The notes under the pieces: model-generated
Database searches by the model: none
Seen by the model: only the letters and a program-made list of their open reading frames with translations
What the model was told of the DNA's origin: nothing
Translations under genes and position numbers: made by a program
In this document: one piece after another, positions 1 through 64,000 of the stretch
Position numbering within the stretch: position 1 is the stretch's first letter
Layout: each line of letters opens with the position of its first letter
From: Petrimonas sp. IBARAKI
GTDB taxonomy: Bacteria; Bacteroidota; Bacteroidia; Bacteroidales; Dysgonomonadaceae
Length of the DNA: 64,000 nt
Assembly (NCBI GenBank): GCA_002356435.2
Contig: AP018040.2
Span: forward strand, 124,001-188,000
Direction: 5' to 3'

Positions 1-125
1 AATTTCAGCGCCAGCAATCCTGCCCAACAAAGCGGAACACCCGGTAATACCGGTACAACCGTACCGACGGCTCCTACAATAACGCAGATTACGGCCAGGG
101 AGATTAGTAACGGCTCGGGCAACAT
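1..125 (-). CDS. DUF456 domain membrane protein, N-terminal part (cut by window start)
   Basis: Partial gene: the reverse strand reads from an ATG at 123-125 to the window edge without a stop and gives 41 residues, beginning MLPEPLLISLAV. The sequence is one hydrophobic stretch followed by a PVLPGVPLCWAGLLAL segment. A Pro-Val-Leu-Pro-Gly turn between two membrane helices is typical of the small DUF456 inner-membrane proteins, whose role is unknown. It starts 3 bases after the stop codon of the ABC ATPase gene (129-131), so it is probably the third gene of the znuA-znuC transcript. It is not a ZnuB-type permease as far as the visible part shows. The family call rests on a short segment. Confidence 0.6.
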   Translation of the reverse strand, partial: MLPEPLLISLAVICVIVGAVGTVVPVLPGVPLCWAGLLALK

Positions 126-128
126 GAG

Positions 129-911
129 TTATTCTTTTTCATCGTGATCGTGGTCGTGCTGCAAAAGCACCCGGTGCGGCAGGGAACCGTGGCCAAGTAT
201 TTCGATGGGACACGAATCGTAAGCCCCCATGAGCCACTCCTGCGAAATATTGCTTCCACAATGGTAGTGAAGGCTTTGATTGACGCACGCAATATTTTTT
301 ACCTGCGAAATAATGGTTCCCACGTCGTGGGAGACCAGCACGATAGCTATCTCTTTATTTATTTCGTCGAGCAATTTGTAAAAATTAGTTTCGAAGAGTT
401 TGTCGACATATGAGCTTGGCTCGTCGAGAATGATAAGCTTGGGGTTGTCGATAATGGCTCGCCCCAGCAACACGCGTTGCAGTTGTCCGCCCGAAAGTTC
501 GCCGATAGCCCTGTGCAGTAGGTTTTCAATGCCCATTTTTACGGCAATTGGTTCTACCTTTTGTTTGTCTTCTGCCGTGTATCTTTTGATAAACTTCCCC
601 CGTAGCGTTAAGCCGGAGAGAATAACTTCGTGTACGCTGATGGGGAATTTTTTATCGATCTGGTTGATCTGTGGCAGGTAACCGATGTTAAGGTGGCTAA
701 CTTTTTTTCCGGCATCGAGAAACGTGATACTGCCGGAAGACGGTTGTATTAACCCTAAAATAGCTTTCAGCAGGGTGGTTTTTCCTCCTCCATTAGGCCC
801 GATAATACCCAGAAAATCATTTTCGAAAACGGTGAGCGAAACGTTTTTCAGTACATCGGGCTTGTTTTCGTAGCCGGCGTTCAGGTTATGTATTTCAATG
901 ATCGGGTTCAT
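129..911 (-). CDS. Metal ABC transporter ATP-binding protein (ZnuC/MntB-like)
   Basis: ATPase subunit of a zinc- or manganese-type ABC importer, 260 residues from the chosen start MNPIIEIHNL. Visible are Walker A GPNGGGKTT, the signature LSGGQLQR, Walker B LIILDEPSS and a switch His in LVSHD. The C-terminus ends in alternating His/Asp (HDHDHDE), a possible metal-binding tail. I chose the ATG at 909-911 because it overlaps the stop of the upstream binding-protein gene (ATGA-type coupling) and because the 17 residues before it do not resemble an ABC protein. The expected ZnuB-type permease is not visible in the window; the next gene is a DUF456 protein. Metal specificity cannot be read from the sequence. 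Confidence 0.9.
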   Translation of the reverse strand: MNPIIEIHNLNAGYENKPDVLKNVSLTVFENDFLGIIGPNGGGKTTLLKAILGLIQPSSGSITFLDAGKKVSHLNIGYLPQINQIDKKFPISVHEVILSGLTLRGKFIKRYTAEDKQKVEPIAVKMGIENLLHRAIGELSGGQLQRVLLGRAIIDNPKLIILDEPSSYVDKLFETNFYKLLDEINKEIAIVLVSHDVGTIISQVKNIACVNQSLHYHCGSNISQEWLMGAYDSCPIEILGHGSLPHRVLLQHDHDHDEKE

Positions 912-1798
912 TTTTCCTGGCTGGCTAACAGTTGGGCAATGCGAATCAATTCTTCGTCCCATTCATAAGCCAATGGGTTGATGGTATGTGATGTGGCCCC
1001 GATTTCCCGGGCAATAACCTCGCTGTTTTTTATATCGAATTCCTGCTGAACGAAAACGATCTTGGTGTTTTCAGCCTTTGCCAGATCCACAAGTTCTTTC
1101 ATTTGAGCGGGTGACGGGTTCTTCCCTTCAAACTCAATACTGTGCTGCTTCAGGTTGTAGTCGCGGGCAAGATAGGCCAACGCCGGATGGTAAACGATAA
1201 AACTCCGGGTAGGAATATCTTTCAGCAAGCGGGTTAACGCGGAATCGGTTTCGGCGATCTTTTGCGTCAGTTTTTCGAAGTTGGCCCGGTAGAGACCGGC
1301 GTTTTCAACGTCCAGTTCCACAACTGCGTTCAACATATTTTGCGAAAAAAGAACCGCATTCTTGGCAGAGCTCCATACATGCGGATCAGCAGCATCTGTC
1401 TGGTTATGACTGTGGTCTGCGGCCTCGTGCGAATGATCGTGATGCCCGTGTCCACCATAAACAGGTTCAATTCCTACTGAACAATCCACGATTTTCAGGT
1501 CAGGATTGTTTTCGGCAAGTTTTCCCGTCCACACGTTTTCGTAACCCAGAAAACCTACTTTAAAATAGGCGCGACTGTTTCCCAGCTTTATCATGGCCGA
1601 GGGCGACGGTTCATAGGTTTCCGGGCTTGAACCCGGAGGGACAAGCGTGTTTACCTGAAATTTATCGCCCACGATTTGTTCCAGAAAATACCGCTGCGGC
1701 TCAATAGTTACCGTGAGTACGTTTGCTTCCTTTTCACGGTTGGAATGGCAGACAAGAAGTAAGAATGGAAATAAGAGCGTGAAAATATATTTTCTCAT
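908..1798 (-). CDS. Zinc/manganese ABC transporter substrate-binding lipoprotein (ZnuA-like)
   Basis: Periplasmic metal-binding lipoprotein, 296 residues, cluster A-I fold (ZnuA/TroA). A short hydrophobic signal ends in LLLVC, with Cys17 as the lipidation site. Residues about 117-140 form a His-rich loop (HGHHDHSH, then DHSHNQT) before DPHVW, the usual arrangement in zinc-specific members, where the loop is a zinc sensor/chaperone. Further expected ligands are the His in VYHPALAYLA and the acidic end of the C-lobe. It is first in a minus-strand transcript with the ATPase gene (4-base overlap). A TAATTTTG -7 element and a 7-bp inverted repeat lie upstream, which would fit metal-dependent repression. 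Zinc is favoured over manganese because of the loop. Confidence 0.9.
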   Translation of the reverse strand: MRKYIFTLLFPFLLLVCHSNREKEANVLTVTIEPQRYFLEQIVGDKFQVNTLVPPGSSPETYEPSPSAMIKLGNSRAYFKVGFLGYENVWTGKLAENNPDLKIVDCSVGIEPVYGGHGHHDHSHEAADHSHNQTDAADPHVWSSAKNAVLFSQNMLNAVVELDVENAGLYRANFEKLTQKIAETDSALTRLLKDIPTRSFIVYHPALAYLARDYNLKQHSIEFEGKNPSPAQMKELVDLAKAENTKIVFVQQEFDIKNSEVIAREIGATSHTINPLAYEWDEELIRIAQLLASQEK

Positions 1799-1826
1799 CC
1801 TGTTGGGTTGATTGTTTTGTTAGAAT

Positions 1827-1858
1827 CTGTTGCAAAATTAAGATAAATAGCGCAACAG
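1827..1858. promoter_or_regulatory. Inverted repeat over the znuA-like promoter
   Basis: CTGTTGC at 1827-1833 and GCAACAG at 1852-1858 are perfect reverse complements separated by 18 bases. The spacer contains a minus-strand -7 element TAATTTTG (1833-1840) reading towards the metal-transport operon. The repeat could be an operator for a Zur/Fur-type repressor. No regulator gene is adjacent, so the identity is a guess. Confidence 0.35.
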
Positions 1859-1881
1859 GAAAGTTATAAACAAAGATTTTC

Positions 1882-1889
1882 TATTTTTG
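1882..1889 (+). promoter_or_regulatory. -7 promoter element of mnmD
   Basis: TATTTTTG matches the Bacteroidota TAnnTTTG element, 20 bases before the ATG at 1909. It favours that ATG over the upstream TTG at 1891, which would sit at or before the transcription start. Confidence 0.5.
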
Positions 1890-1908
1890 TTTGTTGTTAA
1901 AGACGGAC

Positions 1909-2577
1909 ATGAACATCAAATTTGAAATTACCGAAGACGGTTCGCACACCCTTTTTGTTCCTGAACGGAACGAACATTACCATTCCACGCATGGAGCCAT
2001 ACAGGAATCGATGCACGTGTATATTGATGCCGGATTACGACATTGCGTGAAAAGCGAAGTAAAGGTGCTGGAAATCGGTTTCGGAACCGGGTTAAATGCA
2101 TTTCTGACCTTGTTGGAAGCCGAAAAAAACAGCAGGAAAATAGATTTCACTTCACTTGAACTCTATCCTGTTTCAATAACCGATGCTGAAAAGTTAAATT
2201 ATGCCGAGTTGATTGATCCCACCCGAAAGGAAGTTTTTAATGAGTTGCACAAAACAGGCTGGGGAAAATGGAATCAGGTAGCGCTCTATTTTTCGCTGCT
2301 GAAAATGCGGCTCGATTTCAGCAACCCATCTAATTTCCATTCGGAGAACAAGTTTGATGTCGTCTTCTTCGATGCTTTTGCTCCTGAAAAACAACCCGAA
2401 ATGTGGACACCGGCAATTTTCGATAAAATATATTCTGTTTCTTCCGAAAATGCGATATTGACTACTTATTGCGCCAAAGGGTCCGTGAGGAGAATGTTAC
2501 AGGCTGCGGGTTTCTTTGTTGAGAGGCTACCGGGGCCGCCCGGAAAAAGGGAAATGTTGCGGGCAGTCAAAAAATAG
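1909..2577 (+). CDS. mnmD: tRNA U34 5-methylaminomethyl-2-thiouridine methyltransferase (MnmD)
   Basis: SAM-dependent methyltransferase of the MnmD/DUF752 type, which completes mnm5s2U34 in the wobble position of certain tRNAs. Length 222 residues. The SAM-binding glycine loop is LEIGFGTGLNAFLTL, followed by the acidic residue in TSLELYP. The DAFAPEKQPEMWTP motif is the family hallmark around the catalytic region, and LTTYCAKGSVRR with PGPPGKREML forms the usual C-terminal block. In many bacteria this domain is fused to the FAD oxidase MnmC1; here it stands alone, as is usual in Bacteroidota. The ATG at 1909 is preferred over a TTG 18 bases upstream because of the promoter position. It is divergent from the metal-uptake operon. 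Confidence 0.88.
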   Translation: MNIKFEITEDGSHTLFVPERNEHYHSTHGAIQESMHVYIDAGLRHCVKSEVKVLEIGFGTGLNAFLTLLEAEKNSRKIDFTSLELYPVSITDAEKLNYAELIDPTRKEVFNELHKTGWGKWNQVALYFSLLKMRLDFSNPSNFHSENKFDVVFFDAFAPEKQPEMWTPAIFDKIYSVSSENAILTTYCAKGSVRRMLQAAGFFVERLPGPPGKREMLRAVKK

Positions 2578-2586
2578 GCCGCGTGC

Positions 2587-2994
2587 TCATTTAGATATGA
2601 CCCGAACGTTTATCTTGTGATTGAATTGCTCTTCAGTGGGTGAAAAAAGTTCGAGTAAAGTTGTCATATCCCTTGTTTCCCAGATATTTACTTCCGATGT
2701 GCCGAGCTGCCGCCCGCTGGCGTCGCTCACAATCACTCCTTTTCGGTTTTCGTGCTTCTTGTTCATGATTTTATCCAATCCGTTGGTCGAGATTCTAAAG
2801 TCGTTGAGCAGGTCAAGCATCATTTTTTCATTCACGTATTCAAATTCATAAAGAATATCTCCCAGATTGGCTTCAACGTTACTCGGTTTTTCCCCGATAG
2901 TTTTCTGAACGTAATTCAATACCTGGTCTTCTTTCGATTTGGCGCATGAGACCAAAAAAGTCAATGCCAGAAGCAAATAAGCAACCTTTTTCAT
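2587..2994 (-). CDS. Small lipoprotein of unknown function
   Basis: 135 residues with a signal peptide ending in LTFLVSC, so Cys17 is a probable lipid anchor. The mature part contains no motif I recognise; it is mixed-charge and includes a short SNVEANLGDILYEFEY segment and a C-terminal half with several beta-strand-like stretches (VIVSDASGRQLG). It starts 3 bases after the stop of the NlpE-like lipoprotein gene, so the two are almost certainly co-transcribed. Function unknown. Confidence 0.75.
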   Translation of the reverse strand: MKKVAYLLLALTFLVSCAKSKEDQVLNYVQKTIGEKPSNVEANLGDILYEFEYVNEKMMLDLLNDFRISTNGLDKIMNKKHENRKGVIVSDASGRQLGTSEVNIWETRDMTTLLELFSPTEEQFNHKINVRVISK

Positions 2995-2997
2995 GGG

Positions 2998-3438
2998 TTA
3001 AATCTTTTTGAGTTGATAGCGTGAGGCAAAATCGGCATCAGCAACGTTACCTTCCGGGTCAGAAAGTATAATGCTTCCGTTGTTAATTCTGTAATACGTT
3101 TTTATACCTTTTTTATCGGTCAGTTCAATCACACGGTCATTCACGAAAATAAACCTCCCCTGGTCCTTGAAAGAACCTTGTTTTTTGTCCTGATATTCAC
3201 GGGTGAGGATAAAAGTTTCATCGGAATTAATGGTAAGATGCATTGCAATACCAGCGGTGTTTGCTGCCGGGATAACACCTTGGTAGGTTCCGTAGATATC
3301 TGTTAAGGGACTGGCTATCTGTTTATTTTCCGTTTGTGAAGTCAGGTCGTTTTGGTTTTCGTTAGCCGGTTTTCCGTTGCCGCAGCTTGCTAGTAATGCG
3401 ATAAGCGCGGCCAGTGCAATGATTTTTATAGCCTTCAT
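2998..3438 (-). CDS. NlpE-like lipoprotein lacking the CxxC motif
   Basis: 146-residue lipoprotein (signal ends ALLASC, Cys19). The mature domain reads YGTYQGVIPAANTAGIAMHL then a TFILTREYQDKKQGSFKDQG block. This matches the N-terminal domain of the copper-stress/adhesion-sensing lipoprotein NlpE, in which the loop is normally PCADCEGI. Here both cysteines are replaced (PAANTAGI). A second paralogue at 5527-5952 keeps the CxxC. If the cysteines are the redox or metal-sensing element, this copy has lost that activity. An octamer tandem repeat sits in its leader. The family assignment is from the fold pattern and alignment to the neighbouring paralogue. Confidence 0.75.
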   Translation of the reverse strand: MKAIKIIALAALIALLASCGNGKPANENQNDLTSQTENKQIASPLTDIYGTYQGVIPAANTAGIAMHLTINSDETFILTREYQDKKQGSFKDQGRFIFVNDRVIELTDKKGIKTYYRINNGSIILSDPEGNVADADFASRYQLKKI

Positions 3439-3454
3439 CTTTTTTGTTGTTGAT

Positions 3455-3509
3455 AATCTTACAATCTTACAATCTTACAATCTTACAATCTTACAATCTT
3501 ACAATCTTA
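3455..3509. repeat. Octamer tandem repeat, (AATCTTAC)x6 plus 7 bases
   Basis: Six perfect copies of AATCTTAC followed by AATCTTA, with no mismatch. The array lies 17 bases upstream of the start codon of the NlpE-like gene and downstream of its likely promoter, so it would be transcribed as GTAAGATT repeats in the 5' leader. Perfect short-unit arrays are prone to slipped-strand copy-number change. Confidence 0.95.
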
Positions 3510-3528
3510 ATTAAGAAATTAATAACGA

Positions 3529-3536
3529 CAAAATTA
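3529..3536 (-). promoter_or_regulatory. -7 promoter element of the NlpE-like/lipoprotein pair
   Basis: TAATTTTG on the minus strand (TAnnTTTG). It places the octamer array inside the transcribed leader. No clear -33 box was seen. Confidence 0.4.
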
Positions 3537-3618
3537 CTTTAATTGTTTCAATTAATTGTAAATGAGGGATGAAACGTGGAAAATATACACAACTTTTGTG
3601 TGTGCAAAAATCGTCTGT

Positions 3619-4878
3619 CTATTCGCCCCTTACTTGTAAAATATCCCGTATATCGGTGGTGTATCTTCCGGAGAGATGTTCCTGGTGCATTTTAAACATA
3701 CGGGCATCTTGTGAAGCCAGCCTTATGCCTCCCGACGATGAAAAGTGATTGATCGCATCTATGGCATTCATCAGTCCTTTGTGGCGGGGATTGGCATTCA
3801 TTTCAGGGAAAAGAGCGGGCTGATGGTGCTTTTCATCGGTGAAATTATAAAGTGTAACCCCCGCTCTTTTGTAGTGGAGATCTTTTTCATAGATTTTTTT
3901 TAGTCCGGATACGACAAAGTCCACTATCTCCAGCGTGGACGATGTGGAAAAGGGTAATCGCACTTCAACGCTCCTTGAAAGCACTTCCTCCGTATCCTTA
4001 AAATAATTGGTCTGTAAAAATACCTGTATCCGGCTGCACAGCGATTGTTGTTTGCGTATTTTTGCGGCAGCCATTGCTGTGAACGTAACCACACGCTCTT
4101 TTATCTCGTCCCACGTTCCGTATTCTTTTTCGAACGTGCGGGTGACGGAAAAACTCTTGCTTTTCTCTTCTTCCACAAACTCAATACAGCGAATCCCGTT
4201 TAATTCCCTTTGCAGGTTAATTCCTGTAACGGTCATGTTTCTGCGCACCCACGACTCGGACATCTCCGCAAAGTCGACGGCCTTGAACACTCCTTCCGCC
4301 TGAAGCTTCACGGCATTGCGCCTGCCGATGCCCCACACATCTTCTACCGACAGCCACCTTAAGGCTTTCACCCGCTTTTCTTCCGTATCCATTACGTAGC
4401 ATCCTCCCGTTTGTGAAGGATACTTTTTGGCAATACGGTTAGCTACTTTTGCCAACGCCTTGGTGGGGGCAATACCCACACTAATGGGGATTCCTGTCCA
4501 TCTCCCCACGTGCTCCTTCATTCGTAGGCCGTACTCTTTCGGGGTTGCCGTTTCCGCCAGGTCGAGAAAGCATTCATCCACGGAATATACTTCCTGCAGA
4601 GGGGAGTAACCCGATAGAATACTCATTACCCTACGGCTCATATCACCGTATAGGGCAAAGTTGGCTGAATAGACAACCACGTTATTTCTCCTGAACAATT
4701 CCTGTACTTTAAAGGCCGGAATTCCCATTTCGATGCCTATCTTTTTAGCTTCGTTGCTGCGTGCGATAACACACCCATCGTTGTTGGAAAGCACAACTAC
4801 CGGCTTGTCGTTAAGGGAAGGATTGAACACCCGTTCGCACGAAGCGTAAAAATTATTGCAATCGATAAGAGCAATCAT
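3619..4878 (-). CDS. umuC: Y-family DNA polymerase, UmuC-type (Pol V catalytic subunit)
   Basis: Translesion DNA polymerase subunit, 419 residues, close to the usual UmuC length. The start [18 protein letters not shown] carries catalytic Asp6 and the steric-gate region; [10 protein letters not shown] supplies Asp101 and Glu102. The helix-hairpin-helix region ([15 protein letters not shown]) and a C-terminal little-finger domain follow. The gene overlaps umuD by 4 bases, so the two subunits are translationally coupled and would assemble as UmuD'2C. In this phylum such pairs are common on chromosomes and on mobile elements; nothing mobile is visible here. SOS control is expected from the family, but I saw no convincing LexA box. 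Confidence 0.95.
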
Positions 4879-5312
4879 GGATGTTTACGGATTGAGTAGG
4901 TGACAATACCCCACACAATGAGTGTATTTTCCGATGTGACGACAATAGGCTTATAACTTGTATTGGAGGGCATAAGCATACAAACACCGTTTTCCAGGTG
5001 TATACGTTTCACGGTAAATTCACCCTCCAGATAACACAGGGCAATCCTGCCGTGCGACCATTCCTCTCCCTTGTCCACAACCAGCAGGTCTCCATCGTTA
5101 AAATCTCCCAGCATGGAATTCCCCCGGACACGGGCATAAAATGTGGCTTCCGGATGCCGGATAAGCAATTTGTTTATATCGATCCGTTCGCTTGCAAAAT
5201 CGTCCACATTCGAGAATGGACCCGCCGCTACGCTGCCCCCCAATGAAATTTCCACTTCCGAAAACTCCGGTTTGTAAATTTCTATTTGTGTCGATGCATA
5301 CACTTTTCTCAT
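4875..5312 (-). CDS. umuD: UmuD-type self-cleaving subunit of Pol V (S24 peptidase)
   Basis: 145 residues, a LexA/UmuD-family protein that cleaves itself on RecA filaments to activate Pol V. The cleavage site is Ala30-Gly31 in SVAAGPF, the catalytic Ser is Ser66 in RGNSMLGDF, and the general-base Lys is Lys102 in FTVKRI. All three are at normal spacing. An Ala-Gly scissile bond is LexA-like, whereas E. coli UmuD uses Cys-Gly. A TACATTTG -7 element at 5317-5324 is so close to the ATG that the transcript would be leaderless or nearly so if it is used; an alternative promoter is possible. First gene of the umuDC unit. Confidence 0.93.
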
Positions 5313-5346
5313 ACTGCAAATGTAAGTGAAAATAGAAAATCGACAA

Positions 5347-5381
5347 TAAAAAATCCCACATATTCCGGAAATACGTGGGAT
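5347..5381 (-). terminator. Intrinsic terminator after tRNA-Ser
   Basis: ATCCCAC (5353-5359) pairs with GTGGGAT (5375-5381), with further pairing inside around TATTCCGGAAATA. On the minus strand the stem is followed by a run of six Ts. It lies 21 bases beyond the 3' end of tRNA-Ser and upstream of umuD. Confidence 0.8.
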
Positions 5382-5402
5382 ATCATTGTTGTGTTACCTC
5401 TG

Positions 5403-5489
5403 CGGAAAGAAAGGGATTCGAACCCTTGGTACCCGTAAGAGTACAACGGTTTTCGAGACCGCCCCGATCGACCACTCCGGCATCTTTCC
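5403..5489 (-). tRNA. tRNA-Ser (anticodon CGA)
   Basis: The minus strand folds as a class II tRNA: acceptor GGAAAGA/TCTTTCC, discriminator G, anticodon stem CGGT/ACCG with loop CTCGAAA (anticodon CGA, codon UCG), a long variable arm (TGTACTCTTACGGGTACC region) and a T arm AGGGTTCGAATCCCT. About 87 nt; CCA is not encoded. The CGA anticodon reads only the UCG codon, so another tRNA-Ser must exist elsewhere in the genome. Confidence 0.93.
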
Positions 5490-5526
5490 TTTTAAAGCCT
5501 ATTCGCTATTGGCTTTATGTCAAGTC

Positions 5527-5952
5527 TTACCTTACTTTTGTAAGAACGTAAAAAGGAGCCAATTCTCCTTCAATCATTTTTTTATCGGCATTCAACTGAG
5601 CCAGACTTCCTTCTTGCAGTTTAAAATATTTTTGATCTCCGTCTTCGTCCTGAATAACTAAAATTTCTCCACTTTCGATAAAATAGGAACCTTTATCTTC
5701 AAACTTAGCTTCCTTTTCACCCAGGTAATCGCTGACGAGAGTGAATGTGTTGTCGTCGTGGATTGTCAGTTGGGTTTTAATGCCCTCACAATCAGCACAA
5801 GGAAGTATGCCTTCGTAAACGCCAAGATAGTCTAAAGCCATTTCAGATGTATGCATATCGGGAGTCTCGGCATTTTTTTGTTTTGCGTTATTGCAGCTGA
5901 TGAAGACAATTGCAACAAAAGCAAATAATAAAATACTTAACTTTTTCATCAT
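5527..5952 (-). CDS. NlpE-like lipoprotein with intact CxxC
   Basis: 141 residues; the signal peptide ends in VAIVFISC (Cys20), so it is an outer- or inner-membrane lipoprotein. The mature domain starts YLGVYEGILPCADCEGIK and continues with DDNTFTLVSDYLGEKEAKFEDKGSY, the NlpE N-terminal domain pattern with the Cys-x-x-Cys loop. In enterobacteria NlpE activates Cpx upon copper stress, misfolding or surface contact; in Bacteroidota these short versions have no established partner. It is a stand-alone gene with a TACCTTTG promoter element at 5978-5985. Paralogue of the gene at 2998-3438. Confidence 0.85.
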   Translation of the reverse strand: MMKKLSILLFAFVAIVFISCNNAKQKNAETPDMHTSEMALDYLGVYEGILPCADCEGIKTQLTIHDDNTFTLVSDYLGEKEAKFEDKGSYFIESGEILVIQDEDGDQKYFKLQEGSLAQLNADKKMIEGELAPFYVLTKVR

Positions 5953-5977
5953 TAAAATATGGTTTTAAAAAACGATA

Positions 5978-5985
5978 CAAAGGTA
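5978..5985 (-). promoter_or_regulatory. -7 promoter element of the NlpE-like gene
   Basis: TACCTTTG on the minus strand, 25 bases before the start codon at 5952. Confidence 0.5.
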
Positions 5986-6024
5986 CAATATTTTTGGATA
6001 TTTGCATGTTGTGGCCCCTGAAAG

Positions 6025-8091
6025 TTATTTCTTTAAAGCATATAACGCTGCTTTTGTGGATGCCAGAAGCGGCTCAATAGATATGCCGGAGCCAACAGCG
6101 TTCTTCATCCACAGCTGTGGGATGATTCTACCCTGGGTGTACATCCGGTCCATTTCGTCGGCAAGATTTTTTCCGCGCACCTGTTGGCCGATCTGAAAAT
6201 CAATGAGGTGTCCCATCGGATAGTTCGGTAGATAAAGCGGGTAGTCGATCATGTGCGAGTAAATCCCGAGAAGCGTCTCTCCCTTCCCTCCCAAAATATC
6301 GGCATAATAGGTGTCCCACACATCTCTTGCAGCCGTTATAACCGCTTCTTTCAATTGATCGGGAGTGGCATCCGGATGGTTGTAAAGCCATTCCCAAACG
6401 CGGATATCCACCAGGGAAACTCCCATGATCTCGTAACTCGACCAGAAGTTGTCCAAAGCCAGGTAGTGCTCGTCTTCAGGATTTGGATTTTTGAGGCCCA
6501 GCAGTTCCAAGTCTCTTTTCTGGAAAAGGAAAGCCACTGCTTCGGTAAATGCTGTGTTGGGTACACCGTTGAGAACATAGTAGTCTACATCATTCATCGT
6601 AATAGTTTGCTCCACCGTATGACCGAACTCGTGTACGGCAATATTATAGCCTTTATAATCCATTCCGCCAGCACCGATTCTTGTACGCAGATGAGCTATG
6701 TCGTTACGCATCGTTGCCCCCCAGGCATGCCCGGCGCCACGTGACGGGTCAACCACAATGAGTGATGAAATTTCCCGGGCCCTGTCTGGCTTCCATCCCA
6801 GTTTAACCAGGATGTTGGGGAGATCGGCCTCCAATGCTTTTGGGTTCGGGTATTTTTTAGAGGTGATGGCTGTAAGCTGTTCCTCGGGTATTCCCCCGCG
6901 GGCTTTAAATCCGTTGTACCAAATATCGAACGGCTCCAATTTCCGTCCTAAGCGCGACTCGATAAATGCGGCTACTTCTTTTACTTCGGGTGAAGAGAGC
7001 AACCCTTTAAAAAGGGTTTCCACGTCTTTTTTCGGAATCTCCATGGTCGCATCAAAGGCTCGCGAGAGTTGAGTGGGATAATGCGGAAAATAGGTGTCGA
7101 GCTGGCGCATAGCGTGGAAATTGGCGAGGAAAATCTTGTACCGGGTATCGGGTTCGGGAGAAGCTGATGCCTCGGCATTGTTTTCAAACAGTTGGTTCGT
7201 ACCCGGGTTCCACGTGAATTTGTCGCTGTTGATGGTTTGCTGAGGAATAGTCTGGTCGATGATACGTTTCATCACCGTGTATATCATGCGTTGTTTTTCC
7301 AGCCCCCTGGCCGTGTCGGCATAATTCGATTTCAGTTCATCGCGTAACCCCCAATGGGAGATCAGTTTCATATCATCCGGGAAAAGCTGTTCCCCGTTAT
7401 CGTTGCGAAGTTTTCCCATAAAAAGATTGTAGTCGGAAATGTATGCGTCGGCCTCGGTAATTGTTTTCGATATGTTTTGCTGAACAGCTGCCGGCACACG
7501 CGCGGTGAAACGGTCGCCCATGCGGGCGTAAGCCCATTCTTTTCTTGACCATTTCTCCCCCAGCTCTGTCTTCTCCTGTAACGAATAGAACGGGAAGTTC
7601 AATGCTGTAATAAAGGCAACTTTATTGGCATACAGGTCATCGTTCAGATGTGCTGTGACATCGTAGCTTCCAAACATCATGTCCACGGGGGTGATTTCTT
7701 CACCTTCCAGTTGCAACGGCTCTTTTAGCAGGACATCCATTTTATGGAAGTATCCGTCGAGCACTTCAAAGTTTCGCTCCAGTGTATGAAAAAGCTGATC
7801 GAGTCGAGCTTCATCAGCAACAAAACTCCGCTTGCAGAACTCGGCAAATTCTCCTGCCGTTCCGTCCGGTTCCCGCCAAAGGTCAGCAACCTGCCGGACA
7901 CCACGTTCAATACGGAAATAGGCCGTTTCTCCCAACGAATCCTTCAGCATTGAAATTACTTCGTTGCGCTGCGCTTCTGCAATAAAACGGCTTTCTGACA
8001 TATCATTCTCTTTTTTTGATGGGTGGGTATTACAAGAAACAAGTAATGCCAACAGTAGTGAAACGGATAGTAGTGGCCTCATCTTTTTCAT
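6025..8091 (-). CDS. HExxH zinc metallopeptidase-like lipoprotein
   Basis: 688 residues, signal peptide ending in LALLVSC (lipidated Cys20). Mid-to-late in the protein is a zinc-site motif, NIAVHEFGHTVEQT (HEFGH), and about 30 residues on lies FTEAVAFLFQKRDLE, whose Glu is a good candidate for the third ligand of a gluzincin. The preceding segment MRNDIAHLRTRIGAGGMDYKGY is probably the edge strand and loop that bind substrate. I cannot place it in a named peptidase family with certainty; it recalls M3/M49-like gluzincins in length and motif, but M49 enzymes use HExxxH. It probably degrades peptides in the periplasm. It is followed divergently by the M20 dipeptidase gene. Confidence 0.75.
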   Translation of the reverse strand: MKKMRPLLSVSLLLALLVSCNTHPSKKENDMSESRFIAEAQRNEVISMLKDSLGETAYFRIERGVRQVADLWREPDGTAGEFAEFCKRSFVADEARLDQLFHTLERNFEVLDGYFHKMDVLLKEPLQLEGEEITPVDMMFGSYDVTAHLNDDLYANKVAFITALNFPFYSLQEKTELGEKWSRKEWAYARMGDRFTARVPAAVQQNISKTITEADAYISDYNLFMGKLRNDNGEQLFPDDMKLISHWGLRDELKSNYADTARGLEKQRMIYTVMKRIIDQTIPQQTINSDKFTWNPGTNQLFENNAEASASPEPDTRYKIFLANFHAMRQLDTYFPHYPTQLSRAFDATMEIPKKDVETLFKGLLSSPEVKEVAAFIESRLGRKLEPFDIWYNGFKARGGIPEEQLTAITSKKYPNPKALEADLPNILVKLGWKPDRAREISSLIVVDPSRGAGHAWGATMRNDIAHLRTRIGAGGMDYKGYNIAVHEFGHTVEQTITMNDVDYYVLNGVPNTAFTEAVAFLFQKRDLELLGLKNPNPEDEHYLALDNFWSSYEIMGVSLVDIRVWEWLYNHPDATPDQLKEAVITAARDVWDTYYADILGGKGETLLGIYSHMIDYPLYLPNYPMGHLIDFQIGQQVRGKNLADEMDRMYTQGRIIPQLWMKNAVGSGISIEPLLASTKAALYALKK

Positions 8092-8114
8092 GTTTAAACT
8101 TTAACATTATGTTG

Positions 8115-8122
8115 CAAAGGTA
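8115..8122 (-). promoter_or_regulatory. -7 promoter element of the metallopeptidase gene
   Basis: TACCTTTG on the minus strand, 23 bases upstream of the start codon at 8091. Confidence 0.5.
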
Positions 8123-8199
8123 ATTAAAAAGCGTTTCATCCGCTTCTGGATGCAATTTTTTTTGTAGTTTTACGCCCAAACCCTAAAACTAAATTAATT

Positions 8200-9573
8200 A
8201 TGCAGGAGATTAACAACTACGTGGAAACCCACAAGCAACGATTTTTAGACGAGCTCTTCGAACTGATCCGAATCCCATCCATCTCATCACTTCCCGAGCA
8301 CAAACCGGACATGTACCGCGCCGCCGAAAAATGGAAAGAAATCCTGCTTGCTGCCGGTGCCGATAAGGCGGAGGTATATGAAACCGATGGAAATCCGGTG
8401 ACATATGGCGAGAAGATAATCGACCCCAAGGCACCCACCGTAATGGTTTACGCTCATATGGACGTTATGCCGGTTGATCCGGTCGGCTTATGGAAAACCG
8501 ACCCCTTTGAACCGGTGGTGAAAGAGGGGAAGATCTGGGCGCGTGGCGCCGATGACGATAAAGGCCAGGGATTTATGCACGCCAAAGCGTTTGAATACCT
8601 CGTGAAGTCGGAAAAATTGAAGTGTAACGTGAAATTCCTGATTGAAGGAGAGGAAGAGGTTGGGTCGCCCAGTTTGCCCAAGTTTTGCAAAAAACACAAA
8701 AAAATGCTGCAGGCCGATGTTATTCTGGTCTCAGATACCTCAATGATAGCCCCGGATGTTCCTTCCATTACCACCGGGTTGCGCGGATTGGCATACTGGC
8801 AGGTGGAAGTTACCGGCCCGGACAAAGATCTTCATTCGGGCCTCTTTGGCGGTGCAGTAGCCAATCCCATCAATGTGCTGGCCAAAATGATTGCACAGGT
8901 TACGGACGATAACGGACGTATTTTGATTCCCGGATTTTACGACGATGTTGTAGAGGTTTCCCGAAAGGAACGGAACATGATGGCGAAAGCTCCGTTTTCG
9001 CTTGAGGAATACAAAAAATCGCTTGACGTGAAGGAAGTTTTCGGCGAGAAAGGGTACACCACCAATGAACGCACCGGCATCCGGCCTACTTTCGACGTAT
9101 GCGGTATCTGGGGCGGCTACACGGGTGAAGGCGCCAAAACAGTGCTTCCCTCCAGGGCATATGCTAAAATCAGTACCCGGCTGGTGCCCAACCAGGACCA
9201 CAACAAAATAGCCAAATTGTTTGTGAAGTTTTTTGAAAGCATTGCTCCGAAATCGGTAAAGGTAAAAGTGGAATACCTGCACGGAGGGCCGTCGTATGTC
9301 TGCCCTATTGATTTGCCGGCATACAAAGCCGCCGCAAAGGCTTACACGGAGGTATACGGAAAAACTCCGATTCCTGTCCGTTCGGGAGGAAGTATTCCGA
9401 TTATCGCCACTTTTGAAGAGGTCCTCGGTATTAAGTCGGTGCTAATGGGTTTTGGGTTAGGATCTGATGCCATTCACTCACCCAATGAAAATTACCCTTT
9501 GGAACAGTTTTACAACGGAATCCGTACTATTCCGCTGTTTTACCGGTATTTTGCAGAAGAGATGGGGAGGTAA
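8200..9573 (+). CDS. M20 family metallo-dipeptidase (CNDP-like)
   Basis: 457-residue cytosolic di-zinc peptidase of the M20 family. Metal-site motifs are VMVYAHMDVMP (His), RGADDDKGQG (bridging Asp) and LIEGEEEVGSPS (catalytic Glu pair). LHSGLFGG is the dimerisation-lid His motif and the GFGLGSDAIHSPNE segment near the C-terminus carries the last His. This motif set is that of the carnosinase/CNDP2-like dipeptidases rather than PepV or ArgE. No signal peptide. It would finish hydrolysis of dipeptides to free amino acids, which suits an amino-acid fermenter. The stop codon lies 47 bases inside the convergent gene at 9527-10729. Confidence 0.9.
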   Translation: MQEINNYVETHKQRFLDELFELIRIPSISSLPEHKPDMYRAAEKWKEILLAAGADKAEVYETDGNPVTYGEKIIDPKAPTVMVYAHMDVMPVDPVGLWKTDPFEPVVKEGKIWARGADDDKGQGFMHAKAFEYLVKSEKLKCNVKFLIEGEEEVGSPSLPKFCKKHKKMLQADVILVSDTSMIAPDVPSITTGLRGLAYWQVEVTGPDKDLHSGLFGGAVANPINVLAKMIAQVTDDNGRILIPGFYDDVVEVSRKERNMMAKAPFSLEEYKKSLDVKEVFGEKGYTTNERTGIRPTFDVCGIWGGYTGEGAKTVLPSRAYAKISTRLVPNQDHNKIAKLFVKFFESIAPKSVKVKVEYLHGGPSYVCPIDLPAYKAAAKAYTEVYGKTPIPVRSGGSIPIIATFEEVLGIKSVLMGFGLGSDAIHSPNENYPLEQFYNGIRTIPLFYRYFAEEMGR

Positions 9574-10729
9574 CAAACACATAAGCCAGATATTGTGTTT
9601 GTTCGGAAACCGGTGTTAAAGCTAAAAATCCCGAAATAATTTTCCCGTTTTCAACGATGAGGGGAAAATCTGTTGACATTTTCTGTTGGAAGGTTAACGC
9701 TCCGCCCGTTTTTTTGAAAAAATCGACCGTAAATTTTCCGGTAGACCCGGGTTTTACAAAACGGTCGTAGAGAATGTAGGCGACAATCCCCATATTCATT
9801 CGAAGGTTAATCTCAACGCAAGGTTGGATTTGATACCCTCTGTTGGTTTTGCAAACCATCATGTCCACTCCCAGACAACCGGAATAGGATGGGTACTGGC
9901 GGCAGAGTTTTTCGGCAAGAGATTTCCGGAGTTGCGGCAGCAACTCCGGACCGGTGTATTCACCCAACCTTTCTTCAATATCGGTTTGTGGCATCAGGAA
10001 GTTGCCCATGTAGGCACCTGAAGATGTGGATTGGAACAGGGAGTACCCGATAAATTCAGCTTTGTTATCGGAAAGGCAGAATTCCATGGCAAAATCTCGA
10101 ATCTTGTTCAGAACAGGCTCCGCAATAAGGCCTCCCTGTTCGTGAATTACCCGCCGGCACCAATCGGTTTGTTTGTCGGTTATTTTCCCTTTGATCCAGC
10201 TTAATCCCTTGCCGCTGCCGGAATTGGGCATTTTCAATACGTGATCCCCGTTTCGCGAATGTAAAAAGTGCAATACATCATCAACAGCGGAGAAAAAATA
10301 GGATTCTCCACAAAACGCGTTATTCTCCGCCCTGAGTTCGTTCAGAATATGTATGGCGTTCTTCCTGCCCGAGTCGCTTCGAAGCTGTTTTAACTCCTCC
10401 ATCGAAGGCAGGCTCTCTTCCATTGCACCGGCGTCCAGCAACCTTTTTCTCAATGCGGGGTTCCATCCCCACGGGATAATTTTCTCTTTCGGAAAAAGGG
10501 AAATGCCCGAAAAAGGGATGAGGGAAACCTCGAGGGCGAAAAACTCTTTCAATCGGGAAAGGAACTGTTCGTTTTGAGCAGTGGCGGCAATCACCTTAGC
10601 ACCTTCCGGAGCATACCACATCGGCAAAATGGCCAGATCGTCCGCAATTTTCACTGCAGATGCCGGAGGCGTGTAGTTAATACCGAAGTTCGCCAGGGCC
10701 AGATCGTTCTCGGGATTGAAGAGATGCAT
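9527..10729 (-). CDS. ATP-grasp-like protein of unknown function, downstream of buk
   Basis: 400 residues, cytosolic. It opens MHLFNPENDLALANF and contains a block that looks like an ATP-grasp nucleotide-binding core: DHVLKMPNSGSGKGLSWI (glycine-rich lid with a Lys), IAEPVLNKIRDFAMEF (strand with Glu), then LGVDMMVC and CVEINLRMNMG, where the Glu/Asn pair resembles the Mg-binding residues of that superfamily. The substrate is unknown. It starts 9 bases after the butyrate kinase stop codon and so is probably the last gene of the ptb-buk transcript. Its 3' end overlaps the convergent M20 gene by 47 bases. Proteins with this opening are common in Bacteroidales as conserved hypotheticals. Confidence 0.65.
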   Translation of the reverse strand: MHLFNPENDLALANFGINYTPPASAVKIADDLAILPMWYAPEGAKVIAATAQNEQFLSRLKEFFALEVSLIPFSGISLFPKEKIIPWGWNPALRKRLLDAGAMEESLPSMEELKQLRSDSGRKNAIHILNELRAENNAFCGESYFFSAVDDVLHFLHSRNGDHVLKMPNSGSGKGLSWIKGKITDKQTDWCRRVIHEQGGLIAEPVLNKIRDFAMEFCLSDNKAEFIGYSLFQSTSSGAYMGNFLMPQTDIEERLGEYTGPELLPQLRKSLAEKLCRQYPSYSGCLGVDMMVCKTNRGYQIQPCVEINLRMNMGIVAYILYDRFVKPGSTGKFTVDFFKKTGGALTFQQKMSTDFPLIVENGKIISGFLALTPVSEQTQYLAYVFVTSPSLLQNTGKTAE

Positions 10730-10738
10730 ACGCTTGGG

Positions 10739-11818
10739 TTACACGTACTCTTTCGGTTCAATCTCTCCGCTTAGGATCAGTGCACCGTTTTCAGCCAGGG
10801 CTTTCATTTCATCCTCACCCGGATAAACGTATACCGGTGCGATTTTATGGATACGTTCGATGATCAGGTTGCAGAACCATTTGCTGTTAGCCATTCCTCC
10901 GGTGATCAGGATGGCATCCACATCGCCTTTCAGTACGGTTGAGAATGCGCCGATTTCTTTTGCCGTCTGATAAGCCATGGCTTCCATCACATCGTAGCAT
11001 TTTTTATCTCCGGCCTGAGCGGCTTTTTCCACTTCGTAGGCATTGTTGAGGCCCGTATAGGCATACAGTCCTCCTTTGCCGACCACCATCGATTTCATTT
11101 CTTCGTAAGTGTACTTGCCGCTGAAAGCCATCTTCAGAAGTTCGCCTACGGGGAGTGTTCCGGACCGTTCCGGTGAGATGGGCCCGTCACCGTCAAGCGC
11201 CTGGTTAACGTCAACGACCCGTCCTTTGTGATGTACGCCTACCGATATTCCTCCCCCTAAGTGCACTACAATAAGGTCCATGTCTTCATATTTTCTCATG
11301 AGAGACTTGGCGTGAGCGCGGGCAATGGCTTTTTGGTTGAGCGCATGGAAAAGAGAGACTCTTTCGAAAAGGGGATGTCCGGAATACCGGGCAATGGGTT
11401 CAAGTTCGTCCACTACCACCGGATCAGCAATAAAGGCTTCTGCTGAAGGGAGTTGTTTGGCAATGTCATCGGCAATAAGTGCTCCTAGGTTGCTGGCGTG
11501 TTCTCCTCTTTTTGCCTCGATAAGGTCTCTCTTCATTGTTTCGTTTACCCTGTAAACTCCCGACGCAATAGGTTTCACTATGCCTCCACGTCCGACGACG
11601 ATCCGGATAAGGTCCAACCTGATCTCGGCGTTTTTTAATTCTTTGTAAATAATATTTTTACGAAATTCATACTGATCGCTTATTCTTTTAAATTGGCTTA
11701 ATTCTTCAGCCGAATGACGGATTGTTTTTAAAAAAACCACATCTCCGTTTTTATAGACGGCAATTTTTGTTGATGTTGAACCCGGGTTAATCACCAGGAT
11801 CCGGGGATGATTGTCCAT
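10739..11818 (-). CDS. buk: Butyrate kinase
   Basis: 359 residues of the acetokinase/butyrate kinase (ASKHA) family. The start ILVINPGSTSTKIAVY is the phosphate-1 motif; VVHLGGGISVGVHHKGRVVDVN and GPISPERSGTLPVG are the diagnostic butyrate/branched-chain kinase blocks; ILITGGMANSKW is the adenosine motif. The reaction is butyryl-phosphate + ADP to butyrate + ATP. It lies 11 bases after the phosphotransferase gene in the same direction, the standard ptb-buk pair. Together they provide the ATP-yielding end of butyrate fermentation, which the lysine operon at 52.7-64 kb feeds. Confidence 0.95.
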   Translation of the reverse strand: MDNHPRILVINPGSTSTKIAVYKNGDVVFLKTIRHSAEELSQFKRISDQYEFRKNIIYKELKNAEIRLDLIRIVVGRGGIVKPIASGVYRVNETMKRDLIEAKRGEHASNLGALIADDIAKQLPSAEAFIADPVVVDELEPIARYSGHPLFERVSLFHALNQKAIARAHAKSLMRKYEDMDLIVVHLGGGISVGVHHKGRVVDVNQALDGDGPISPERSGTLPVGELLKMAFSGKYTYEEMKSMVVGKGGLYAYTGLNNAYEVEKAAQAGDKKCYDVMEAMAYQTAKEIGAFSTVLKGDVDAILITGGMANSKWFCNLIIERIHKIAPVYVYPGEDEMKALAENGALILSGEIEPKEYV

Positions 11819-11829
11819 AAGGGTAGTGT

Positions 11830-12729
11830 TTAGTGTATAGCTGCTGCCAAAGCGATGGAAAGCATCTTACTGGTTTCTGAATCAGAACGCGAAGTGAGTA
11901 CAATAGGAACCGCTGCGCCCGTAATGACGGCTGCACAGACGGCCCCTCCCAAGAAGTTCAATGCCTTGTAGAAAATATTTCCGGCTTCGATGTCGGGCAC
12001 GAGAATGATGTCGCTATCTCCGGCAACCTCACTGACGATGCCTTTGTGTGCGGCAGCCTCCTTGTCGACAGCGATATCGATGGCGAAGGGCCCGTCCACG
12101 ATGCATCCCTGCAATTGTTTTTTGATGTTCATCTCTTTTAGCAGAGCAGCATGAACGGTGGCTTCCATTTTAGGGTTAACAATTTCCACGGCTGCGACAA
12201 CAGCTACTTTCGGTTCAGTTATCCCGAGTTTGTGACACGCCTCTACGGCATTGTTGAGAATGTGTACTTTGGTGTCGAAATCGGGAGCGATGTTCATGGC
12301 TGCATCCGTTACACATAAGAGTTTGTGGTAGTAGGGAGACTCGAAAAAAGCCATATGGCTGAGGATAGCTGCTTTTCGCAGGCCGTTTTCTTTATCAAGA
12401 ACAGCTTTTAACAGGTCGCCTGTGCTGACAAGTCCCTTCATGAGGATATCGGCACCGCCTTTCTTTATCACGGAGACGGCTATTTTCGCCGATTCATGGG
12501 CTCCGTTATCGTTGTGGATAATTTCTACCTGGCTCAGATCAAAATCGACGAGCTCTGCGAGTTTTTCAATTTCACTTTTGTGCCCAATCAGTATGGGGCT
12601 AACAAGTCCGTCCTGCATAGCGGCTTTGAGAGACTTCAGTACCGATTCGTCCTCTGCCGCTGCGACAGCAATTCTTCGTTGGGGTTTCTGCTTGGCTTTT
12701 TCTGTAAGCTCAGCTAATTTGTGAATCAT
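11830..12729 (-). CDS. ptb: Phosphate butyryltransferase
   Basis: 299 residues of the phosphate acetyl/butyryltransferase family. Visible family blocks include ILMKGLVSTGDLLKAVL, the LCVTDAAMNIAPD segment and VAVVAAVEIVNPKM; the C-terminal VPDIEAGNIFYKAL and ITGAAVPIVLTSRSDS blocks bind the CoA/phosphate. The 299-residue length fits Ptb rather than the longer Pta. It converts butyryl-CoA + Pi to butyryl-phosphate + CoA. First gene of the ptb-buk transcript, facing a 365-bp AT-rich region shared with the divergent xylose operon. Confidence 0.93.
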   Translation of the reverse strand: MIHKLAELTEKAKQKPQRRIAVAAAEDESVLKSLKAAMQDGLVSPILIGHKSEIEKLAELVDFDLSQVEIIHNDNGAHESAKIAVSVIKKGGADILMKGLVSTGDLLKAVLDKENGLRKAAILSHMAFFESPYYHKLLCVTDAAMNIAPDFDTKVHILNNAVEACHKLGITEPKVAVVAAVEIVNPKMEATVHAALLKEMNIKKQLQGCIVDGPFAIDIAVDKEAAAHKGIVSEVAGDSDIILVPDIEAGNIFYKALNFLGGAVCAAVITGAAVPIVLTSRSDSETSKMLSIALAAAIH

Positions 12730-13065
12730 AAAAAGTATTATTAAGGAGATTTACACGCAAAATAACAAAAAAAAAAGAAGATAATCTCCTGAAACAAGTT
12801 TTTTATTGGAATTATGTCAGAAATCTGTTTCTTTTGGCAGGAAACTTTTCTCCTAAGCTAATCATATATATAAAACTATTCATGAATATTATTTTTCATA
12901 AAAAGGTAAAGCTATAAAAGTAATTCGAAGTAGTTTTCAAGATGTAATATAAGTAATAATTACAATAAGGTTATTTTTATATATGTATTTTTTACTTTAT
13001 ATAAATTGCTGATAATAATGTTTTAAAACATATAAAAATTTTACATGTATTGTGATTAATCTGTA

Positions 13066-13073
13066 TAATTTTG
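13066..13073 (+). promoter_or_regulatory. -7 promoter element of the xylose operon
   Basis: TAATTTTG (TAnnTTTG) ends directly before the 17-base palindrome and 21 bases before the regulator's ATG at 13095. Confidence 0.55.
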
Positions 13074-13090
13074 TATTCTTATTAAGAATA
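13074..13090. promoter_or_regulatory. Perfect 17-base inverted repeat at the xylose operon start (candidate operator)
   Basis: TATTCTTA-T-TAAGAATA: 8-bp arms with no mismatch around one central base. It begins right after the -7 element and ends 4 bases before the start codon, so a bound protein would block transcription initiation. Likely site for the Nudix-type regulator encoded immediately downstream. Confidence 0.6.
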
Positions 13091-13094
13091 TGTC

Positions 13095-13829
13095 ATGAAA
13101 AATAGCACTCATGTTTACAACCCTCACGTTTCGGTGGACTGCGTTGTTTTTGGGTTTGACGGTGAAAAACTGAAAGTATTGCTTATCGAACGGACGATAG
13201 AAGAACAAAACTTTAGCGATAAAAAATTACCGGGAAGCATTATTTTCGAAGATGAAGACCTGGATGAGGCAGCTATACGTATCCTTAACGAACTGACGGG
13301 ATTAAAAAACATTTACCTGAGCCAGTTTCATAGCTTTGGCAATCCCCAAAGGACAAAGAATATGAGGGACAAAAATTGGCTGGAGAAACTGACAAACATG
13401 AAAATCGGCAGAATCGTTACAGTAGGGTATGTGGCACTGATTAAAATAAGTAGAAAAATTATTTTTGAGTCGGAGAATACTGCAGCAAACTGGTACGACG
13501 TAAGTTCATTAAAATCTTTACGGCTAGCTTTCGATCACAATGAAATTGCGGATACTGCGTTAGAGCATATCCGCCACAAAGTGAAGTCGGAGCCCTCCAT
13601 GTTATTCGAACTGCTGCCTCAGAAGTTCACCATGACACAACTTAGAAACCTGTATGATATCATAATGGGCACAACGTCTGATGTCCGTAACTTCAAGAAA
13701 AAAATAATGCAGATTGAAGGCCTGGAACAATTGGACGAAGTGCAGAAAGATGTACCTTACAGAGCTCCCAGGCTTTACAGGTTCGATAAAAAAGTACACA
13801 AAAAAAATACACGAAAACTATATAGTTAG
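13095..13829 (+). CDS. Nudix-domain transcriptional regulator of xylose use (NrtR/AraR-type)
   Basis: 244 residues: an N-terminal Nudix fold (about 1-150) and a C-terminal winged helix (about 165-230, LLPQKFTMTQLRNLYDII). The Nudix box spanning residues about 47-70 is degenerate: where an active enzyme has REUxEExGU it reads RILNELTGL, so key catalytic glutamates are missing and the domain probably acts as a ligand sensor. Bacteroidota use this architecture for pentose regulators such as AraR and the NrtR-type XylR. It is the first gene of the xylose operon (32 bases before the xylosidase), so it should regulate its own operon through the palindrome upstream. The ligand could be xylose or a phosphorylated intermediate; unknown from sequence. 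Confidence 0.85.
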   Translation: MKNSTHVYNPHVSVDCVVFGFDGEKLKVLLIERTIEEQNFSDKKLPGSIIFEDEDLDEAAIRILNELTGLKNIYLSQFHSFGNPQRTKNMRDKNWLEKLTNMKIGRIVTVGYVALIKISRKIIFESENTAANWYDVSSLKSLRLAFDHNEIADTALEHIRHKVKSEPSMLFELLPQKFTMTQLRNLYDIIMGTTSDVRNFKKKIMQIEGLEQLDEVQKDVPYRAPRLYRFDKKVHKKNTRKLYS

Positions 13830-13861
13830 CCGTTCATGTTAAACTCAAAATACAGTTTGCG

Positions 13862-16510
13862 ATGAAAAAGACTTCTGTTTCCTACCTGTTTCTTTTGTGG
13901 ATCGCAGGATTTCTCTTTTTTTCCTGCAAAGAGGTGCAGCCTTATTTAAACACAAAACTCTCTTTCGAAGAAAGAGCGGACGACCTGCTCTCACGGTTGA
14001 CAATCGAAGAGAAGGCTGAGCTGATGAGATACGATTCACCGGCCATTGATCGGCTGGGCATACCTGCATATAATTGGTGGAACGAATGCTTGCACGGTGT
14101 CGGGCGCTCCGGTTTGGCTACGGTTTTTCCACAAGCTATCGGAATGGCGGCTATGTGGGACAGTCAGCAAATGTCAGAAATTGCAACAGCCATTTCTGAC
14201 GAAGCGCGCGCCAAGCATCACGATTATGTCTCAAAAGGGAAAAGAGGTATTTACCAGGGATTGACTTTCTGGACACCCAACATCAATATTTTCCGTGATC
14301 CGCGGTGGGGCAGGGGGATGGAAACCTATGGAGAGGATCCGTTCCTGACGGCAGAACTTGCCATCCCTTTCATAAAAGGATTACAGGGCGATGATTCAAA
14401 GTACCTGAAGTTAGTGGCAACCGTCAAACATTTTGCTGTTCACAGCGGTCCGGAATCCACCCGGCATTCGTTCGACGTATATCCTTCAGATTATGATCTG
14501 GCAGAAACTTATCTGCCTCATTTTAGGCGTGCTGTCCAGGAGGCGGGTGCCTATTCCGTCATGTGTGCCTATAACCGGTTACGGGGTGAGCCGTGCTGTG
14601 GCGATAAATACCTGGAAGATCTGTTGCGGAACAAATGGGGGTTCAACGGATATATTGTTTCCGATTGTGGGGCCATCAGTGATTTTTACAGGGAAAATGC
14701 CCACCACATAGTCAACACACCCGAAGAAGCATCGGCTAAAGCGGTAAAAGCCGGAACCGACCTTAATTGTGGCGATACATATGCCAAAGGTTTGATTGAA
14801 GCCGTGAAGCAAAATCTAATCACGGAAGCGGAGCTGGATGTTTCGGTAAAACGGCTTTTGCTTGCCAGATTCAAGCTCGGAATGTTTGACCCGGATAGCG
14901 AAGTGAAATATGCGCAAATCCCTATTGAGGTCGTGGACAGTGAGAATCATCGGGTGCTGGCATTACAAGCTGCACGAAAATCGATGGTTTTATTGAAGAA
15001 CGACAACAACCTCTTGCCTTTTAGCAAGGAAGTTAAAAAAGTAGCCGTTATTGGTCCAAATGCGGACGATAACGAGGTTCTGTTGGGCAACTACAACGGA
15101 TACCCTTCGAAAGGAATCACGCCGTTAAAAGGGATTATCGAAAAATTACCCCATGCTGAAGTTGCTTTTGCTCAGGGATGCACACTGGCGGAAAAGCTTC
15201 CCTACTTTACCGTTATTCCGGCTGATTATTTTTATACCGATAAAACGCTTCAAACGAAAGGACTTAATGTTGAATATTTCGATAACAACAAGCTGGAAGG
15301 TATCGCAAAGCACACGCGCGTTGATGACAATATCGATTTCGTGTGGTGGAATAAAGCACCCTTCGATGATTTAAACCCTGAAGAATTCTCGATCTGCTGG
15401 AGAGGAGTTCTTGTGCCACCTGTTACAGGTGAATATGCCATTGGAGGCGAAGCTTTCACCGGATACAAACTGTCGGTGGACGGTAAGGTGGTAACACAAG
15501 GCAGGGACCAGCATCACGCGAGAAAAAGGTATGAGTATGTGCAGTTTGAAGCCGGAAAACCGTATGAAATAGAGGTGGAATACGTTCAGGATAAAACAGA
15601 ATATGCTCATGTGAAGATACTTTGGGATGTGCCTAATCCTAATTTGAAACAAGAAGCCATTGATTTGGCCAGGAACTCCGATCTGGTGATTCTGTGTATG
15701 GGACTGAGCCCCTTATTGGAAGGCGAAGAGATGAAAGTCAATGTAGAAGGTTTTGCGGGTGGAGACCGTCTCGACATCAAACTACCCGCTGTTCAAACCG
15801 AGCTCATGAAAGAAATTCAGAAACTCGGGAAACCCACTGTTCTGGTCCTTCTCAATGGAAGCGCCTTAGCCTTTAACTGGGAAGCTGAAAATATTTCTGC
15901 CATTCTGGAGGCATGGTATCCCGGGCAGTCGGGCGGAACAGCCATTGCCGACGTTATTTTTGGCGATTACAATCCGGCAGGCCGCCTTCCGGTTACCTTT
16001 TATAAAGATGTGAACCAGATTCCTGCTTTTGATAATTATGACATGCAGGGTAAAACTTACCGGTATTTTGAAGGAAAACCTCTGTACGAGTTTGGTTATG
16101 GGTTAAGTTATACCACCTTTCAGTATAAACTGCGCACTGTTCCCGAAAGCGTGAAGAACGGAGAGGATATTTCGGTTTCTGTCGATGTGACCAATACCGG
16201 CAATATGGATGGAGATGAAGTTGTTCAACTTTACGTGTCTCTACCCGACAGTAAATTGCAAAAACCGATTCGTGCTTTGCAGGGATTTAAACGGGTACAT
16301 TTGAAAAAAGGCGAAACACAAACCGTGAAGTTTACGTTGAAACCGCATCAGATTGCTGCAAGGAACAAAGCGAACATACCGGTTGTTGAGACCGGAAAAG
16401 TGCAGGTGTCGATCGGAGGTAAGCAACCCGATGCCGGTTCGCTGGCTACCGGAAACGTAGTAGAGGTTTTTATTGAGACAGAGGGGGATAATTATTTTAT
16501 TAACGAATAA
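13862..16510 (+). CDS. GH3 beta-xylosidase lipoprotein with inserted PA14 domain
   Basis: 882 residues. The signal peptide ends in FLFFSC (lipidated Cys22). The N-terminal (beta/alpha)8 domain carries NWWNECLHGVGR, VKHFAVHSGPE and GYIVSDCGAISD, whose Asp268 is the expected nucleophile. The second GH3 domain (VAVIGPNADDNEVLLGNYNG) is interrupted at about 440-590 by a PA14-like carbohydrate-binding insert (NIDFVWWNKAP, then EFSICWRGVLVPPVTGEYAI). A fibronectin-III-like C-terminal domain follows. The NWWNE/SDCGAI pattern is that of xylan 1,4-beta-xylosidases. It would release xylose from xylo-oligosaccharides in the periplasm for the XylE-XylA-XylB route encoded next to it. No endoxylanase or SusCD is nearby. 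Confidence 0.9.
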   Translation: MKKTSVSYLFLLWIAGFLFFSCKEVQPYLNTKLSFEERADDLLSRLTIEEKAELMRYDSPAIDRLGIPAYNWWNECLHGVGRSGLATVFPQAIGMAAMWDSQQMSEIATAISDEARAKHHDYVSKGKRGIYQGLTFWTPNINIFRDPRWGRGMETYGEDPFLTAELAIPFIKGLQGDDSKYLKLVATVKHFAVHSGPESTRHSFDVYPSDYDLAETYLPHFRRAVQEAGAYSVMCAYNRLRGEPCCGDKYLEDLLRNKWGFNGYIVSDCGAISDFYRENAHHIVNTPEEASAKAVKAGTDLNCGDTYAKGLIEAVKQNLITEAELDVSVKRLLLARFKLGMFDPDSEVKYAQIPIEVVDSENHRVLALQAARKSMVLLKNDNNLLPFSKEVKKVAVIGPNADDNEVLLGNYNGYPSKGITPLKGIIEKLPHAEVAFAQGCTLAEKLPYFTVIPADYFYTDKTLQTKGLNVEYFDNNKLEGIAKHTRVDDNIDFVWWNKAPFDDLNPEEFSICWRGVLVPPVTGEYAIGGEAFTGYKLSVDGKVVTQGRDQHHARKRYEYVQFEAGKPYEIEVEYVQDKTEYAHVKILWDVPNPNLKQEAIDLARNSDLVILCMGLSPLLEGEEMKVNVEGFAGGDRLDIKLPAVQTELMKEIQKLGKPTVLVLLNGSALAFNWEAENISAILEAWYPGQSGGTAIADVIFGDYNPAGRLPVTFYKDVNQIPAFDNYDMQGKTYRYFEGKPLYEFGYGLSYTTFQYKLRTVPESVKNGEDISVSVDVTNTGNMDGDEVVQLYVSLPDSKLQKPIRALQGFKRVHLKKGETQTVKFTLKPHQIAARNKANIPVVETGKVQVSIGGKQPDAGSLATGNVVEVFIETEGDNYFINE

Positions 16511-16522
16511 AAAGAGAACATC

Positions 16523-18001
16523 ATGTATTTGTTGGGATACGATATAGGCAGTTCATCGGTAAAAGCTTGCCTGGTGAATGCAGAAACGGGGCAGGTGGTA
16601 GCATCCGATTTTTTCCCGAAGACCGAGATGCCGATCTATGCTGCACAACCGGGTTGGGCGGAACAAGACCCCGACATGTGGTGGGAAAACCTGAAGCTGG
16701 CAAACCAATCGGTAATTAAAAAGTCGGGTATAGATGTTGCCGAAATCAAAGGCATCGGGATCTCGTGGCAGATGCACGGATTGGTCGCCATCGATAAGAA
16801 CGGAAAAGTGCTTCGCCCGTCCATCATTTGGTGCGACAGTCGCGCTGTACCCTACGGTGAAAAAGCATTCGAGGCGATAGGGGCAGAGAATGCCCTGGCT
16901 GCACTGTTGAACTCGCCGGGTAACTTCACCGCATCAAAACTGGCTTGGGTAAAAGAAAATGAACCCTACCTTTATGGACAAATCGATAAGATCATGCTCC
17001 CCGGTGATTATATTGCCATGAAGCTGACGGGTGGTGTTTGCACTACGATTGAAGGATTATCGGAAGGTGTTTTCTGGGATTTTCAGAGAAATACTGTCTC
17101 GACAGAGGTAATGAGTTATTTTGGCTTTAGTAACGATATCATCCCTCCGATCGTCCCGACGTTTGGTTTTCAGGGAACGGTTTGTGCGAAAGCCGCCATA
17201 GAACTTGGCTTGAAAGAAGGTACACCGCTGGGATACCGGGCAGGCGACCAACCCAACAATGCTGTTTCGCTCAACGTTTTCAACCCAGGAGAAATAGCCT
17301 CTACCGCAGGAACGTCGGGAGTGGTTTACGGGGTGCTGGGCGAAGTGAATTACGACCCGCTTTCGCGTGTTAACACCTTTGCACACGTGAACCACACATC
17401 CGGGAAGCCGAGGCTGGGTGTCTTATTGTGTATCAACGGAACCGGTATTCTGAATTCGTGGATAAAAAGGAACATGATACAGCCGGGATTGGATTACAAC
17501 AATATGAACGAACTCGCCCAAAAATCTCCTGTCGGCTCAAAGGGAGTCTCGGTGATCCCCTTCGGCAACGGAGCAGAGCGGGTGCTGGAAAACAAGAATC
17601 CGGGATGTTCTTTTCACGGCATCAACTTCAATATCCATACCCTTTCTGATATTGTTCGTGCTTCGCAGGAGGGCATTGTCTTCTCCTTCAGGTACGGAAT
17701 GGAAATCATGGAAGAGATGGGGATGGAAATCAATGTTATCAGGGCCGGAAATGCCAATATGTTCTTAAGTCCTGTATTCCGGGAAACACTGGCTGGTGTT
17801 ACCGGGGCAACCATTGAACTGTTCGATACCGACGGAGCGGCGGGCGCAGCAAAAGCTGCCGGCATGGGTGTAGGAATTTATTCTTCCAACGAAGAGGCAT
17901 TTGCTTCGCTGAAGAAGATCATGACCATCGGGTCCGATGAAAGGGACAAAGAGAGGTATGAGGAGGCTTACCAACGTTGGAAGACATACATAACTCAATA
18001 G
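16523..18001 (+). CDS. xylB: Xylulokinase
   Basis: 492-residue FGGY-family sugar kinase. YLLGYDIGSSSVKACLV is the phosphate-1 site, ISWQMHGLVAID the xylulokinase-type sugar-binding segment, PSIIWCDSRA the W-D substrate motif, and ASTAGTSGVVYG the phosphate-2 loop. The C-terminal FGGY-equivalent ATP-binding block includes NVIRAGNANM. It phosphorylates D-xylulose to xylulose-5-phosphate. Located 12 bases after the xylosidase and 23 before xylA. Substrate is inferred mainly from the neighbours. Confidence 0.92.
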   Translation: MYLLGYDIGSSSVKACLVNAETGQVVASDFFPKTEMPIYAAQPGWAEQDPDMWWENLKLANQSVIKKSGIDVAEIKGIGISWQMHGLVAIDKNGKVLRPSIIWCDSRAVPYGEKAFEAIGAENALAALLNSPGNFTASKLAWVKENEPYLYGQIDKIMLPGDYIAMKLTGGVCTTIEGLSEGVFWDFQRNTVSTEVMSYFGFSNDIIPPIVPTFGFQGTVCAKAAIELGLKEGTPLGYRAGDQPNNAVSLNVFNPGEIASTAGTSGVVYGVLGEVNYDPLSRVNTFAHVNHTSGKPRLGVLLCINGTGILNSWIKRNMIQPGLDYNNMNELAQKSPVGSKGVSVIPFGNGAERVLENKNPGCSFHGINFNIHTLSDIVRASQEGIVFSFRYGMEIMEEMGMEINVIRAGNANMFLSPVFRETLAGVTGATIELFDTDGAAGAAKAAGMGVGIYSSNEEAFASLKKIMTIGSDERDKERYEEAYQRWKTYITQ

Positions 18002-18024
18002 CAAACAACACACAATAAATAATT

Positions 18025-19347
18025 ATGGAAACAAAAAAAGAATTTTTTCCCGGAATCGGCAAGATCCGGTTTGAAGGAAAAGAAAGCAGAAACCCGCTTG
18101 CATTTCGTTACTACGATGCTGAAAAAGTGGTTTACGGACGAAAGATGAAAGATTGGTTCAAATTCTCCATGGCTTACTGGCATACCCTTTGTGCGGAATC
18201 GAGCGACCCTTTTGGAGAAGAAACCAAAGATTTTGAATGGAACAATGGCAATGGTGCTTTGGAAAGAGCTCGGAAGAAGCTAGATGCCGGCTTTGAGTTT
18301 ATGCAGAAGATTGGAATCGAATATTTCTGTTTTCACGATATCGATCTGATCGACGAAGGAAAAACCATAAGGGAGTATGAAGCTAACCTCAGGTCCATCG
18401 TTGCATACGCTAAAAAAAGAATGGAAGAGACAGGCATCAAACTGCTCTGGGGCACAGCCAATGTTTTTAGTCACAAGCGTTACATGAACGGGGCAGCCAC
18501 CAACCCCAACTTCGACAGTGTTGCCTACGCTGCCACACAGATCAAAAACGCACTTGATGCCACCATCGAGCTTGGAGGGGAAAATTATGTTTTCTGGGGC
18601 GGGCGCGAAGGGTATATGAGCCTCCTGAACACCGATATGAAGCGAGAAAAGGAACACCTGGCCATGATGCTGGCCAAGGCACGCGATTATGCTCGCTCAA
18701 AAGGATTCAAAGGTACATTTCTCATTGAACCCAAGCCGATGGAGCCGACCAAACACCAGTACGATACGGATGCAGAAACCGTGATTGGATTTCTTCGCGC
18801 ACACAACCTCGACAAGGATTTCAAACTGAACATTGAGGTGAACCATGCCACATTGGCCGGACACACCTTTGAACACGACCTGCAATGTGCTGTCGACGCT
18901 GGTTTGTTGGGATCCATTGATGCCAACCGGGGTGATTACCAGAATGGCTGGGATACAGACCAGTTCCCCATCGATCTCTATGAGCTGACACAGGCCATGC
19001 TGGTTATCCTGAAAGGCGGCGGACTGCAGGGCGGTGGTACAAACTTCGACGCCAAAACCCGGAGAAATTCCACGGACTTGGAAGATATCTTTATTGCACA
19101 TATTGCCGGCATGGATGCTTTTGCACGTGCTCTGGAAGCTGCCGCCGGGATTCTGGAGGAATCGCCCTACATGCAGATGCTGACGGAGAGATATGCCTCT
19201 TTCGATAGCGGTAAAGGAAAAGAGTTTGAAGAAGGCAGCCTTTCGTTGGAAGATATGCGTGAATACGCCCTCTCGCTGGGTAAAGAGCCGGGTCAGATCA
19301 GTGGCAAGCAGGAACTTTATGAGGCGATTGTTAACATGTATATTTGA
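18025..19347 (+). CDS. xylA: Xylose isomerase
   Basis: 440 residues, the length of class II xylose isomerases with an N-terminal extension. Active-site motifs are [13 protein letters not shown] (catalytic His and adjacent Asp), [28 protein letters not shown] (metal-binding Glu and conserved Lys) and [12 protein letters not shown], then [18 protein letters not shown] for the second metal site. It interconverts D-xylose and D-xylulose in the cytosol using two divalent metals. Third structural gene of the xylose operon. A 165-base spacer with no gene follows before xylE. Confidence 0.97.
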
Positions 19348-19512
19348 CGGAACCAAGACGATAGAGCCAGAAATCAGAATCTTTGTTTCAACTCTCAATA
19401 CAACGGTCTGTGAACTTATCGGATACGACGTTGAACAATTTAACAAAAAAGCCTATCGGGTCTGGCAATATTTTGTCTGTCCTGGTTCTTATGTCTTATA
19501 ATCTAAGGAAAA
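19348..19512. other. xylA-xylE spacer with weak inverted ends
   Basis: 165 bases without a supported gene, larger than other gaps in this operon. GGAACCAAGAC near 19349-19359 and GTCCTGGTTCT near 19480-19490 are approximate reverse complements, so the spacer could be a small repeat element or form a long-range stem. A conceptual frame reads through it, but only as an out-of-frame extension from within xylA with no start of its own. No promoter consensus is obvious. Confidence 0.35.
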
Positions 19513-20898
19513 ATGAAATATAACAAAACATACATATTCGGCATCACCCTGGTAGCGACCCTGGGTGGCTTACTCTTCGGCTACGACACGGCTGTGATTT
19601 CCGGTGCGGAGAAATCGATAGAGGCTTATCTGATCAGGCCGTTGGGCTTAAATTCGTTAATCCATGGAGCCACCGTATCGAGTGCCTTGATCGGCTGTAT
19701 TATCGGGGGAGTTATTTCGGGAGTGTTTTCAAACCGGTTTGGCAGAAGAAAAACGCTGCTTATAGCTGCTGTTTTATTTTTTGTGTCGGCATTGGGATCT
19801 GGATTTCCCGAATTTATTTTTTTCTCCAAAGGGCACCCTTCCATCGGGTTGCTGTTGACATTCAATTTTTACCGTATAATCGGAGGTGTCGGAGTGGGAC
19901 TGGCATCTGCCGTTTCGCCCATGTATATCAGTGAGATAGCTCCTGCAGATATTCGGGGAAGGCTGGTTTCCTTTAACCAGTTCGCCATTATTTTTGGAAT
20001 GCTGGTGGTGTATTTTGTTAATTGGGGCATCGCCTTTGGACAGAGTATCGACTGGATCAACGATGTGGGATGGCGGTATATGTTCGCATCAGAAGCCATT
20101 CCTGCAGCCTTGTTTGGGATGCTGCTGTTTCTGGTTCCCGAAACGCCGAGATACCTGGTATTGTCGAATCGCGATGAAAAAGCACGGTCTGTTTTAAGCC
20201 GGATTAACGCCGATAAATTAAGGGCTGAAGCCATTTTCTCCGAAATTAAGCAGTCCATCGGACGCACAACAGAACGTTCCCGTATTTTTTCTTACGGGAA
20301 AATTGTCATTCTTATGGGTATTTTGTTGTCGGTGTTTCAGCAGTTTGTGGGAATCAATGTTGCGTTGTATTATGCTCCGCGTATTTTCGAGAGTATGGGG
20401 GCCGCGAAAGATGCCTCCATGCTACAAACCATCATCATGGGGTTTGTCAATGTCGTGTTTACGGTTGTGGCCATCCTGACAGTGGATAAGTGGGGAAGAA
20501 AACCGTTGTTGATTACCGGCTCCATTGGCATGGCTATCGGTATGTTTGCCATATCCTGGTTGTCATATAATGAGATTATCGGAATAAGCACGCTGGTATT
20601 TATCATTATCTACACGGCGTCGTTTATGATGTCGTGGGGACCGATCTGTTGGGTGCTCATCTCTGAAATTTTTCCAAACAAAATCCGGGGTCAGGCGGTC
20701 GCCGTGGCGGTTGGCGCACAATGGGCTGCCAATTACCTGATTTCGTCTACCTATCCGGCAATGATGGAATATAGCGGAGCTTTGACCTACGGTTTTTACG
20801 GGCTGATGGCTGTACTTTCGGCTCTTTTCGTTTGGAAAATGGTCCCCGAAACCAAAGGAAAATCACTGGAAGAGATGGAAAGCCTGTGGAAAGAGTGA
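19513..20898 (+). CDS. xylE: D-xylose:H+ symporter (sugar porter, MFS)
   Basis: 461 residues, 12 predicted membrane helices, major facilitator superfamily, sugar porter family. Signature motifs: GGLLFGYDTAVISGA in helix 1, FSNRFGRRKTLL between helices 2 and 3, VPETPRYLV after helix 6, QQFVGINVALYYAPRIFE in helix 7, DKWGRKPLL between helices 8 and 9, and VPETKGKSLEEME at the C-terminus. The QQxxGINxxxYYAP pattern matches XylE/GLUT proteins. It would import xylose driven by protons and complete the operon. Stop codon is 11 bases from the convergent M81 gene. Confidence 0.93.
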   Translation: MKYNKTYIFGITLVATLGGLLFGYDTAVISGAEKSIEAYLIRPLGLNSLIHGATVSSALIGCIIGGVISGVFSNRFGRRKTLLIAAVLFFVSALGSGFPEFIFFSKGHPSIGLLLTFNFYRIIGGVGVGLASAVSPMYISEIAPADIRGRLVSFNQFAIIFGMLVVYFVNWGIAFGQSIDWINDVGWRYMFASEAIPAALFGMLLFLVPETPRYLVLSNRDEKARSVLSRINADKLRAEAIFSEIKQSIGRTTERSRIFSYGKIVILMGILLSVFQQFVGINVALYYAPRIFESMGAAKDASMLQTIIMGFVNVVFTVVAILTVDKWGRKPLLITGSIGMAIGMFAISWLSYNEIIGISTLVFIIIYTASFMMSWGPICWVLISEIFPNKIRGQAVAVAVGAQWAANYLISSTYPAMMEYSGALTYGFYGLMAVLSALFVWKMVPETKGKSLEEMESLWKE

Positions 20899-20909
20899 GC
20901 TTGAATTAC

Positions 20910-22424
20910 TTATTGAGATTGCCAGGTCATATCCAAATCTAAAGGATATACGGGTCTGGTTACACGTTTAAAGGGTAATGTTCGCATATCCAGATTGCAG
21001 AACCCCGATGTTAATGCTATTAGATGTACAGGAGCGATATCCCTTAATTCAGGATAAAGATATCCCAACTTGACAACTACAATATTGAAGTCTAATGGGT
21101 TAATATCTAACTCTTCGAAATCTCTCAGCGTTACGAATGAGCGTCGGGAATTCATGATAACAACTTTAATACCGTTGACATCAAGTATGGCGGATTCATG
21201 ATTGGTACCTATTAATGAATCCGATGGTAAATAAATGACTTTCCCTTTTATGGCAAAAGGTTTACCAAAGACATTATCCACTTTTCCTCCGACAACTAAA
21301 TCTATTTCGTTGTTAATGCCTGTATTTTTACATTGCTTCAAGGCTTCCTCATCAACTATTCCGGCAAATAAAGTGTTCTTGACATTGTGCCTGATTAAAG
21401 CTTCTAGTACTTGTGGATTATCCCCTGGAGCTCCGGCGGTAGTATTGTCTCCTGAGTCGGAGATGAAAACTGTATTGTCATACTCTGAAGCTTTTACAAT
21501 CATCTCATCAATAGAACCTGAAGGGACATCGAGTATTAGACTTTCGCGTTTTTCCCATATTTGTTGAGCCAATAGAGCTGCTTCACGATTCGCTTTGTCG
21601 GCAAATTTTTTATCGGATGCAACTACAAAGACCCGCATGGCTGAGCGATTGAGATCGGCCCAGCAGTATCCTGCAAAAATTGAAACATCCATTAATCCTT
21701 CTTTCCCACTAACTTCGGGTATCTGTGAATAGATCGACTTCAACGGCTCAACCTCTGTAATACTCATTTCTCCAGGAACTAAAATAGGTATCTCAACACT
21801 GGCTATGTAAGGCTTGAGCCGTTTATTCATAGCCTCAGAAAGCATCCGTATGGCACGTACCTTTGTCTCGGTACCGTCTCTGTGAGGGGCGGTCCTATAA
21901 GCTGTCAGGAGATTAATATGCTTTAGGAAGTCCTTTGATAAATTTCCGTGTAAATCAAAACTGCCGGAAATCAATACATCATTTCCAACTATTTCCCTTA
22001 TTTCTCTGATCAACTCTGCTTGTGCATCTTCATAGCCTTCAACGTGAAGGGCTCCGTGCATATCCATATAAATTCCGTCTAATGAACCGGCTTTACGTAT
22101 TCGTTCCAATATTTCTGACTTGAACGAATCAAATATTCTTTTTTCAACAACTCCGCCTGGCCAGGCATAGGCATGTAGAGTTGGGATAAACTCCATACCT
22201 AAATCCTTTCCCGCTTCAGCCCATGGTTCATCTTTTAAAGCATCCTTATCCCGCAACACCTTAAAGTCTGACTCTTTGGTGGGTAAAGTGGAGAATGTGT
22301 TCGACTCGTGACGAATACCGAGTGTTAAAACTTTTTTAGTTGTGGGTCTTGAACGGTTAACACAGCTAACCAAAAAGAACATTCCACATATAAAAATTAA
22401 AATACGGGTTACTCCTTGTTTCAT
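20910..22424 (-). CDS. M81 (MlrC-like) family lipoprotein
   Basis: 504 residues with a signal peptide ending in FFLVSC (lipidated Cys21). The N-terminal domain reads LGIRHESNTFSTLPTKESDF, then IYMDMHGALHVEGYEDAQ, SGSFDLHGNLS and AYRTAPHRDGTET, which are the conserved His/Asp motifs of the M81/MlrC family named after a microcystin-degrading protein. The C-terminal MlrC-C domain includes FISDSGDNTTAGAPGDN. The biochemical role of most members is unknown; a zinc amidase or peptidase is suggested by the motifs. It is preceded by an M24-type gene in the same direction, 132 bases upstream. The DNA here is more AT-rich than the flanking operons. Confidence 0.85.
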   Translation of the reverse strand: MKQGVTRILIFICGMFFLVSCVNRSRPTTKKVLTLGIRHESNTFSTLPTKESDFKVLRDKDALKDEPWAEAGKDLGMEFIPTLHAYAWPGGVVEKRIFDSFKSEILERIRKAGSLDGIYMDMHGALHVEGYEDAQAELIREIREIVGNDVLISGSFDLHGNLSKDFLKHINLLTAYRTAPHRDGTETKVRAIRMLSEAMNKRLKPYIASVEIPILVPGEMSITEVEPLKSIYSQIPEVSGKEGLMDVSIFAGYCWADLNRSAMRVFVVASDKKFADKANREAALLAQQIWEKRESLILDVPSGSIDEMIVKASEYDNTVFISDSGDNTTAGAPGDNPQVLEALIRHNVKNTLFAGIVDEEALKQCKNTGINNEIDLVVGGKVDNVFGKPFAIKGKVIYLPSDSLIGTNHESAILDVNGIKVVIMNSRRSFVTLRDFEELDINPLDFNIVVVKLGYLYPELRDIAPVHLIALTSGFCNLDMRTLPFKRVTRPVYPLDLDMTWQSQ

Positions 22425-22556
22425 GCTTCAGTTTTTCTCTTTGATAAAATGCCTATTAATTCAACTAAATGATTCATGAGCGATCTTCTTGTTTAAAAGA
22501 TATTGTAATAACTGTTGTTATAAGGAACAGTTTTATATATTCCTATCTTTTATCAA

Positions 22557-23963
22557 TCAAGGTTTTAAACTTAATACTTTTTTGTGATTAAGAAAAAACG
22601 GGGGGACTAAAGAGGGTATATTGGAAAGAGGCAGAACTTCTTCGGGCAAATTTATACCCAGTACATCAATCATAAAGGAACGTCGTTTCATACACCTCTC
22701 ATACACTTCGGGATATTCTTCTTTTACCTTGTTTCGGAGATGATTGTCTGCAATTACAACCCCGTCCTCCATTCTTGAGGTTGAATATTTCTTTGACCGG
22801 GGTATAATATCAACCTGCATGTACATGCCTGAATGAATCTCTTCTTCAGAGTTAGGATAAATGGGAGAACTTAACCATTCTTCATAATGAATCAAATGAC
22901 CCGGGTTCAGAAAAACTCCAAAGTCTTCAAAAGGTAAATGTTCATCAATCAATTGGCGCAGAACACCCCCTTTTGTCCCAATTTTCAAATTTTCCAACCA
23001 TTTAGTGCAGGCATAGAAATAGGGCCCTGCAAAATTCGAAACATAGTCTTGTGCATCTTCCGGAAGATCATGCTCGCTTTCAGCAACCCATCCAGCCCTG
23101 CAAATATTACTTCCCCAATAGGAAATTCCTGTAGAAAAGGGCAATCCTTTTTCAATCAATGCTCCAACTGGACTGGATAACCCAATACTTTGATTTCCAC
23201 TACTTTTCATGCCGATATGACATCCTAACGGGTAGCCTGTGTACCGGTATTCCTTTGCCAAATCAAAATCGGTTATATCTGACTTAAAATTGGTTATTAA
23301 GGATTTCATTCCTTCTGATGCCATTACATTAACAAATTCAAAATGTGCAATTTCGAAAGATGAAAGGAAAGACTTTAATCCGTAGGAGGGGGCCATTAAC
23401 ATATCAGTTACATTGATTACGTTTTCGTAACTGCTCAAAGAACGGAGCATATCTACTATAAACGAAGGTATTTCAATAACGTGCTGATGATGTTCAAACT
23501 CCAGTCTTGAGTAATATTTCCAACCGATGCACCCGATTCTCGATTCTTTGTCTATTCCTTCTTCTGAAAGGATTTCAGCGAGTGAGCGACTTTCATCTCT
23601 GGGTTGATCCAGTAGAGAGAATGGCTGGTACCTTTCGTACCTTAAAGAACCGTTGTTGTATAATGGAGATACGCTTAAATGACTCACGCACTCATTACCA
23701 ACTAGAATCAATGGATCATTTTCTTTGGTTATTAACAACAATGCTTCTTCAAAACGAGGATCAAAATGAGTCAGGTACATTATATTGCCAAAATGTTCTC
23801 TATCACCATACACAACCAGGTGTGTAAGCGCTCTTTCCTCCATCACTTGCCGGCATTTTTCAATTCTTTCTGTTAACTCCGTTGCTGATGGATAAATAAT
23901 CGGGTCAGCTTCACCAAAACTGGGCCAATCGATTTCTTTTAAATATACCTTATTTTTTATCAT
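22557..23963 (-). CDS. M24 family (creatinase/aminopeptidase P-like) protein
   Basis: 468 residues. The N-terminal part (about 30-190: HLVVYGDREHFGNIMYLTHF) is a creatinase-type N-domain, and the C-terminal part has the pita-bread layout (SIGLSSPVGALIEKGLPF, LNPGHLIHYEEW, MYMQVDIIPRS). The canonical five metal ligands of methionine aminopeptidase are not all obvious; several Asp/Glu/His positions seem replaced, so it may be a non-peptidase M24 member like creatinase or an enzyme with altered metal use. No signal peptide. It is upstream of the M81 gene and might act on the same, unknown, amide-containing compound. It lies next to the 3' end of tRNA-Gly. Confidence 0.7.
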   Translation of the reverse strand: MIKNKVYLKEIDWPSFGEADPIIYPSATELTERIEKCRQVMEERALTHLVVYGDREHFGNIMYLTHFDPRFEEALLLITKENDPLILVGNECVSHLSVSPLYNNGSLRYERYQPFSLLDQPRDESRSLAEILSEEGIDKESRIGCIGWKYYSRLEFEHHQHVIEIPSFIVDMLRSLSSYENVINVTDMLMAPSYGLKSFLSSFEIAHFEFVNVMASEGMKSLITNFKSDITDFDLAKEYRYTGYPLGCHIGMKSSGNQSIGLSSPVGALIEKGLPFSTGISYWGSNICRAGWVAESEHDLPEDAQDYVSNFAGPYFYACTKWLENLKIGTKGGVLRQLIDEHLPFEDFGVFLNPGHLIHYEEWLSSPIYPNSEEEIHSGMYMQVDIIPRSKKYSTSRMEDGVVIADNHLRNKVKEEYPEVYERCMKRRSFMIDVLGINLPEEVLPLSNIPSLVPPFFLNHKKVLSLKP

Positions 23964-24046
23964 GGCAGCATTTTTTTATAAGTTGTTGATTTTAAGAGTA
24001 TTGGCTGAACTGTAACGATTTGCTCTTACACTGTTTTCCCCAAAGG

Positions 24047-24077
24047 AAAAGCACCTACCGGAGAATCCGATAGGTGC
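24047..24077 (-). terminator. Intrinsic terminator after tRNA-Gly
   Basis: GCACCTA (24051-24057) pairs with TAGGTGC (24071-24077), and CGG with CCG continues the stem inside. On the minus strand it is followed by TTTTCC. It lies 13 bases beyond the tRNA-Gly 3' end. Confidence 0.7.
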
Positions 24078-24090
24078 ATGATTTCCAGAG

Positions 24091-24163
24091 AGCGGCAAAC
24101 GAGATTCGAACTCGCGACCCTCAGCTTGGGAAGCTAATGCTCTACCGACTGAGCTATTGCCGC
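24091..24163 (-). tRNA. tRNA-Gly (anticodon CCC)
   Basis: 73 nt. Acceptor GCGGCAA/TTGCCGC with discriminator U, D arm AGCTCAGTCGGTAGAGC, anticodon stem TTAGC/GCTGA with loop TTCCCAA (anticodon CCC, codon GGG), T arm CGAGTTCGAATCTCG. CCA is not encoded. A TACATTTG -7 element lies at 24175-24182. Confidence 0.93.
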
Positions 24164-24174
24164 AAATAGTTATG

Positions 24175-24182
24175 CAAATGTA
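24175..24182 (-). promoter_or_regulatory. -7 promoter element of tRNA-Gly
   Basis: TACATTTG on the minus strand, 11 bases from the mature 5' end of the tRNA. Confidence 0.5.
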
Positions 24183-24257
24183 ACATTTTTTTCGATCGAT
24201 TTATTCATTGGGCAAGAGTTTTTTTCACTTTTGTTCCGAACGAACAAAAAAATATTG

Positions 24258-24265
24258 TACCTTTG
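24258..24265 (+). promoter_or_regulatory. -7 promoter element of tRNA-Pro
   Basis: TACCTTTG, with TTTTG at 24229-24233 as a possible -33 box (24-base spacing, slightly long). 13 bases before the mature tRNA. Confidence 0.55.
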
Positions 24266-24278
24266 CATACGTAAAAAT

Positions 24279-24352
24279 CGGGATGTAGCACAGTTGGCTA
24301 GCGCGCCACGTTCGGGACGTGGAGGTCGGGTGTTCGAGTCACCTCATCCCGA
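24279..24352 (+). tRNA. tRNA-Pro (anticodon CGG)
   Basis: 74 nt. Acceptor CGGGATG/CATCCCG with discriminator A, anticodon stem CCACG/CGTGG with loop TTCGGGA (anticodon CGG, codon CCG), T-loop TTCGAGT. It is divergent from tRNA-Gly and followed directly by an intrinsic terminator. CCA is not encoded. Confidence 0.93.
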
Positions 24353-24360
24353 CAAAGATA

Positions 24361-24393
24361 AAAAGACGAAAGTTTCAGGCTTTCGTCTTTTTT
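24361..24393 (+). terminator. Intrinsic terminator after tRNA-Pro
   Basis: AAAGACGAAAG (24362-24372), loop TTTCAGG, CTTTCGTCTTT (24380-24390), then Ts: an 11-bp perfect stem with a T tract. The A tract before the stem would also let it work on the minus strand. Confidence 0.9.
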
Positions 24394-24425
24394 AGAAGTT
24401 ATATTCTCTTTCCGTTGTCTTTCCC

Positions 24426-24710
24426 TTATAGCTTCAAATAGCTTTTTAGAGATTCCACATAATCTTCAAAAGCTTTCACGCCAACCGGCGTTATTTTACA
24501 AACGGTACGCGTGCGTTTTCCCGCAAATCCCCTCTCCACTTCAATGTATCCAGCTTCGTTCAGCTTGTCGATCTGCACACTCAGGTTGCCGGAGGTCGCT
24601 TTTGTTTGTTCTTTCAGGTAAACAAAATCGGCTTCATCTACCGACAACAGTATTGACATAACTGCCAGTCGAAGTTCGGAATGAAGGAGCGGATCTAGTT
24701 CCTTAAACAT
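24426..24710 (-). CDS. Small winged-helix transcriptional regulator
   Basis: 94 residues, a single winged helix-turn-helix domain of the PadR/MarR-like HTH_27 group: HSELRLAVMSILLSVDEADF, then LKEQTKATSGNLSVQIDKLNEAGY (recognition helix SGNLSVQIDKL) and a wing EVERGFAGKRTRTVCKIT. No effector domain. It overlaps the upstream membrane-protein gene by 8 bases, so the pair is translationally coupled. Such regulator/membrane-protein pairs often repress their own promoter, and a perfect 16-bp palindrome is at that promoter. Signal sensed is unknown. Confidence 0.85.
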   Translation of the reverse strand: MFKELDPLLHSELRLAVMSILLSVDEADFVYLKEQTKATSGNLSVQIDKLNEAGYIEVERGFAGKRTRTVCKITPVGVKAFEDYVESLKSYLKL

Positions 24711-25290
24711 GGTTTTTTCGGTTTTTATAATTCAAAATATGTCCGGGAATGACTTGGACTAACAAGAAAAGAGCAGCAAAGACAAGGATTGAATCTAGCG
24801 ATTCGCGAAGGATCAAGCATAGAATCGACAAAAGCATCCCTCCAAAACCGGAAATAACCAATGGCTTAAACTTGATAACAAGTCCCGTCATAGCCGTCCC
24901 GGCACTAATAAGCAAGACTACCAAAAACAGTACAGGGAAATTGTGTATTACGGCTGCAGCCATCGAAGGGATCAACGCCGAAACCCCCATGACAATCCAT
25001 ACATAGCTGATTACTTTGTCGATATACGTTTTGGGAAGAGTTGTTTTCCTCTTCAGGGCGAGCAGCATTACGGGAAATCCGATAACTGGAATGGCAAACC
25101 AGAGGAAATTCCAGTTCTGATTTCCGGTTTTACCGAGTAAATACCACACTGTTAATGAAACGGCTATGGTGACATAGCCCCAAATCAGGAACGGAATACC
25201 GCTCCCTTTTTCCATTTTCTTTTGCGTGTTGCGGATCATCTGAGCGATAAGTTCCAGACTTTCTTTTTCATTTAATTGTTTGTCTTCCAT
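24703..25290 (-). CDS. Multi-spanning membrane protein coupled to the winged-helix regulator
   Basis: 195 residues. An N-terminal soluble, acidic helix (about 1-30, NEKESLELIAQMIRNTQKK) is followed by about five or six hydrophobic helices, the first near FLIWGYVTIAVSLTVWYLL and the last near ILVFAALFLLVQVIPGHIL. No enzymatic motif is visible. Upstream partner of the winged-helix gene with an 8-base overlap. Similar two-gene units are frequent in Bacteroidota; the membrane part may sense or transport something that acts through the regulator. Function unknown. Confidence 0.75.
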   Translation of the reverse strand: MEDKQLNEKESLELIAQMIRNTQKKMEKGSGIPFLIWGYVTIAVSLTVWYLLGKTGNQNWNFLWFAIPVIGFPVMLLALKRKTTLPKTYIDKVISYVWIVMGVSALIPSMAAAVIHNFPVLFLVVLLISAGTAMTGLVIKFKPLVISGFGGMLLSILCLILRESLDSILVFAALFLLVQVIPGHILNYKNRKNHV

Positions 25291-25344
25291 TTTGTTTAAT
25301 ATTTTAATGAATAGTTATTTCAAGTTTATAATCAAAATACGACG

Positions 25345-25364
25345 CAAATATAAATCGATTTATA
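25345..25364. promoter_or_regulatory. Promoter with perfect 16-bp palindrome (candidate operator)
   Basis: TATAAATCGATTTATA at 25349-25364 is a perfect palindrome. It overlaps the minus-strand -7 element TATATTTG (25345-25352) of the membrane-protein/winged-helix operon, so binding would block RNA polymerase. Likely autoregulatory site for the winged-helix protein. Confidence 0.55.
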
Positions 25365-25424
25365 ATATAAACCTTGTTTATGCACGAAAAAAGCCGTCTG
25401 TTTAACTTTATTTAATGTTTTTGG

Positions 25425-25898
25425 TTATTCGCGTGGAGATTCTTTTAAGATAGGAATTTCTCTTTTTACGCTCTGGCTCAGCGAAATCATGGTTTCGGTG
25501 GCTACAACACCGGGAATCTCCTGAATTTTGTTGTTTAGCAAGTCCATTAGGTGCTCGTTGTCTTTAGCATAAAGCTTTATAAGAAGAGTGTATGGCCCAG
25601 TAGTAAAATGACACTCGGTTACTTCGGGAATCTTTTCAAACTCGGGAATCACGTTCTTGTACATCGATCCTTTTTCGAGTTTCACACCGATATAAGCGCT
25701 TGCAGCATATCCGAGTATTTTGGGATTGACATGATAACCTGATCCTGTTATGACATTGTTTTCCACCATACGCTGAACACGTTGATGAATGGCAGCGCGT
25801 GAAACTCCGCATTGATCCGCAACATCTCTGAATGGGATGCGGGCATTTTGTGAAATAATTTCAAGTATTTGCCTGTCTAGTTTGTCGATTTTTTCCAT
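25425..25898 (-). CDS. Lrp/AsnC family transcriptional regulator
   Basis: 157 residues: N-terminal helix-turn-helix (LDRQILEIISQNARIPFRDV then CGVSRAAIHQRVQRM) and a C-terminal RAM effector domain (about 65-150, ITGSGYHVNPKILGY, then VTECHFTTGPYTLLIKLYA). Typical Lrp-like length and order. Such proteins sense amino acids and are global or local regulators; in a lysine-fermenting organism it could govern amino-acid catabolism, but there is no adjacent target. A TATCTTTG -7 element at 25924-25931 suggests its own promoter. Confidence 0.92.
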   Translation of the reverse strand: MEKIDKLDRQILEIISQNARIPFRDVADQCGVSRAAIHQRVQRMVENNVITGSGYHVNPKILGYAASAYIGVKLEKGSMYKNVIPEFEKIPEVTECHFTTGPYTLLIKLYAKDNEHLMDLLNNKIQEIPGVVATETMISLSQSVKREIPILKESPRE

Positions 25899-25923
25899 GG
25901 GAACTCGTTTTAAAATATTAGGG

Positions 25924-25931
25924 CAAAGATA
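25924..25931 (-). promoter_or_regulatory. -7 promoter element of the Lrp-type regulator
   Basis: TATCTTTG on the minus strand, 25 bases before the start codon at 25898. Confidence 0.5.
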
Positions 25932-26039
25932 GAGAAAAAGTCACAATAAAATAGCATTTTGAGAAGTTTATTTCAATAAAATAGTGCTTTTAGTACGAAA
26001 TAGGGGTTAATAACCGCTTAATTGTTTACAAAAAGTTAC

Positions 26040-26729
26040 TCAAACAAGGTTGTTCCGACATAAATAATCTGCAAATTTCAGATCGAGTGGGGTGGTAATC
26101 TTTATATTTCTTTCATCGCCTTTCACCAATTTTATCTGAATTCCACTGTATTCAGCCACTGAAGCGTCATCGGTAAATTCTTCGCGGTAAGGTGTTTCGT
26201 AGGCATTTTTTAGCAAATCGGCCGGAAAGACCTGCGGAGTTTGCACCACACGGATTTTTTTACGGTCAAGAGCTTTACTCTCGTATGCAGTAAGAATACG
26301 GACACTATTCTTTTCCTCGATAACCGGAATGACTCCGCAACGAAAATCAAAAGCTTCCCGGTAACATCTCCCGATCACTTCTTTAGGGATGAACGGTCGG
26401 GCGGCATCGTGAATCCCTACAATCTCGTCTTTCTGGATTTCTTCCAGTCCGTTTTTCACGGAGTGGAAGCGTGTTTCTCCCCCGCTGACAATGCTGTGTG
26501 GTATCCGGAAACTGTGCTTTTCACAAAGTTCTTCCCAGAAGAAGCGAAACTCCTCTGGCAGAACAATAACAATTCGCATCCGGTAATCGAAATTGTAAAA
26601 GGCTTCTACCGTACGCATCAATATGGGTTTCCCGCCAATGGGCTGGAACTGCTTCGGGATTTCTCCGCCTGCCCTCAATCCTTTGCCGCCGGCAACGATA
26701 ACTACGCTGAAGTGTTGTTCCGGGATCAT
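26040..26729 (-). CDS. ispD: 2-C-methyl-D-erythritol 4-phosphate cytidylyltransferase
   Basis: 229 residues. The nucleotide-binding start is VVIVAGGKGLRAGGEIPKQF, where the Gly-rich loop, Arg and Lys are catalytic; IHDAARPFIPKEVI and VVQTPQVF are the further IspD motifs, and TDDASVAEYSG holds the conserved Asp pair. The enzyme makes CDP-methylerythritol in the MEP isoprenoid pathway. It is the last gene of a minus-strand cluster after xseB, 6 bases away. Confidence 0.95.
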   Translation of the reverse strand: MIPEQHFSVVIVAGGKGLRAGGEIPKQFQPIGGKPILMRTVEAFYNFDYRMRIVIVLPEEFRFFWEELCEKHSFRIPHSIVSGGETRFHSVKNGLEEIQKDEIVGIHDAARPFIPKEVIGRCYREAFDFRCGVIPVIEEKNSVRILTAYESKALDRKKIRVVQTPQVFPADLLKNAYETPYREEFTDDASVAEYSGIQIKLVKGDERNIKITTPLDLKFADYLCRNNLV

Positions 26730-26735
26730 AAACTC

Positions 26736-26933
26736 TTAATTGATTTCATCCAATATTTTCTGTAACTCCTCATCGGTTTTTGTGAGTCTTTCTTTACAGA
26801 ATGCGATGAGTTCCGATGCGCGTTTCACTTTTTCGGTCAACGCGTCCACATCCAATTCCCCCGATTCAATCGCCGAAACAATCTCTTCGAGTTCCTGTTT
26901 GGCCTGTGAGTAGGTAAGGGCTGATTCTTTCAT
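26736..26933 (-). CDS. xseB: Exodeoxyribonuclease VII small subunit
   Basis: 65 residues, two amphipathic helices: LTYSQAKQELEEIVSAIESG and LDVDALTEKVKRASELIAFC, the standard XseB pattern and length. It binds the large subunit XseA encoded two genes upstream. Its start overlaps the stop of the membrane-protein gene (ATGA). Confidence 0.93.
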   Translation of the reverse strand: MKESALTYSQAKQELEEIVSAIESGELDVDALTEKVKRASELIAFCKERLTKTDEELQKILDEIN

Positions 26934-27469
26934 TTATCTGACTGTTTTTCTGAATCTTTTTTTATGATAAACCGAGCAATAGCCGAGTAATTCGTTATCA
27001 TCAGATAACCGACTATCAAACTTAAAATTTTTATTCCCCAAGAGATATAATCGGTCAGGAGCGCGCTTTCCACATGGTCCGTTATTTCGTTCCGGTTCTT
27101 TACTACTAGCTTTAAAAGAAAAAGGAGGTGAGTTAAAAAGGTTGGCAAGTGGCTGATGATTAGAAATAACCCCGTGGCTATAATAGCTATTTTTAATAAG
27201 TTGACGAATTCTATGCGCTTTGCAGACAGCGCATCATCGTCGAATCCTTTGTCTAACTTGAAAATTCTAATAACTGGATCAGGCTTCAAAATAAGCAGTA
27301 AAAAAATGTATGCGAACAGCGAAACCACAACTATGGCCAGAATTAGGCTAAGAAGGGGCAGACTGTGAAAAAAGACCACTATGCTGGGAAGGTAGTTAAA
27401 AACCACCATGGCCAAGAAATAGAGTCCGAGAATTCTTAGCACGATTCTGAAGAAATCTTTTTTTGTCAT
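26930..27469 (-). CDS. Membrane protein of unknown function between xseA and xseB
   Basis: 179 residues with about four hydrophobic helices, near FFRIVLRILGLYFLAMVVFN, LILAIVVVSLFAYIFLLLIL, LLKIAIIATGLFLIISHLPT and WGIKILSLIVGYLMITNYS. No enzymatic motif. It starts 7 bases after xseA ends and overlaps xseB by 4 bases, so it is inserted into the exonuclease VII operon. Role unknown; the position may be incidental. Confidence 0.75.
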   Translation of the reverse strand: MTKKDFFRIVLRILGLYFLAMVVFNYLPSIVVFFHSLPLLSLILAIVVVSLFAYIFLLLILKPDPVIRIFKLDKGFDDDALSAKRIEFVNLLKIAIIATGLFLIISHLPTFLTHLLFLLKLVVKNRNEITDHVESALLTDYISWGIKILSLIVGYLMITNYSAIARFIIKKDSEKQSDK

Positions 27470-27476
27470 GACAGTA

Positions 27477-28718
27477 TTACTTTTTAGTGATTATTGATTC
27501 TGCTTTTCCATCTGTAAAAAGGGTCTCGATAATATCATCCCCCGAAAGCTCCGTTGCCGATTTAATGATTTTTCCATTTTTCAATGTCAATGTATACCCC
27601 CGTTTCAGGATATTTTCGGGTGACGCCATGTGGATGTATTGACTTTTTTCGGCCACAGAGTGATTTTCTGCTTGTAGCAAACGTTTGGCCTGGTGATTGA
27701 GAATAATCGATAACTGCTGCACTACAGAAAGTTCTTCCCGGACAAAAAAACGGGAGGAATGGATCATTCGACGCGATAATTCGCCCAGCTTATCCTGCAA
27801 ACTTTGCAAGATAAGGCCGCTCTTTTCTACCAGACGCTGCTGTAAATCCATCAACTCGACGGCCGTTTTGGAGGCGTGAGAAATCAGGAGTTCGGCTACT
27901 GCTGTCGGAGTTTTTGCCCGCGTGTGAGCAACGATATCAATCACGGTGATGTCTCGTTCGTGGCCGATTCCGCTGATTACAGGAAGCGGGAACTGCGCAC
28001 AGTTGGTTGCCAGATAGTAAGAATCAAAACAACTTAAATCGGACGAAGAACCGCCGCCGCGAATAATGGTAACGGCATCGAAGTGTTCTTTGTGGGCGTA
28101 AATTTTTTCCAGGGCAGCGATTACCGACGGTTCACTCCGCTCCCCTTGCATGATTGCCGGAAACAACCGGGTATAAAACACAAACCCGTACGGGTTTTTT
28201 GCCAATTGATCGCAGAAATCTTCGTACCCGGCGGCTGTTGGCGATGAAATTACCGCAATCCGGTTCGTCAGTTCGGGAAGCGTAAGCTCTTTGTTAAGCG
28301 TTAAGACGCCTTCTTCCTCCAACTTCCTGAGAACGAGTTGCCGGTTTCGGGCAATTTCGCCGATAGTGAACGAAGGATCTATATCCACCACCGAGAGAGA
28401 GAAGCCGTACAGTTCGTGAAAATCCACCGAGACCCGTACCAAAATACTTAATCCCGATACAAATGGCTGTCCTGTCTCCGTCTCGAAATAGGACGAAAGC
28501 ATTTCATACACATTGTTCCAAATAACTCCACGCGCGCGCGCAACAATGTTTTGTCCCCTGGCATCTTTTTCAATAAACTCTAAATAACAATGCCCGTTCC
28601 GGTTGAGGCGCACATCACTGGTTTCGGCACGTACCCAATAGGTGTCGGGCAGGTGGTCGCGGATGGCGTCACTCACCTGACCGTTGAGTTCCGATAACGA
28701 AAGTGAATTTTCGGGCAT
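27477..28718 (-). CDS. xseA: Exodeoxyribonuclease VII large subunit
   Basis: 413 residues from the chosen start MPENSLSLSELNGQVSDAI. N-terminal OB fold (about 10-110, YWVRAETSDVRLNRNGHCYL), then the catalytic region with AVISSPTAAGYEDFCDQL, TIIRGGGSSSDLSCFDSYYL and ISGIGHERDITVIDIVAH, followed by a coiled-coil section and a C-terminal RGYTLTLKNGKII segment. Length fits the family. The frame is open upstream, but the extra residues are unrelated to XseA and would run into the protease gene, so the ATG at 28716-28718 is preferred. Confidence 0.95.
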   Translation of the reverse strand: MPENSLSLSELNGQVSDAIRDHLPDTYWVRAETSDVRLNRNGHCYLEFIEKDARGQNIVARARGVIWNNVYEMLSSYFETETGQPFVSGLSILVRVSVDFHELYGFSLSVVDIDPSFTIGEIARNRQLVLRKLEEEGVLTLNKELTLPELTNRIAVISSPTAAGYEDFCDQLAKNPYGFVFYTRLFPAIMQGERSEPSVIAALEKIYAHKEHFDAVTIIRGGGSSSDLSCFDSYYLATNCAQFPLPVISGIGHERDITVIDIVAHTRAKTPTAVAELLISHASKTAVELMDLQQRLVEKSGLILQSLQDKLGELSRRMIHSSRFFVREELSVVQQLSIILNHQAKRLLQAENHSVAEKSQYIHMASPENILKRGYTLTLKNGKIIKSATELSGDDIIETLFTDGKAESIITKK

Positions 28719-28752
28719 ACCGTTATTTTTGGTTTGTTTTATCAGTCCCGGA

Positions 28753-30393
28753 TCACAATTTGAACCGGACCGTTTTCTGTGTAAAAGGTGATTTGAAGAC
28801 GAAATGTATGAATTGATTAGCTTTTTTGACCTCCTGTTGAACAGGAACAATGAGCTTTTCGTTTTCAAACTCGTGTTTTGCTATCAGGTTACCCGATTCA
28901 TCCAACACATTTACCGTGTAGGCATCGAATGAAAAATCGGGCTCGGTAATGGTTATCTCGAAACTGTTTTTCGCAGTACGCGATATGGAAAAACAGTCTT
29001 CGGCAACCAGTTTTTCGTGGGTTTCCAGTTTGCTTAAAACGACCCTTACCGCTTTCCTGAAATCGGGGATACCGTACCCGTAAACAGAATCGGGACGGTT
29101 ATACCGGTCGGACGATCGTTTCACAATATCCAGCACTTCCGCCCGGTTCATGCTAGGATTTACCGACCACAACGAAGCCACAAGTCCGGCTACAAAAGGC
29201 GATGAAAGCGATGTTCCGTTCGTGAAATCTAATAAGCCGTTGTAACTTATAGTTACCGTATTTTTTCCTGCGGAAACAATATCAGGTTTCAAGCGGTTGT
29301 CGGCCGTAAAACCTTTTGAACTGAACGAAGCAATTAGGCTGTCCGTTCCGACTGCCCCCACGGTCAGGACATGTTGCGCATCGCCTGGAGCCGATATTTT
29401 CTGCCACGGTTTATTGCCTTCATTCCCCGCACTTGTGACCAGGATCATTCCCTTTTCGTAAGCTCTATTGGCAGCGAGGGTCATAAAAGATGTCTTTCCG
29501 TCTAAACTTTCGGGTTTATAATTCAGGGTAGTATCGTCGAAGGCGGTGTATCCCAGCGATGAATTTATCAGGTCGATCCCGATGCTGTCGGCATATTCAA
29601 CGGCCCGTACCCAGTAATCCTCTTCCACGGGAAACTCACTCACAACGTCTTCGGAACGAAGCAAATAATACCTCGCAGAAGGAGCCGATCCCACCATTAC
29701 CCCGGGCAGGTTTGCCGCCATGGTCGAAAAGACTTTGGTGCCGTGGTCGCTAGATGCAAAAATATCGCCTTCGGGAACAAAACTCCTGAACCCTGCCAAG
29801 TTAACATCCCCGAATTGCGGGATAACATCGGCGTTGGTAAATCCGGCATCGATAACGGCTACGTTTATGCCTTTTCCGGTGAATCCACTCAACACTATCT
29901 GTTGGGCATTGTGGAGCGCAAATTGTTTTTCTGTAAGTCCGAATCCATTTTCCTCTCCGCTTTCTTCCGGGCAATCGGGCCACCCGAGTCGGGGGCGAAC
30001 AGGGTTGCGGTAATTCCGTTCGATACCCCGCCAAACATATCTGGCAGAATCCACAAACGGGAGTTGTAGAATAGCGTTGATCTGAGAGCTGTCTCTTAAT
30101 TGAATCACGATGGTTTTAAACCATTTGCTGTACGAAACCGGCTTCCCGCCCGCATTTTTCAATTGATTGAAATAGTCGGGAGAAATAGGGAGGTCCGATT
30201 GATCTATTTTTACCTGTTGTTGCTTTTTACGCTCAATAGCTTTCGGGGTGAGGAACTTTTCAGGCTCGGAAACCGGGAATACCGGATTTCCCTTATCTTT
30301 CAGGTAAACCCTGAATCGATACTGCAACTGCGTGTTTTGAGCGGACAAGGCAATGCTGAAAAACAAGAAAAGTGAGATGCCGTAGAATTTCAT
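28753..30393 (-). CDS. Secreted subtilisin-like serine peptidase (S8)
   Basis: 546 residues from MKFYGISLFLFFSIALSAQ, a Sec signal peptide without a lipobox Cys. A pro-region precedes the S8 catalytic domain. The triad is Asp182 in VAVIDAGF, His217 in SSDHGTKV and Ser395 in NGTSLSSPFVAG, with Asn324 in SAGNEG as the oxyanion residue. A C-terminal beta-sandwich of about 90 residues ends in FTQKTVRFKL; I could not recognise a clear type IX secretion sorting signal. It is probably a periplasmic or exported protease supplying peptides. The start at 30393 is preferred over upstream Mets because it gives a proper signal peptide and fits the promoter at 30419. Confidence 0.9.
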   Translation of the reverse strand: MKFYGISLFLFFSIALSAQNTQLQYRFRVYLKDKGNPVFPVSEPEKFLTPKAIERKKQQQVKIDQSDLPISPDYFNQLKNAGGKPVSYSKWFKTIVIQLRDSSQINAILQLPFVDSARYVWRGIERNYRNPVRPRLGWPDCPEESGEENGFGLTEKQFALHNAQQIVLSGFTGKGINVAVIDAGFTNADVIPQFGDVNLAGFRSFVPEGDIFASSDHGTKVFSTMAANLPGVMVGSAPSARYYLLRSEDVVSEFPVEEDYWVRAVEYADSIGIDLINSSLGYTAFDDTTLNYKPESLDGKTSFMTLAANRAYEKGMILVTSAGNEGNKPWQKISAPGDAQHVLTVGAVGTDSLIASFSSKGFTADNRLKPDIVSAGKNTVTISYNGLLDFTNGTSLSSPFVAGLVASLWSVNPSMNRAEVLDIVKRSSDRYNRPDSVYGYGIPDFRKAVRVVLSKLETHEKLVAEDCFSISRTAKNSFEITITEPDFSFDAYTVNVLDESGNLIAKHEFENEKLIVPVQQEVKKANQFIHFVFKSPFTQKTVRFKL

Positions 30394-30418
30394 TTTATCT
30401 CGATACATGATGGAGGGA

Positions 30419-30426
30419 CAAATATA
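30419..30426 (-). promoter_or_regulatory. -7 promoter element of the S8 peptidase gene
   Basis: TATATTTG on the minus strand, 25 bases before the chosen ATG at 30393 and just after the terminator of the preceding operon. Confidence 0.55.
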
Positions 30427-30429
30427 CGC

Positions 30430-30467
30430 AAAAAATCCGTCAAGCAATTACCTTGCTTAACGGATTT
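30430..30467 (-). terminator. Intrinsic terminator of the sigma/DUF4252 operon
   Basis: AAATCCGT (30433-30440) and ACGGATTT (30460-30467) pair, and AAGCAA with TTGCTT continues the stem. On the minus strand it ends in a T run. It separates the DUF4252 operon from the protease gene. Confidence 0.85.
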
Positions 30468-30487
30468 GATCTTGTCGGAAGGGACGG

Positions 30488-30964
30488 TTATTTATTGAAC
30501 CCTTCTGTCATTTTCTGAATATCGTCGAGTGTGAAATTTCCCAAAAACTGCATCACCACGTTTTCACCGTCATTTCCGGCAACAATCATAATCAGCTCAC
30601 GGATATCCTCGGGCTTACCTTTCATAAAGAAATTGACGTTATCGTTATCGTCCGACTTCACGCGCATCAACAGTTCGTAATCACGTCCTTTCACGCGGTT
30701 GTTAGCCATGGAAAGCATTTGCGGGGCAATTTTCTGATCCTCGGATGTAAGGATGAGGATTGATGACAATTTGTTTAAAAAGCTTCCCACGTTTACTCCT
30801 CCGTAATTCATTTTAGAATTTTTGGGAATCATGGACAACATCGTCTTTGATATGTAAACCGATGTTACACCGTCCATTTCGGAGAACTGTTCAAACGGGT
30901 TTTTTTGTGCAAAAGTAAATGTGAAACCTGCCAGTAACAGTATGGATAAGATTGTTTTTTTCAT
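30488..30964 (-). CDS. DUF4252 protein (second copy)
   Basis: 158 residues with a Sec signal peptide (LLLAGFTFTFAQ). The mature part has the DUF4252 pattern: FEQFSEMDGVTSVYISKTML, then ILILTSEDQKIAPQML and DYELLMRVKSDDNDNVNFFM, ending with ENVVMQFLGNFTLDDIQKM. Function of the family is not established. It is the last gene of a four-gene unit (DUF4252, ECF sigma, membrane protein, DUF4252), overlapping its upstream neighbour by 4 bases. About one third of its residues look alignable to the first copy at 31965-32438. Confidence 0.88.
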   Translation of the reverse strand: MKKTILSILLLAGFTFTFAQKNPFEQFSEMDGVTSVYISKTMLSMIPKNSKMNYGGVNVGSFLNKLSSILILTSEDQKIAPQMLSMANNRVKGRDYELLMRVKSDDNDNVNFFMKGKPEDIRELIMIVAGNDGENVVMQFLGNFTLDDIQKMTEGFNK

Positions 30965-31482
30965 TTTTCTATGCCTTGTTTAAGTGATTGATTGATTATC
31001 TCTTGTGCTTTTTCCAGATGCATGTTGGCTTTTTCAACCGATTCGGTTCCCTTGGAGAAATTATCCGAAAAGAGTTGTAAGGCCTCTACGGTAGCCCGAT
31101 AAGCATCGTCAGGATTTTTGTAAGTGTCGGTAAAAAGTGTAGACTCAGCCTGCTGACTTTTTTGAAACTGTCTTACTCCTAAGATAAGCGCGAACGATGC
31201 TGCAACGCCAATGGCCCAATACTTTGCGTGGGACATCTTTATTTTTTTATCCGACGGTTGTTCCTCTTTAAACGAGTCGATGAGAGATTCTATTGCTTGG
31301 ATTGATTCATTGGGGACCTCCATTGAATGCGTGTTCAATGCATAAAACAGTTTGCTGTCTGGGAAAAACTCGTCCGGCACGTTATCCCGTAGAAGAAAAT
31401 CAGCCAGTGTTCTCTCCTCTTCCAACGAAGTTTTTCCTTCGTAGAATTTTTCTACTAATTTTCTGATATCATTGCTGTTCAT
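30961..31482 (-). CDS. Anti-sigma-like single-pass membrane protein
   Basis: 173 residues. The N-terminal cytosolic part (about 1-80: DIRKLVEKFYEGKTSLEEER then DFLLRDNVPDEFF) resembles the short N-terminal domain of anti-sigma factors in Bacteroidota. One transmembrane helix lies around 88-105 (YWAIGVAASFALILGVRQF). The periplasmic tail is helical (NMHLEKAQEIINQSLKQG). It overlaps the sigma gene by 14 bases and is therefore expected to be its regulator. It lacks the large FecR sensor domain. Role inferred from position. Confidence 0.65.
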   Translation of the reverse strand: MNSNDIRKLVEKFYEGKTSLEEERTLADFLLRDNVPDEFFPDSKLFYALNTHSMEVPNESIQAIESLIDSFKEEQPSDKKIKMSHAKYWAIGVAASFALILGVRQFQKSQQAESTLFTDTYKNPDDAYRATVEALQLFSDNFSKGTESVEKANMHLEKAQEIINQSLKQGIEK

Positions 31483-31975
31483 TTCCGTTTCTGTTTAATT
31501 TTTCTTTCATTGTACGTCTGGCTCTCGATAATAGTTGCCGGATATTGGTTTCCGTTTGACGAGTGGCTTCGGCTATCTCTCTGATCGACAGATCAGCGAA
31601 GTGCCTGAGCCTGATTACTTCCTGTTGTGTTTTGGGTAAAGCGCTCATACATTTCATCAAATTGGATAATTCGTCCCGGGCATCCATTCTTTCCTCTTCC
31701 CTGTTTTCACACCTTATGTCTTTGTTGTCAATAACGGATGTCGTTTTGCGGTGATTTTTCCTGAGCCAGTCAATGGACAGGTTTTTTGTCAGGGTTACCA
31801 CAAAGGCTTCATCGTTACGGACGTTTCCAAGATTATTCCTCTGTTCCCAAAGTTTTATATACACTTCCTGCGTAATATCATCAGCGTCATCTCCGTTTTC
31901 GAGAATACGGCACGAAATTCGATAAATCAACGAATGAAAGGATAAAAAACGCTTTTTAAATTCCTCATTGCTCAT
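31469..31975 (-). CDS. ECF-type RNA polymerase sigma factor
   Basis: 168 residues, sigma-70 regions 2 and 4 only. Region 2: FHSLIYRISCRILENGDDAD then DITQEVYIKLWEQRN. Region 4: CMSALPKTQQEVIRLRHFAD then LSIREIAEATRQTETNIRQLL (helix-turn-helix). It overlaps the upstream DUF4252 gene by 11 bases and the downstream anti-sigma-like gene by 14 bases. The signal is presumably sensed in the envelope by the DUF4252 and membrane proteins. No SusCD follows, so it is not a classical glycan-responsive ECF/FecR set. Confidence 0.93.
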   Translation of the reverse strand: MSNEEFKKRFLSFHSLIYRISCRILENGDDADDITQEVYIKLWEQRNNLGNVRNDEAFVVTLTKNLSIDWLRKNHRKTTSVIDNKDIRCENREEERMDARDELSNLMKCMSALPKTQQEVIRLRHFADLSIREIAEATRQTETNIRQLLSRARRTMKEKLNRNGNEQQ

Positions 31976-32438
31976 TGTCGTCCGGGTTGACTAATTTTTG
32001 TACATCTTCGGGTTTAATTTTTCCTTTGATGCGTACGAGAGTCGGTTCATTACCCATGGAAACGATGACCAGCTCCCGGATTGCGTCGTTTTGAAATCGT
32101 GCGAGTATTCTTGTTTTTTCTTCTTTATCGTTTGCTTTCAGCAGAACCTCATATTTGTCATCATTCAGTTTTTCAGCCAACGTATTGAACCTGAGTTTTA
32201 CATCCTGCGAACATTCATCCAGAGCGAGAACATGAACGCTCGAAATATTTAAACCGTCAGCGTATTTCGCTACAAGGGGCTTGGTCAGAAACATCAGCAA
32301 TCCGCCCACTTTAACTTTTTCTGCGTTCTTCTCCTGCGCAAACCTGTTGTACAGGTGTTCGAACGATACTTTCGACTGGCTATAGGCGGAGAATGCCAAT
32401 AATCCGCACAGCAATATGAGTGATAGACGTTTGTACAT
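31965..32438 (-). CDS. DUF4252 protein (first copy)
   Basis: 157 residues with a Sec signal peptide (LLCGLLAFSAYSQ). DUF4252 features: FEHLYNRFAQEKNAEKVKVG, VHVLALDECSQDVKLRFNTL, YEVLLKANDKEEKTRILARF and ELVIVSMGNEPTLVRIKGKI. First gene of the sigma-factor unit, overlapping the sigma gene by 11 bases. Two DUF4252 genes bracket a sigma/anti-sigma pair, which suggests they are the envelope outputs or sensors of this sigma factor. Confidence 0.88.
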   Translation of the reverse strand: MYKRLSLILLCGLLAFSAYSQSKVSFEHLYNRFAQEKNAEKVKVGGLLMFLTKPLVAKYADGLNISSVHVLALDECSQDVKLRFNTLAEKLNDDKYEVLLKANDKEEKTRILARFQNDAIRELVIVSMGNEPTLVRIKGKIKPEDVQKLVNPDDNEQ

Positions 32439-32473
32439 AAAATAGAATTTTTGGTGATTGCAAAATAAGATTT

Positions 32474-32495
32474 GTCTTCCTTTTAAAAAGAAGAC
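32474..32495 (-). terminator. Possible terminator after the flavodoxin pair
   Basis: GTCTTC and GAAGAC enclose a nearly complementary TTTT/AAAA interior. The T run after it on the minus strand is interrupted, so this is weak. Confidence 0.3.
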
Positions 32496-32528
32496 GAAAA
32501 GGGATTAGATTTGTGACAGAAAAAAGAA

Positions 32529-32738
32529 TTACTTGTTGAATTTCTCCCGGTTTTTTTCTCTTCGTTTTAAAACGAAATGGAGTAAAACTGCTAAAATGAG
32601 ACATACACCAATAATCATCCAGAACTCGTTGAGGTTACCCGACTGTTTGTAGTTGGGATATCCGATAACAGCCATAACGATAGCATAAGCAGCTAAAGCC
32701 AGCGGTAGAAATATGTACCTTTTACTCTTGAGAGGCAT
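32529..32738 (-). CDS. Small two-helix membrane protein
   Basis: 69 residues: RYIFLPLALAAYAIVMAVIG and FWMIIGVCLILAVLLHFVLK form two hydrophobic helices, with a basic C-terminal tail (KRREKNREKFNK). No motif. It overlaps the HemG-like flavodoxin gene by 17 bases, so it is translationally linked to it and may anchor or assist it. Function unknown. Confidence 0.7.
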   Translation of the reverse strand: MPLKSKRYIFLPLALAAYAIVMAVIGYPNYKQSGNLNEFWMIIGVCLILAVLLHFVLKRREKNREKFNK

Positions 32739-33228
32739 GGGACGGGTTCATTTTTTTGGCAAATTTTTTAATTTTTTCCCGGGAGGCAGGGATCGACGGT
32801 TTTCTTGATCCGGACAGCCGGTACGTTATTATTTTTTCCAGGATGGACAGCCTGGAAGGATCGATCTCTCCACCGAAGTAGTCCCTGGCAATGGCACTGT
32901 TAAAAAGCTCGGGTGGATAAGCTTCCTGCAATTCTTTTTCTGCCCTTTCGCCGGAATCCGGACATATGATGAAAAGCCCGAGACGCTTCCGGGTAAGTAT
33001 GTCGAGGTTTATCCGGCAAAAATTAGAGACCAACTCCAAAACTTTTCCGTGATAAACGGAACTGCCTATAATGACAGTATCATACGTTGACGCATCGGGA
33101 AAAGATTCTCTGTTACTCAGGTCGCAGATATCTACTTTACCGTCGATCAAATTGAAAATCTCCCGCGCGCACTTCTCCTCGTCTCCGCGCCGGGAAGCAT
33201 AAACAATGAGTGTGTTGTTTGCTGCCAT
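32722..33228 (-). CDS. Flavodoxin-domain protein (HemG-like)
   Basis: 168 residues with a flavodoxin fold: NTLIVYASRRGDEEKCARE is the FMN phosphate-binding loop position, DTVIIGSSVYHGKVLELV the second FMN loop, and GLFIICPDSGERAEKE the third. The layout is that of HemG, the quinone-linked protoporphyrinogen oxidase, but many such Bacteroidota proteins have no proven role. The usual TGNT phosphate motif is replaced by SRRG. Coupled to a small membrane protein downstream. Confidence 0.75.
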   Translation of the reverse strand: MAANNTLIVYASRRGDEEKCAREIFNLIDGKVDICDLSNRESFPDASTYDTVIIGSSVYHGKVLELVSNFCRINLDILTRKRLGLFIICPDSGERAEKELQEAYPPELFNSAIARDYFGGEIDPSRLSILEKIITYRLSGSRKPSIPASREKIKKFAKKMNPSHASQE

Positions 33229-33269
33229 CTGATGGTTGTTTTGGGAAGAAGTGCGTGCAGAATAGAAAT

Positions 33270-34733
33270 TTATTTCATTTGTTCCAAAATAGCTAACAGG
33301 TAGTCGTAGGATTTTCCGACGGCTGCGATATGAACGGCTTCATCGGGCGAATGTGCACCGGTGATGGTGGGGCCGAATGAAACGATATCAAGTTTGTGTC
33401 CGGCATTTGCCTGAATGATTCCGCATTCCAGTCCGGCGTGAATAACATTTACGTTGGGACGTTGACCGTACTTCTCCATGTATATTTTCGTCATCGTGGT
33501 CAGTAGTTCTGAGTTGGCATCGGGTTGCCAGCCGGGATAAGCACCGTCGAATTCCACTTTTGCTCCGGCAAGCATAAACACGCTTTCCACCGATGAACAA
33601 ACCCATTCTTTCCGGCTTTCCGAGGAGCTTCGGACCAGCAGTTTCACCTCAATCTGTCCTTCCGTCGACTGAACCAGGGCCAGGTTGAGCGAGCTTTCTA
33701 CTACACCCGGAAATTCGGCAAGCATACTGATTACTCCGTTTGGACAACCTTCTACGGCATTGATCAGATCATCCTGAACCTCAATCGGTAACAACGATTC
33801 CGGCACGTCGGTTTTTTCGGCTTTAAAAGAGATGGAGCTTTCAATTCCTGAAAATTCTTCCCGGAAAAGCGATTCGTATTCATTCACCAAATCAACCAGG
33901 TCCTCCGAAAGTTGTTCGGGGATGGTGACAACGGCAAATGATTCGCGTGGAATGGCGTTTCTCAGTGATCCTCCGTGAATGTTTGCGAGACGGGCTTCGT
34001 AGTTTCTCACAACGTCTTTGAGAAACCGGTTCATCAGTTTGTTGGCATTCGCATGTCCCAGATGGATCTGTGTTCCCGAGTGTCCGCCTTTGAGCCCGGT
34101 AAGGCTTATCTTAAAAGCCACGTCGCCTTTCTCAATTTCTTCATCGGGCTTAAACTGGAAAGAGACATTCACGTCTGTCCCTCCGGCACAACCAACACAG
34201 AGATCGCCGTCTTCTTCGGTATCTAAATTCAACATGACCGTGCCGCTCAGAAAGCCTTTCTGCAGACCAAAGGCACCGTCCATTCCCACTTCTTCATCCA
34301 CAGTGAAAAGAGCTTCTATAGGCGGGTGATTCAGCAGGTTATCTTCCAGTACGGCCATCATCATGGCGCAGCCGATACCGTTGTCTGCTCCCAACGTTGT
34401 GGAGCGGGCTTTCACCCACTCACCGTCGATATACGTTTGAATGGGGTCTCTGGAGAAATCGTGGGTAACATCAGCGTTTTTTTGGGGAACCATATCCAGG
34501 TGCGATTGAATGATAATGGTTTTTCCGCTTTCGTACCCTTTTGATGCCGGCTTTTTTATGAGCACATTCCCTGCTTTATCCTGCCTGGTTTCCAGGTTGA
34601 GTGATTTGCCAAAATTCATTACAAATTTCGTGACCTCTTCCATTTGTCCGGTAGGTCGTGGAATTTGATTGAGTTCGTGAAAATATTTCCAGACCCCTTG
34701 GGGATTTAGGTTTAAAATTTCTGATGTTGCCAT
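33270..34733 (-). CDS. pepD: Aminoacyl-histidine dipeptidase (PepD)
   Basis: 487 residues, M20C family. Metal-site motifs: IIQSHLDMVPQ (His), TTLGADNGIGCAMM (bridging Asp), LFTVDEEVGMDGAFGL (Glu pair), LNLDTEEDG (Asp), and FGPTITGAHSPDEAVH near the C-terminus (final His). LKGGHSGTQIHLGHANA is the dimerisation lid with its His. It cleaves Xaa-His and other dipeptides in the cytosol. With the M20 enzyme at 8.2 kb it shows a peptide-based diet. A stand-alone gene, 10 bases upstream of the flippase-like gene. Confidence 0.95.
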   Translation of the reverse strand: MATSEILNLNPQGVWKYFHELNQIPRPTGQMEEVTKFVMNFGKSLNLETRQDKAGNVLIKKPASKGYESGKTIIIQSHLDMVPQKNADVTHDFSRDPIQTYIDGEWVKARSTTLGADNGIGCAMMMAVLEDNLLNHPPIEALFTVDEEVGMDGAFGLQKGFLSGTVMLNLDTEEDGDLCVGCAGGTDVNVSFQFKPDEEIEKGDVAFKISLTGLKGGHSGTQIHLGHANANKLMNRFLKDVVRNYEARLANIHGGSLRNAIPRESFAVVTIPEQLSEDLVDLVNEYESLFREEFSGIESSISFKAEKTDVPESLLPIEVQDDLINAVEGCPNGVISMLAEFPGVVESSLNLALVQSTEGQIEVKLLVRSSSESRKEWVCSSVESVFMLAGAKVEFDGAYPGWQPDANSELLTTMTKIYMEKYGQRPNVNVIHAGLECGIIQANAGHKLDIVSFGPTITGAHSPDEAVHIAAVGKSYDYLLAILEQMK

Positions 34734-34743
34734 AATTATATAT

Positions 34744-35766
34744 TTATTGTTTCTGATTTTCGATAACAGGTAATCCTAAATTTTCTTTTTCTCTTTTTAC
34801 ATACGGAAGAGCTAGAATTCCCATCACTCCCAAAAGGATGATCCAAACCGATTGAACGGTGAAGATTGCCCCTGCAAATGCGCTGGCCTCTTCATAACCT
34901 ATCCCGAAGATAACCAGGGAGGAGATTACCATGAAATGCCACGTCCCGACGCCTCCCTGAACAGGTACTGCCACGCCGACGTTACTCATGGCGTATACAA
35001 TCCACCCGATTATCGGACCCAGGTTTTTGGTGAAATCAAAGGCATAAAAGCAAATGTAAAAATACACATAAAAACTCAACCAGGCGAGAACGGTGTAAAT
35101 AATTATTTTCCCTTTCGATTTCATCTTGGCAATCAGTACCATGTCGTACTGGACGACCTGTAGGAACTTGTTGACTTTTTTTACCAGAGGGTTTTCTTTA
35201 AAGTAGAAAAACATGACAAAGATTCCGCCGCTAATCAGTATGAGAAGCAGGTACAGCCAAACGGACGTAAATAATTTCGTGAAGTTTTCTGCAAAGCCGG
35301 GGTTTTGATGAAAATAAGATACAAAGAAGTCGACATAAAGCGCCAGGCTGATGATAACGAGAACAACACCCGCCAAGATATCGAGGATTTTATCTACAAA
35401 AAAAGTTTCGAAAGTTTTGGAGAAAGGGATCTGATCGTATTTGGTTACTATCCCACATCGCCACAGGTCTCCAGCGCGGGGCAAAAGAAAATTGACGGCA
35501 TAATTTCCAAAGGTGGCGAACACAATGCTCTCCCGCTTGGGTCGGTATCCCAGGGAATTCAGGAAAAGTTCCCAGCGTAATGCGCGAAAATAGTTGCCCA
35601 AAAGCCCGAACACGAGCGATGAAGCGATAATCCCGAAATGAGCGGAGCTTGCAATCTCCCACACTTCTCTTAAATTGGTTTTGCGATAGAGCAGCCAGAT
35701 TATAGCTACGCCAAGTGCAAGTGATAATGTTGTTTTTAGAATATCCTGTATGCGCTTTGAGTTCAT
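34744..35766 (-). CDS. Flippase-like membrane protein (LPG synthase TM / UPF0104)
   Basis: 340 residues with about eight hydrophobic helices; PF03706-type integral membrane protein. Characteristic segments: NYFRALRWELFLNSLG, NYAVNFLLPRAGDLWRCGIV and FFVDKILDIL (the conserved PxRxG-[D/E] and D-K-x-x-D motifs), and NVGVAVPVQGGVGTWHFMVI. Members are thought to move lipid-linked substrates. The start at 35764-35766 (MNSKRIQDIL) is preferred to an upstream ATG. It is encoded after pepD's neighbour position in the same direction but its substrate is not indicated by neighbours. Confidence 0.85.
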   Translation of the reverse strand: MNSKRIQDILKTTLSLALGVAIIWLLYRKTNLREVWEIASSAHFGIIASSLVFGLLGNYFRALRWELFLNSLGYRPKRESIVFATFGNYAVNFLLPRAGDLWRCGIVTKYDQIPFSKTFETFFVDKILDILAGVVLVIISLALYVDFFVSYFHQNPGFAENFTKLFTSVWLYLLLILISGGIFVMFFYFKENPLVKKVNKFLQVVQYDMVLIAKMKSKGKIIIYTVLAWLSFYVYFYICFYAFDFTKNLGPIIGWIVYAMSNVGVAVPVQGGVGTWHFMVISSLVIFGIGYEEASAFAGAIFTVQSVWIILLGVMGILALPYVKREKENLGLPVIENQKQ

Positions 35767-35892
35767 CTTAACTGAATAGGGTCTTTCTAGAGTAGGAGCG
35801 AAAGGCATAAAAAGAAAGCTAAAAAGCACTATTTTAACTTATTGTTCTATCCTTTTTTGACCGTTGATTGCCAAAATTTTTAAATTATTCCT

Positions 35893-35900
35893 TACCTTTG
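35893..35900 (+). promoter_or_regulatory. -7 promoter element of rsmA
   Basis: TACCTTTG, 35 bases before the ATG at 35936; TTG at 35867-35869 is a candidate -33 box. Confidence 0.55.
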
Positions 35901-35935
35901 CGACCGTAAAGATAGCTAATAATCGCTAATTGACA

Positions 35936-36742
35936 ATGATATCGGTAAAACCTAAAAAAAACCTCGGGCAACATTTCCTGAAAGATTCAGCAATTGCCAG
36001 TCGGATTGCCGACACGCTCGACGCTTTTGCTCCGCTTCCCATTCTCGAGGTAGGGCCGGGTACCGGTATGCTCACGCAATTTCTGCTGTCAAAAGGCAGA
36101 AACCTTACGGTTGTGGAAATCGACCGGGAGTCCATTGCTTACCTGAAGGAGTATTTTCCTTCGTTGAACGGAAATATTTTGCAGCAAAATTTCCTGACCC
36201 TGGATGTTGCGGAATATTACGACGGACCATTCTGTGTTATTGGTAACTATCCTTACAATATATCCACGCAAATTTTCTTTAAAGTGCTCGAAAACAAGGA
36301 CCTGATTCCCTGTTGTGCGGGTATGATACAGAAGGAGGTGGCTGAACGCATGATTGCTTCACCCGGTAGTAAAGCTTACGGCATACTCAGTGTTTTGCTG
36401 CAGGCCTGGTACGATATCGAGTACCTCTTCACGGTGAGCGAACAGGCGTTTATTCCTCCGCCCAAGGTCAAATCGGCAGTTGTGCGGCTTACACGTAATA
36501 AACGAAAGCAGCTCAACTGCAATGAAAAACTGTTCAAGTCGGTAGTGAAAACAAGTTTCAACCAGCGAAGGAAAATGCTGAGAAACTCCATCAGATCGCT
36601 GCTGCCCGAAGAAAGTCCTTTGCCCGACGACCCGATGCTCACAAAACGTCCCGAGCAGCTGTCGATCGAACAATTCGAACAGCTGACGAACCTGCTCGAA
36701 CCCTTAGCCGGCAAAAATTTCTTGGAAGAAAACAAGAACTGA
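35936..36742 (+). CDS. rsmA: 16S rRNA dimethyladenosine transferase
   Basis: 268 residues from MISVKPKKNLGQHFLKD. The KKxLGQHFL start, SAM loop EVGPGTGMLTQFLL, acidic VVEIDRES and catalytic NYPYNIS motifs are those of KsgA/RsmA, which dimethylates A1518 and A1519 of 16S rRNA. The C-terminal domain (PPPKVKSAVVRL) is complete. The ATG at 35936 is chosen over a TTG two codons upstream. 28 bases before corA, so possibly co-transcribed. Confidence 0.96.
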   Translation: MISVKPKKNLGQHFLKDSAIASRIADTLDAFAPLPILEVGPGTGMLTQFLLSKGRNLTVVEIDRESIAYLKEYFPSLNGNILQQNFLTLDVAEYYDGPFCVIGNYPYNISTQIFFKVLENKDLIPCCAGMIQKEVAERMIASPGSKAYGILSVLLQAWYDIEYLFTVSEQAFIPPPKVKSAVVRLTRNKRKQLNCNEKLFKSVVKTSFNQRRKMLRNSIRSLLPEESPLPDDPMLTKRPEQLSIEQFEQLTNLLEPLAGKNFLEENKN

Positions 36743-36770
36743 TTATTCATCGATTAAAAACCGAAACATC

Positions 36771-37715
36771 ATGGCGGAAATCAAACTCTTTTACCACAAA
36801 GACGGCGTGGTTAGACTCAGCCGCAGCCTTGATTTTCTCAAATCAAACCCTATCCAGAGCTTTCTATGGATAGACCTTAATGACGTTGACGAAGAAGTGG
36901 AAAACGAACTCGAAGACTTTCTGAAGATTTACATTCAGGAAGAAGAGGAAATGATCGAGATCGAGATGTCGTCGCGTTACATCGAGACGCAGGATACACT
37001 GGTGGTTAACTCGAACTTCCTTTTGTCGAACTTCGAAAGCGACCCGGTGTCGTTTATACTCAAAAACAATATATTGGTTACGGTTCGCAGCGAGGAACTT
37101 ATTTCGTTTCATGAAACGGTGAAGAAAATATCGGCAAACCCCAAAGGATACAATACCGGTGCGGATGTTCTGGTGGCATTGCTCGAAACCCGGGTGGAGT
37201 TTGATGCCGATATGATTGAAAACATGACACACAAGATCACCCAGCTCAGTAACAGCTTGAGTCTGCAGGAAGCCGACAAGGAGTTGCTGGGCGAGATCAA
37301 GAACTTACAGGAAAAGACCATGATGCTCCGCGAGAACATTATCGATAAGCAACGCACGGTTTCGAGCATGTTACGCAGTGATTTTATTCCCAAGGAACTA
37401 CAGCCGAAACTATTGATGGTGATCCGGGATATCAACTCGCTGGTGGAGCACATCAAGTTCAGTTTTGACCGGTTGGACTACTTGCAGGACACGTTTTTAG
37501 GTTATGTTAATATCGAACAGAACAAAATCATCAAGATCTTTACCATTGTGTCGGTGATTTTTATGCCGCCCACGCTTATCGCCAGTATTTACGGGATGAA
37601 TTTTACAGCCATGCCAGAGCTGAACATGAAATGGGGATATCCCGTATCGATAGGGTTGATGGTGCTTTCATCGCTGGCCATCCTGTTGTATTTCAAGAAA
37701 AGGAAGTGGTTGTAA
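36771..37715 (+). CDS. corA: CorA-type magnesium/cobalt transporter
   Basis: 314 residues. A long acidic cytosolic domain (about 1-250, including the DVDEEVENELEDFLKIYIQE stretch and a long helix) and two C-terminal membrane helices. The signature is IYGMNFTAMPEL at the end of helix 1, followed by KWGYPVSIGLMVLSSLAILL. Pentameric Mg2+ (Co2+, Ni2+) channel. Ends in a basic tail (FKKRKWL), as in the family. It stops 12 bases from the convergent amylase gene. Confidence 0.95.
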   Translation: MAEIKLFYHKDGVVRLSRSLDFLKSNPIQSFLWIDLNDVDEEVENELEDFLKIYIQEEEEMIEIEMSSRYIETQDTLVVNSNFLLSNFESDPVSFILKNNILVTVRSEELISFHETVKKISANPKGYNTGADVLVALLETRVEFDADMIENMTHKITQLSNSLSLQEADKELLGEIKNLQEKTMMLRENIIDKQRTVSSMLRSDFIPKELQPKLLMVIRDINSLVEHIKFSFDRLDYLQDTFLGYVNIEQNKIIKIFTIVSVIFMPPTLIASIYGMNFTAMPELNMKWGYPVSIGLMVLSSLAILLYFKKRKWL

Positions 37716-37727
37716 AGTTATTACCGG

Positions 37728-39068
37728 CTATTTGACATATATCCGGTATTCCCAGGGGGCCAGTTCTATTTTTTTTACAGGCGTTACTGTTTTGGCAGAA
37801 GGAAAAGCGGTAAAGCCTATACCCGGCACTTCTTCGTTGAAAACAGTTTTCACACTGTATTTGCTGAGATTAAAAACACAAACGATCTCGTTTCCTTCAT
37901 GGGCGCGTTTGAAAGAGAAAACGCTTGCCGGACTGTCGTTCACGATTTCAGTCATCTTTCCCCCTCTCTCCGGTGAAAGCAACGCTTTATTGGTTTTTTT
38001 TAATGCGTTAAGCGATGTGTATAAACCGGTAAATCCGCCCCTGTCGGTCCAATTGATACTGTCTTTTTCAAAAAACTGCAGCCTGCGGTTTAATCCGGCC
38101 TCTTGTCCGCTGTAAATCAGAGGCATGCCGGGAAGCATATAGGTGAGTACGGCAAAGGTTCCGGCGGCCTCGCCCATTCGTTCAAACTCCGTTCCGTTCC
38201 ACGAGTTTTCATCGTGGTTCGAGGTGAAATACATCGGTATGGCATGGGAGGAAAAACGTTCGTTCATTCGCTTGAGCGATAGCCGTAGAGAATCCACGTT
38301 TTCTTTTCCCTGAGCCACCATATTCATTTTGTGGTGGAGATCCCACGCATAATAGGCATCAAAAATTGATTCGTTGAGTTCCGGTTTTTCAGCTTCGGCA
38401 AGCATGAAAATATCCGGTTTCAGCGTTATGAGTGAATCCTTTGCCGTTTCCCAAAAATCAATCGGGACTTCATAGGCTACATCACAGCGGAAACCGTCGA
38501 TATCGGCCTCACGCACCCAAAACGCCATGGCGTCAATCATCGCCTTGCGCATTTCGTTCTTGCCGTAATCCAGTGGCGCGATATCTGTCCAGTCGTACAT
38601 GATAATCGGACTTCCCAAACTGTCCCTCTTGTACCAGTCGGAGTGCTCCGTTATCCACGTGTGATCGCGTGAGGTATGGTTGGGTACCCAGTCCAGAATT
38701 ACTTTCATACCCATGTCGTGTGCTTCTTTTACCACGGTTATAAAATCGTCCATGGTGCCGAATTCAGGGTTCACCTCCGTATAGTTCCTGATGGAGTAAT
38801 AACTCCCCAATGTTCCTTTCCTGTCTTTTTCTCCGATAGGTTGAACAGGCATGAACCACAACAGGTCCACGCCCAGTTCTTTCAGCCGGGGTAAATGAGC
38901 GGCAAAGGTATTGAACGTACCCTCTGGCGTGAATTGTCGCGTGTTTACCTCGTAGATGGTGGCATCGTAAACCCATTCGGGGTGTACACTTGTTGCCGCT
39001 TCCTGCTTTTTGCTTCCGCACGAAAACAGAAGCGACACAATCCATAAAAGGAAAATTGTTTTTTTCAT
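37728..39068 (-). CDS. GH13 alpha-amylase family lipoprotein
   Basis: 446 residues, signal ending in VSLLFSC (lipidated Cys17). Catalytic (beta/alpha)8 barrel with the four GH13 regions: DWVPNHTS (region I), DGFRCDVAYE (nucleophile Asp196), FMLAEAEK (acid/base Glu225) and FTSNHDENSW (Asp286). A short C-terminal beta domain follows. It should cleave alpha-glucans or oligosaccharides in the periplasm or at the outer membrane. It follows the SLC45-type transporter gene (51 bases), which would import the products; a LacI regulator is upstream. Exact substrate unknown. Confidence 0.92.
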   Translation of the reverse strand: MKKTIFLLWIVSLLFSCGSKKQEAATSVHPEWVYDATIYEVNTRQFTPEGTFNTFAAHLPRLKELGVDLLWFMPVQPIGEKDRKGTLGSYYSIRNYTEVNPEFGTMDDFITVVKEAHDMGMKVILDWVPNHTSRDHTWITEHSDWYKRDSLGSPIIMYDWTDIAPLDYGKNEMRKAMIDAMAFWVREADIDGFRCDVAYEVPIDFWETAKDSLITLKPDIFMLAEAEKPELNESIFDAYYAWDLHHKMNMVAQGKENVDSLRLSLKRMNERFSSHAIPMYFTSNHDENSWNGTEFERMGEAAGTFAVLTYMLPGMPLIYSGQEAGLNRRLQFFEKDSINWTDRGGFTGLYTSLNALKKTNKALLSPERGGKMTEIVNDSPASVFSFKRAHEGNEIVCVFNLSKYSVKTVFNEEVPGIGFTAFPSAKTVTPVKKIELAPWEYRIYVK

Positions 39069-39119
39069 TGCTGTGTTATTTATTCAAGCTCCTTAGCAAC
39101 ACATGCGAAACTTAAATTG

Positions 39120-40655
39120 TTATTTTTGTTCTTGTGCATTTTTTTTAAATTTATACGCATCGTCCCGATCTTGAACGAAGAAAACCGATAAAGCTCCGAG
39201 AACAAGTGAACATCCGGCAAGAACCATCGTGAAAATTACTTGTCCTCCAAAAATATCTTTCGTGACGAATCCCAGGATGCTGGCAGCCAGGATTTGCGGA
39301 ATAACGATAAAAAAATTGAAAATCCCCATATATGTTCCCATTTTATCTGCCGGAAGGGAGCCCGTGAGAATGGCATACGGCATGGATAGGATGCTTCCCC
39401 AGGTGAAACCGATACCAATCATAGGCAATAGAAGAATTTGGGGATTCTGAATAAAGAAGAACGAGATAAATGAGATCCCGCCCAATGCCAGTGCAATGGA
39501 ATGGGTTGCCTTCCGTCCGATCTGACGGGCAAGAACCGGAAGCAGAAACGCCGACAGGGCCGACACGGCATTGTAAACGGCAAAAAGGACCCCTACCCAG
39601 TCGGCACCCTGATTGTAGAGCTCGGAAGCTGTGTCATTCGTCCCAAAGACATGTTGGGTTACGGCCGGCGTAGTATAAATCCACATGGCGTAAAACGACA
39701 ACCACGAGAAAAACTGGACCACGGCCAGTTGCCCCATGGTTCTTGGCATATGAAGCAAGTCGTTCATGATGCCCACCATGCCGTTTTGGGTCCTTCCCTT
39801 TTTAGTCAGCATGCCCGATACCAGTAAAATAATTCCAAAGGTCAATACCAACCCCGAAACAATATAGAGTTGAGCTTCGAGCTTCAATAAAACAATTATT
39901 GCAGTTGCAATGATTCCTGCAGTTGTCCAGACGGAACCGTTTTTAAGAAATTGAACCGGAGTGACCGATGGCTTTATCTCGGTTTTAATGCCGGATATTT
40001 TTTCCTTTTCCTGTTCAAAAGCGGCCAATTCTTCAGGAGAATATTCTTTGGAAGTAAAAACGGTGTACAGGACCGATGCCAGTAGAACAACCCCTCCGAT
40101 ATAGAACGAGAGTTTAACCGACTGGGGTATTATGCCCTCACCGGCAGTATTGGGGATACCAAACCAGTTGGTTAAGATGTATGGCAATGCCGAAGCAACA
40201 ACGGCACCCAAACCGATAAAAAAGCTCTGCATGGCAAACCCCATTGTCCGCTGTTCAGAAGGAAGATTGTCTCCTACAAAAGCACGGAACGGCTCCATGG
40301 AGATATTGATGGAGGCATCCATAATCCATAACATGCCGGCTGCAATCCACAGTGCCGGAGAATTAGGCATGACGAACAACGCCAGCGTAGTAAAAATGGC
40401 ACCGATGGTAAAATAAGGGCGGCGCCGGCCGAACCGGTTCCAGGTTTTATCGCTCAGGTGCCCGATGATGGGCTGAACGATGAGCCCGGTAAGCGGGGCG
40501 GCAATCCAGAGTATGGGGATATCTTCCACCCGTGCGCCCAGTGTCTCGAAAATGCGGCTGACATTTGCGTTCTGAAGTGCAAAACCGAATTGAATTCCCA
40601 GAAATCCGAAACTCATGTTCCAGATTTCCCAAAAAGAGAGGTGTCTTTTCTTCAT
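39120..40655 (-). CDS. MFS sugar transporter (SLC45/GPH-like)
   Basis: 511 residues with about 12 hydrophobic helices. The opening LSFWEIWNMSFGFLGIQFGF and the helix 2-3 loop DKTWNRFGRRRPYFTIGAI match the SLC45/GPH maltose- and sucrose-type transporters found in Bacteroidota. A cytosolic central loop (about 210-240, EYSPEELAAFEQEKEKI) divides the halves. Likely imports maltose or malto-oligosaccharides freed by the GH13 enzyme. Lies between the LacI gene and the amylase; a LacI-type operator candidate is 91 bases upstream of its start. Confidence 0.88.
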   Translation of the reverse strand: MKKRHLSFWEIWNMSFGFLGIQFGFALQNANVSRIFETLGARVEDIPILWIAAPLTGLIVQPIIGHLSDKTWNRFGRRRPYFTIGAIFTTLALFVMPNSPALWIAAGMLWIMDASINISMEPFRAFVGDNLPSEQRTMGFAMQSFFIGLGAVVASALPYILTNWFGIPNTAGEGIIPQSVKLSFYIGGVVLLASVLYTVFTSKEYSPEELAAFEQEKEKISGIKTEIKPSVTPVQFLKNGSVWTTAGIIATAIIVLLKLEAQLYIVSGLVLTFGIILLVSGMLTKKGRTQNGMVGIMNDLLHMPRTMGQLAVVQFFSWLSFYAMWIYTTPAVTQHVFGTNDTASELYNQGADWVGVLFAVYNAVSALSAFLLPVLARQIGRKATHSIALALGGISFISFFFIQNPQILLLPMIGIGFTWGSILSMPYAILTGSLPADKMGTYMGIFNFFIVIPQILAASILGFVTKDIFGGQVIFTMVLAGCSLVLGALSVFFVQDRDDAYKFKKNAQEQK

Positions 40656-40745
40656 GTTGTGATGTTTTTCTTCTGTTAAGAAACAAATTTATAATGCTTT
40701 GGACATCAGAAAGCTGTATTTAAAGTAAAAAAGTGAAAAAACGTA

Positions 40746-40759
40746 TGCAATCGAATGCA
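40746..40759. promoter_or_regulatory. LacI-type operator candidate
   Basis: TGCAATCGAATGCA: a 14-bp near-palindrome with the central CG typical of LacI-family operators, one mismatch from perfect symmetry; with the flanking A and T it is 16 bp. It lies between the lacI-type stop codon and the transporter start. Confidence 0.5.
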
Positions 40760-40798
40760 TTGGAGCCAGTGACGCAATGACTGAGGGGCGATTCGGTA

Positions 40799-41815
40799 TC
40801 AATTTCTTGTGGAGTTCCTGACCACCAGCTTAGTTTTAATGACTTTGCTCACGATGCCTGTCTTCTTCTCGATACCTTTTATGCGGTTTATAAGCAGGCG
40901 TGCTGCAGTTTTTCCCATCTCGAAGCCGTGCTGGTCTACGCTGGTAAGTGTAGGATCGGTCACTTCAGTAATGTATGAATTGGTAAATCCACAAACCGAT
41001 ATGTCCTGTGGAATCTTGTATCCTGCTGACTTGCAGATCTGAAGACAATAAGACGCCACCTCGTCGTTGATACAGAAAAAAGCATCGGGAACAGGAGTAA
41101 TCTTCAGCATGACAGGCACTGTTTCACGGGCAAGCTCAATGGTGTCGCATACCTGCATAAGGGATTTATCCACGGGGATATTATGATTCCGCAACGCATC
41201 TTCGTAACCCATCCTTCTGTTGTTGGCAATGGGCAGGTGTGGGTTGGAGCCAAGAAAAGCAATGCGTGTGCATCCGCTTCCGATTAGATAATCAACGGCA
41301 TTATAAGCGCCGGCGTAGTCGTCTATAACCACCTTGTCGGTATTGATCCCGGTACAGATACGGTCGAAAAATACCAAATGTGTCCCGTTGTCTATAATGT
41401 CCTGGAAGTGAGAAAACTCTTCGGTCGATTTGGATTGAGATGCCAGAATGCCCCGTACCCTCGCATCAAGAAGGGTTTCCACGCTCTTTACTTCCCGGCC
41501 GTAATTTTCGTTGGACTGGCATATGATCAGGTTATAATTCTCTTTTTCCGCTTCATCCTGAATACCGGCTATTACCGTAGAAAAAAAATAGTGCACAATT
41601 TCAGGAACAATAACGCCAATGGTATTGTTCCGATTCGTACGAAGTTGAAGCGCAAGCGTGTTAGGCTTGTATTTGTGTTTCACGGCATAGTCCCGTACAA
41701 GCTCTTTGGTTTCCTTGCTGATGGCCGGATGATTCCTTAGTGCCCGGGATACGGTTGAGGGTGATAATTTTAACTCCTTGGCAATGTCTTTCAGGGTAAT
41801 TTGTCGCTTGTCCAT
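40799..41815 (-). CDS. LacI family transcriptional regulator
   Basis: 338 residues. N-terminal helix-turn-helix and hinge: ITLKDIAKELKLSPSTVSRA and LQLRTNRNNTIGVIVPEI. The periplasmic-binding-like effector domain follows (FDRICTGINTDKVVIDDY, then CINDEVASYCLQICKSAGY). It likely senses a sugar and regulates the transporter and amylase downstream through the operator at 40746. TATATTTG (41840-41847) is its own -7 element. Confidence 0.94.
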   Translation of the reverse strand: MDKRQITLKDIAKELKLSPSTVSRALRNHPAISKETKELVRDYAVKHKYKPNTLALQLRTNRNNTIGVIVPEIVHYFFSTVIAGIQDEAEKENYNLIICQSNENYGREVKSVETLLDARVRGILASQSKSTEEFSHFQDIIDNGTHLVFFDRICTGINTDKVVIDDYAGAYNAVDYLIGSGCTRIAFLGSNPHLPIANNRRMGYEDALRNHNIPVDKSLMQVCDTIELARETVPVMLKITPVPDAFFCINDEVASYCLQICKSAGYKIPQDISVCGFTNSYITEVTDPTLTSVDQHGFEMGKTAARLLINRIKGIEKKTGIVSKVIKTKLVVRNSTRN

Positions 41816-41839
41816 ATTGTTGAGGTTTTTAAATGTCTC

Positions 41840-41847
41840 AAATATAT
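41840..41847 (-). promoter_or_regulatory. -7 promoter element of the LacI-type gene
   Basis: TATATTTG on the minus strand, 24 bases before the start codon at 41815. Confidence 0.5.
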
Positions 41848-41892
41848 GAAAAAAAGGGACCTAAACAACAAAACCCGGGAGTTTTTTCCGGC

Positions 41893-44514
41893 TTATGGTA
41901 AATATTGCAACATTGTTTCCATCGCCATCTTTAACCCATCGGCATTTTTACCTCCGGCAGTCGCAAAGTGTGGTTGGCCTCCTCCTCCTCCCTGAATATG
42001 TTTGGCTGCTTCACGTACAATGGTTCCTGCATTAAGCCCTCCTGACACTAAGTCGTCGCTCAGCATTACTGTCAGGCTTGGTTTGTTGTTGCCACCGGTT
42101 GCCGCCATAAAGGCCATGTATTCCGGAAACTCTCCTCTCAACTGAAAGGCAATATCCTTAACAATTTCGGGGGTAACCACCATACCTTCAAGCTTAAACA
42201 CCGTGACACCGTTAACGATCTCTTTTTTCTGGATAATGAGGTTCTTTAACTGTACGGTGCGCTCTTTTGTAAACGCTTCAATTTTTTGCCGCATCTCCTC
42301 GTTTTCGCTCATCAGTTTGCGTAAGCCCACCATGATTTCGGGCGCGTTACCCGACAATGCTTCTTTTATGTTTCGGAGCATGTCTTCCATCGTGTACAAA
42401 TAATCTTCGCAGCCTTTGGCAGTAACGGCTTCTATGCGGCGGACACCGGCAGCGATGGCGCTTTCACTTACGATACGGAATGTGCCGATACGCCCGGTGG
42501 AAGAGATATGTGTTCCTCCGCAAAGTTCAATGGACGACCCAAAACGGACCGTGCGAACATCGTCGCCGTATTTCTCGCCGAAAAGGGCCATGGCACCTTG
42601 TGCTCTCGCCTCATCGATGGGTACGTGGCGGTGTTCCTCAATGGTGAAATTGCTGCGGATTTTTTCGGTGACGTTCTGTTCCACGGCACGAATTTCTTCC
42701 GGGGTCATTTTCTGAAAGTGCGAGAAGTCGAACCGCAGGATTTCAGGAGAGACATACGATCCTTTTTGCTCTACATGCGTTCCCAGTACCTCACGCAGCG
42801 CCTCGTGCATCAGGTGTGTCCCGGTGTGATTGCATTCGGTTGCCGTACGCCTGGCGGTGTTTATTTTTGCTCGAAAAGAGCCTTCGATATGATGCGGCAG
42901 CTTGTTCGCCAAATGAACGGGAAGATTGTTCTCACGCTTGGTGTCGAAGATGTCGGTCCCCTCTCCATTTTCGTCGATAAGCCAGCCGCTGTCGCCTACC
43001 TGGCCCCCCATTTCGGCATAAAACGGCGACTTGGTAAGCACAATCTGGTAATATTCCTTGTTTTTCTGTTTCACTTTCCGGTAACGGATCACCTGCGTTT
43101 CGCATTCGGTCTCGTCGTAACCTACAAATTCGGCTTCGCCGTCCCGTATTTTAATCCAATCTCCCGTTTCCACGGCAGCTGCATTCCGTGCACGTTCTTT
43201 CTGTTTTTGCATTTCGGCATCAAAGCCTTTGTGGTCGACCGACATATCGTGTTCACGAAGAATAAGTTCAGTCAGGTCGAGTGGGAAGCCAAAAGTGTCG
43301 TATAGCTGAAAAGCGATCTCTCCCTCCAGTTCATTCCTGCCCGATCTCTTGTGCTCAGCAATTTCCTTGTCAAGCAAACGGATTCCGGTTTCGAGCGTTC
43401 TTAAGAACGCATTCTCTTCTTCTTTAATCACCTTTCCTAGCAGTGTCTTTTGCGTCTCCAATTCGGGATAGGCATCTCCCATAACTTCAATGAGCGTAGG
43501 CACAAGCTTATACATAAACGCTTCATGCATGTTGAGAAACGTGTATCCGTAACGGACGGCGCGGCGCAAAATACGGCGGATAACGTATCCGGCTTTGGCA
43601 TTCGATGGCAATTGGCCGTCGGTTATCGAGAAAGAAATGGTGCGAATGTGGTCGGCAATAACACGCATGGCGATGTCTTTCCGGGCATCTTTTCCATACG
43701 TCACACTTGTGATTTCTCCGATTTCAGCGATGATTGGCTGAAAAACATCGGTGTCGTAGTTCGATATTTTTCCTTGTACTGCCATTGTAAGACGCTCAAA
43801 CCCCATGCCGGTGTCGATCACTTTGGCAGGAAGCGGTTCCAGCGAACCATCGGCCTTGCGGTTGTATTGCATGAACACGAGGTTCCAGATCTCAATAACT
43901 TGAGGGTGGCTTTGGTTCACGAGCAGAAGCCCGTCTACCTTGGCTCGCTCCTCCTCGGATCGGATATCGATATGAATTTCGGAACAAGGCCCGCAAGGCC
44001 CTGTATCGCCCATTTCCCAGAAGTTATCTTTTTTGTTTCCGTCAATGATACGTTCTTTAGGCAGATATTGCAGCCAGTAACCGGCGGCCTCATTGTCGCG
44101 CTCCAGATTCTCTCCGGGGCTTCCTTCAAAAACGGTTGCGTAGAGCCGGTCCGGATCGAGTTTCAGTACCCCCACAAGATATTCCCATGCCCAGGCGATG
44201 GCTTCTTTTTTGAAATAATCGCCGAACGACCAGTTTCCCAGCATTTCAAACATCGTGTGGTGATAAGTGTCGTGTCCTACCTCTTCCAGATCGTTGTGCT
44301 TGCCGCTCACGCGCAAACATTTTTGAGAATCTGCCACCCGCGGATATTTAACAGGGGCGTTACCCAGAATAATATCTTTAAACTGATTCATGCCGGCATT
44401 GGTAAACATCAGCGTAGGGTCGTCCTTAATCACCATCGGAGCCGAAGGCACAACCTGGTGGTCCTTGGATGCAAAAAAATCTTTAAACGATTGGCGAATT
44501 TCTTTTGAAGTCAT
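41893..44514 (-). CDS. alaS: Alanine-tRNA ligase
   Basis: 873 residues from [20 protein letters not shown]. Class II synthetase motifs: the aminoacylation core with [31 protein letters not shown] and [13 protein letters not shown]; the editing domain carries [15 protein letters not shown] (HxxxH) and the metal-binding [12 protein letters not shown] (Cys-x-x-x-His). The C-terminal C-Ala domain ends with [16 protein letters not shown]. The ATG at 44512-44514 is favoured because the upstream 21 residues are unrelated to AlaRS and cross the promoter of the divergent gene. Confidence 0.97.
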
Positions 44515-44574
44515 ATACGGGTTTCGAGTTTTTTGAATTTCGAGCGGGAAATTCGAAGTTTTGTTTTTGAGGTG

Positions 44575-44582
44575 CAAAGATA
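44575..44582 (-). promoter_or_regulatory. -7 promoter element of alaS
   Basis: TATCTTTG on the minus strand, about 60 bases upstream of alaS and divergent from the MerR-type promoter at 44638. Confidence 0.5.
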
Positions 44583-44637
44583 CAATTTTCTTGCGTCAAA
44601 ACATGAGCAAAAATCATTGTCTTTTGATTCTAATTTG

Positions 44638-44645
44638 TATCTTTG
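44638..44645 (+). promoter_or_regulatory. -7 promoter element of the MerR-type gene
   Basis: TATCTTTG with TTG at 44617-44619 as the likely -33 box (18-base spacing). It lies 26 bases before the ATG at 44672 and excludes upstream start codons. Confidence 0.6.
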
Positions 44646-44671
44646 TCAAGGTTCAAAACTTTGGTAAAGAA

Positions 44672-45064
44672 ATGGGCAAGCGAAGGAAACCAATCCAGTT
44701 CAACGATAAACGGCTTTACTATTCCATTCAGGAGGTGGCGGATCATTTTGCTGTAAATGTCTCGCTGTTAAGGTTCTGGGAGAAAGAGTTCGAAAATATT
44801 AACCCGAAAAAGACGGCCGGAGGAACACGCCAATACACCCGGGAGGACATTCAACAGGTGGAGATTGTGCATCACCTGGTAAAAGAGAAGGGATTGACGC
44901 TGGAAGGTGCGCGCCAGTCGCTGAAGTCGAAAAAAGACGATGAGGTTAAGCGTGTGGAAGCGTTGGAAAAACTTAAGGAAATAAAGAAGGATCTGCTCTC
45001 GCTGGAAGAAGAGTTTGACCGGCTTCACGAGCAGCAAAAATACAGCAAAACGGAAATAGAATGA
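44672..45064 (+). CDS. MerR family transcriptional regulator
   Basis: 130 residues from MGKRRKPIQFNDKRLYYSIQ. The MerR winged-helix is YYSIQEVADHFAVNVSLLRF then WEKEFENINPKKTAGGTRQY, followed by IQQVEIVHHLVKEKGLTLEG and a C-terminal coiled coil (EALEKLKEIKKDLLSLEEEF) without a metal- or drug-binding domain. This short form is widespread in Bacteroidota and its role is not known. The start is chosen after the promoter at 44638. It overlaps the next gene by 4 bases. Confidence 0.9.
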   Translation: MGKRRKPIQFNDKRLYYSIQEVADHFAVNVSLLRFWEKEFENINPKKTAGGTRQYTREDIQQVEIVHHLVKEKGLTLEGARQSLKSKKDDEVKRVEALEKLKEIKKDLLSLEEEFDRLHEQQKYSKTEIE

Positions 45065-46227
45065 GGGTAAAGAAAGTACTTTTTATTGCGGCATTACTCT
45101 TTTTCTCTTTTAATCTACCGGCACAAACCGTTAAAGCAGGGGCCGAATTGACCGGAGCATATCTCCCGCTCATCCAGGAGAAACGGGTGGCGGTTATGAC
45201 CAATCAAACCGGAAGGGTAGGGGACGAACATCTGGTGGATTTACTTATCCGGAATAAAGTTGACCTGGTTGGAATTTTCTCCCCCGAACACGGGTTTCGT
45301 GGAACGGCCGATGCGGGGGAGCACGTGGCAAGCTCGGTTGATGAGAAAACGGGAGTTCCTGTGTGGTCGCTATACGGTGGTGGAGGCGGTAAGCCATCTG
45401 CCGATAAGATGAGAACATTCGATGTGCTTCTTTTCGACCTTCAGGATGTCGGATTACGGTTTTACACCTACTATGCCAGTATGGCTCGTTTAATGGATGC
45501 CTGTGCTGAACTCAGTAAGAAAATGATCGTACTCGACCGTCCCAACCCAAATGGATTTTATGTGGATGGGCCGATTTTGGATATGAAACACAAGTCAGGT
45601 GTAGGGTGGTTGCCCATCCCCGTGGTTCACGGAATGACGCTGGGTGAGCTCGCCCTGATGATTAACGGCGAAAAATGGTTGCCCCAAGGCCGGATTTGCG
45701 ATGTGACTGTTATCCCTTGTGAAAATTATACGCATCAGACAAAATACGAATTACCCGTAGCCCCTTCTCCCAACCTGCCAAATACCCAGTCCATTTATCT
45801 TTATCCTTCCACCTGCCTTTTCGAAGGCACAGTCATGAGCTTGGGCCGTGGAACCTCTTTTCCATTCCAGGCCTACGGGCATCCGAACTTCAAAGGCTCA
45901 GGTTTTTCCTTTACTCCCCGCAGCGTTCCGGGAGCTAAGAACCCGCCGTTGCTCAACAGAAAATGTTACGGTGTGGACCTCCGGAATGTTTCGTACGAAC
46001 AGATCTGGGAATACGGTTTCGATCTCTCCTACGTTATCGATGCCTATGAAAACCTGAAAATGGGCGATAAATTTTTCACCAACTTTTTTGAAAAATTAGT
46101 GGGAGTGGATTATATCCGTCAGGATATTATTGCCGGAAAATCCGCTCGGGAAATAAAAGAGAAATGGTTTTGTGACGTATTGAGGTTTAAGCAGCAACGG
46201 CGCCCTTATCTGTTATACGAAGAATGA
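45061..46227 (+). CDS. DUF1343 / NamZ-like exo-beta-N-acetylmuramidase
   Basis: 388 residues with a Sec signal peptide (FIAALLFFSFNLPAQ). The DUF1343 core contains KRVAVMTNQTGRVGDEHLVD, GIFSPEHGFRGTADAGEHV, LLFDLQDVGLRFYTYYASM, VVHGMTLGELALMINGEKWL and STCLFEGTVMSLGRGTSFPF. The glutamate in SPEHG and the adjacent motifs match NamZ-type glycosidases that remove N-acetylmuramic acid from the non-reducing end of peptidoglycan fragments. It would act in the periplasm in cell-wall turnover or scavenging. Start overlaps the MerR-type stop (ATGA), an unusual pairing. Confidence 0.9.
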   Translation: MRVKKVLFIAALLFFSFNLPAQTVKAGAELTGAYLPLIQEKRVAVMTNQTGRVGDEHLVDLLIRNKVDLVGIFSPEHGFRGTADAGEHVASSVDEKTGVPVWSLYGGGGGKPSADKMRTFDVLLFDLQDVGLRFYTYYASMARLMDACAELSKKMIVLDRPNPNGFYVDGPILDMKHKSGVGWLPIPVVHGMTLGELALMINGEKWLPQGRICDVTVIPCENYTHQTKYELPVAPSPNLPNTQSIYLYPSTCLFEGTVMSLGRGTSFPFQAYGHPNFKGSGFSFTPRSVPGAKNPPLLNRKCYGVDLRNVSYEQIWEYGFDLSYVIDAYENLKMGDKFFTNFFEKLVGVDYIRQDIIAGKSAREIKEKWFCDVLRFKQQRRPYLLYEE

Positions 46228-46308
46228 TAGGTTTTTGAGGATTTAGGTAGAAATTGGCTTTAGATCCGAAAACCCTGCCCCGAGATCTCAAATTCGAAAT
46301 AGTTTTTA

Positions 46309-46316
46309 TACTTTTG
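46309..46316 (+). promoter_or_regulatory. -7 promoter element of ppa
   Basis: TACTTTTG, 17 bases before the ATG at 46334. Confidence 0.5.
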
Positions 46317-46333
46317 TAAATAAAAGATAATTT

Positions 46334-46999
46334 ATGGTTGATAAACTTTCAGACCCGATTGGCCGATTGATGGGATTGCGGTACAAATCTCATCCGTGGC
46401 ACGGCATTTCTATCGGTGATCATGCTCCCGAAGAGGTGACGGCATTTATTGAGGTAGTTCCTACCGATACGGTAAAATACGAAATAGATAAAATAAGCGG
46501 ATACCTGCGGGTGGATCGGCCACAAAAATTTTCAAATGTAGTTCCCGCTCTGTACGGATTTATTCCACAAACCTATTGTGGAAAACGAGTAGGCGACTTC
46601 TGCAACAAAAAGACCGGAAGGACAGACATCCTGGGTGACGGAGACCCTATGGATATTTGCGTGTTAACGGAAAAAGACCTCTCACACGGCGACTTGCTGG
46701 TAAATGCTATTCCGATCGGAGGTTTTCGGATGATCGACGGTAATCAGGCAGACGATAAGATAATCGCCATCCTGAAGAACGATACCGTTTACGGACATTA
46801 CGACAATATCGATGATGTTCCCAAAATTGTTATTCAACGCCTGGAACACTATTTCCTTACTTACAAGGATATGCCGGGCGAAGACCGCAACACCGAGATC
46901 ACCCATGTTTACGGACGCGATGAGGCCCTGGAGGTTATCCGCTATGCTGTTCAAGACTATAACGAGCGGTTCGAAAATATTGGGTTGATCCTGTCTTGA
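46334..46999 (+). CDS. ppa: Inorganic pyrophosphatase (family I)
   Basis: 221 residues. Active-site motif DILGDGDPMDICVLTE (D-x-D-P-x-D) with the upstream YGFIPQTYCGK segment, characteristic of soluble family I pyrophosphatases. Extra N-terminal residues (about 1-40, PWHGISIGDHAPEEVTAFIE) are typical of the Bacteroidota version. It hydrolyses PPi to drive biosynthesis. A GC-rich, potentially structured region follows. Confidence 0.93.
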   Translation: MVDKLSDPIGRLMGLRYKSHPWHGISIGDHAPEEVTAFIEVVPTDTVKYEIDKISGYLRVDRPQKFSNVVPALYGFIPQTYCGKRVGDFCNKKTGRTDILGDGDPMDICVLTEKDLSHGDLLVNAIPIGGFRMIDGNQADDKIIAILKNDTVYGHYDNIDDVPKIVIQRLEHYFLTYKDMPGEDRNTEITHVYGRDEALEVIRYAVQDYNERFENIGLILS

Positions 47000-47214
47000 C
47001 CTGCCGCGTTTTGCGCTTTCTGTTAACTCCCGCCCTTCAGGGACGGAGCAGTGAATCCTTCCGTTAACCGGGATTCCTGAACATACCGTGAATTTCGCTA
47101 AACGGGCTCTTTGCCGGTGCTCAGCCTGACAGCCGGCCTGGGAAGAGGTGCCCGAAGGAACTTGTATAGATATACCGGGTGAGAAATGAATGTGAACTTT
47201 TTAAAACTTATCCT
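47000..47214 (+). other. GC-rich, hairpin-rich intergenic region upstream of the DUF1080 gene
   Basis: No gene. In contrast to the AT-rich gaps elsewhere it is visibly GC-rich up to about 47160. Potential stems are CTCC-cg-CCC with GGG-ac-GGAG (47027-47048, TTCA loop), GAATCC/GGATTC (47053-47076), CCGT/ACGG (47086-47105) and GCCGG/CCGGC (47113-47137). It may be a structured leader RNA or the remnant of an element; I do not recognise a known riboswitch. Confidence 0.4.
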
Positions 47215-48285
47215 ATGAAATCATTAACAACTTTAACTTTAACTTTATTGTTAGTCATTGCGCCGGGATGTTTTTGGACCTCGTGCAGTGAAAAGAAACT
47301 GGACTCGGGTGTTGCTGTTCCTCAAAACGATGTTTCTTCCTATCTGGGACAATGGACTTTCGATTTCGGTCAGCGATCCGTGGGGTGGCTGCAGGTGAGG
47401 CAGGAAGAAGGTTATTTGGATGCTGACCTGATGTGGGGTGGCGGAGGTGTTTTTTATGGGTTGCCTTATGTTTATGTTGCAGGAGGAGACCTCTACCTGG
47501 GACGAAATTCCCGAAGCACAGTTCTGACCAGAGATGCTGAAGGCCAACCGCTGTTATCGAGAAGCTATCCTGCCTGGATTGAGCTGACAAGGGAAGGGGA
47601 CAGTATTTCGGGCTACTATTTAAGCCCGAAGGTTGATGGAACCGGACTTGATTCGATTTACATAAGAGGAGCTAAATTACCCGAGATGCAGCTTGCACCG
47701 GACCTGAGCAAGTTGAGTTTCGGAGAACCTGTACGGTTAATCAGGAACAACGGCGACCTAACCGGATGGAGGCTGATAGAAGAAGACCTGAAGAACGGCT
47801 GGACAATGAATGACGGTGTGCTTACGAATAATCCGGTTCAAACAGAAGGAGAGGAACATATCCGTTACGGAAATCTCCGTACGGAGGATGTGTATGAGGA
47901 TTTTAACCTTAAGCTTGAGGTTAATGCCCCTCGGGGAAGCAACAGCGGGGTATACCTCCGCGGGATGTACGAGGTGCAGGTGGCAGACTCCTACGATAGG
48001 CCTCTCGACTGGGGCGGCAGTATGGGTGCTATATTTACCAGAATCACTCCTACGGTTAAGGCTGAAAAACCGGCCGGAGAATGGCAGGATCTAGACATTA
48101 CGCTATACAAGCGTCACATTACCGTTAAATTAAACGGAGTAACCATTATCGAAAATCAACCCGTGTATGGGGCAACCGGCGGGGCTATCCAATCGGATAT
48201 TACCGCTCCGGGCCCGATCTATCTTCAGGGAGATCATACAGCTATTTCTTACAGGAACATAGTGTTGACTCCCATAATCAATTGA
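47215..48285 (+). CDS. DUF1080 protein (3-keto-glycoside hydrolase-like)
   Basis: 356 residues. The start at 47215 (MKSLTTLTLTLLLVIAPGCF) gives a signal peptide and probable lipidation Cys; the upstream GTG is unlikely. The N-terminal module (about 40-165: YLGQWTFDFGQRSVGWLQV) is a beta-rich domain. The C-terminal DUF1080 concanavalin-like module contains GWTMNDGVLTNNP, FNLKLEVNAPRGSNSGVYLR, MYEVQVADSYDRPLDWGGSM and QPVYGATGGAIQSDITAPGP. The Pfam family is 3-keto-disaccharide hydrolase, cleaving 3-keto-glycosides. The oxidoreductase gene 22 bases downstream would supply the keto sugar. Periplasmic. Confidence 0.9.
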   Translation: MKSLTTLTLTLLLVIAPGCFWTSCSEKKLDSGVAVPQNDVSSYLGQWTFDFGQRSVGWLQVRQEEGYLDADLMWGGGGVFYGLPYVYVAGGDLYLGRNSRSTVLTRDAEGQPLLSRSYPAWIELTREGDSISGYYLSPKVDGTGLDSIYIRGAKLPEMQLAPDLSKLSFGEPVRLIRNNGDLTGWRLIEEDLKNGWTMNDGVLTNNPVQTEGEEHIRYGNLRTEDVYEDFNLKLEVNAPRGSNSGVYLRGMYEVQVADSYDRPLDWGGSMGAIFTRITPTVKAEKPAGEWQDLDITLYKRHITVKLNGVTIIENQPVYGATGGAIQSDITAPGPIYLQGDHTAISYRNIVLTPIIN

Positions 48286-48307
48286 TCGTTAATAAATATC
48301 TTTTGTC

Positions 48308-49666
48308 ATGAAATCAGAAAACTCAAAAAGAATCAGTCGGAGAGAGTTTATTGGAACCTCTGCCTTGGCCATTGGCGGACTGACCCTTGTTCCGGCTCAT
48401 GCTGTCACCGGACTGGGGCATGTGGCCCCGAGCGATAAGCTGAACGTTGCAGGAATTGGAATTGGTGGAATGGGAAGCGGCGACCTGGAGGATGTAGCCA
48501 AAACAGAAAATATTGTGGCACTCTGCGACGTTGATTGGAGCAGTCAGGTGGAAAATGTATTTAAGCTCTACCCGAAAGCCCAAAGATACAAGGACTATCG
48601 TGTAATGCTGGACCGGGAAAAGGATATCGACGCAGTTATCGTTGCCACACCCGACCACACACACGCTGTTATCAGCATGGAAGCCATCAGGAGGGGTAAG
48701 CACGTTTACACGGAGAAGCCCTTGACACATACGGTGTATGAGGCAAGAATGCTGACGGAGGCAGCTCGCAAGCATAACGTGGCTACTCAGATGGGAAATC
48801 AGGGACAAGCCGGTGACGGCCCGCGAAGATTGCAGGAGATGATTCACGATGGAGCCATCGGGGCTATTGAGGAGGTCCATGTGTGGACCGATCGACCCAA
48901 CCGGGGATTATCCGATACATACTGGCCGCAAGGAGTAAAACGCCCGGAAGATATGCCTCCGGTACCTGAAACCCTTGACTGGGATTTGTTTACAGGACCG
49001 GCGCCGTTACGTCCGTATCATCCTTCTTATCATCCTTTCAGGTGGCGCGGATGGCTAGATTACGGCACTGGAGCGCTTGGGGATATCGGCTGTCACTCCT
49101 TCGATTCGATATTCAGGATACTGAAGCTGAAATACCCCATAAGCATTCAAGGCACTTCCACACTGGTTAACGGAGACTCTTTCCCGCTAGGATCCATGGT
49201 TACTTATGATTTTCCCGCTCGGGGAGATATGCCTCCGCTACGCCTGAGCTGGTACGACGGAGGATTACGCCCTCCCCGCCTGGCCGAAATAGTGCCCGGT
49301 GTCGAAATGGGAGCGGGAGGGGTGCTCTATGTAGGCACTAAAGGAGTGATACTGGGTGACCGACTCTTGCCTCAGTCATTGGATGATACCTACAAAAGAC
49401 CGGAGCCGTATCTTAAATCTTCGCCCGGTCATCGTCAGGAGTGGATCCTTGCGTGTAAAGGGGGTGATCCTGCCGGATCGAATTTTGACTGGGCAGGGCC
49501 GCTGACCGAAACCGTGTTGCTGGGAAATATCGCATTAAGGCCTGAATTGAGAGAGAAGATGAGCTATCAGAGCCTGAATTTCGATCCAGAAACACTTTCG
49601 TTCCCCAACATGCCGGAGGCAGATCAGTTCCTGCATTATGAATACAGGAGCGGGTGGACACTCTGA
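48308..49666 (+). CDS. Gfo/Idh/MocA family oxidoreductase, Tat-exported
   Basis: 452 residues. The N-terminus RISRREFIGTSALAIGGLTL is a Tat signal (RRxF), so it folds with its cofactor before export. The Rossmann loop is GIGIGGMGSGDLEDVA, followed by VALCDVDWSSQ and ATPDHTHAVISMEAIRRGKH with VYTEKPLTHTVYEARML; the EKP Lys is the usual catalytic residue. It likely oxidises a sugar C3 hydroxyl with tightly bound NAD(P). Paired with the DUF1080 gene, it forms the two-gene core of the oxidative glycoside cleavage route recently described in Bacteroides. The substrate here is not indicated. Confidence 0.92.
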   Translation: MKSENSKRISRREFIGTSALAIGGLTLVPAHAVTGLGHVAPSDKLNVAGIGIGGMGSGDLEDVAKTENIVALCDVDWSSQVENVFKLYPKAQRYKDYRVMLDREKDIDAVIVATPDHTHAVISMEAIRRGKHVYTEKPLTHTVYEARMLTEAARKHNVATQMGNQGQAGDGPRRLQEMIHDGAIGAIEEVHVWTDRPNRGLSDTYWPQGVKRPEDMPPVPETLDWDLFTGPAPLRPYHPSYHPFRWRGWLDYGTGALGDIGCHSFDSIFRILKLKYPISIQGTSTLVNGDSFPLGSMVTYDFPARGDMPPLRLSWYDGGLRPPRLAEIVPGVEMGAGGVLYVGTKGVILGDRLLPQSLDDTYKRPEPYLKSSPGHRQEWILACKGGDPAGSNFDWAGPLTETVLLGNIALRPELREKMSYQSLNFDPETLSFPNMPEADQFLHYEYRSGWTL

Positions 49667-49672
49667 ACGTTG

Positions 49673-51265
49673 TTATGGCCTTGAATTTTCTGTATTTAAC
49701 ACCGGTTTGCGCCGGTGTTTTGTTCCTTGTTCGAAGGCAAATGCCATTTCAATAAGGGTTGGCTCACTCCACGCTTTGCCATAAAAAGTGATATTGACGG
49801 GTAGTCCGGAGACGAAACCCATGGGCAGGCTGATTGCCGGATATCCGGCAATGGCAGCAGCCGAGCTTGAAGAGATACCGAAATTATCGCCATTCACCCA
49901 ATCGGTTTTCCATGCTGGAGAACCGGTGGGTGCGATTATCGCGTCTAGCCTGTGAGTGTCCATTATTTTGTCGATCCCGTTATCCCGTGCACCTTTCAGC
50001 ATGTCTCGTACTATTTTTCTGTATTCGTCAGAATCGACCGGCCCTTTTTCCTGCGCCAGTTCAATTAATTTGTGATCGAACCATTCCATTTCGGTGCTGT
50101 CGGCGGATTGTAATTTAATCAGTTCCTCCACACTCCTTACCGCGGCGTTCTCTCCCAAAGTGGCAAAATACTTGTTTAGTCCGTCCTTAAACTCGTAGAG
50201 CATGACCTCAAATTCCATGTTTTCGATTTCGGGAGCGATAATGTTTTGTATTTCGATGACTTCTGCTCCGCTGTTTTTAATGAATTCAACGGCTTCCATC
50301 ATCACGTTGTCGACATGATGATTCCTGCCGGCCAGTGTTTTATCGTATCCAACCCGCTTCCCTTTCAATCCGTCAGTATTCAGAAAAGGAGAATAGTCGG
50401 CAAGGCTTTTTCCTTCTGAGCCGCTTGTTTTAGAGTCTTTTGGGTCAACTCCCGTCATTATGCCCAGGCAAATGGCCGCGTCACGCACGGTTCGCGCCAT
50501 CGGCCCGGGAGTATCCTGCGTGAAGGAAATGGGAATAATACCCGACCGGCTGACTAGACCCACTGTGGGCTTGATACCTACAATACCGTTGTTATTCGCA
50601 GGGCAGACAATGGAGCCGTCCGTTTCCGTACCAATAGCAATAACGGTGAGGTTGGCAGAAACGGCTACTCCCGATCCGGAGCTTGAGCCGCAGGGATTCC
50701 GGGTAAGGTCGTACGGGTTTTTTGTTTGCCCACCCAGCGCACTCCACCCGCTGGAAGAATAGCTGCTGTGGAAGTTTGCCCACTCGCTCAGGTTGGTTTT
50801 CCCGATAATAACTGCTCCCGCCTCGCGCAGTTTCCTCGTGACCCAGGCATCCTGCAATGGGAAAGAGTTTTTCATAATGACCGAGCCGGCAGTGTTGGGC
50901 ATCTTATCGTGCGTATCGATATTATCTTTCAGCAATACCGGAATGCCGTGCATTGCCCCGCGGCTTTTTCCTTGCCTTAACTCTTCATCGAGGCTTGCAG
51001 CGATTTCCAGTGCATCGGGATTGACCCTGATTACCGCATTCAACGCCGGTCCGTTCTTGTCAATGGCTTCAATCCGGTCGAGGTACGCTTGCGTAATTCC
51101 CACGATGGTAAATTTTCCGGTCTTGTATCCTTGCTGAAGATCGGCAATGGTTATTTCTTCCAAATCAATTTTTGGATTCTTTTCTGCCAGACTGTTACAG
51201 CCCATCAGCCCCATCAGCAGAAAACTAAAAAATACGTTTTTCAAGCCGGAACGAAGTGTTTTCAT
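49673..51265 (-). CDS. Amidase-signature lipoprotein
   Basis: 530 residues from MKTLRSGLKNVFFSFLLMGL, with a lipobox LMGC. Amidase signature: catalytic Lys in IPVLLKDNIDTHD, and PCGSSSGSGVAVSANLTVIA with the Ser-cis-Ser pair, then TETDGSIVCPAN. It hydrolyses amides or peptides; related proteins are annotated as 6-aminohexanoate-cyclic-dimer hydrolase or aspartyl/glutamyl-tRNA amidases, but the export signal rules out a GatA role. The start is supported by a promoter, TTTG(51315-51318)-N20-TACCTTTG(51287-51294), just upstream. Ends 6 bases from the convergent Gfo/Idh/MocA gene. Confidence 0.9.
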   Translation of the reverse strand: MKTLRSGLKNVFFSFLLMGLMGCNSLAEKNPKIDLEEITIADLQQGYKTGKFTIVGITQAYLDRIEAIDKNGPALNAVIRVNPDALEIAASLDEELRQGKSRGAMHGIPVLLKDNIDTHDKMPNTAGSVIMKNSFPLQDAWVTRKLREAGAVIIGKTNLSEWANFHSSYSSSGWSALGGQTKNPYDLTRNPCGSSSGSGVAVSANLTVIAIGTETDGSIVCPANNNGIVGIKPTVGLVSRSGIIPISFTQDTPGPMARTVRDAAICLGIMTGVDPKDSKTSGSEGKSLADYSPFLNTDGLKGKRVGYDKTLAGRNHHVDNVMMEAVEFIKNSGAEVIEIQNIIAPEIENMEFEVMLYEFKDGLNKYFATLGENAAVRSVEELIKLQSADSTEMEWFDHKLIELAQEKGPVDSDEYRKIVRDMLKGARDNGIDKIMDTHRLDAIIAPTGSPAWKTDWVNGDNFGISSSSAAAIAGYPAISLPMGFVSGLPVNITFYGKAWSEPTLIEMAFAFEQGTKHRRKPVLNTENSRP

Positions 51266-51286
51266 AACGGATTCCCTTTCTTTTTT

Positions 51287-51318
51287 CAAAGGTAGTTTGT
51301 TTACGCATAATGAACAAA
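51287..51318 (-). promoter_or_regulatory. Promoter of the amidase gene
   Basis: Minus-strand TACCTTTG (51287-51294) with TTTG (51315-51318) at 20-base spacing, a full Bacteroidota promoter match. The start codon at 51265 is 21 bases beyond the -7 element. Confidence 0.65.
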
Positions 51319-51431
51319 CCCGTAGGATGTATGTTTTTATTGTTGCTGTAAACAATTTTAATCGCCGGGGTATGAGGGAAGAGTGAGCATCCTCTGCAAA
51401 GAATGTTTTTCTTATATGCCGGAGTTGTATT

Positions 51432-52655
51432 ATGCCTGAAGAAGTAACAACACAAAGAAAGATTTTTGGATTTTCTTCCAATGTATTTTACGCGGGGATA
51501 GTCAGTTTTTTAACGGATACATCCACGAAAATGGTCTATTCCGTCGTACCGATGTTTTTAATGTCCATCGGCGTGTCCAAAACAAGCCTTTCGCTGATCG
51601 AAGGAGTGGCGGAGAGCACGGCTTCCCTGTTGAAAGCGTTTTCAGGATACTGGAGCGATAAGATAGGTAGAAACAAGCCTTTCATGGTAATCGGCTATGG
51701 ATTGTCTTCACTCATCTTGCCGCTTTACGCTACCGTTGTCACCCCATTGCAGATGTTGCTTTTTCGGTTTGCCGAGCGTGTAGGAAAAGGAATTCGATCT
51801 GCTCCGCGGGATAGCCTTGTAGCGGGGTCGACAGAAAAAAACGAAACGGGGAAAAGTTTCGGTTTACACAAAGCCATGGACAACAGTGGAGCGATTCTTG
51901 GGCCTTTGCTGGCTTTTTTACTTCTTTCCCTTAAGCCCGACAGCTACCGGTTTATTTTTTTACTTGCAGCCTTACCGGGATTCTTGGGCATGGTGGTACT
52001 GATTTTAGGAATCAAAGAAGCGGGAAAAAAGAAAGAGAGCTTGATACAAAGATTTAAGTTCAGGGACTTTCCTAAACGTTTTTATCTGTTCCTTGCTATA
52101 ATTTTTATTTTCACGTTGGGAAATTCCACCGACGCGCTTCTCATGGTAAAAGCCAATGAGGTGGGTGTTAAAGTTACTTTCATCCCGTTGGTCTACCTGA
52201 TTTCAAGTGTTGTGTCAGTGGTACTGGCCATTCCGTTCGGTGCACTATCGGATAGAATCGGCCGAGAAAAACTGCTTGTCGCGGGTTTTCTGATTTATGC
52301 CGGGGTCTATTTTGGATTTGGATTTACCCGAAACATAGACACCATTGTTATCCTGTTTGCTCTTTATGGAGTTTATTCGGCTTCAACCGACGGAGTGCAG
52401 AAAGCACTTATTTCGGACCTGACAGCTAAAAATAAAAAAGGCACAGGACTGGGAATATACCATGCTTTGATCGGAATAACGTTGTTGCCGGCAAGCCTGA
52501 TTGCAGGAACGCTATACGACAAAATAAACTCAAGCATACCGTTTTATTTTGGATCGGCCACCGCTGTTTTGTCTGCCTTGTTGATGATGGTATTTGTGAT
52601 CACAGGGCCAAAGAAACGGGAAGGGCAGGAACTTTGTCCTCTTCCCGCTTCATAA
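51432..52655 (+). CDS. Major facilitator superfamily transporter
   Basis: 407 residues, about 12 helices. Motif A-like loops: SGYWSDKIGRNKPFMVIGYG between helices 2 and 3, FGALSDRIGREKLLVAGFLI between helices 8 and 9. The segment FRFAERVGKGIRSAPRDSLV in the first half is characteristic of a subgroup of MFS permeases of unknown substrate in Bacteroidota. No regulator or enzyme is adjacent to suggest one. Convergent with hbd, 9 bases apart. Confidence 0.85.
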   Translation: MPEEVTTQRKIFGFSSNVFYAGIVSFLTDTSTKMVYSVVPMFLMSIGVSKTSLSLIEGVAESTASLLKAFSGYWSDKIGRNKPFMVIGYGLSSLILPLYATVVTPLQMLLFRFAERVGKGIRSAPRDSLVAGSTEKNETGKSFGLHKAMDNSGAILGPLLAFLLLSLKPDSYRFIFLLAALPGFLGMVVLILGIKEAGKKKESLIQRFKFRDFPKRFYLFLAIIFIFTLGNSTDALLMVKANEVGVKVTFIPLVYLISSVVSVVLAIPFGALSDRIGREKLLVAGFLIYAGVYFGFGFTRNIDTIVILFALYGVYSASTDGVQKALISDLTAKNKKGTGLGIYHALIGITLLPASLIAGTLYDKINSSIPFYFGSATAVLSALLMMVFVITGPKKREGQELCPLPAS

Positions 52656-52664
52656 AGACTCCTT

Positions 52665-53510
52665 TTATTTTTGGTAATCGTAAAAACCGGTTCCGGTTTT
52701 TCTTCCCAGTAGGTTGGCGCGGACCATTTTGCGCAACAACGGATGCGGGCGGTATTTGTCGTCGCCAAACTCGTGGTGTAACACCTCCAGGATAGCCAGA
52801 CAAACATCCAACCCGATTAAATCGGCCAGTGCCAGCGGGCCGATGGGGTGGCCGGCACCCAGCTTCATGGCCTCATCGATCTCTTCTTTCGAGGCAACAC
52901 CTTCGGCCAGTGCACCGATGCCCTCGTTTATCATGGGTATAAGCAGCCGGTTTACCAAAAATCCGGGCGCTTCATTTACAGTTACGGGCACTTTACCGAT
53001 GTTTTTTGCGATGCCCGATACACTGTCGAAAACGCTGTCTGCCGTGAGCTGTCCCCGGATCACTTCCACGAGCTTGAGCACCGGAACGGGATTGAAGAAG
53101 TGCATGCCGATCACTTTTTCTGGGCGTCTGGTACATGCAGCAATCTCGGTGATGGAAAGCGATGATGAGTTGGTCGCCAGGATGGTGCCGGGCGGACAGG
53201 TTTCATCCAATTCCCGGAATACCTTCTTTTTCAGTTCTATATTTTCGGCAATGGCCTCTACGATCAGGCCGCAATCGTTAAAGTCTTCGTACGACAATGT
53301 GGTGGCGATGCGGGCGAGAATCTGCTGTTTGTCAGCTTCGTTCAGTTTCTCTTTCGCTACCAGCCGCGACAAACTGTTGTCGATGTTTTCCACTGCTTTC
53401 TGCAGCAGTTCGTCCGACAGGTCTTTCATGACCACGGGATATCCTCCCTGTGCAAACGCCTGTGCAATTCCGTTGCCCATCGTTCCGGTACCTATAACTC
53501 CTATTTTCAT
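52665..53510 (-). CDS. hbd: 3-hydroxybutyryl-CoA dehydrogenase
   Basis: 281 residues. N-terminal Rossmann domain MKIGVIGTGTMGNGIAQAFA, catalytic FNPVPVLKLVEVIRG (His/Glu) and C-terminal dimerisation helices with GLDVCLAILEVLHHEFGDDK. Length and motifs fit the short FadB-type Hbd of butyrate formers. It interconverts (S)-3-hydroxybutyryl-CoA and acetoacetyl-CoA. Last gene of the lysine operon in the window, 37 bases after crotonase. Together with crotonase and thiolase it links crotonyl-CoA from lysine to acetyl-CoA. Confidence 0.95.
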   Translation of the reverse strand: MKIGVIGTGTMGNGIAQAFAQGGYPVVMKDLSDELLQKAVENIDNSLSRLVAKEKLNEADKQQILARIATTLSYEDFNDCGLIVEAIAENIELKKKVFRELDETCPPGTILATNSSSLSITEIAACTRRPEKVIGMHFFNPVPVLKLVEVIRGQLTADSVFDSVSGIAKNIGKVPVTVNEAPGFLVNRLLIPMINEGIGALAEGVASKEEIDEAMKLGAGHPIGPLALADLIGLDVCLAILEVLHHEFGDDKYRPHPLLRKMVRANLLGRKTGTGFYDYQK

Positions 53511-53547
53511 GTGTTCGTATGTAGCTAATTTACATTCTTGTTTAAGC

Positions 53548-54327
53548 TTATTTCCCTCTAAATTCCGTTTTCTGTTTCTTTAAGAACGCGCTCATCCCGT
53601 TTTTCTGGTCTTCGGTTTCAAAGCATTGGGCAAAGAGCTCCGTTTCAAGCTCGATCCCTTCGGAAACGGGAAGATCCCAGCCGTTGTTGATAGCCACTTT
53701 CGATTTTTGGACGGCCAATGGTGCTTGTCCGGCTATGGTAGAGGCTAGGGAACGGACTTCTTCCATCAGTGCTTCCGGTGCCACAACCCGGTTTACCAAC
53801 CCGATCGCCGATGCCTCTTCTGCGGTTACTGCCTTTCCGGTAAAGATAAGTTCCTTGGCTTTTGCCAACCCCACAAGCCTTGCTAGACGCAGCGTTCCCG
53901 AAAATCCGGGTGTGATGCCCAGCCCAACCTCAGGCTGCCCGAACGTAGCTTTTTCCGATGCAATGCGGATATCACACGCCAGTGCCAGTTCACAACCTCC
54001 ACCTAGGGCAAAGCCGTTTACAGCGGCAATGACGGGTTGAGGACAAGCCTCTATCTTCCTGAAAACCGATGAGCCCTTTTTCCCAAAGGCCTTTGCTTCT
54101 TCGTAATTCATGCCGGACATTTCCTGAATGTTGGCTCCTGCAACAAACGCACGGCCGGCTCCAGTGAGAATAATCACGCGGATTTCCTTGTCGTTCGCCA
54201 GCTTGTCAAAAACGGTGTCCAGTTCCTGCAGCATCTGTCCGTTGATGGCGTTTAACGTTTTCGGTTCGTTAATGATTACCGTAGCCAGGTGGTTATCCCG
54301 TTGAACAATTATTTTCTTTTCTTCCAT
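53548..54327 (-). CDS. crt: Short-chain enoyl-CoA hydratase (crotonase)
   Basis: 259 residues, crotonase superfamily. Oxyanion-hole loops AFVAGANIQEMSGM and AVNGFALGGGCELALACDIR; catalytic glutamates lie in GGGCELA and in FGQPEVGLGITPGFSGTLRL. It hydrates crotonyl-CoA to 3-hydroxybutyryl-CoA, the step between 3-aminobutyryl-CoA deamination and hbd. Located 202 bases after thiolase, which leaves room for its own promoter (TATTTTTG at 54491-54498). Confidence 0.95.
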   Translation of the reverse strand: MEEKKIIVQRDNHLATVIINEPKTLNAINGQMLQELDTVFDKLANDKEIRVIILTGAGRAFVAGANIQEMSGMNYEEAKAFGKKGSSVFRKIEACPQPVIAAVNGFALGGGCELALACDIRIASEKATFGQPEVGLGITPGFSGTLRLARLVGLAKAKELIFTGKAVTAEEASAIGLVNRVVAPEALMEEVRSLASTIAGQAPLAVQKSKVAINNGWDLPVSEGIELETELFAQCFETEDQKNGMSAFLKKQKTEFRGK

Positions 54328-54529
54328 ACTTAGAAACTGTTTTGAATTTTATATTTCATTTTTATTAGGTATTTTCTCGCTATGGCAAAGTCCAAACAAG
54401 TTTGGCTTTTCTCATTAGCTTAACGAAAATGTTCTATTTATTTATACTTTCTTCATGCTGTTTTTGCTCTTTTTCGCGTCCAAAACCATCCAAAAATAGG
54501 CATAAAACAGGACATGAAAAAACAGTTTC
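54328..54529 (-). promoter_or_regulatory. thl-crt intergenic region with -7 element and short hairpin
   Basis: 202 bases, AT-rich, no gene. Minus-strand TATTTTTG (54491-54498) is a candidate -7 element for crt-hbd. CCAAAC-AA-GTTTGG (about 54391-54404) is a perfect 6-bp stem without a clear T run on the minus strand, so it is a poor terminator. It may allow crt-hbd to be expressed apart from the lysine operon. Confidence 0.4.
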
Positions 54530-55735
54530 TCAATACTTCTTAATTATGATCGCCGTTCCCATTCCTCCGCCTATGCAGAGCGATGCCAGACCGTATGTTT
54601 TGTCATACATTTTCAGTGCGTGAACCAGCGAAACCAGGATGCGGTTGCCCGACGCGCCGATAGGGTGTCCCAAGGCAATCGCACCACCGTGGATATTGCA
54701 TCGTTCGTTTATCCACTCGCGTGAGACGCCGTGCTTATCGCACAACCTCTCTATTACACCGATGGATTGGGCTGCGAAAGCTTCATTCAGCTCAATAATT
54801 TCCATCTCGGAAAGTTTCATGCCTGCACGGTGTAATGCCTTGTTGATAGCAGGAACAGGCCCCAGGCCCATTACTTCTGGGGCGACGCCGCTTTCGCCGG
54901 CGGCTATGATCTCGGCCAGAGGTTTCAATCCGTACTGGGCTACGGCTTCTTCACCGGCCAGCATTACGAAAGATGCCCCGTCATTAATTCCCGATGCGTT
55001 TCCGGCCGTTACCGTTCCCTCTTTTTTAAAAGCCGGCCGCAGTGCCGCCAGCTTTTCGGGTGTGCTTGTCCGGTTCGGGAATTCATCTTTGTCGAACACG
55101 GTAGTTTCTTTTCGCGTAACAATCTCCACAGGGACAATCTCCTCTTTAAACTTATCATTATCCACGGCGGCAATGGCTTTCTGCTGTGAATGGTAGGCAA
55201 AGGCATCCTGTGCCTCACGGGAAATACCGAATTTTTCAGCAACATTTTCTGCAGTAATTCCCATGTGATAATTGTTGAAAACATCGGTAAGCCCATCGTT
55301 CACCATGTGATCGACAGCCTGGATACTGCCCATTTTAATGCCGTTGCGCACCGATGAAGGCAGGATAAATCCGGCATCCGACATATTTTCAACTCCTCCC
55401 GCAATGATTACCGATGCTGTGCCACTTCGGATTTCCGAGACGGCATTCATCACCGCTTTCATTCCGCTACCGCACACCATGTTGACACTATAGGCTGGGA
55501 CTTCGGCGGGAATGCCTGCGTACATGGCACACTGACGGGCCACACCCTGTCCTTGTCCGGCAGATAAGACGTTTCCGACAATGACGGAATCGATTTTTGA
55601 ACTTTCCATACCGGTTTCTTCCAGCATGGCTTTGATGACAATAGCACCCAACTGTCCCGGTTTAATGGCGGACAGGCTACCCATAAACTTCCCTATAGGG
55701 GTGCGTTTGGCGGATACGATAAAGATTTTTTCCAT
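54530..55735 (-). CDS. thlA: Acetyl-CoA C-acetyltransferase (thiolase)
   Basis: 401 residues from MEKIFIVSAKRTPIGKFMGS. Nucleophile Cys88 in VNMVCGSGMKAV, conserved Asn/His in NIHGGAIALGHPIGASG, and second Cys in SLCIGGGMGTAI, all of the degradative/biosynthetic thiolase II family. It condenses two acetyl-CoA to acetoacetyl-CoA or cleaves it. In the lysine pathway it splits acetoacetyl-CoA to acetyl-CoA for energy, or works in reverse to make butyrate. The ATG at 55735 is preferred to one overlapping the previous gene. Confidence 0.95.
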   Translation of the reverse strand: MEKIFIVSAKRTPIGKFMGSLSAIKPGQLGAIVIKAMLEETGMESSKIDSVIVGNVLSAGQGQGVARQCAMYAGIPAEVPAYSVNMVCGSGMKAVMNAVSEIRSGTASVIIAGGVENMSDAGFILPSSVRNGIKMGSIQAVDHMVNDGLTDVFNNYHMGITAENVAEKFGISREAQDAFAYHSQQKAIAAVDNDKFKEEIVPVEIVTRKETTVFDKDEFPNRTSTPEKLAALRPAFKKEGTVTAGNASGINDGASFVMLAGEEAVAQYGLKPLAEIIAAGESGVAPEVMGLGPVPAINKALHRAGMKLSEMEIIELNEAFAAQSIGVIERLCDKHGVSREWINERCNIHGGAIALGHPIGASGNRILVSLVHALKMYDKTYGLASLCIGGGMGTAIIIKKY

Positions 55736-55745
55736 ATTTTTTATT

Positions 55746-56408
55746 TTATAGGTCACGCATTAATTTCAGGTTTTCACTGAAGAGCAACGTGGCTTCAGTT
55801 GCTGCTTGCACGTCTTCTGCGGTATATTCGGGATGGATCTCGGTAACGAGCAGGCCGTTTCCGGTAACCTCGATCACGCACATCTCCGTGACAATCATAT
55901 CTACCTGCCCTTTTGCAGTGAGGGGAAGCGTACATAGCTTCATGATTTTGGGATTTCCTTTTGCCGTGTGTTCCATCGCCAAAATCACCTTGCGGGTCCC
56001 GGTCAACAGATCCATAGCTCCACCCATACCGGGAACCATCTTGCCGGGGATGTTCCAGTTGGCCAGGTTGCCTTCTTCATCTACCTGTAACGCGCCCAGC
56101 ACACTCACGTCGACATGCCCTCCACGAATGATGGCAAACGATGTGGCGCTGTCAAAGCATGCCGCTCCCGGTTCGGGCAAAACGGGAGCTCCTCCTGCAT
56201 TGGTGAAATGCGGGTCTTCCTCCCCCGGGGAAGGAGTCCTCCCCATGCCGATCATCCCGTTTTCCGATTGTAGCACCACGTGCACTCCGGGCTTCAAATA
56301 ATTGGGGACCCACGTGGGTATTCCAATTCCCAGGTTAACCACGTCATTGTCTTTCAATTCGAGCGCAACGCGACGGGCGATAACTTCCCTGATTTGGTTT
56401 TTGTCCAT
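55746..56408 (-). CDS. atoA: CoA-transferase beta subunit (3-oxoacid/butyryl-CoA:acetoacetate type)
   Basis: 220 residues of the family I CoA-transferase B subunit. NDVVNLGIGIPTWVPNYL is the B-subunit start, and VVLQSENGMIGMG holds the catalytic Glu49 that forms the CoA thioester. In lysine fermentation this transferase activates acetoacetate with butyryl-CoA. It follows kamE by 2 bases. The alpha subunit (AtoD-like, MxxGxGxxGxP type) is absent from the window, which is odd because the two are normally adjacent. Confidence 0.9.
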   Translation of the reverse strand: MDKNQIREVIARRVALELKDNDVVNLGIGIPTWVPNYLKPGVHVVLQSENGMIGMGRTPSPGEEDPHFTNAGGAPVLPEPGAACFDSATSFAIIRGGHVDVSVLGALQVDEEGNLANWNIPGKMVPGMGGAMDLLTGTRKVILAMEHTAKGNPKIMKLCTLPLTAKGQVDMIVTEMCVIEVTGNGLLVTEIHPEYTAEDVQAATEATLLFSENLKLMRDL

Positions 56409-56410
56409 AG

Positions 56411-57208
56411 CTACAATTGGTTTTTATTCATTCTCCTATCCATTTCCTGTGCAATAAACGACGCCACGTCATCGGCATACGTGTTCATCCCGAATCCGGC
56501 ATCGTAACCGAGCTCTTTGGCCAGCTCGTGTGAAATGCGGGGCCCTCCGGCACAAAGGATGATCTTTTCGCGTAATCCTTCGGCTTCGAGCATTTCCACC
56601 AGCTCGACCATATTCTTTATGTGTACGTCTTTCTGAGTAACGGTCTGGGATACCAACAGCGCATCTGCATTCTTTTCGATACCTTTGGCAATAAGTTCTT
56701 CGTTAAGCACCTGGCTTCCCATATTCACGGCTTCGAACATGCCGTATCTTTCCAGGCCGAATCTTCCGGCAAACCCTTTCATGTTCATGATGGCATCGAT
56801 ACCGACGGTATGTGCATCGCTTCCGGTACTTGCTCCGACCACCACTATTTTCCTGCCTATATGCTCCCGGATAAACGTATCGGTTTGAGAAATATCCCAT
56901 TTCACGGAGGATACTTTGGGTACGTGGACCTGCGTGTAATCGATGCTCCCGGTATAGCTCCCGTAACAGTTGAAAAACGTAAATCCTTCTTTCAATTCTT
57001 GATAATAAACAACTTGAGGGTTGTCGAATCCCATTTTTCGCAACAATTGCCGGGCGGCTTCAACAGCTTCGTCTCCGGCAGGAACGGGCAGGGTGAAGCT
57101 CAGCTGTGTCTTGCCGTCGTTCATCGTGTCGCCGTAAGGTTTTATCCGGGTCAGGTCCAACGTCTGGTCGAAATCGCAGGGGCGGGTCTTGTACAGTCCT
57201 TCGCTCAT
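56411..57208 (-). CDS. kamE: Lysine 5,6-aminomutase beta subunit (KamE)
   Basis: 265 residues. The adenosylcobalamin motif is ASTGSDAHTVGIDAIMNMKG: Asp131-x-His133-x-x-Gly136, with His133 as the cobalt ligand, and Lys144 as the PLP-binding Lys known for the clostridial enzyme. An N-terminal dimerisation domain (about 1-100) precedes the Rossmann-like B12 domain. With KamD it moves the 6-amino group of beta-lysine (or D-lysine) to carbon 5. Start overlaps the kamD stop (ATGA). Confidence 0.96.
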   Translation of the reverse strand: MSEGLYKTRPCDFDQTLDLTRIKPYGDTMNDGKTQLSFTLPVPAGDEAVEAARQLLRKMGFDNPQVVYYQELKEGFTFFNCYGSYTGSIDYTQVHVPKVSSVKWDISQTDTFIREHIGRKIVVVGASTGSDAHTVGIDAIMNMKGFAGRFGLERYGMFEAVNMGSQVLNEELIAKGIEKNADALLVSQTVTQKDVHIKNMVELVEMLEAEGLREKIILCAGGPRISHELAKELGYDAGFGMNTYADDVASFIAQEMDRRMNKNQL

Positions 57209-58770
57209 AATTTATCGGGTTTGGGGTTCATTAAGTCAATAAACGGATTGTAATATTGCGTTCCTTTCACCGATACGCCGTCCAATCCTTTTCCACCGTT
57301 CTTGGCACGTTTTATATTGCCAAAAATACCTTTTTCCAGTGCATTGAAGAGCCCTCCCTCCTGAAGTTCCTCGAGCAATGCGATGGTATTGTCCAACACC
57401 TCCCTGGCTCTTTTTTGGATGATTCCGCCCGCTTTAAACTCCACTTCATCGCCAAGGTTACGCATATTGTTGAAGATGTATCGGGCATTTTCTATGGATA
57501 GGTAGCGGTCGCTCATGAAGGGTGTGTGAACGGCTTCGGTGGGCATCCCCAGCAGTTGAATTCCTTGCGATGTCCAGACGCCGATCATATTGAAAAGCGC
57601 GTCCTGCAGGTGCCCCTTGAAAATGTTTCCCGTCATGAATTTTGTGGGCGGCATGTATTTCAGTGGCGCCTTGGGGAATATTTCGCGGGTCAACTGTGCT
57701 TGTGCGAGTTCGAAAAGGAACCCATTCTCGAGATCGGGATCCATTTCAAAAGCGTGCCCCAGCCCCATTTGCTCTTCGGGAAGGCCGGCAAGCAGGGCCA
57801 GCTGTTCATTAATCAGGTCTGATGCCAGCACGGTATGCGCCTCTTCCACGGCATCGGCAGTGGTGAGGTAGTTGTCTTCTCCGGTGTTGATGATGACACC
57901 TGCAAACCCGTTGATGACACGCGACATAAACTGGTCGACCATCGTACGCTGCATGTTGATGTCGCGGAAAAGGATGCCGTAAAGCGCGTCGTTAAGCATT
58001 ACGTCCAGTCCTTCCAGGGCTCCCATCGCGGCAATTTCGGGCATACACAATCCGGAACAATAGTTGCACAAACGGATGTATCTTCCGATCTCTTCACCCA
58101 CGTTGTCAAGCGCACGGCGCATGATGCGGAAATTTTCCTGCGTGGCGTACGTTCCGCCGAACCCTTCGGTGGTAGCACCATAAGGCACATAATCGAGCAG
58201 GCTTTGCCCCGTGGTGCGAATAACGGCGATAATGTCTGCCCCCTGCCTTGCGGCGGCTTCGGCTTGCACCACGTCTTCATGGATATTGCCGGTTGCCACT
58301 ATCACATAAAGGTACGGACGGCTTCCTTCGCCGATGGTCTCGAGGTAACGTTCCCTTTTTTTCCGTCTCTCCGCTATTTGACGGATGCTTTTATCGACAA
58401 ACGGTTGCAATGCACGGGCGATCTCTTCTTTTGAGCGAAACGGAAAAGCCGTGATATCCAAGCTCTCCGAAGCCACCCGTTCAGCAATTTGCTGCGGTGG
58501 CAGCTCCGTTTCGATAACCGCGTTGGCCAAAAAGAAAAGAACACCCTGCTCCAATACATTCTTTCTTTTCAGATCGTCTACCAGCACGTTCGGATACGGT
58601 ACCCCGGCATCGTCGATATCGTCTATTCCCACTAAACGGCAGAGTGTCCGCTCAACGGCCACCGTGGTGTAATTGTCGGCAAAAGAATGCACGTCGGCAG
58701 CAATACTGCCGGCAATTTCGCGTGCGTATTTTACCTTCTTGAAATCTATCCCCAGTTTACTTCTGACCAT
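57205..58770 (-). CDS. kamD: Lysine 5,6-aminomutase alpha subunit (KamD)
   Basis: 521 residues, the TIM-barrel subunit that binds PLP and substrate. Typical segments: RTLCRLVGIDDIDDAGVPYP, YLYVIVATGNIHEDVVQAEA, IAVIRTTGQSLLDYVPYGAT, NYCSGLCMPEIAAMGALEGL and FMTGNIFKGHLQDALFNMIG. Length fits the family (about 516). Works as a KamD2E2 complex with B12 and PLP. It begins 2 bases after the MutS-like gene and overlaps kamE by 4 bases, so these are tightly coupled. Confidence 0.96.
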   Translation of the reverse strand: MVRSKLGIDFKKVKYAREIAGSIAADVHSFADNYTTVAVERTLCRLVGIDDIDDAGVPYPNVLVDDLKRKNVLEQGVLFFLANAVIETELPPQQIAERVASESLDITAFPFRSKEEIARALQPFVDKSIRQIAERRKKRERYLETIGEGSRPYLYVIVATGNIHEDVVQAEAAARQGADIIAVIRTTGQSLLDYVPYGATTEGFGGTYATQENFRIMRRALDNVGEEIGRYIRLCNYCSGLCMPEIAAMGALEGLDVMLNDALYGILFRDINMQRTMVDQFMSRVINGFAGVIINTGEDNYLTTADAVEEAHTVLASDLINEQLALLAGLPEEQMGLGHAFEMDPDLENGFLFELAQAQLTREIFPKAPLKYMPPTKFMTGNIFKGHLQDALFNMIGVWTSQGIQLLGMPTEAVHTPFMSDRYLSIENARYIFNNMRNLGDEVEFKAGGIIQKRAREVLDNTIALLEELQEGGLFNALEKGIFGNIKRAKNGGKGLDGVSVKGTQYYNPFIDLMNPKPDKL

Positions 58771-58772
58771 AC

Positions 58773-60158
58773 CTATTCAATATATTTTTTTATCCGTTCT
58801 AAAATAGTTTCATTCACACCAATTATCTCCGCAATTTTCAATGCTTCGTGCGGCACTTCCTTTTCCGCGGTTTCTTCCAGCGAATAGTCGATGAAAGAGT
58901 TGATGTTGGCGACGGTTATTTTTTCGTTGTTCCTGTTTTCCGTAAATCCTTTCACGCGCAGCTTCCGGCAGGACATGCCGATACTGTAGTGTGTGGTGAT
59001 AAGCGATTGCACGTTATGCTGAATGAAGAAGTCGAGTATTCCGCACACTATGGCAGCGCCTTCTGCCGGATTGGTGGTACGGGCCGGTTCATCAATAAGT
59101 ACAAGTTGTTTAACTTGTTGATTTGTGTTGTCGATAGCGGTGTTCAGGCGAAGCATTTCGGCAGCAAAAGAAGAGAGCCCTCTCCCTTCGTCCTCACTGT
59201 CGCCCACGCTGATAACAATTTGTTCAACGGGCACAACGGTTGCCGATTGGGCAGCAACGTAAAACCCAAACTGCATCATTGTTTGTGCCAGGGCCACGCT
59301 TTTCAGCAGAACGCTCTTGCCCGACATGTTGGCTCCGGTAATCACGGTGGGTTGCATCGGGACAGTGATATCCACCGGCTGAAAATCCTTGTGTTGCCCC
59401 CGCAACAAGTTCCGGATTTCAGGATGGAACAGTGCAGTGTATGCGGTTCTCTGGTCGTCGACGGTTGGCCTGCATAGTCCTGATTCTTTTACCTGAAGGG
59501 CTTTGGCAAACACAACATCAAGCCGGGCAATTTCGTGCAAGGCTTTCGACAAGGCTGGAGCGTGCGGAAGAAGCTGTTGTACAAGGTCTTTTCGGATCTT
59601 ATCCTCGAGCAGTTGCGCCTGTAAACGAACCGGCTCTGTTTCCTGTTCGTCACACTCTTGCCCCGACATCCTGCTTAATTGAGTACGCAGCGCTGCCAGG
59701 GCCGGTGAATAACGGTCGTACACGTAAAAGTGAGGAATTCGTTTTTTTTCCGGGTCGAGGATATCGATAATTTTTTCGAGAACAGGGATAGCTGCAAAAG
59801 AAATTTTCAATTGTCCGGCAAGTTCGCGCACGGATTCTGCAAGCAGGGCGAAATGTTTTATTTCGAACAGTTCAATATCGGTCAATGTGTTTTTGGTTGA
59901 GAGGAGTCTTACGGTCCCTGAAATGTCGCGTAACTGCGTCAGCCTCGAAAAGAGCACCGACAGTAGTCTCTCGTTCTCCGTTGTGTTGACGATGTTGAAA
60001 GCCGTTTCAGTTTCATCCATAGCTGTTTCAATATCGTTTCGGTTTGTCAGGAACGGCAAAGAAAACAGCTCCTTTCTTCCGGCGGGAGAAAGAATGTTCA
60101 GCGAGTTTAGGATATAACCGAATCCGCTGATTTGCTGTATGGCTTGTCTTATGGTCAA
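58773..60158 (-). CDS. MutS-like ATPase of the lysine cluster (no mismatch domain)
   Basis: 461 residues. The C-terminal half is a MutS ATPase core: Walker A VITGANMSGKSVLLKSVALA (275-282 GANMSGKS), a DSEDEGRGLSSFAAEML segment like the MutS D-loop/signature, and Walker B LVLIDEPARTTNPAEG (about 352-367). The N-terminal half is helical and corresponds to the lever/clamp region; the mismatch-binding and connector domains are missing. Starts with TTG at 60156-60158, overlapping the P-loop gene stop (TTGA). Similar proteins sit in lysine and ornithine aminomutase clusters of other bacteria and have been suggested to reactivate or assemble the B12 enzyme. Not a mismatch-repair MutS. Confidence 0.85.
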   Translation of the reverse strand: MTIRQAIQQISGFGYILNSLNILSPAGRKELFSLPFLTNRNDIETAMDETETAFNIVNTTENERLLSVLFSRLTQLRDISGTVRLLSTKNTLTDIELFEIKHFALLAESVRELAGQLKISFAAIPVLEKIIDILDPEKKRIPHFYVYDRYSPALAALRTQLSRMSGQECDEQETEPVRLQAQLLEDKIRKDLVQQLLPHAPALSKALHEIARLDVVFAKALQVKESGLCRPTVDDQRTAYTALFHPEIRNLLRGQHKDFQPVDITVPMQPTVITGANMSGKSVLLKSVALAQTMMQFGFYVAAQSATVVPVEQIVISVGDSEDEGRGLSSFAAEMLRLNTAIDNTNQQVKQLVLIDEPARTTNPAEGAAIVCGILDFFIQHNVQSLITTHYSIGMSCRKLRVKGFTENRNNEKITVANINSFIDYSLEETAEKEVPHEALKIAEIIGVNETILERIKKYIE

Positions 60159-61186
60159 AATTCTTGGTTGCTGTCCGTTGGATGAATTATTCTTTTCACA
60201 TCATATACCGGCACATTCAGTGCTTTGTTCATTTCCCGTTGAAGCGAGTCGGGATCGAGCCAAAAGCCGCTGGGCGATAATGGATTTACCGTCACGGCAA
60301 TGAGCTTGCTTCGTACGACACTCTTCATCGAATTTCCGCTTTTCAGGAATGCGTTGAATTCTTTTTGCGAGACAAATAATTTTGTGAAATCGCTCACCAT
60401 CAGTTCAACATTCCTGTTCTGTAACCGCAGTATTGAAAGCAGCTTATCGCTTACGGCTCCCGGTACGTATATTCGCGTACCAAACCGGAAAATATCCTTT
60501 TCCCTTTTATCGAGAAGGAATACCGAGGGTATTTCCAAATCGCGCACACGGCCATCGGCGTCTATCGCCCACATACCGCCTTTTAACGGTTGCAGTTCCC
60601 GAACAAGTTTCCCCTCAACGCACGGCAATTCGATCAGCTGCTGCACAAAGCGCGTTTCACGCACCAACTGCGGGATGTTTGCCGAAAGTGACGCTCCCGT
60701 GGAAAGAATCATTGCCTCGGTAACAACAGGTGAGGCAAGACTCAGGCGCGACAGTGCACCGTCCACGATTGTGGTTTGAACACCAAAACGGCCCATTCCA
60801 TCGATAAGCTTCTTCATTCCGGCGGTGTCTGGTGGTCCGGAAAGGACAACTTTTCCCAGTAATTTGACACGTGCCGTTATCAATCTGCCTAATGCCGTTC
60901 GTACGTCGCCAACCTCCAAAATCTCCGATACAATTCTCCGTTCGGAATAGTGTTTCTCGGAGGTCACAAAAATCATTCCCTCGAACAGTGTTATTTCCGG
61001 CTTGGGTGTTAGCGTAACGCTGTCGGTGCGTTCTCCGTCTACACCGATCGAGGTCACTGCCACTTGCACGTTCTTCCTCTTCAGGCGATTTAGGACGTAG
61101 TTCAACGTTTCGGTTTTTCCCGTGTTTTTTTCGAGTCCTACGATCGAAACGCTGCGGTGGGATAATATGTCGTCGATAAAGGGCAC
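60155..61186 (-). CDS. P-loop protein of the lysine cluster, unknown function
   Basis: 343 residues. Near the N-terminus VSIVGLEKNTGKTETLNYVL is a Walker A-like loop (Gly17 to Thr25), followed by VAVTSIGVDGERTD and LSGPPDTAGMKKLIDGMG, giving a SIMIBI/MRP-like P-loop arrangement. It has no recognised catalytic domain. It starts with GTG at 61184-61186, one base after kamA ends, and overlaps the MutS-like gene. Position between kamA and the MutS-like/kamDE genes suggests a joint role in the aminomutase system, for example cofactor exchange or reactivation. Function is otherwise unknown. Confidence 0.8.
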   Translation of the reverse strand: MPFIDDILSHRSVSIVGLEKNTGKTETLNYVLNRLKRKNVQVAVTSIGVDGERTDSVTLTPKPEITLFEGMIFVTSEKHYSERRIVSEILEVGDVRTALGRLITARVKLLGKVVLSGPPDTAGMKKLIDGMGRFGVQTTIVDGALSRLSLASPVVTEAMILSTGASLSANIPQLVRETRFVQQLIELPCVEGKLVRELQPLKGGMWAIDADGRVRDLEIPSVFLLDKREKDIFRFGTRIYVPGAVSDKLLSILRLQNRNVELMVSDFTKLFVSQKEFNAFLKSGNSMKSVVRSKLIAVTVNPLSPSGFWLDPDSLQREMNKALNVPVYDVKRIIHPTDSNQEF

Positions 61187-61187
61187 T

Positions 61188-62426
61188 TTAGTGTCCGTTC
61201 CGTTTAAACCTGTTCAAGTCTTTGGGTTCCAGCGATAATTGCCGTCCCGAAAGTAACGCTGCCACACCTTCTTTTTTCTGTTTGGCGCATTCGGGGCAAT
61301 GGCAATCTTCCTTGTAGTCTTCCGGCTCGGTGTACGCACTGATAACACCTTCGTAGTTGCGCACAATGACACGGTTGGGCGATTGCGAAATCATGTATGT
61401 GGGCATCACGGGGACCTTCCCTCCTCCGCCGGGTGCATCCACCACAAAGGTGGGTACGAGGTAACCGGAAGTATGCCCCCGCAGGTTTTCAATGATTTCA
61501 ATGCCTTTTGAAATCGGCGTGCGGAAGTGGCCGATTCCTTTTGACTGGTCGCAAATATAGATGTAATATGGCCGTACACGAATGCGCCCCAGGCCGTGTA
61601 CGAGTTCACGCATGACGTAAGTACAGTCGTTGATGCCGCGCAGCAGTACGGTTTGGTTGCCGAGGGGTACCCCGGCAGCAGAAAGCTTGTTGCAGGCTTC
61701 GGTGGCTTCAGGCGTGATTTCGTTGGGGTGGTTGAAATGTGTGTTGAGCCATATGGGATGGTATTTTTTTATCATCTCGCAGAGCTCATCCGTGATACGT
61801 TGCGGCATGACCACAGGCACGCGGGTTCCGAAACGAATGATTTCGACATGCGGAATGTCGCGCAAGCGCCTGAGGATATATTCTATCCTGTCGTCGCTCA
61901 TCAATAGCGCGTCACCGCCAGAAAGGAGCACGTCGCGGATTTCCGGGGTCCTGGCAATGTAGTTGATGCAATTATCGATACGTTCGATGGGCGCGCCGGC
62001 ATCCTTTTGCCCGGCAAATCGGCGGCGGGTGCAATGGCGGCAGTACATGGCACACATATCGGTGATGAGAAAAAGTACACGGTCGGGATACCGATGCGTG
62101 AGTCCGGGCACGGGAGAGTCGCCGTCTTCATGCAGGGGGTCGTCGAGGTCGCCACGGGAGATGTGCAGCTCATTAATAGTAGGAATCGCCTGCTTGCGGA
62201 TGGGGCAATGCGGATCTTCCCTGTTTATCAAACTCAGGTAATAAGGCGTGATGGCCATCCGCAGTGTTTTTAGCGATTCGCGTACCCCTTCCTCTTCTTC
62301 CCGTGTCAGGCGGATATGTTGTTTCAGGGCTTCAAGTGATTCAATGCGGTTCTTCACTTGCCATTTCCAATCGTTCCATTGTTCGTCGGGAACGTGAGAA
62401 AAAAATTGGCGGATTGAAGTGCTCAT
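61188..62426 (-). CDS. kamA: L-lysine 2,3-aminomutase
   Basis: 412 residues from MSTSIRQFFSHVPDEQWNDW. Radical-SAM Cys125-x3-Cys129-x2-Cys132 in TDMCAMYCRHCTRR; PLP-binding Lys337 in DAPGGGGKVPVMPTY; zinc ligands Cys268 (GINDCTYV) and Cys375, Cys377, Cys380 (KEDCHCPECAKQ). These positions agree with the clostridial enzyme numbering. It converts L-lysine to L-beta-lysine, the first step of the pathway. The ATG at 62424-62426 is preferred to a TTG upstream. A hairpin lies between it and kdd. Confidence 0.97.
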   Translation of the reverse strand: MSTSIRQFFSHVPDEQWNDWKWQVKNRIESLEALKQHIRLTREEEEGVRESLKTLRMAITPYYLSLINREDPHCPIRKQAIPTINELHISRGDLDDPLHEDGDSPVPGLTHRYPDRVLFLITDMCAMYCRHCTRRRFAGQKDAGAPIERIDNCINYIARTPEIRDVLLSGGDALLMSDDRIEYILRRLRDIPHVEIIRFGTRVPVVMPQRITDELCEMIKKYHPIWLNTHFNHPNEITPEATEACNKLSAAGVPLGNQTVLLRGINDCTYVMRELVHGLGRIRVRPYYIYICDQSKGIGHFRTPISKGIEIIENLRGHTSGYLVPTFVVDAPGGGGKVPVMPTYMISQSPNRVIVRNYEGVISAYTEPEDYKEDCHCPECAKQKKEGVAALLSGRQLSLEPKDLNRFKRNGH

Positions 62427-62461
62427 GTTATTTATGATTTGCGTTATGCTTTGAGCGTTGG

Positions 62462-62498
62462 GCAAAGAGTAAAGAGTGGAGTATCCTTCACCCTTTGC
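62462..62498 (-). other. Imperfect hairpin between kdd and kamA
   Basis: GCAAAG-x-GTGAAG and CTTTAC-x-CTTTGC (minus strand) form a stem of about 13 bp with one mismatch and one wobble, loop of 11 bases. There is no T run after it, so it is more likely an RNA-stability or processing element than a terminator. Confidence 0.35.
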
Positions 62499-62513
62499 TC
62501 CTAGTTCTGCTAA

Positions 62514-63554
62514 TTAGGCGTATAATTCCGTAAAGATATTCCGCAGTTTTTTTGACTCCCGGAGAAGTTGAAGCGTGATTTCGGCGTGTCCGCGGGTGTA
62601 ACCGTTGCCCACGATCATCGTCACGTCACTGCCCACACCTTCGGCTCCGAGAGCCGCTTTCGTGAAACTGGTTGCCATAGAGAAGAAATAAACCACACCC
62701 GTATCTTTGGTGATAAGGATACTGGTCATTTCGGTATCGGGGATATTTACGTTGTTGATGGTAACATCGGCAAGTTGCCCGCTGGTGAGCACTTCTATTT
62801 TTTCCAGAACGGCCACCGGTTGCGTGGCATCGGCCGGAAAGACGTGATCGCAAAAGCCGAGTGTGGTAAGCCGGTCGGTACTCTTTTGCGAATGGGTTAT
62901 CCCGATAACTTTTCCAGTAATGCCGGCCCTTTTTTTGGCCTCGTAGCAGCAGAGCATTCCCGATTTTCCGCCGGCGCCGATAATCACCACCGTGTCTCCC
63001 GGTTTCACCAATTTGGCGGTTTGTGCAGGCGCCCCTGCAACGTCTAACGCCGAGAGGGCCAGCTTCTCGGGCAAGTCTGCAGGTATCCGGGCGTAGATTC
63101 CACTCTCGAAGAGGATGGCTTTCCCGTCGATATCTACCTGGTCCACTTCGTCGCGGATCTCCTTGATGTTGTCAATACGCAGCGGGGTAAGCGAGAGGGA
63201 AACCAGGGTGGCAATCTTGTCTCCAATTTTTAGGTCGGTCTTTCCGACGAGCGCATCCCCGATTCTTTCGACCGTTCCCAGCAACATCCCTCCCGAACCC
63301 GTCCACGGATTGCGGTGTTTACCCTGTGTGGCAACGATTTCGAACATGATTTCCTTTATTTTCTCGTGGTCGCCTCCGGCACGCGCCGAGATATCGGTAA
63401 ACGATGCCGAGTCGATGTTGAGGGTCTGTACGTCGATGAGGATTTCGTTGTCGTAAATCTCATCCATGTTGTTGTCGATTTTGTTTGCCGGTTGCGGCAA
63501 CACGCCTTTCGGCTCAATGACGCGGTGTGTGCCGTACTTGTTTCCTTTTTTCAT
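62514..63554 (-). CDS. kdd: 3,5-diaminohexanoate dehydrogenase
   Basis: 346 residues. Dinucleotide-binding region VKPGDTVVIIGAGGKSGML (GxGxxG-like, GAGGKSG) and the preceding LSALDVAGAPAQTA segment, resembling a zinc-independent MDR-like fold. N-terminal KGNKYGTHRVIEPKGVLPQP is typical of Kdd. It oxidises L-erythro-3,5-diaminohexanoate to 5-amino-3-oxohexanoate with NAD(P)+. Located between kce and kamA in the operon. Confidence 0.93.
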   Translation of the reverse strand: MKKGNKYGTHRVIEPKGVLPQPANKIDNNMDEIYDNEILIDVQTLNIDSASFTDISARAGGDHEKIKEIMFEIVATQGKHRNPWTGSGGMLLGTVERIGDALVGKTDLKIGDKIATLVSLSLTPLRIDNIKEIRDEVDQVDIDGKAILFESGIYARIPADLPEKLALSALDVAGAPAQTAKLVKPGDTVVIIGAGGKSGMLCCYEAKKRAGITGKVIGITHSQKSTDRLTTLGFCDHVFPADATQPVAVLEKIEVLTSGQLADVTINNVNIPDTEMTSILITKDTGVVYFFSMATSFTKAALGAEGVGSDVTMIVGNGYTRGHAEITLQLLRESKKLRNIFTELYA

Positions 63555-63631
63555 GTGGTTATATTTGTTTTTAGGTTTGGACCAGGAAGCAATCCTGTTG
63601 ATTCTATTCGTGGTAATTTATTCCTGTTTAC

Positions 63632-64000
63632 TCATAATGGGTTTAATCCCAGAATAGCTCGTGCTTCCGCAGGCGTGGCGATCTCCCGGTTCAGGAGTTT
63701 TGCCATTTGAACCACTTTATTTACGAGTTCACCGTTGGATTTTGCCAATACGCTGCGAGACAGGTATAGGTTGTCTTCGAATCCCACGCGTACGTGTCCT
63801 CCCATGGCGATGGCGTGTGCGGCAAGGATAAATTCGCTCCGCCCTATTCCGGTGGCAGTCCACGTTGATCCGGCCGGAATCCGGTTCACCATCCATACCA
63901 GGTTCTCGACGGTTGCCGCGGCACATCCGGGAACACCGAGAACAAAGTTGAACTGCATGGGCGGGCCGGGGACATATCCTTTGGCTGCTAGGTGAAGTGC
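63632..64000 (-). CDS. kce: 3-keto-5-aminohexanoate cleavage enzyme, C-terminal part (cut by window end)
   Basis: 122 residues visible; the frame stays open to the window edge, so the N-terminal half with the main zinc-site residues is missing. Visible blocks QFNFVLGVPGCAAATVENLV, GRSEFILAAHAIAMGGHVRV and FEDNLYLSRSVLAKSNGELV are the C-terminal part of BKACE/Kce proteins. The enzyme uses acetyl-CoA to cleave 3-keto-5-aminohexanoate into 3-aminobutyryl-CoA and acetoacetate. First visible gene of the operon; kal and probably atoD would be expected further upstream. Confidence 0.93.
   Translation of the reverse strand, partial: ALHLAAKGYVPGPPMQFNFVLGVPGCAAATVENLVWMVNRIPAGSTWTATGIGRSEFILAAHAIAMGGHVRVGFEDNLYLSRSVLAKSNGELVNKVVQMAKLLNREIATPAEARAILGLNPL

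Follow-up and report, generated by a model that had tools for sequence, protein, structure and literature searches.

The lysine 5,6-aminomutase KamDE of Petrimonas sp. IBARAKI, which depends on adenosylcobalamin (AdoCbl) and PLP, is probably served by two dedicated ATP-driven helpers, KamB and KamC, which would reactivate it by cobalamin exchange. The genes of both lie in the window, the whole stretch of 64,000 nucleotides that was analysed. Each protein exceeds the cut-off of an NCBIfam family: KamC that of NF052383, 'lysine 5,6-aminomutase reactivase ATPase' (435.8 bits, cut-off 300), and KamB that of NF052386, 'reactivase subunit' (340.2 bits, cut-off 210). 'Reactivase' is here the name of a family, which we count among the weak points of this explanation. 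One operon encodes the two proteins together with KamDE, no difference was found that sets them apart from the NCBIfam KamB and KamC, and by these sequence comparisons the pair consists of ordinary members of named families. The idea of a MutS-like protein in reactivation or assembly is already known, in print as well as in NCBIfam. A mutS gene and a hypothetical protein are both indicated in the legend of a 2011 figure of lysine-fermentation clusters (PMC3149608). Krishnan et al. 2020, as cited in an excerpt of a 2022 review (PMC9164220), proposed ATP-dependent metalloprotein assembly from the occurrence of MutS-like proteins in operons with AdoCbl enzymes. No experiments on KamB or KamC were found among the literature matches listed, in a search with subscription journals mostly outside its reach.

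The genes are arranged as follows, with positions of the window:

56411-57208, minus strand: kamE, NF052385, 395 bits (cut-off 280)
57205-58770, minus strand: kamD, NF052384, 913.8 bits (cut-off 600)
58773-60158, minus strand: kamC, MutS2-like ATPase of 461 aa, TTG start, NCBIfam NF052383 and Pfam MutS_V
60155-61186, minus strand: kamB, P-loop NTPase of 343 aa, GTG start, NCBIfam NF052386
61188-62465, minus strand: kamA, lysine 2,3-aminomutase, TIGR03820, 612.9 bits (cut-off 525.4)
62514-63554, minus strand: kdd, L-erythro-3,5-diaminohexanoate dehydrogenase, NF052381, 269.4 bits (cut-off 200)
63632-64000, minus strand: kce-like, 3′ part only, an open-ended reading frame named from sequence reading

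Read along the minus strand, the order is kce, kdd, kamA, kamB, kamC, kamD, kamE, followed 3′ of kamE by atoA and genes for a thiolase, a crotonase and a 3-hydroxybutyryl-CoA dehydrogenase (names from sequence reading). By these assignments kamB and kamC sit in a lysine-fermentation operon, between kamA and kamDE. The preliminary description had them fused into it by overlaps. This is true of kamB and kamC themselves, which share 4 nt (TTGA), as do kamD and kamE, whereas gaps of 1 and 2 nt separate kamA from kamB and kamC from kamD, respectively. The kce-like gene runs past the right end of the window and is complete in the adjoining stretch (L140, 1636-2457). Beyond it, on the same strand (L140, 2474-3521), lie kal and atoD, named from sequence reading only; their presence in the continuation of the operon suggests that this lineage may use the ammonia-lyase route and not the Kat transaminase route.

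The order kdd-kamA-kamB-kamC-kamD-kamE is identical in Fusobacterium vincentii and Acetoanaerobium noterae, the one record sampled for Fusobacteriota and for Bacillota, respectively. This conservation, together with identical distributions of KamB and KamD over 295 genomes (see below), excludes a chance arrangement. Across these phyla, KamB and KamC of the window share 30-34% identity with their counterparts, compared with 60-68% for KamA, KamD and KamE; judged by identity, KamB and KamC are thus the fast-evolving members of the operon. Among seven named loci, the KamB proteins most similar to that of the window are those of two MAGs, one from Bacteroidia (83% identity) and one from Petrimonas (79%). 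For L015, L017 and L018, three of these loci, no KamD was found in the sequence stretch around KamB, which counts against a reactivase of KamDE. On the other side, no OraE (ornithine aminomutase) exceeded its cut-off in the genome of the window, which counts in favour of KamB and KamC as helpers of KamDE.

KamC matches Pfam MutS_V (3.2e-25) and, below threshold, MutS_III. Neither a mismatch-binding domain nor an Smr domain was detected, since no other Pfam match occurred at E<=0.001. The earlier reading of KamC as a MutS ATPase core devoid of mismatch-binding domains is therefore borne out, domain I being undetected in Pfam. The protein carries the motifs GANMSGKS (275-282), LSSFAAE (328-334), LVLIDE (352-357) and TTHY (388-391), which we take to be Walker A, signature, Walker B and H-loop; these MutS-type motifs are intact. 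In the Walker B region, the window protein reads DEPARTT and its two closest relatives (L013 and L014) DELARTT, both versions recurring among other KamC proteins. KamC does not qualify as a mismatch-repair MutS (122.5 bits versus 480 and 100.7 versus 641.7, domain I not detected) nor as a MutS2 endonuclease (157.5 bits, cut-off 400, Smr not detected, end at 461 aa). MutS2 proteins nevertheless cover most of the KamC model (e.g. positions 11-433 of 508). The predicted structure has a pLDDT of 71.7, with portions of the C-terminal third below 50, and all best 50 Foldseek rows are MutS-family proteins, the best being MutS2 (E 9.1e-18). In a tree, 26 KamC proteins fall on one side and MutS, three MutS2 and a 604-aa paralog (n = 5) on the other. 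This tree was rejected as proof of a single origin because the separating branch carries no support and long branches meet there. The 604-aa paralog is a further MutS_V protein of the genome of the window (G000:C1:1454178-1454663, L004), distinct from MutS, MutS2 and KamC.

KamB, the second Walker A protein announced in the preliminary description beside the MutS-like gene, does carry a P-loop, GLEKNTGKT at 17-25. It matched no Pfam family and no further NCBIfam model at E<=0.001, and its sole sequence match in the PDB up to E 10 was uninformative (8bns, E 0.23). One structural model of five reached a pLDDT of 81.3, the other four 50-62. None of the 50 Foldseek rows listed reached E<=0.001 in the PDB; they are mostly Get3, SRP54, MinD, ParA, NifH, MobB and MeaB, neighbours which we take to be of the SIMIBI class. 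KamB is thus probably a SIMIBI P-loop NTPase, a hint at the level of class only, and we count this fold class as a weak point given one good model of five and insignificant matches. MeaB/MMAA, the G3E GTPase chaperone of methylmalonyl-CoA mutase, resembles KamB in being a P-loop NTPase which serves an AdoCbl mutase; among the weak fold neighbours MeaB ranks 44 and 50 with an insignificant E of about 0.06, and it shares no Pfam or NCBIfam sequence family with KamB.

To what extent do the two proteins follow KamDE? KamB was found in 38 of 295 Bacteroidales genomes and KamD in 38 of 295, and the two sets are identical (naive probability 9e-49, related genomes not being independent). KamB and KamD lie within 12 kb of each other in 25 of these genomes and 42 kb apart in one; in the other 12 they are on separate contigs, in some cases perhaps because the assembly is broken there. 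In G433 such a break is unlikely: KamB lies deep in a 1.39 Mb contig and KamC and KamD on two others. KamB and KamD also come and go together among close relatives: genus g178, with three genomes listed, has both in two and neither in one, and both are missing from three more genomes in the family of the window. KamC was searched in 56 genomes, 18 of them without KamD. It exceeded the cut-off in 36 of the 38 Bacteroidales genomes with KamB and KamD. In G358 a KamC fragment adjoins KamB at a contig end; in G593 (68% complete) KamB and KamD are present and KamC was not found, which counts against a reactivase made of both. No KamC above the cut-off was seen in 11 KamB-negative Bacteroidales genomes. 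All 14 named control genomes were negative for KamB, KamD and KamC at the cut-off, the KamC model matching MutS or MutS2 below it in 11. In the window's genus, where KamB and KamD were searched in the genome of the window only, five of 10 genomes have KamC above the cut-off and G003 has a piece of it at a contig end. Co-occurrence with KamDE, as expected in the preliminary description, is therefore confirmed even where the genes are unlinked. The reverse, frequent occurrence of the pair in genomes lacking any B12 aminomutase, would have argued against that description; KamC was above the cut-off in none of the 18 genomes without KamD.

As to genome organization, G433, G536 and G625 (Bacteroidales) have kamB, kamC and kamD on three contigs, all of them retained. 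The records NZ_CP084075.1 and NZ_CP154629.1, chromosome-sized (2.1 and 2.6 Mb), are filed as plasmids.

KamB also occurs without KamC. Among 345 Bacteroidota genomes, KamB-type proteins were found in eight: the genome of the window, the only one with KamD, and seven outside the window's class, whose scores of 171-206 bits fall short of the cut-off (210). Each of these seven has the KamB-like gene directly 3′ of a gene for a ~600-aa protein with a B12-binding domain and a TIM barrel (B12-TIM), and none has KamC above the cut-off. A profile search with B12-TIM in the same 345 genomes found exactly those seven. In the class of G272 (149 genomes), KamB-like proteins occur in nine and B12-TIM in ten; in the tenth (G666), the contig ends where KamB would follow. 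The two samples share five positive genomes, the class sample contributing four more, and the results for KamC and KamD are those for the seven genomes of the phylum sample. Outside Bacteroidia, the KamB homologs are below the cut-off in 10 of 11 genomes and just over it in G673. All 49 KamB genomes of the three samples carry KamD or B12-TIM.

In the three B12-TIM proteins scanned, the closest NCBIfam model of the N-terminal B12-binding domain is KamE (1.7e-11 in L058). The barrel is weakly KamD-like, with Pfam E values of 0.0008 to 0.056 in five of six scanned and no match in the sixth. The motif DPVHDVG keeps the histidine of KamE (DAHTVG) and OraE (DEHSVG); we assume the role of this conserved histidine and that of the KamE lysine as PLP lysine. 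A leucine stands at His+11 in 11 of 11 B12-TIM proteins, at the PLP-lysine position of KamE and OraE. This lysine is Lys629 in OraE, according to an excerpt of a review (PMC3958899). Because leucine replaces it throughout, we rejected the idea that B12-TIM works as an aminomutase with PLP in the manner of KamDE and OraE; by its domain it is a B12 protein, but not a PLP aminomutase of known kind.

The genes around B12-TIM form a second operon, in the order GntR, diaminopimelate-dehydrogenase-like, DUF6917, a ~490-aa probable PLP enzyme, a ~80-aa protein, B12-TIM and KamB-like. This order was observed in 10 of 11 loci read (L058-L064 and L135-L138, Bacteroidota outside the window's class); L062 carries one additional CorA-like gene within it, and in L064 the contig end truncates KamB. 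The remaining locus, L138, sits on a short contig that begins at DUF6917 and stops within KamB. Family labels were assigned by scanning one member of each family and were extended to the others by similarity. They are clear for the dehydrogenase (313 bits, NCBIfam cut-off 180.6) and DUF6917 (143.5 bits, Pfam cut-off 27) and weak for the ~490-aa protein (20.8 bits, cut-off 21.5). No mention of DUF6917 was found in the literature searched, which mostly excludes subscription journals. By its gene content, this operon perhaps encodes an undescribed amino-acid pathway.

Trees and alignments of KamB reflect the same division. Thirty chosen sequences split on one branch, with support 100/100, into 21 KamDE-associated and 9 B12-TIM-associated proteins, the exact placement of L137, a long row, being unsure. 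The KamB proteins of Fusobacterium and Acetoanaerobium group with those of Bacteroidales, apart from the Bacteroidota KamB-like proteins; the client and not the host phylum therefore marks the split. The 30 sequences have 24 invariant residues in common, including K20, N21, G23, K24 and T25, D50, G51 and E52, and D142 and G143, and the window KamB carries the P-loop and these residues. Residues 181-300 share just 11-20% between the two groups, which suggests that they may constitute a client-facing half.

These results are at odds with KamB and KamC as an obligate pair, as was implied by the preliminary description: KamB homologs stand beside B12-TIM without KamC in all seven genomes checked. 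The occurrence of KamB there, without KamC or KamD, makes KamB look like a general partner of B12 enzymes and KamC like one specific for KamDE, and the tie to a second B12 protein counts in favour of a helper role for B12 enzymes. A wider proposal, to which we give even chances, is that B12-domain enzymes have a larger family of NTPases as partners, to which KamB belongs and whose clades are set by the client. Outside Bacteroidia it would serve, without KamC, an AdoCbl isomerase with an N-terminal B12 domain, a C-terminal KamD-like barrel and leucine for the PLP lysine, in a seven-gene operon of an amino-acid pathway. An extra ATPase, KamC or, for OraSE, GlmL, would be required solely by enzymes whose B12 domain is tethered via PLP.

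We compared the lysine operon with the one oraSE locus read, that of Acetoanaerobium noterae. Here oraSE is followed by the gene for a GlmL-related protein (752 bits); neither KamB nor KamC was found in this locus, and the single KamB of the whole record lies in the lysine operon. As for KamDE, a dedicated accessory gene adjoins a B12/PLP aminomutase, ornithine 4,5-aminomutase, in this case from another protein family than KamB or KamC, which counts against a KamB/KamC reactivase. The statement that MutS-like genes recur near ornithine aminomutases does not hold for this locus, where the neighbour is of GlmL type. A confusion with MutL, a name from the glutamate mutase field, may lie behind the statement.

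That KamDE needs helpers is plausible in view of its suicide inactivation and of the activator of the native enzyme. In an excerpt of a review (PMC3958899), recombinant KamDE is reported to undergo suicide inactivation to cob(III)alamin, and native lysine 5,6-aminomutase to have had an activator, E2, of ~80 kDa. The same excerpt attributes to E2 an AdoCbl synthetase activity, with label of [8-14C]ATP passed to the enzyme, and describes ATP as an allosteric effector when E2 is present, a response which recombinant KamDE alone does not show and which OraS of ornithine aminomutase was reported to restore. Activity was also reported for recombinant KamDE produced in E. coli in the absence of E2 (PMC3958899). 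Part of another review, which cites Toraya and Mori 1999, holds E2 responsible for reactivation and ATP-dependent regulation, perhaps via cobalamin exchange (PMC9081730). In the excerpts of both reviews (PMC3958899, PMC9081730), E2 is named without a gene. Suicide inactivation is presented as the obstacle to lysine 5,6-aminomutase as a biocatalyst in a portion of a further paper (PMC12429584). The masses of Acetoanaerobium KamB (37.4 kDa) and KamC (57.0 kDa) make a 1:1 complex only loosely compatible with E2 (94 versus ~80 kDa). The ~80 kDa and synthetase activity of E2, and the restoration of ATP regulation by OraS, count against simply equating E2 with KamB plus KamC.

The diol dehydratase reactivase DdrAB carries out an ATP-dependent exchange of damaged cobalamin. 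The likeness to KamB and KamC is a functional analogy only, neither protein matching a DdrA- or GlmL-type reactivase family (Pfam and NCBIfam, E<=0.001). In the mechanism that we propose, KamDE would inactivate itself in turnover and be left holding dead cob(III)alamin. KamB would recognise and contact the module of B12 domain and TIM barrel, and KamC, an ATPase resembling MutS2 but devoid of the parts that face DNA, would hydrolyse ATP and by ATP-driven closing of its dimer open the KamD2E2 assembly, so that damaged cobalamin may leave and AdoCbl be reloaded. For the reactivation machine suggested in the preliminary description, the family names and a distribution which tracks KamD even when unlinked are favourable; its obligate pairing is not retained.

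Four other explanations were weighed. KamB could be an adenosyltransferase or a loader of AdoCbl, rebuilding it from ATP and cob(I)alamin or delivering it to KamE, and KamC an assembly factor; the two would then act in maturation and not in repair. The synthetase activity and label transfer of E2 would fit this explanation, as would the occurrence of KamB with two B12-domain proteins, one of them without KamC, and loading and reactivation are indistinguishable by sequence. We consider it unlikely: KamB lies outside the known adenosyltransferase families, since comparison with Pfam and with the remaining NCBIfam models gave no match at E<=0.001. A single intervention by both proteins, to fold or assemble KamD2E2 or to insert PLP once and not at each inactivation cycle, would leave the same strict co-occurrence. 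Nevertheless, assembly of KamDE in E. coli needs neither KamB nor KamC, as recombinant KamDE was active without E2, and this explanation appears highly improbable.

The allosteric effect of ATP in the presence of E2, to which recombinant KamDE alone is unresponsive, would agree with KamB and KamC as an ATP-sensing regulator of KamDE instead of a repair device. However, OraS restores this regulation without KamB or KamC, and the intact MutS-type motifs of KamC suggest work by hydrolysis, although regulators can hydrolyse too; we regard a pure regulator as very unlikely. Finally, the nearest solved relatives of KamC are MutS2 and MutS, which could point to a MutS2-type nucleic-acid or ribosome-rescue protein present in the operon by chance. 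This explanation deserves hardly any credence: KamC scores far under the MutS2 and MutS cut-offs, has 461 aa compared with 840 aa for the genome's own MutS2, and follows KamD in its distribution over the 56 genomes tested.

Taken together, these results make KamB and KamC the obvious candidate for the role of the E2 activator. Beyond family names, they provide evidence for KamB as a general B12 partner and KamC as a KamDE-specific one. A MutS-fold ATPase acting on an enzyme and not on DNA would, if true, widen the known uses of this fold, and the branch with KamB alone leads to a B12 protein not described so far, perhaps also to a new pathway.
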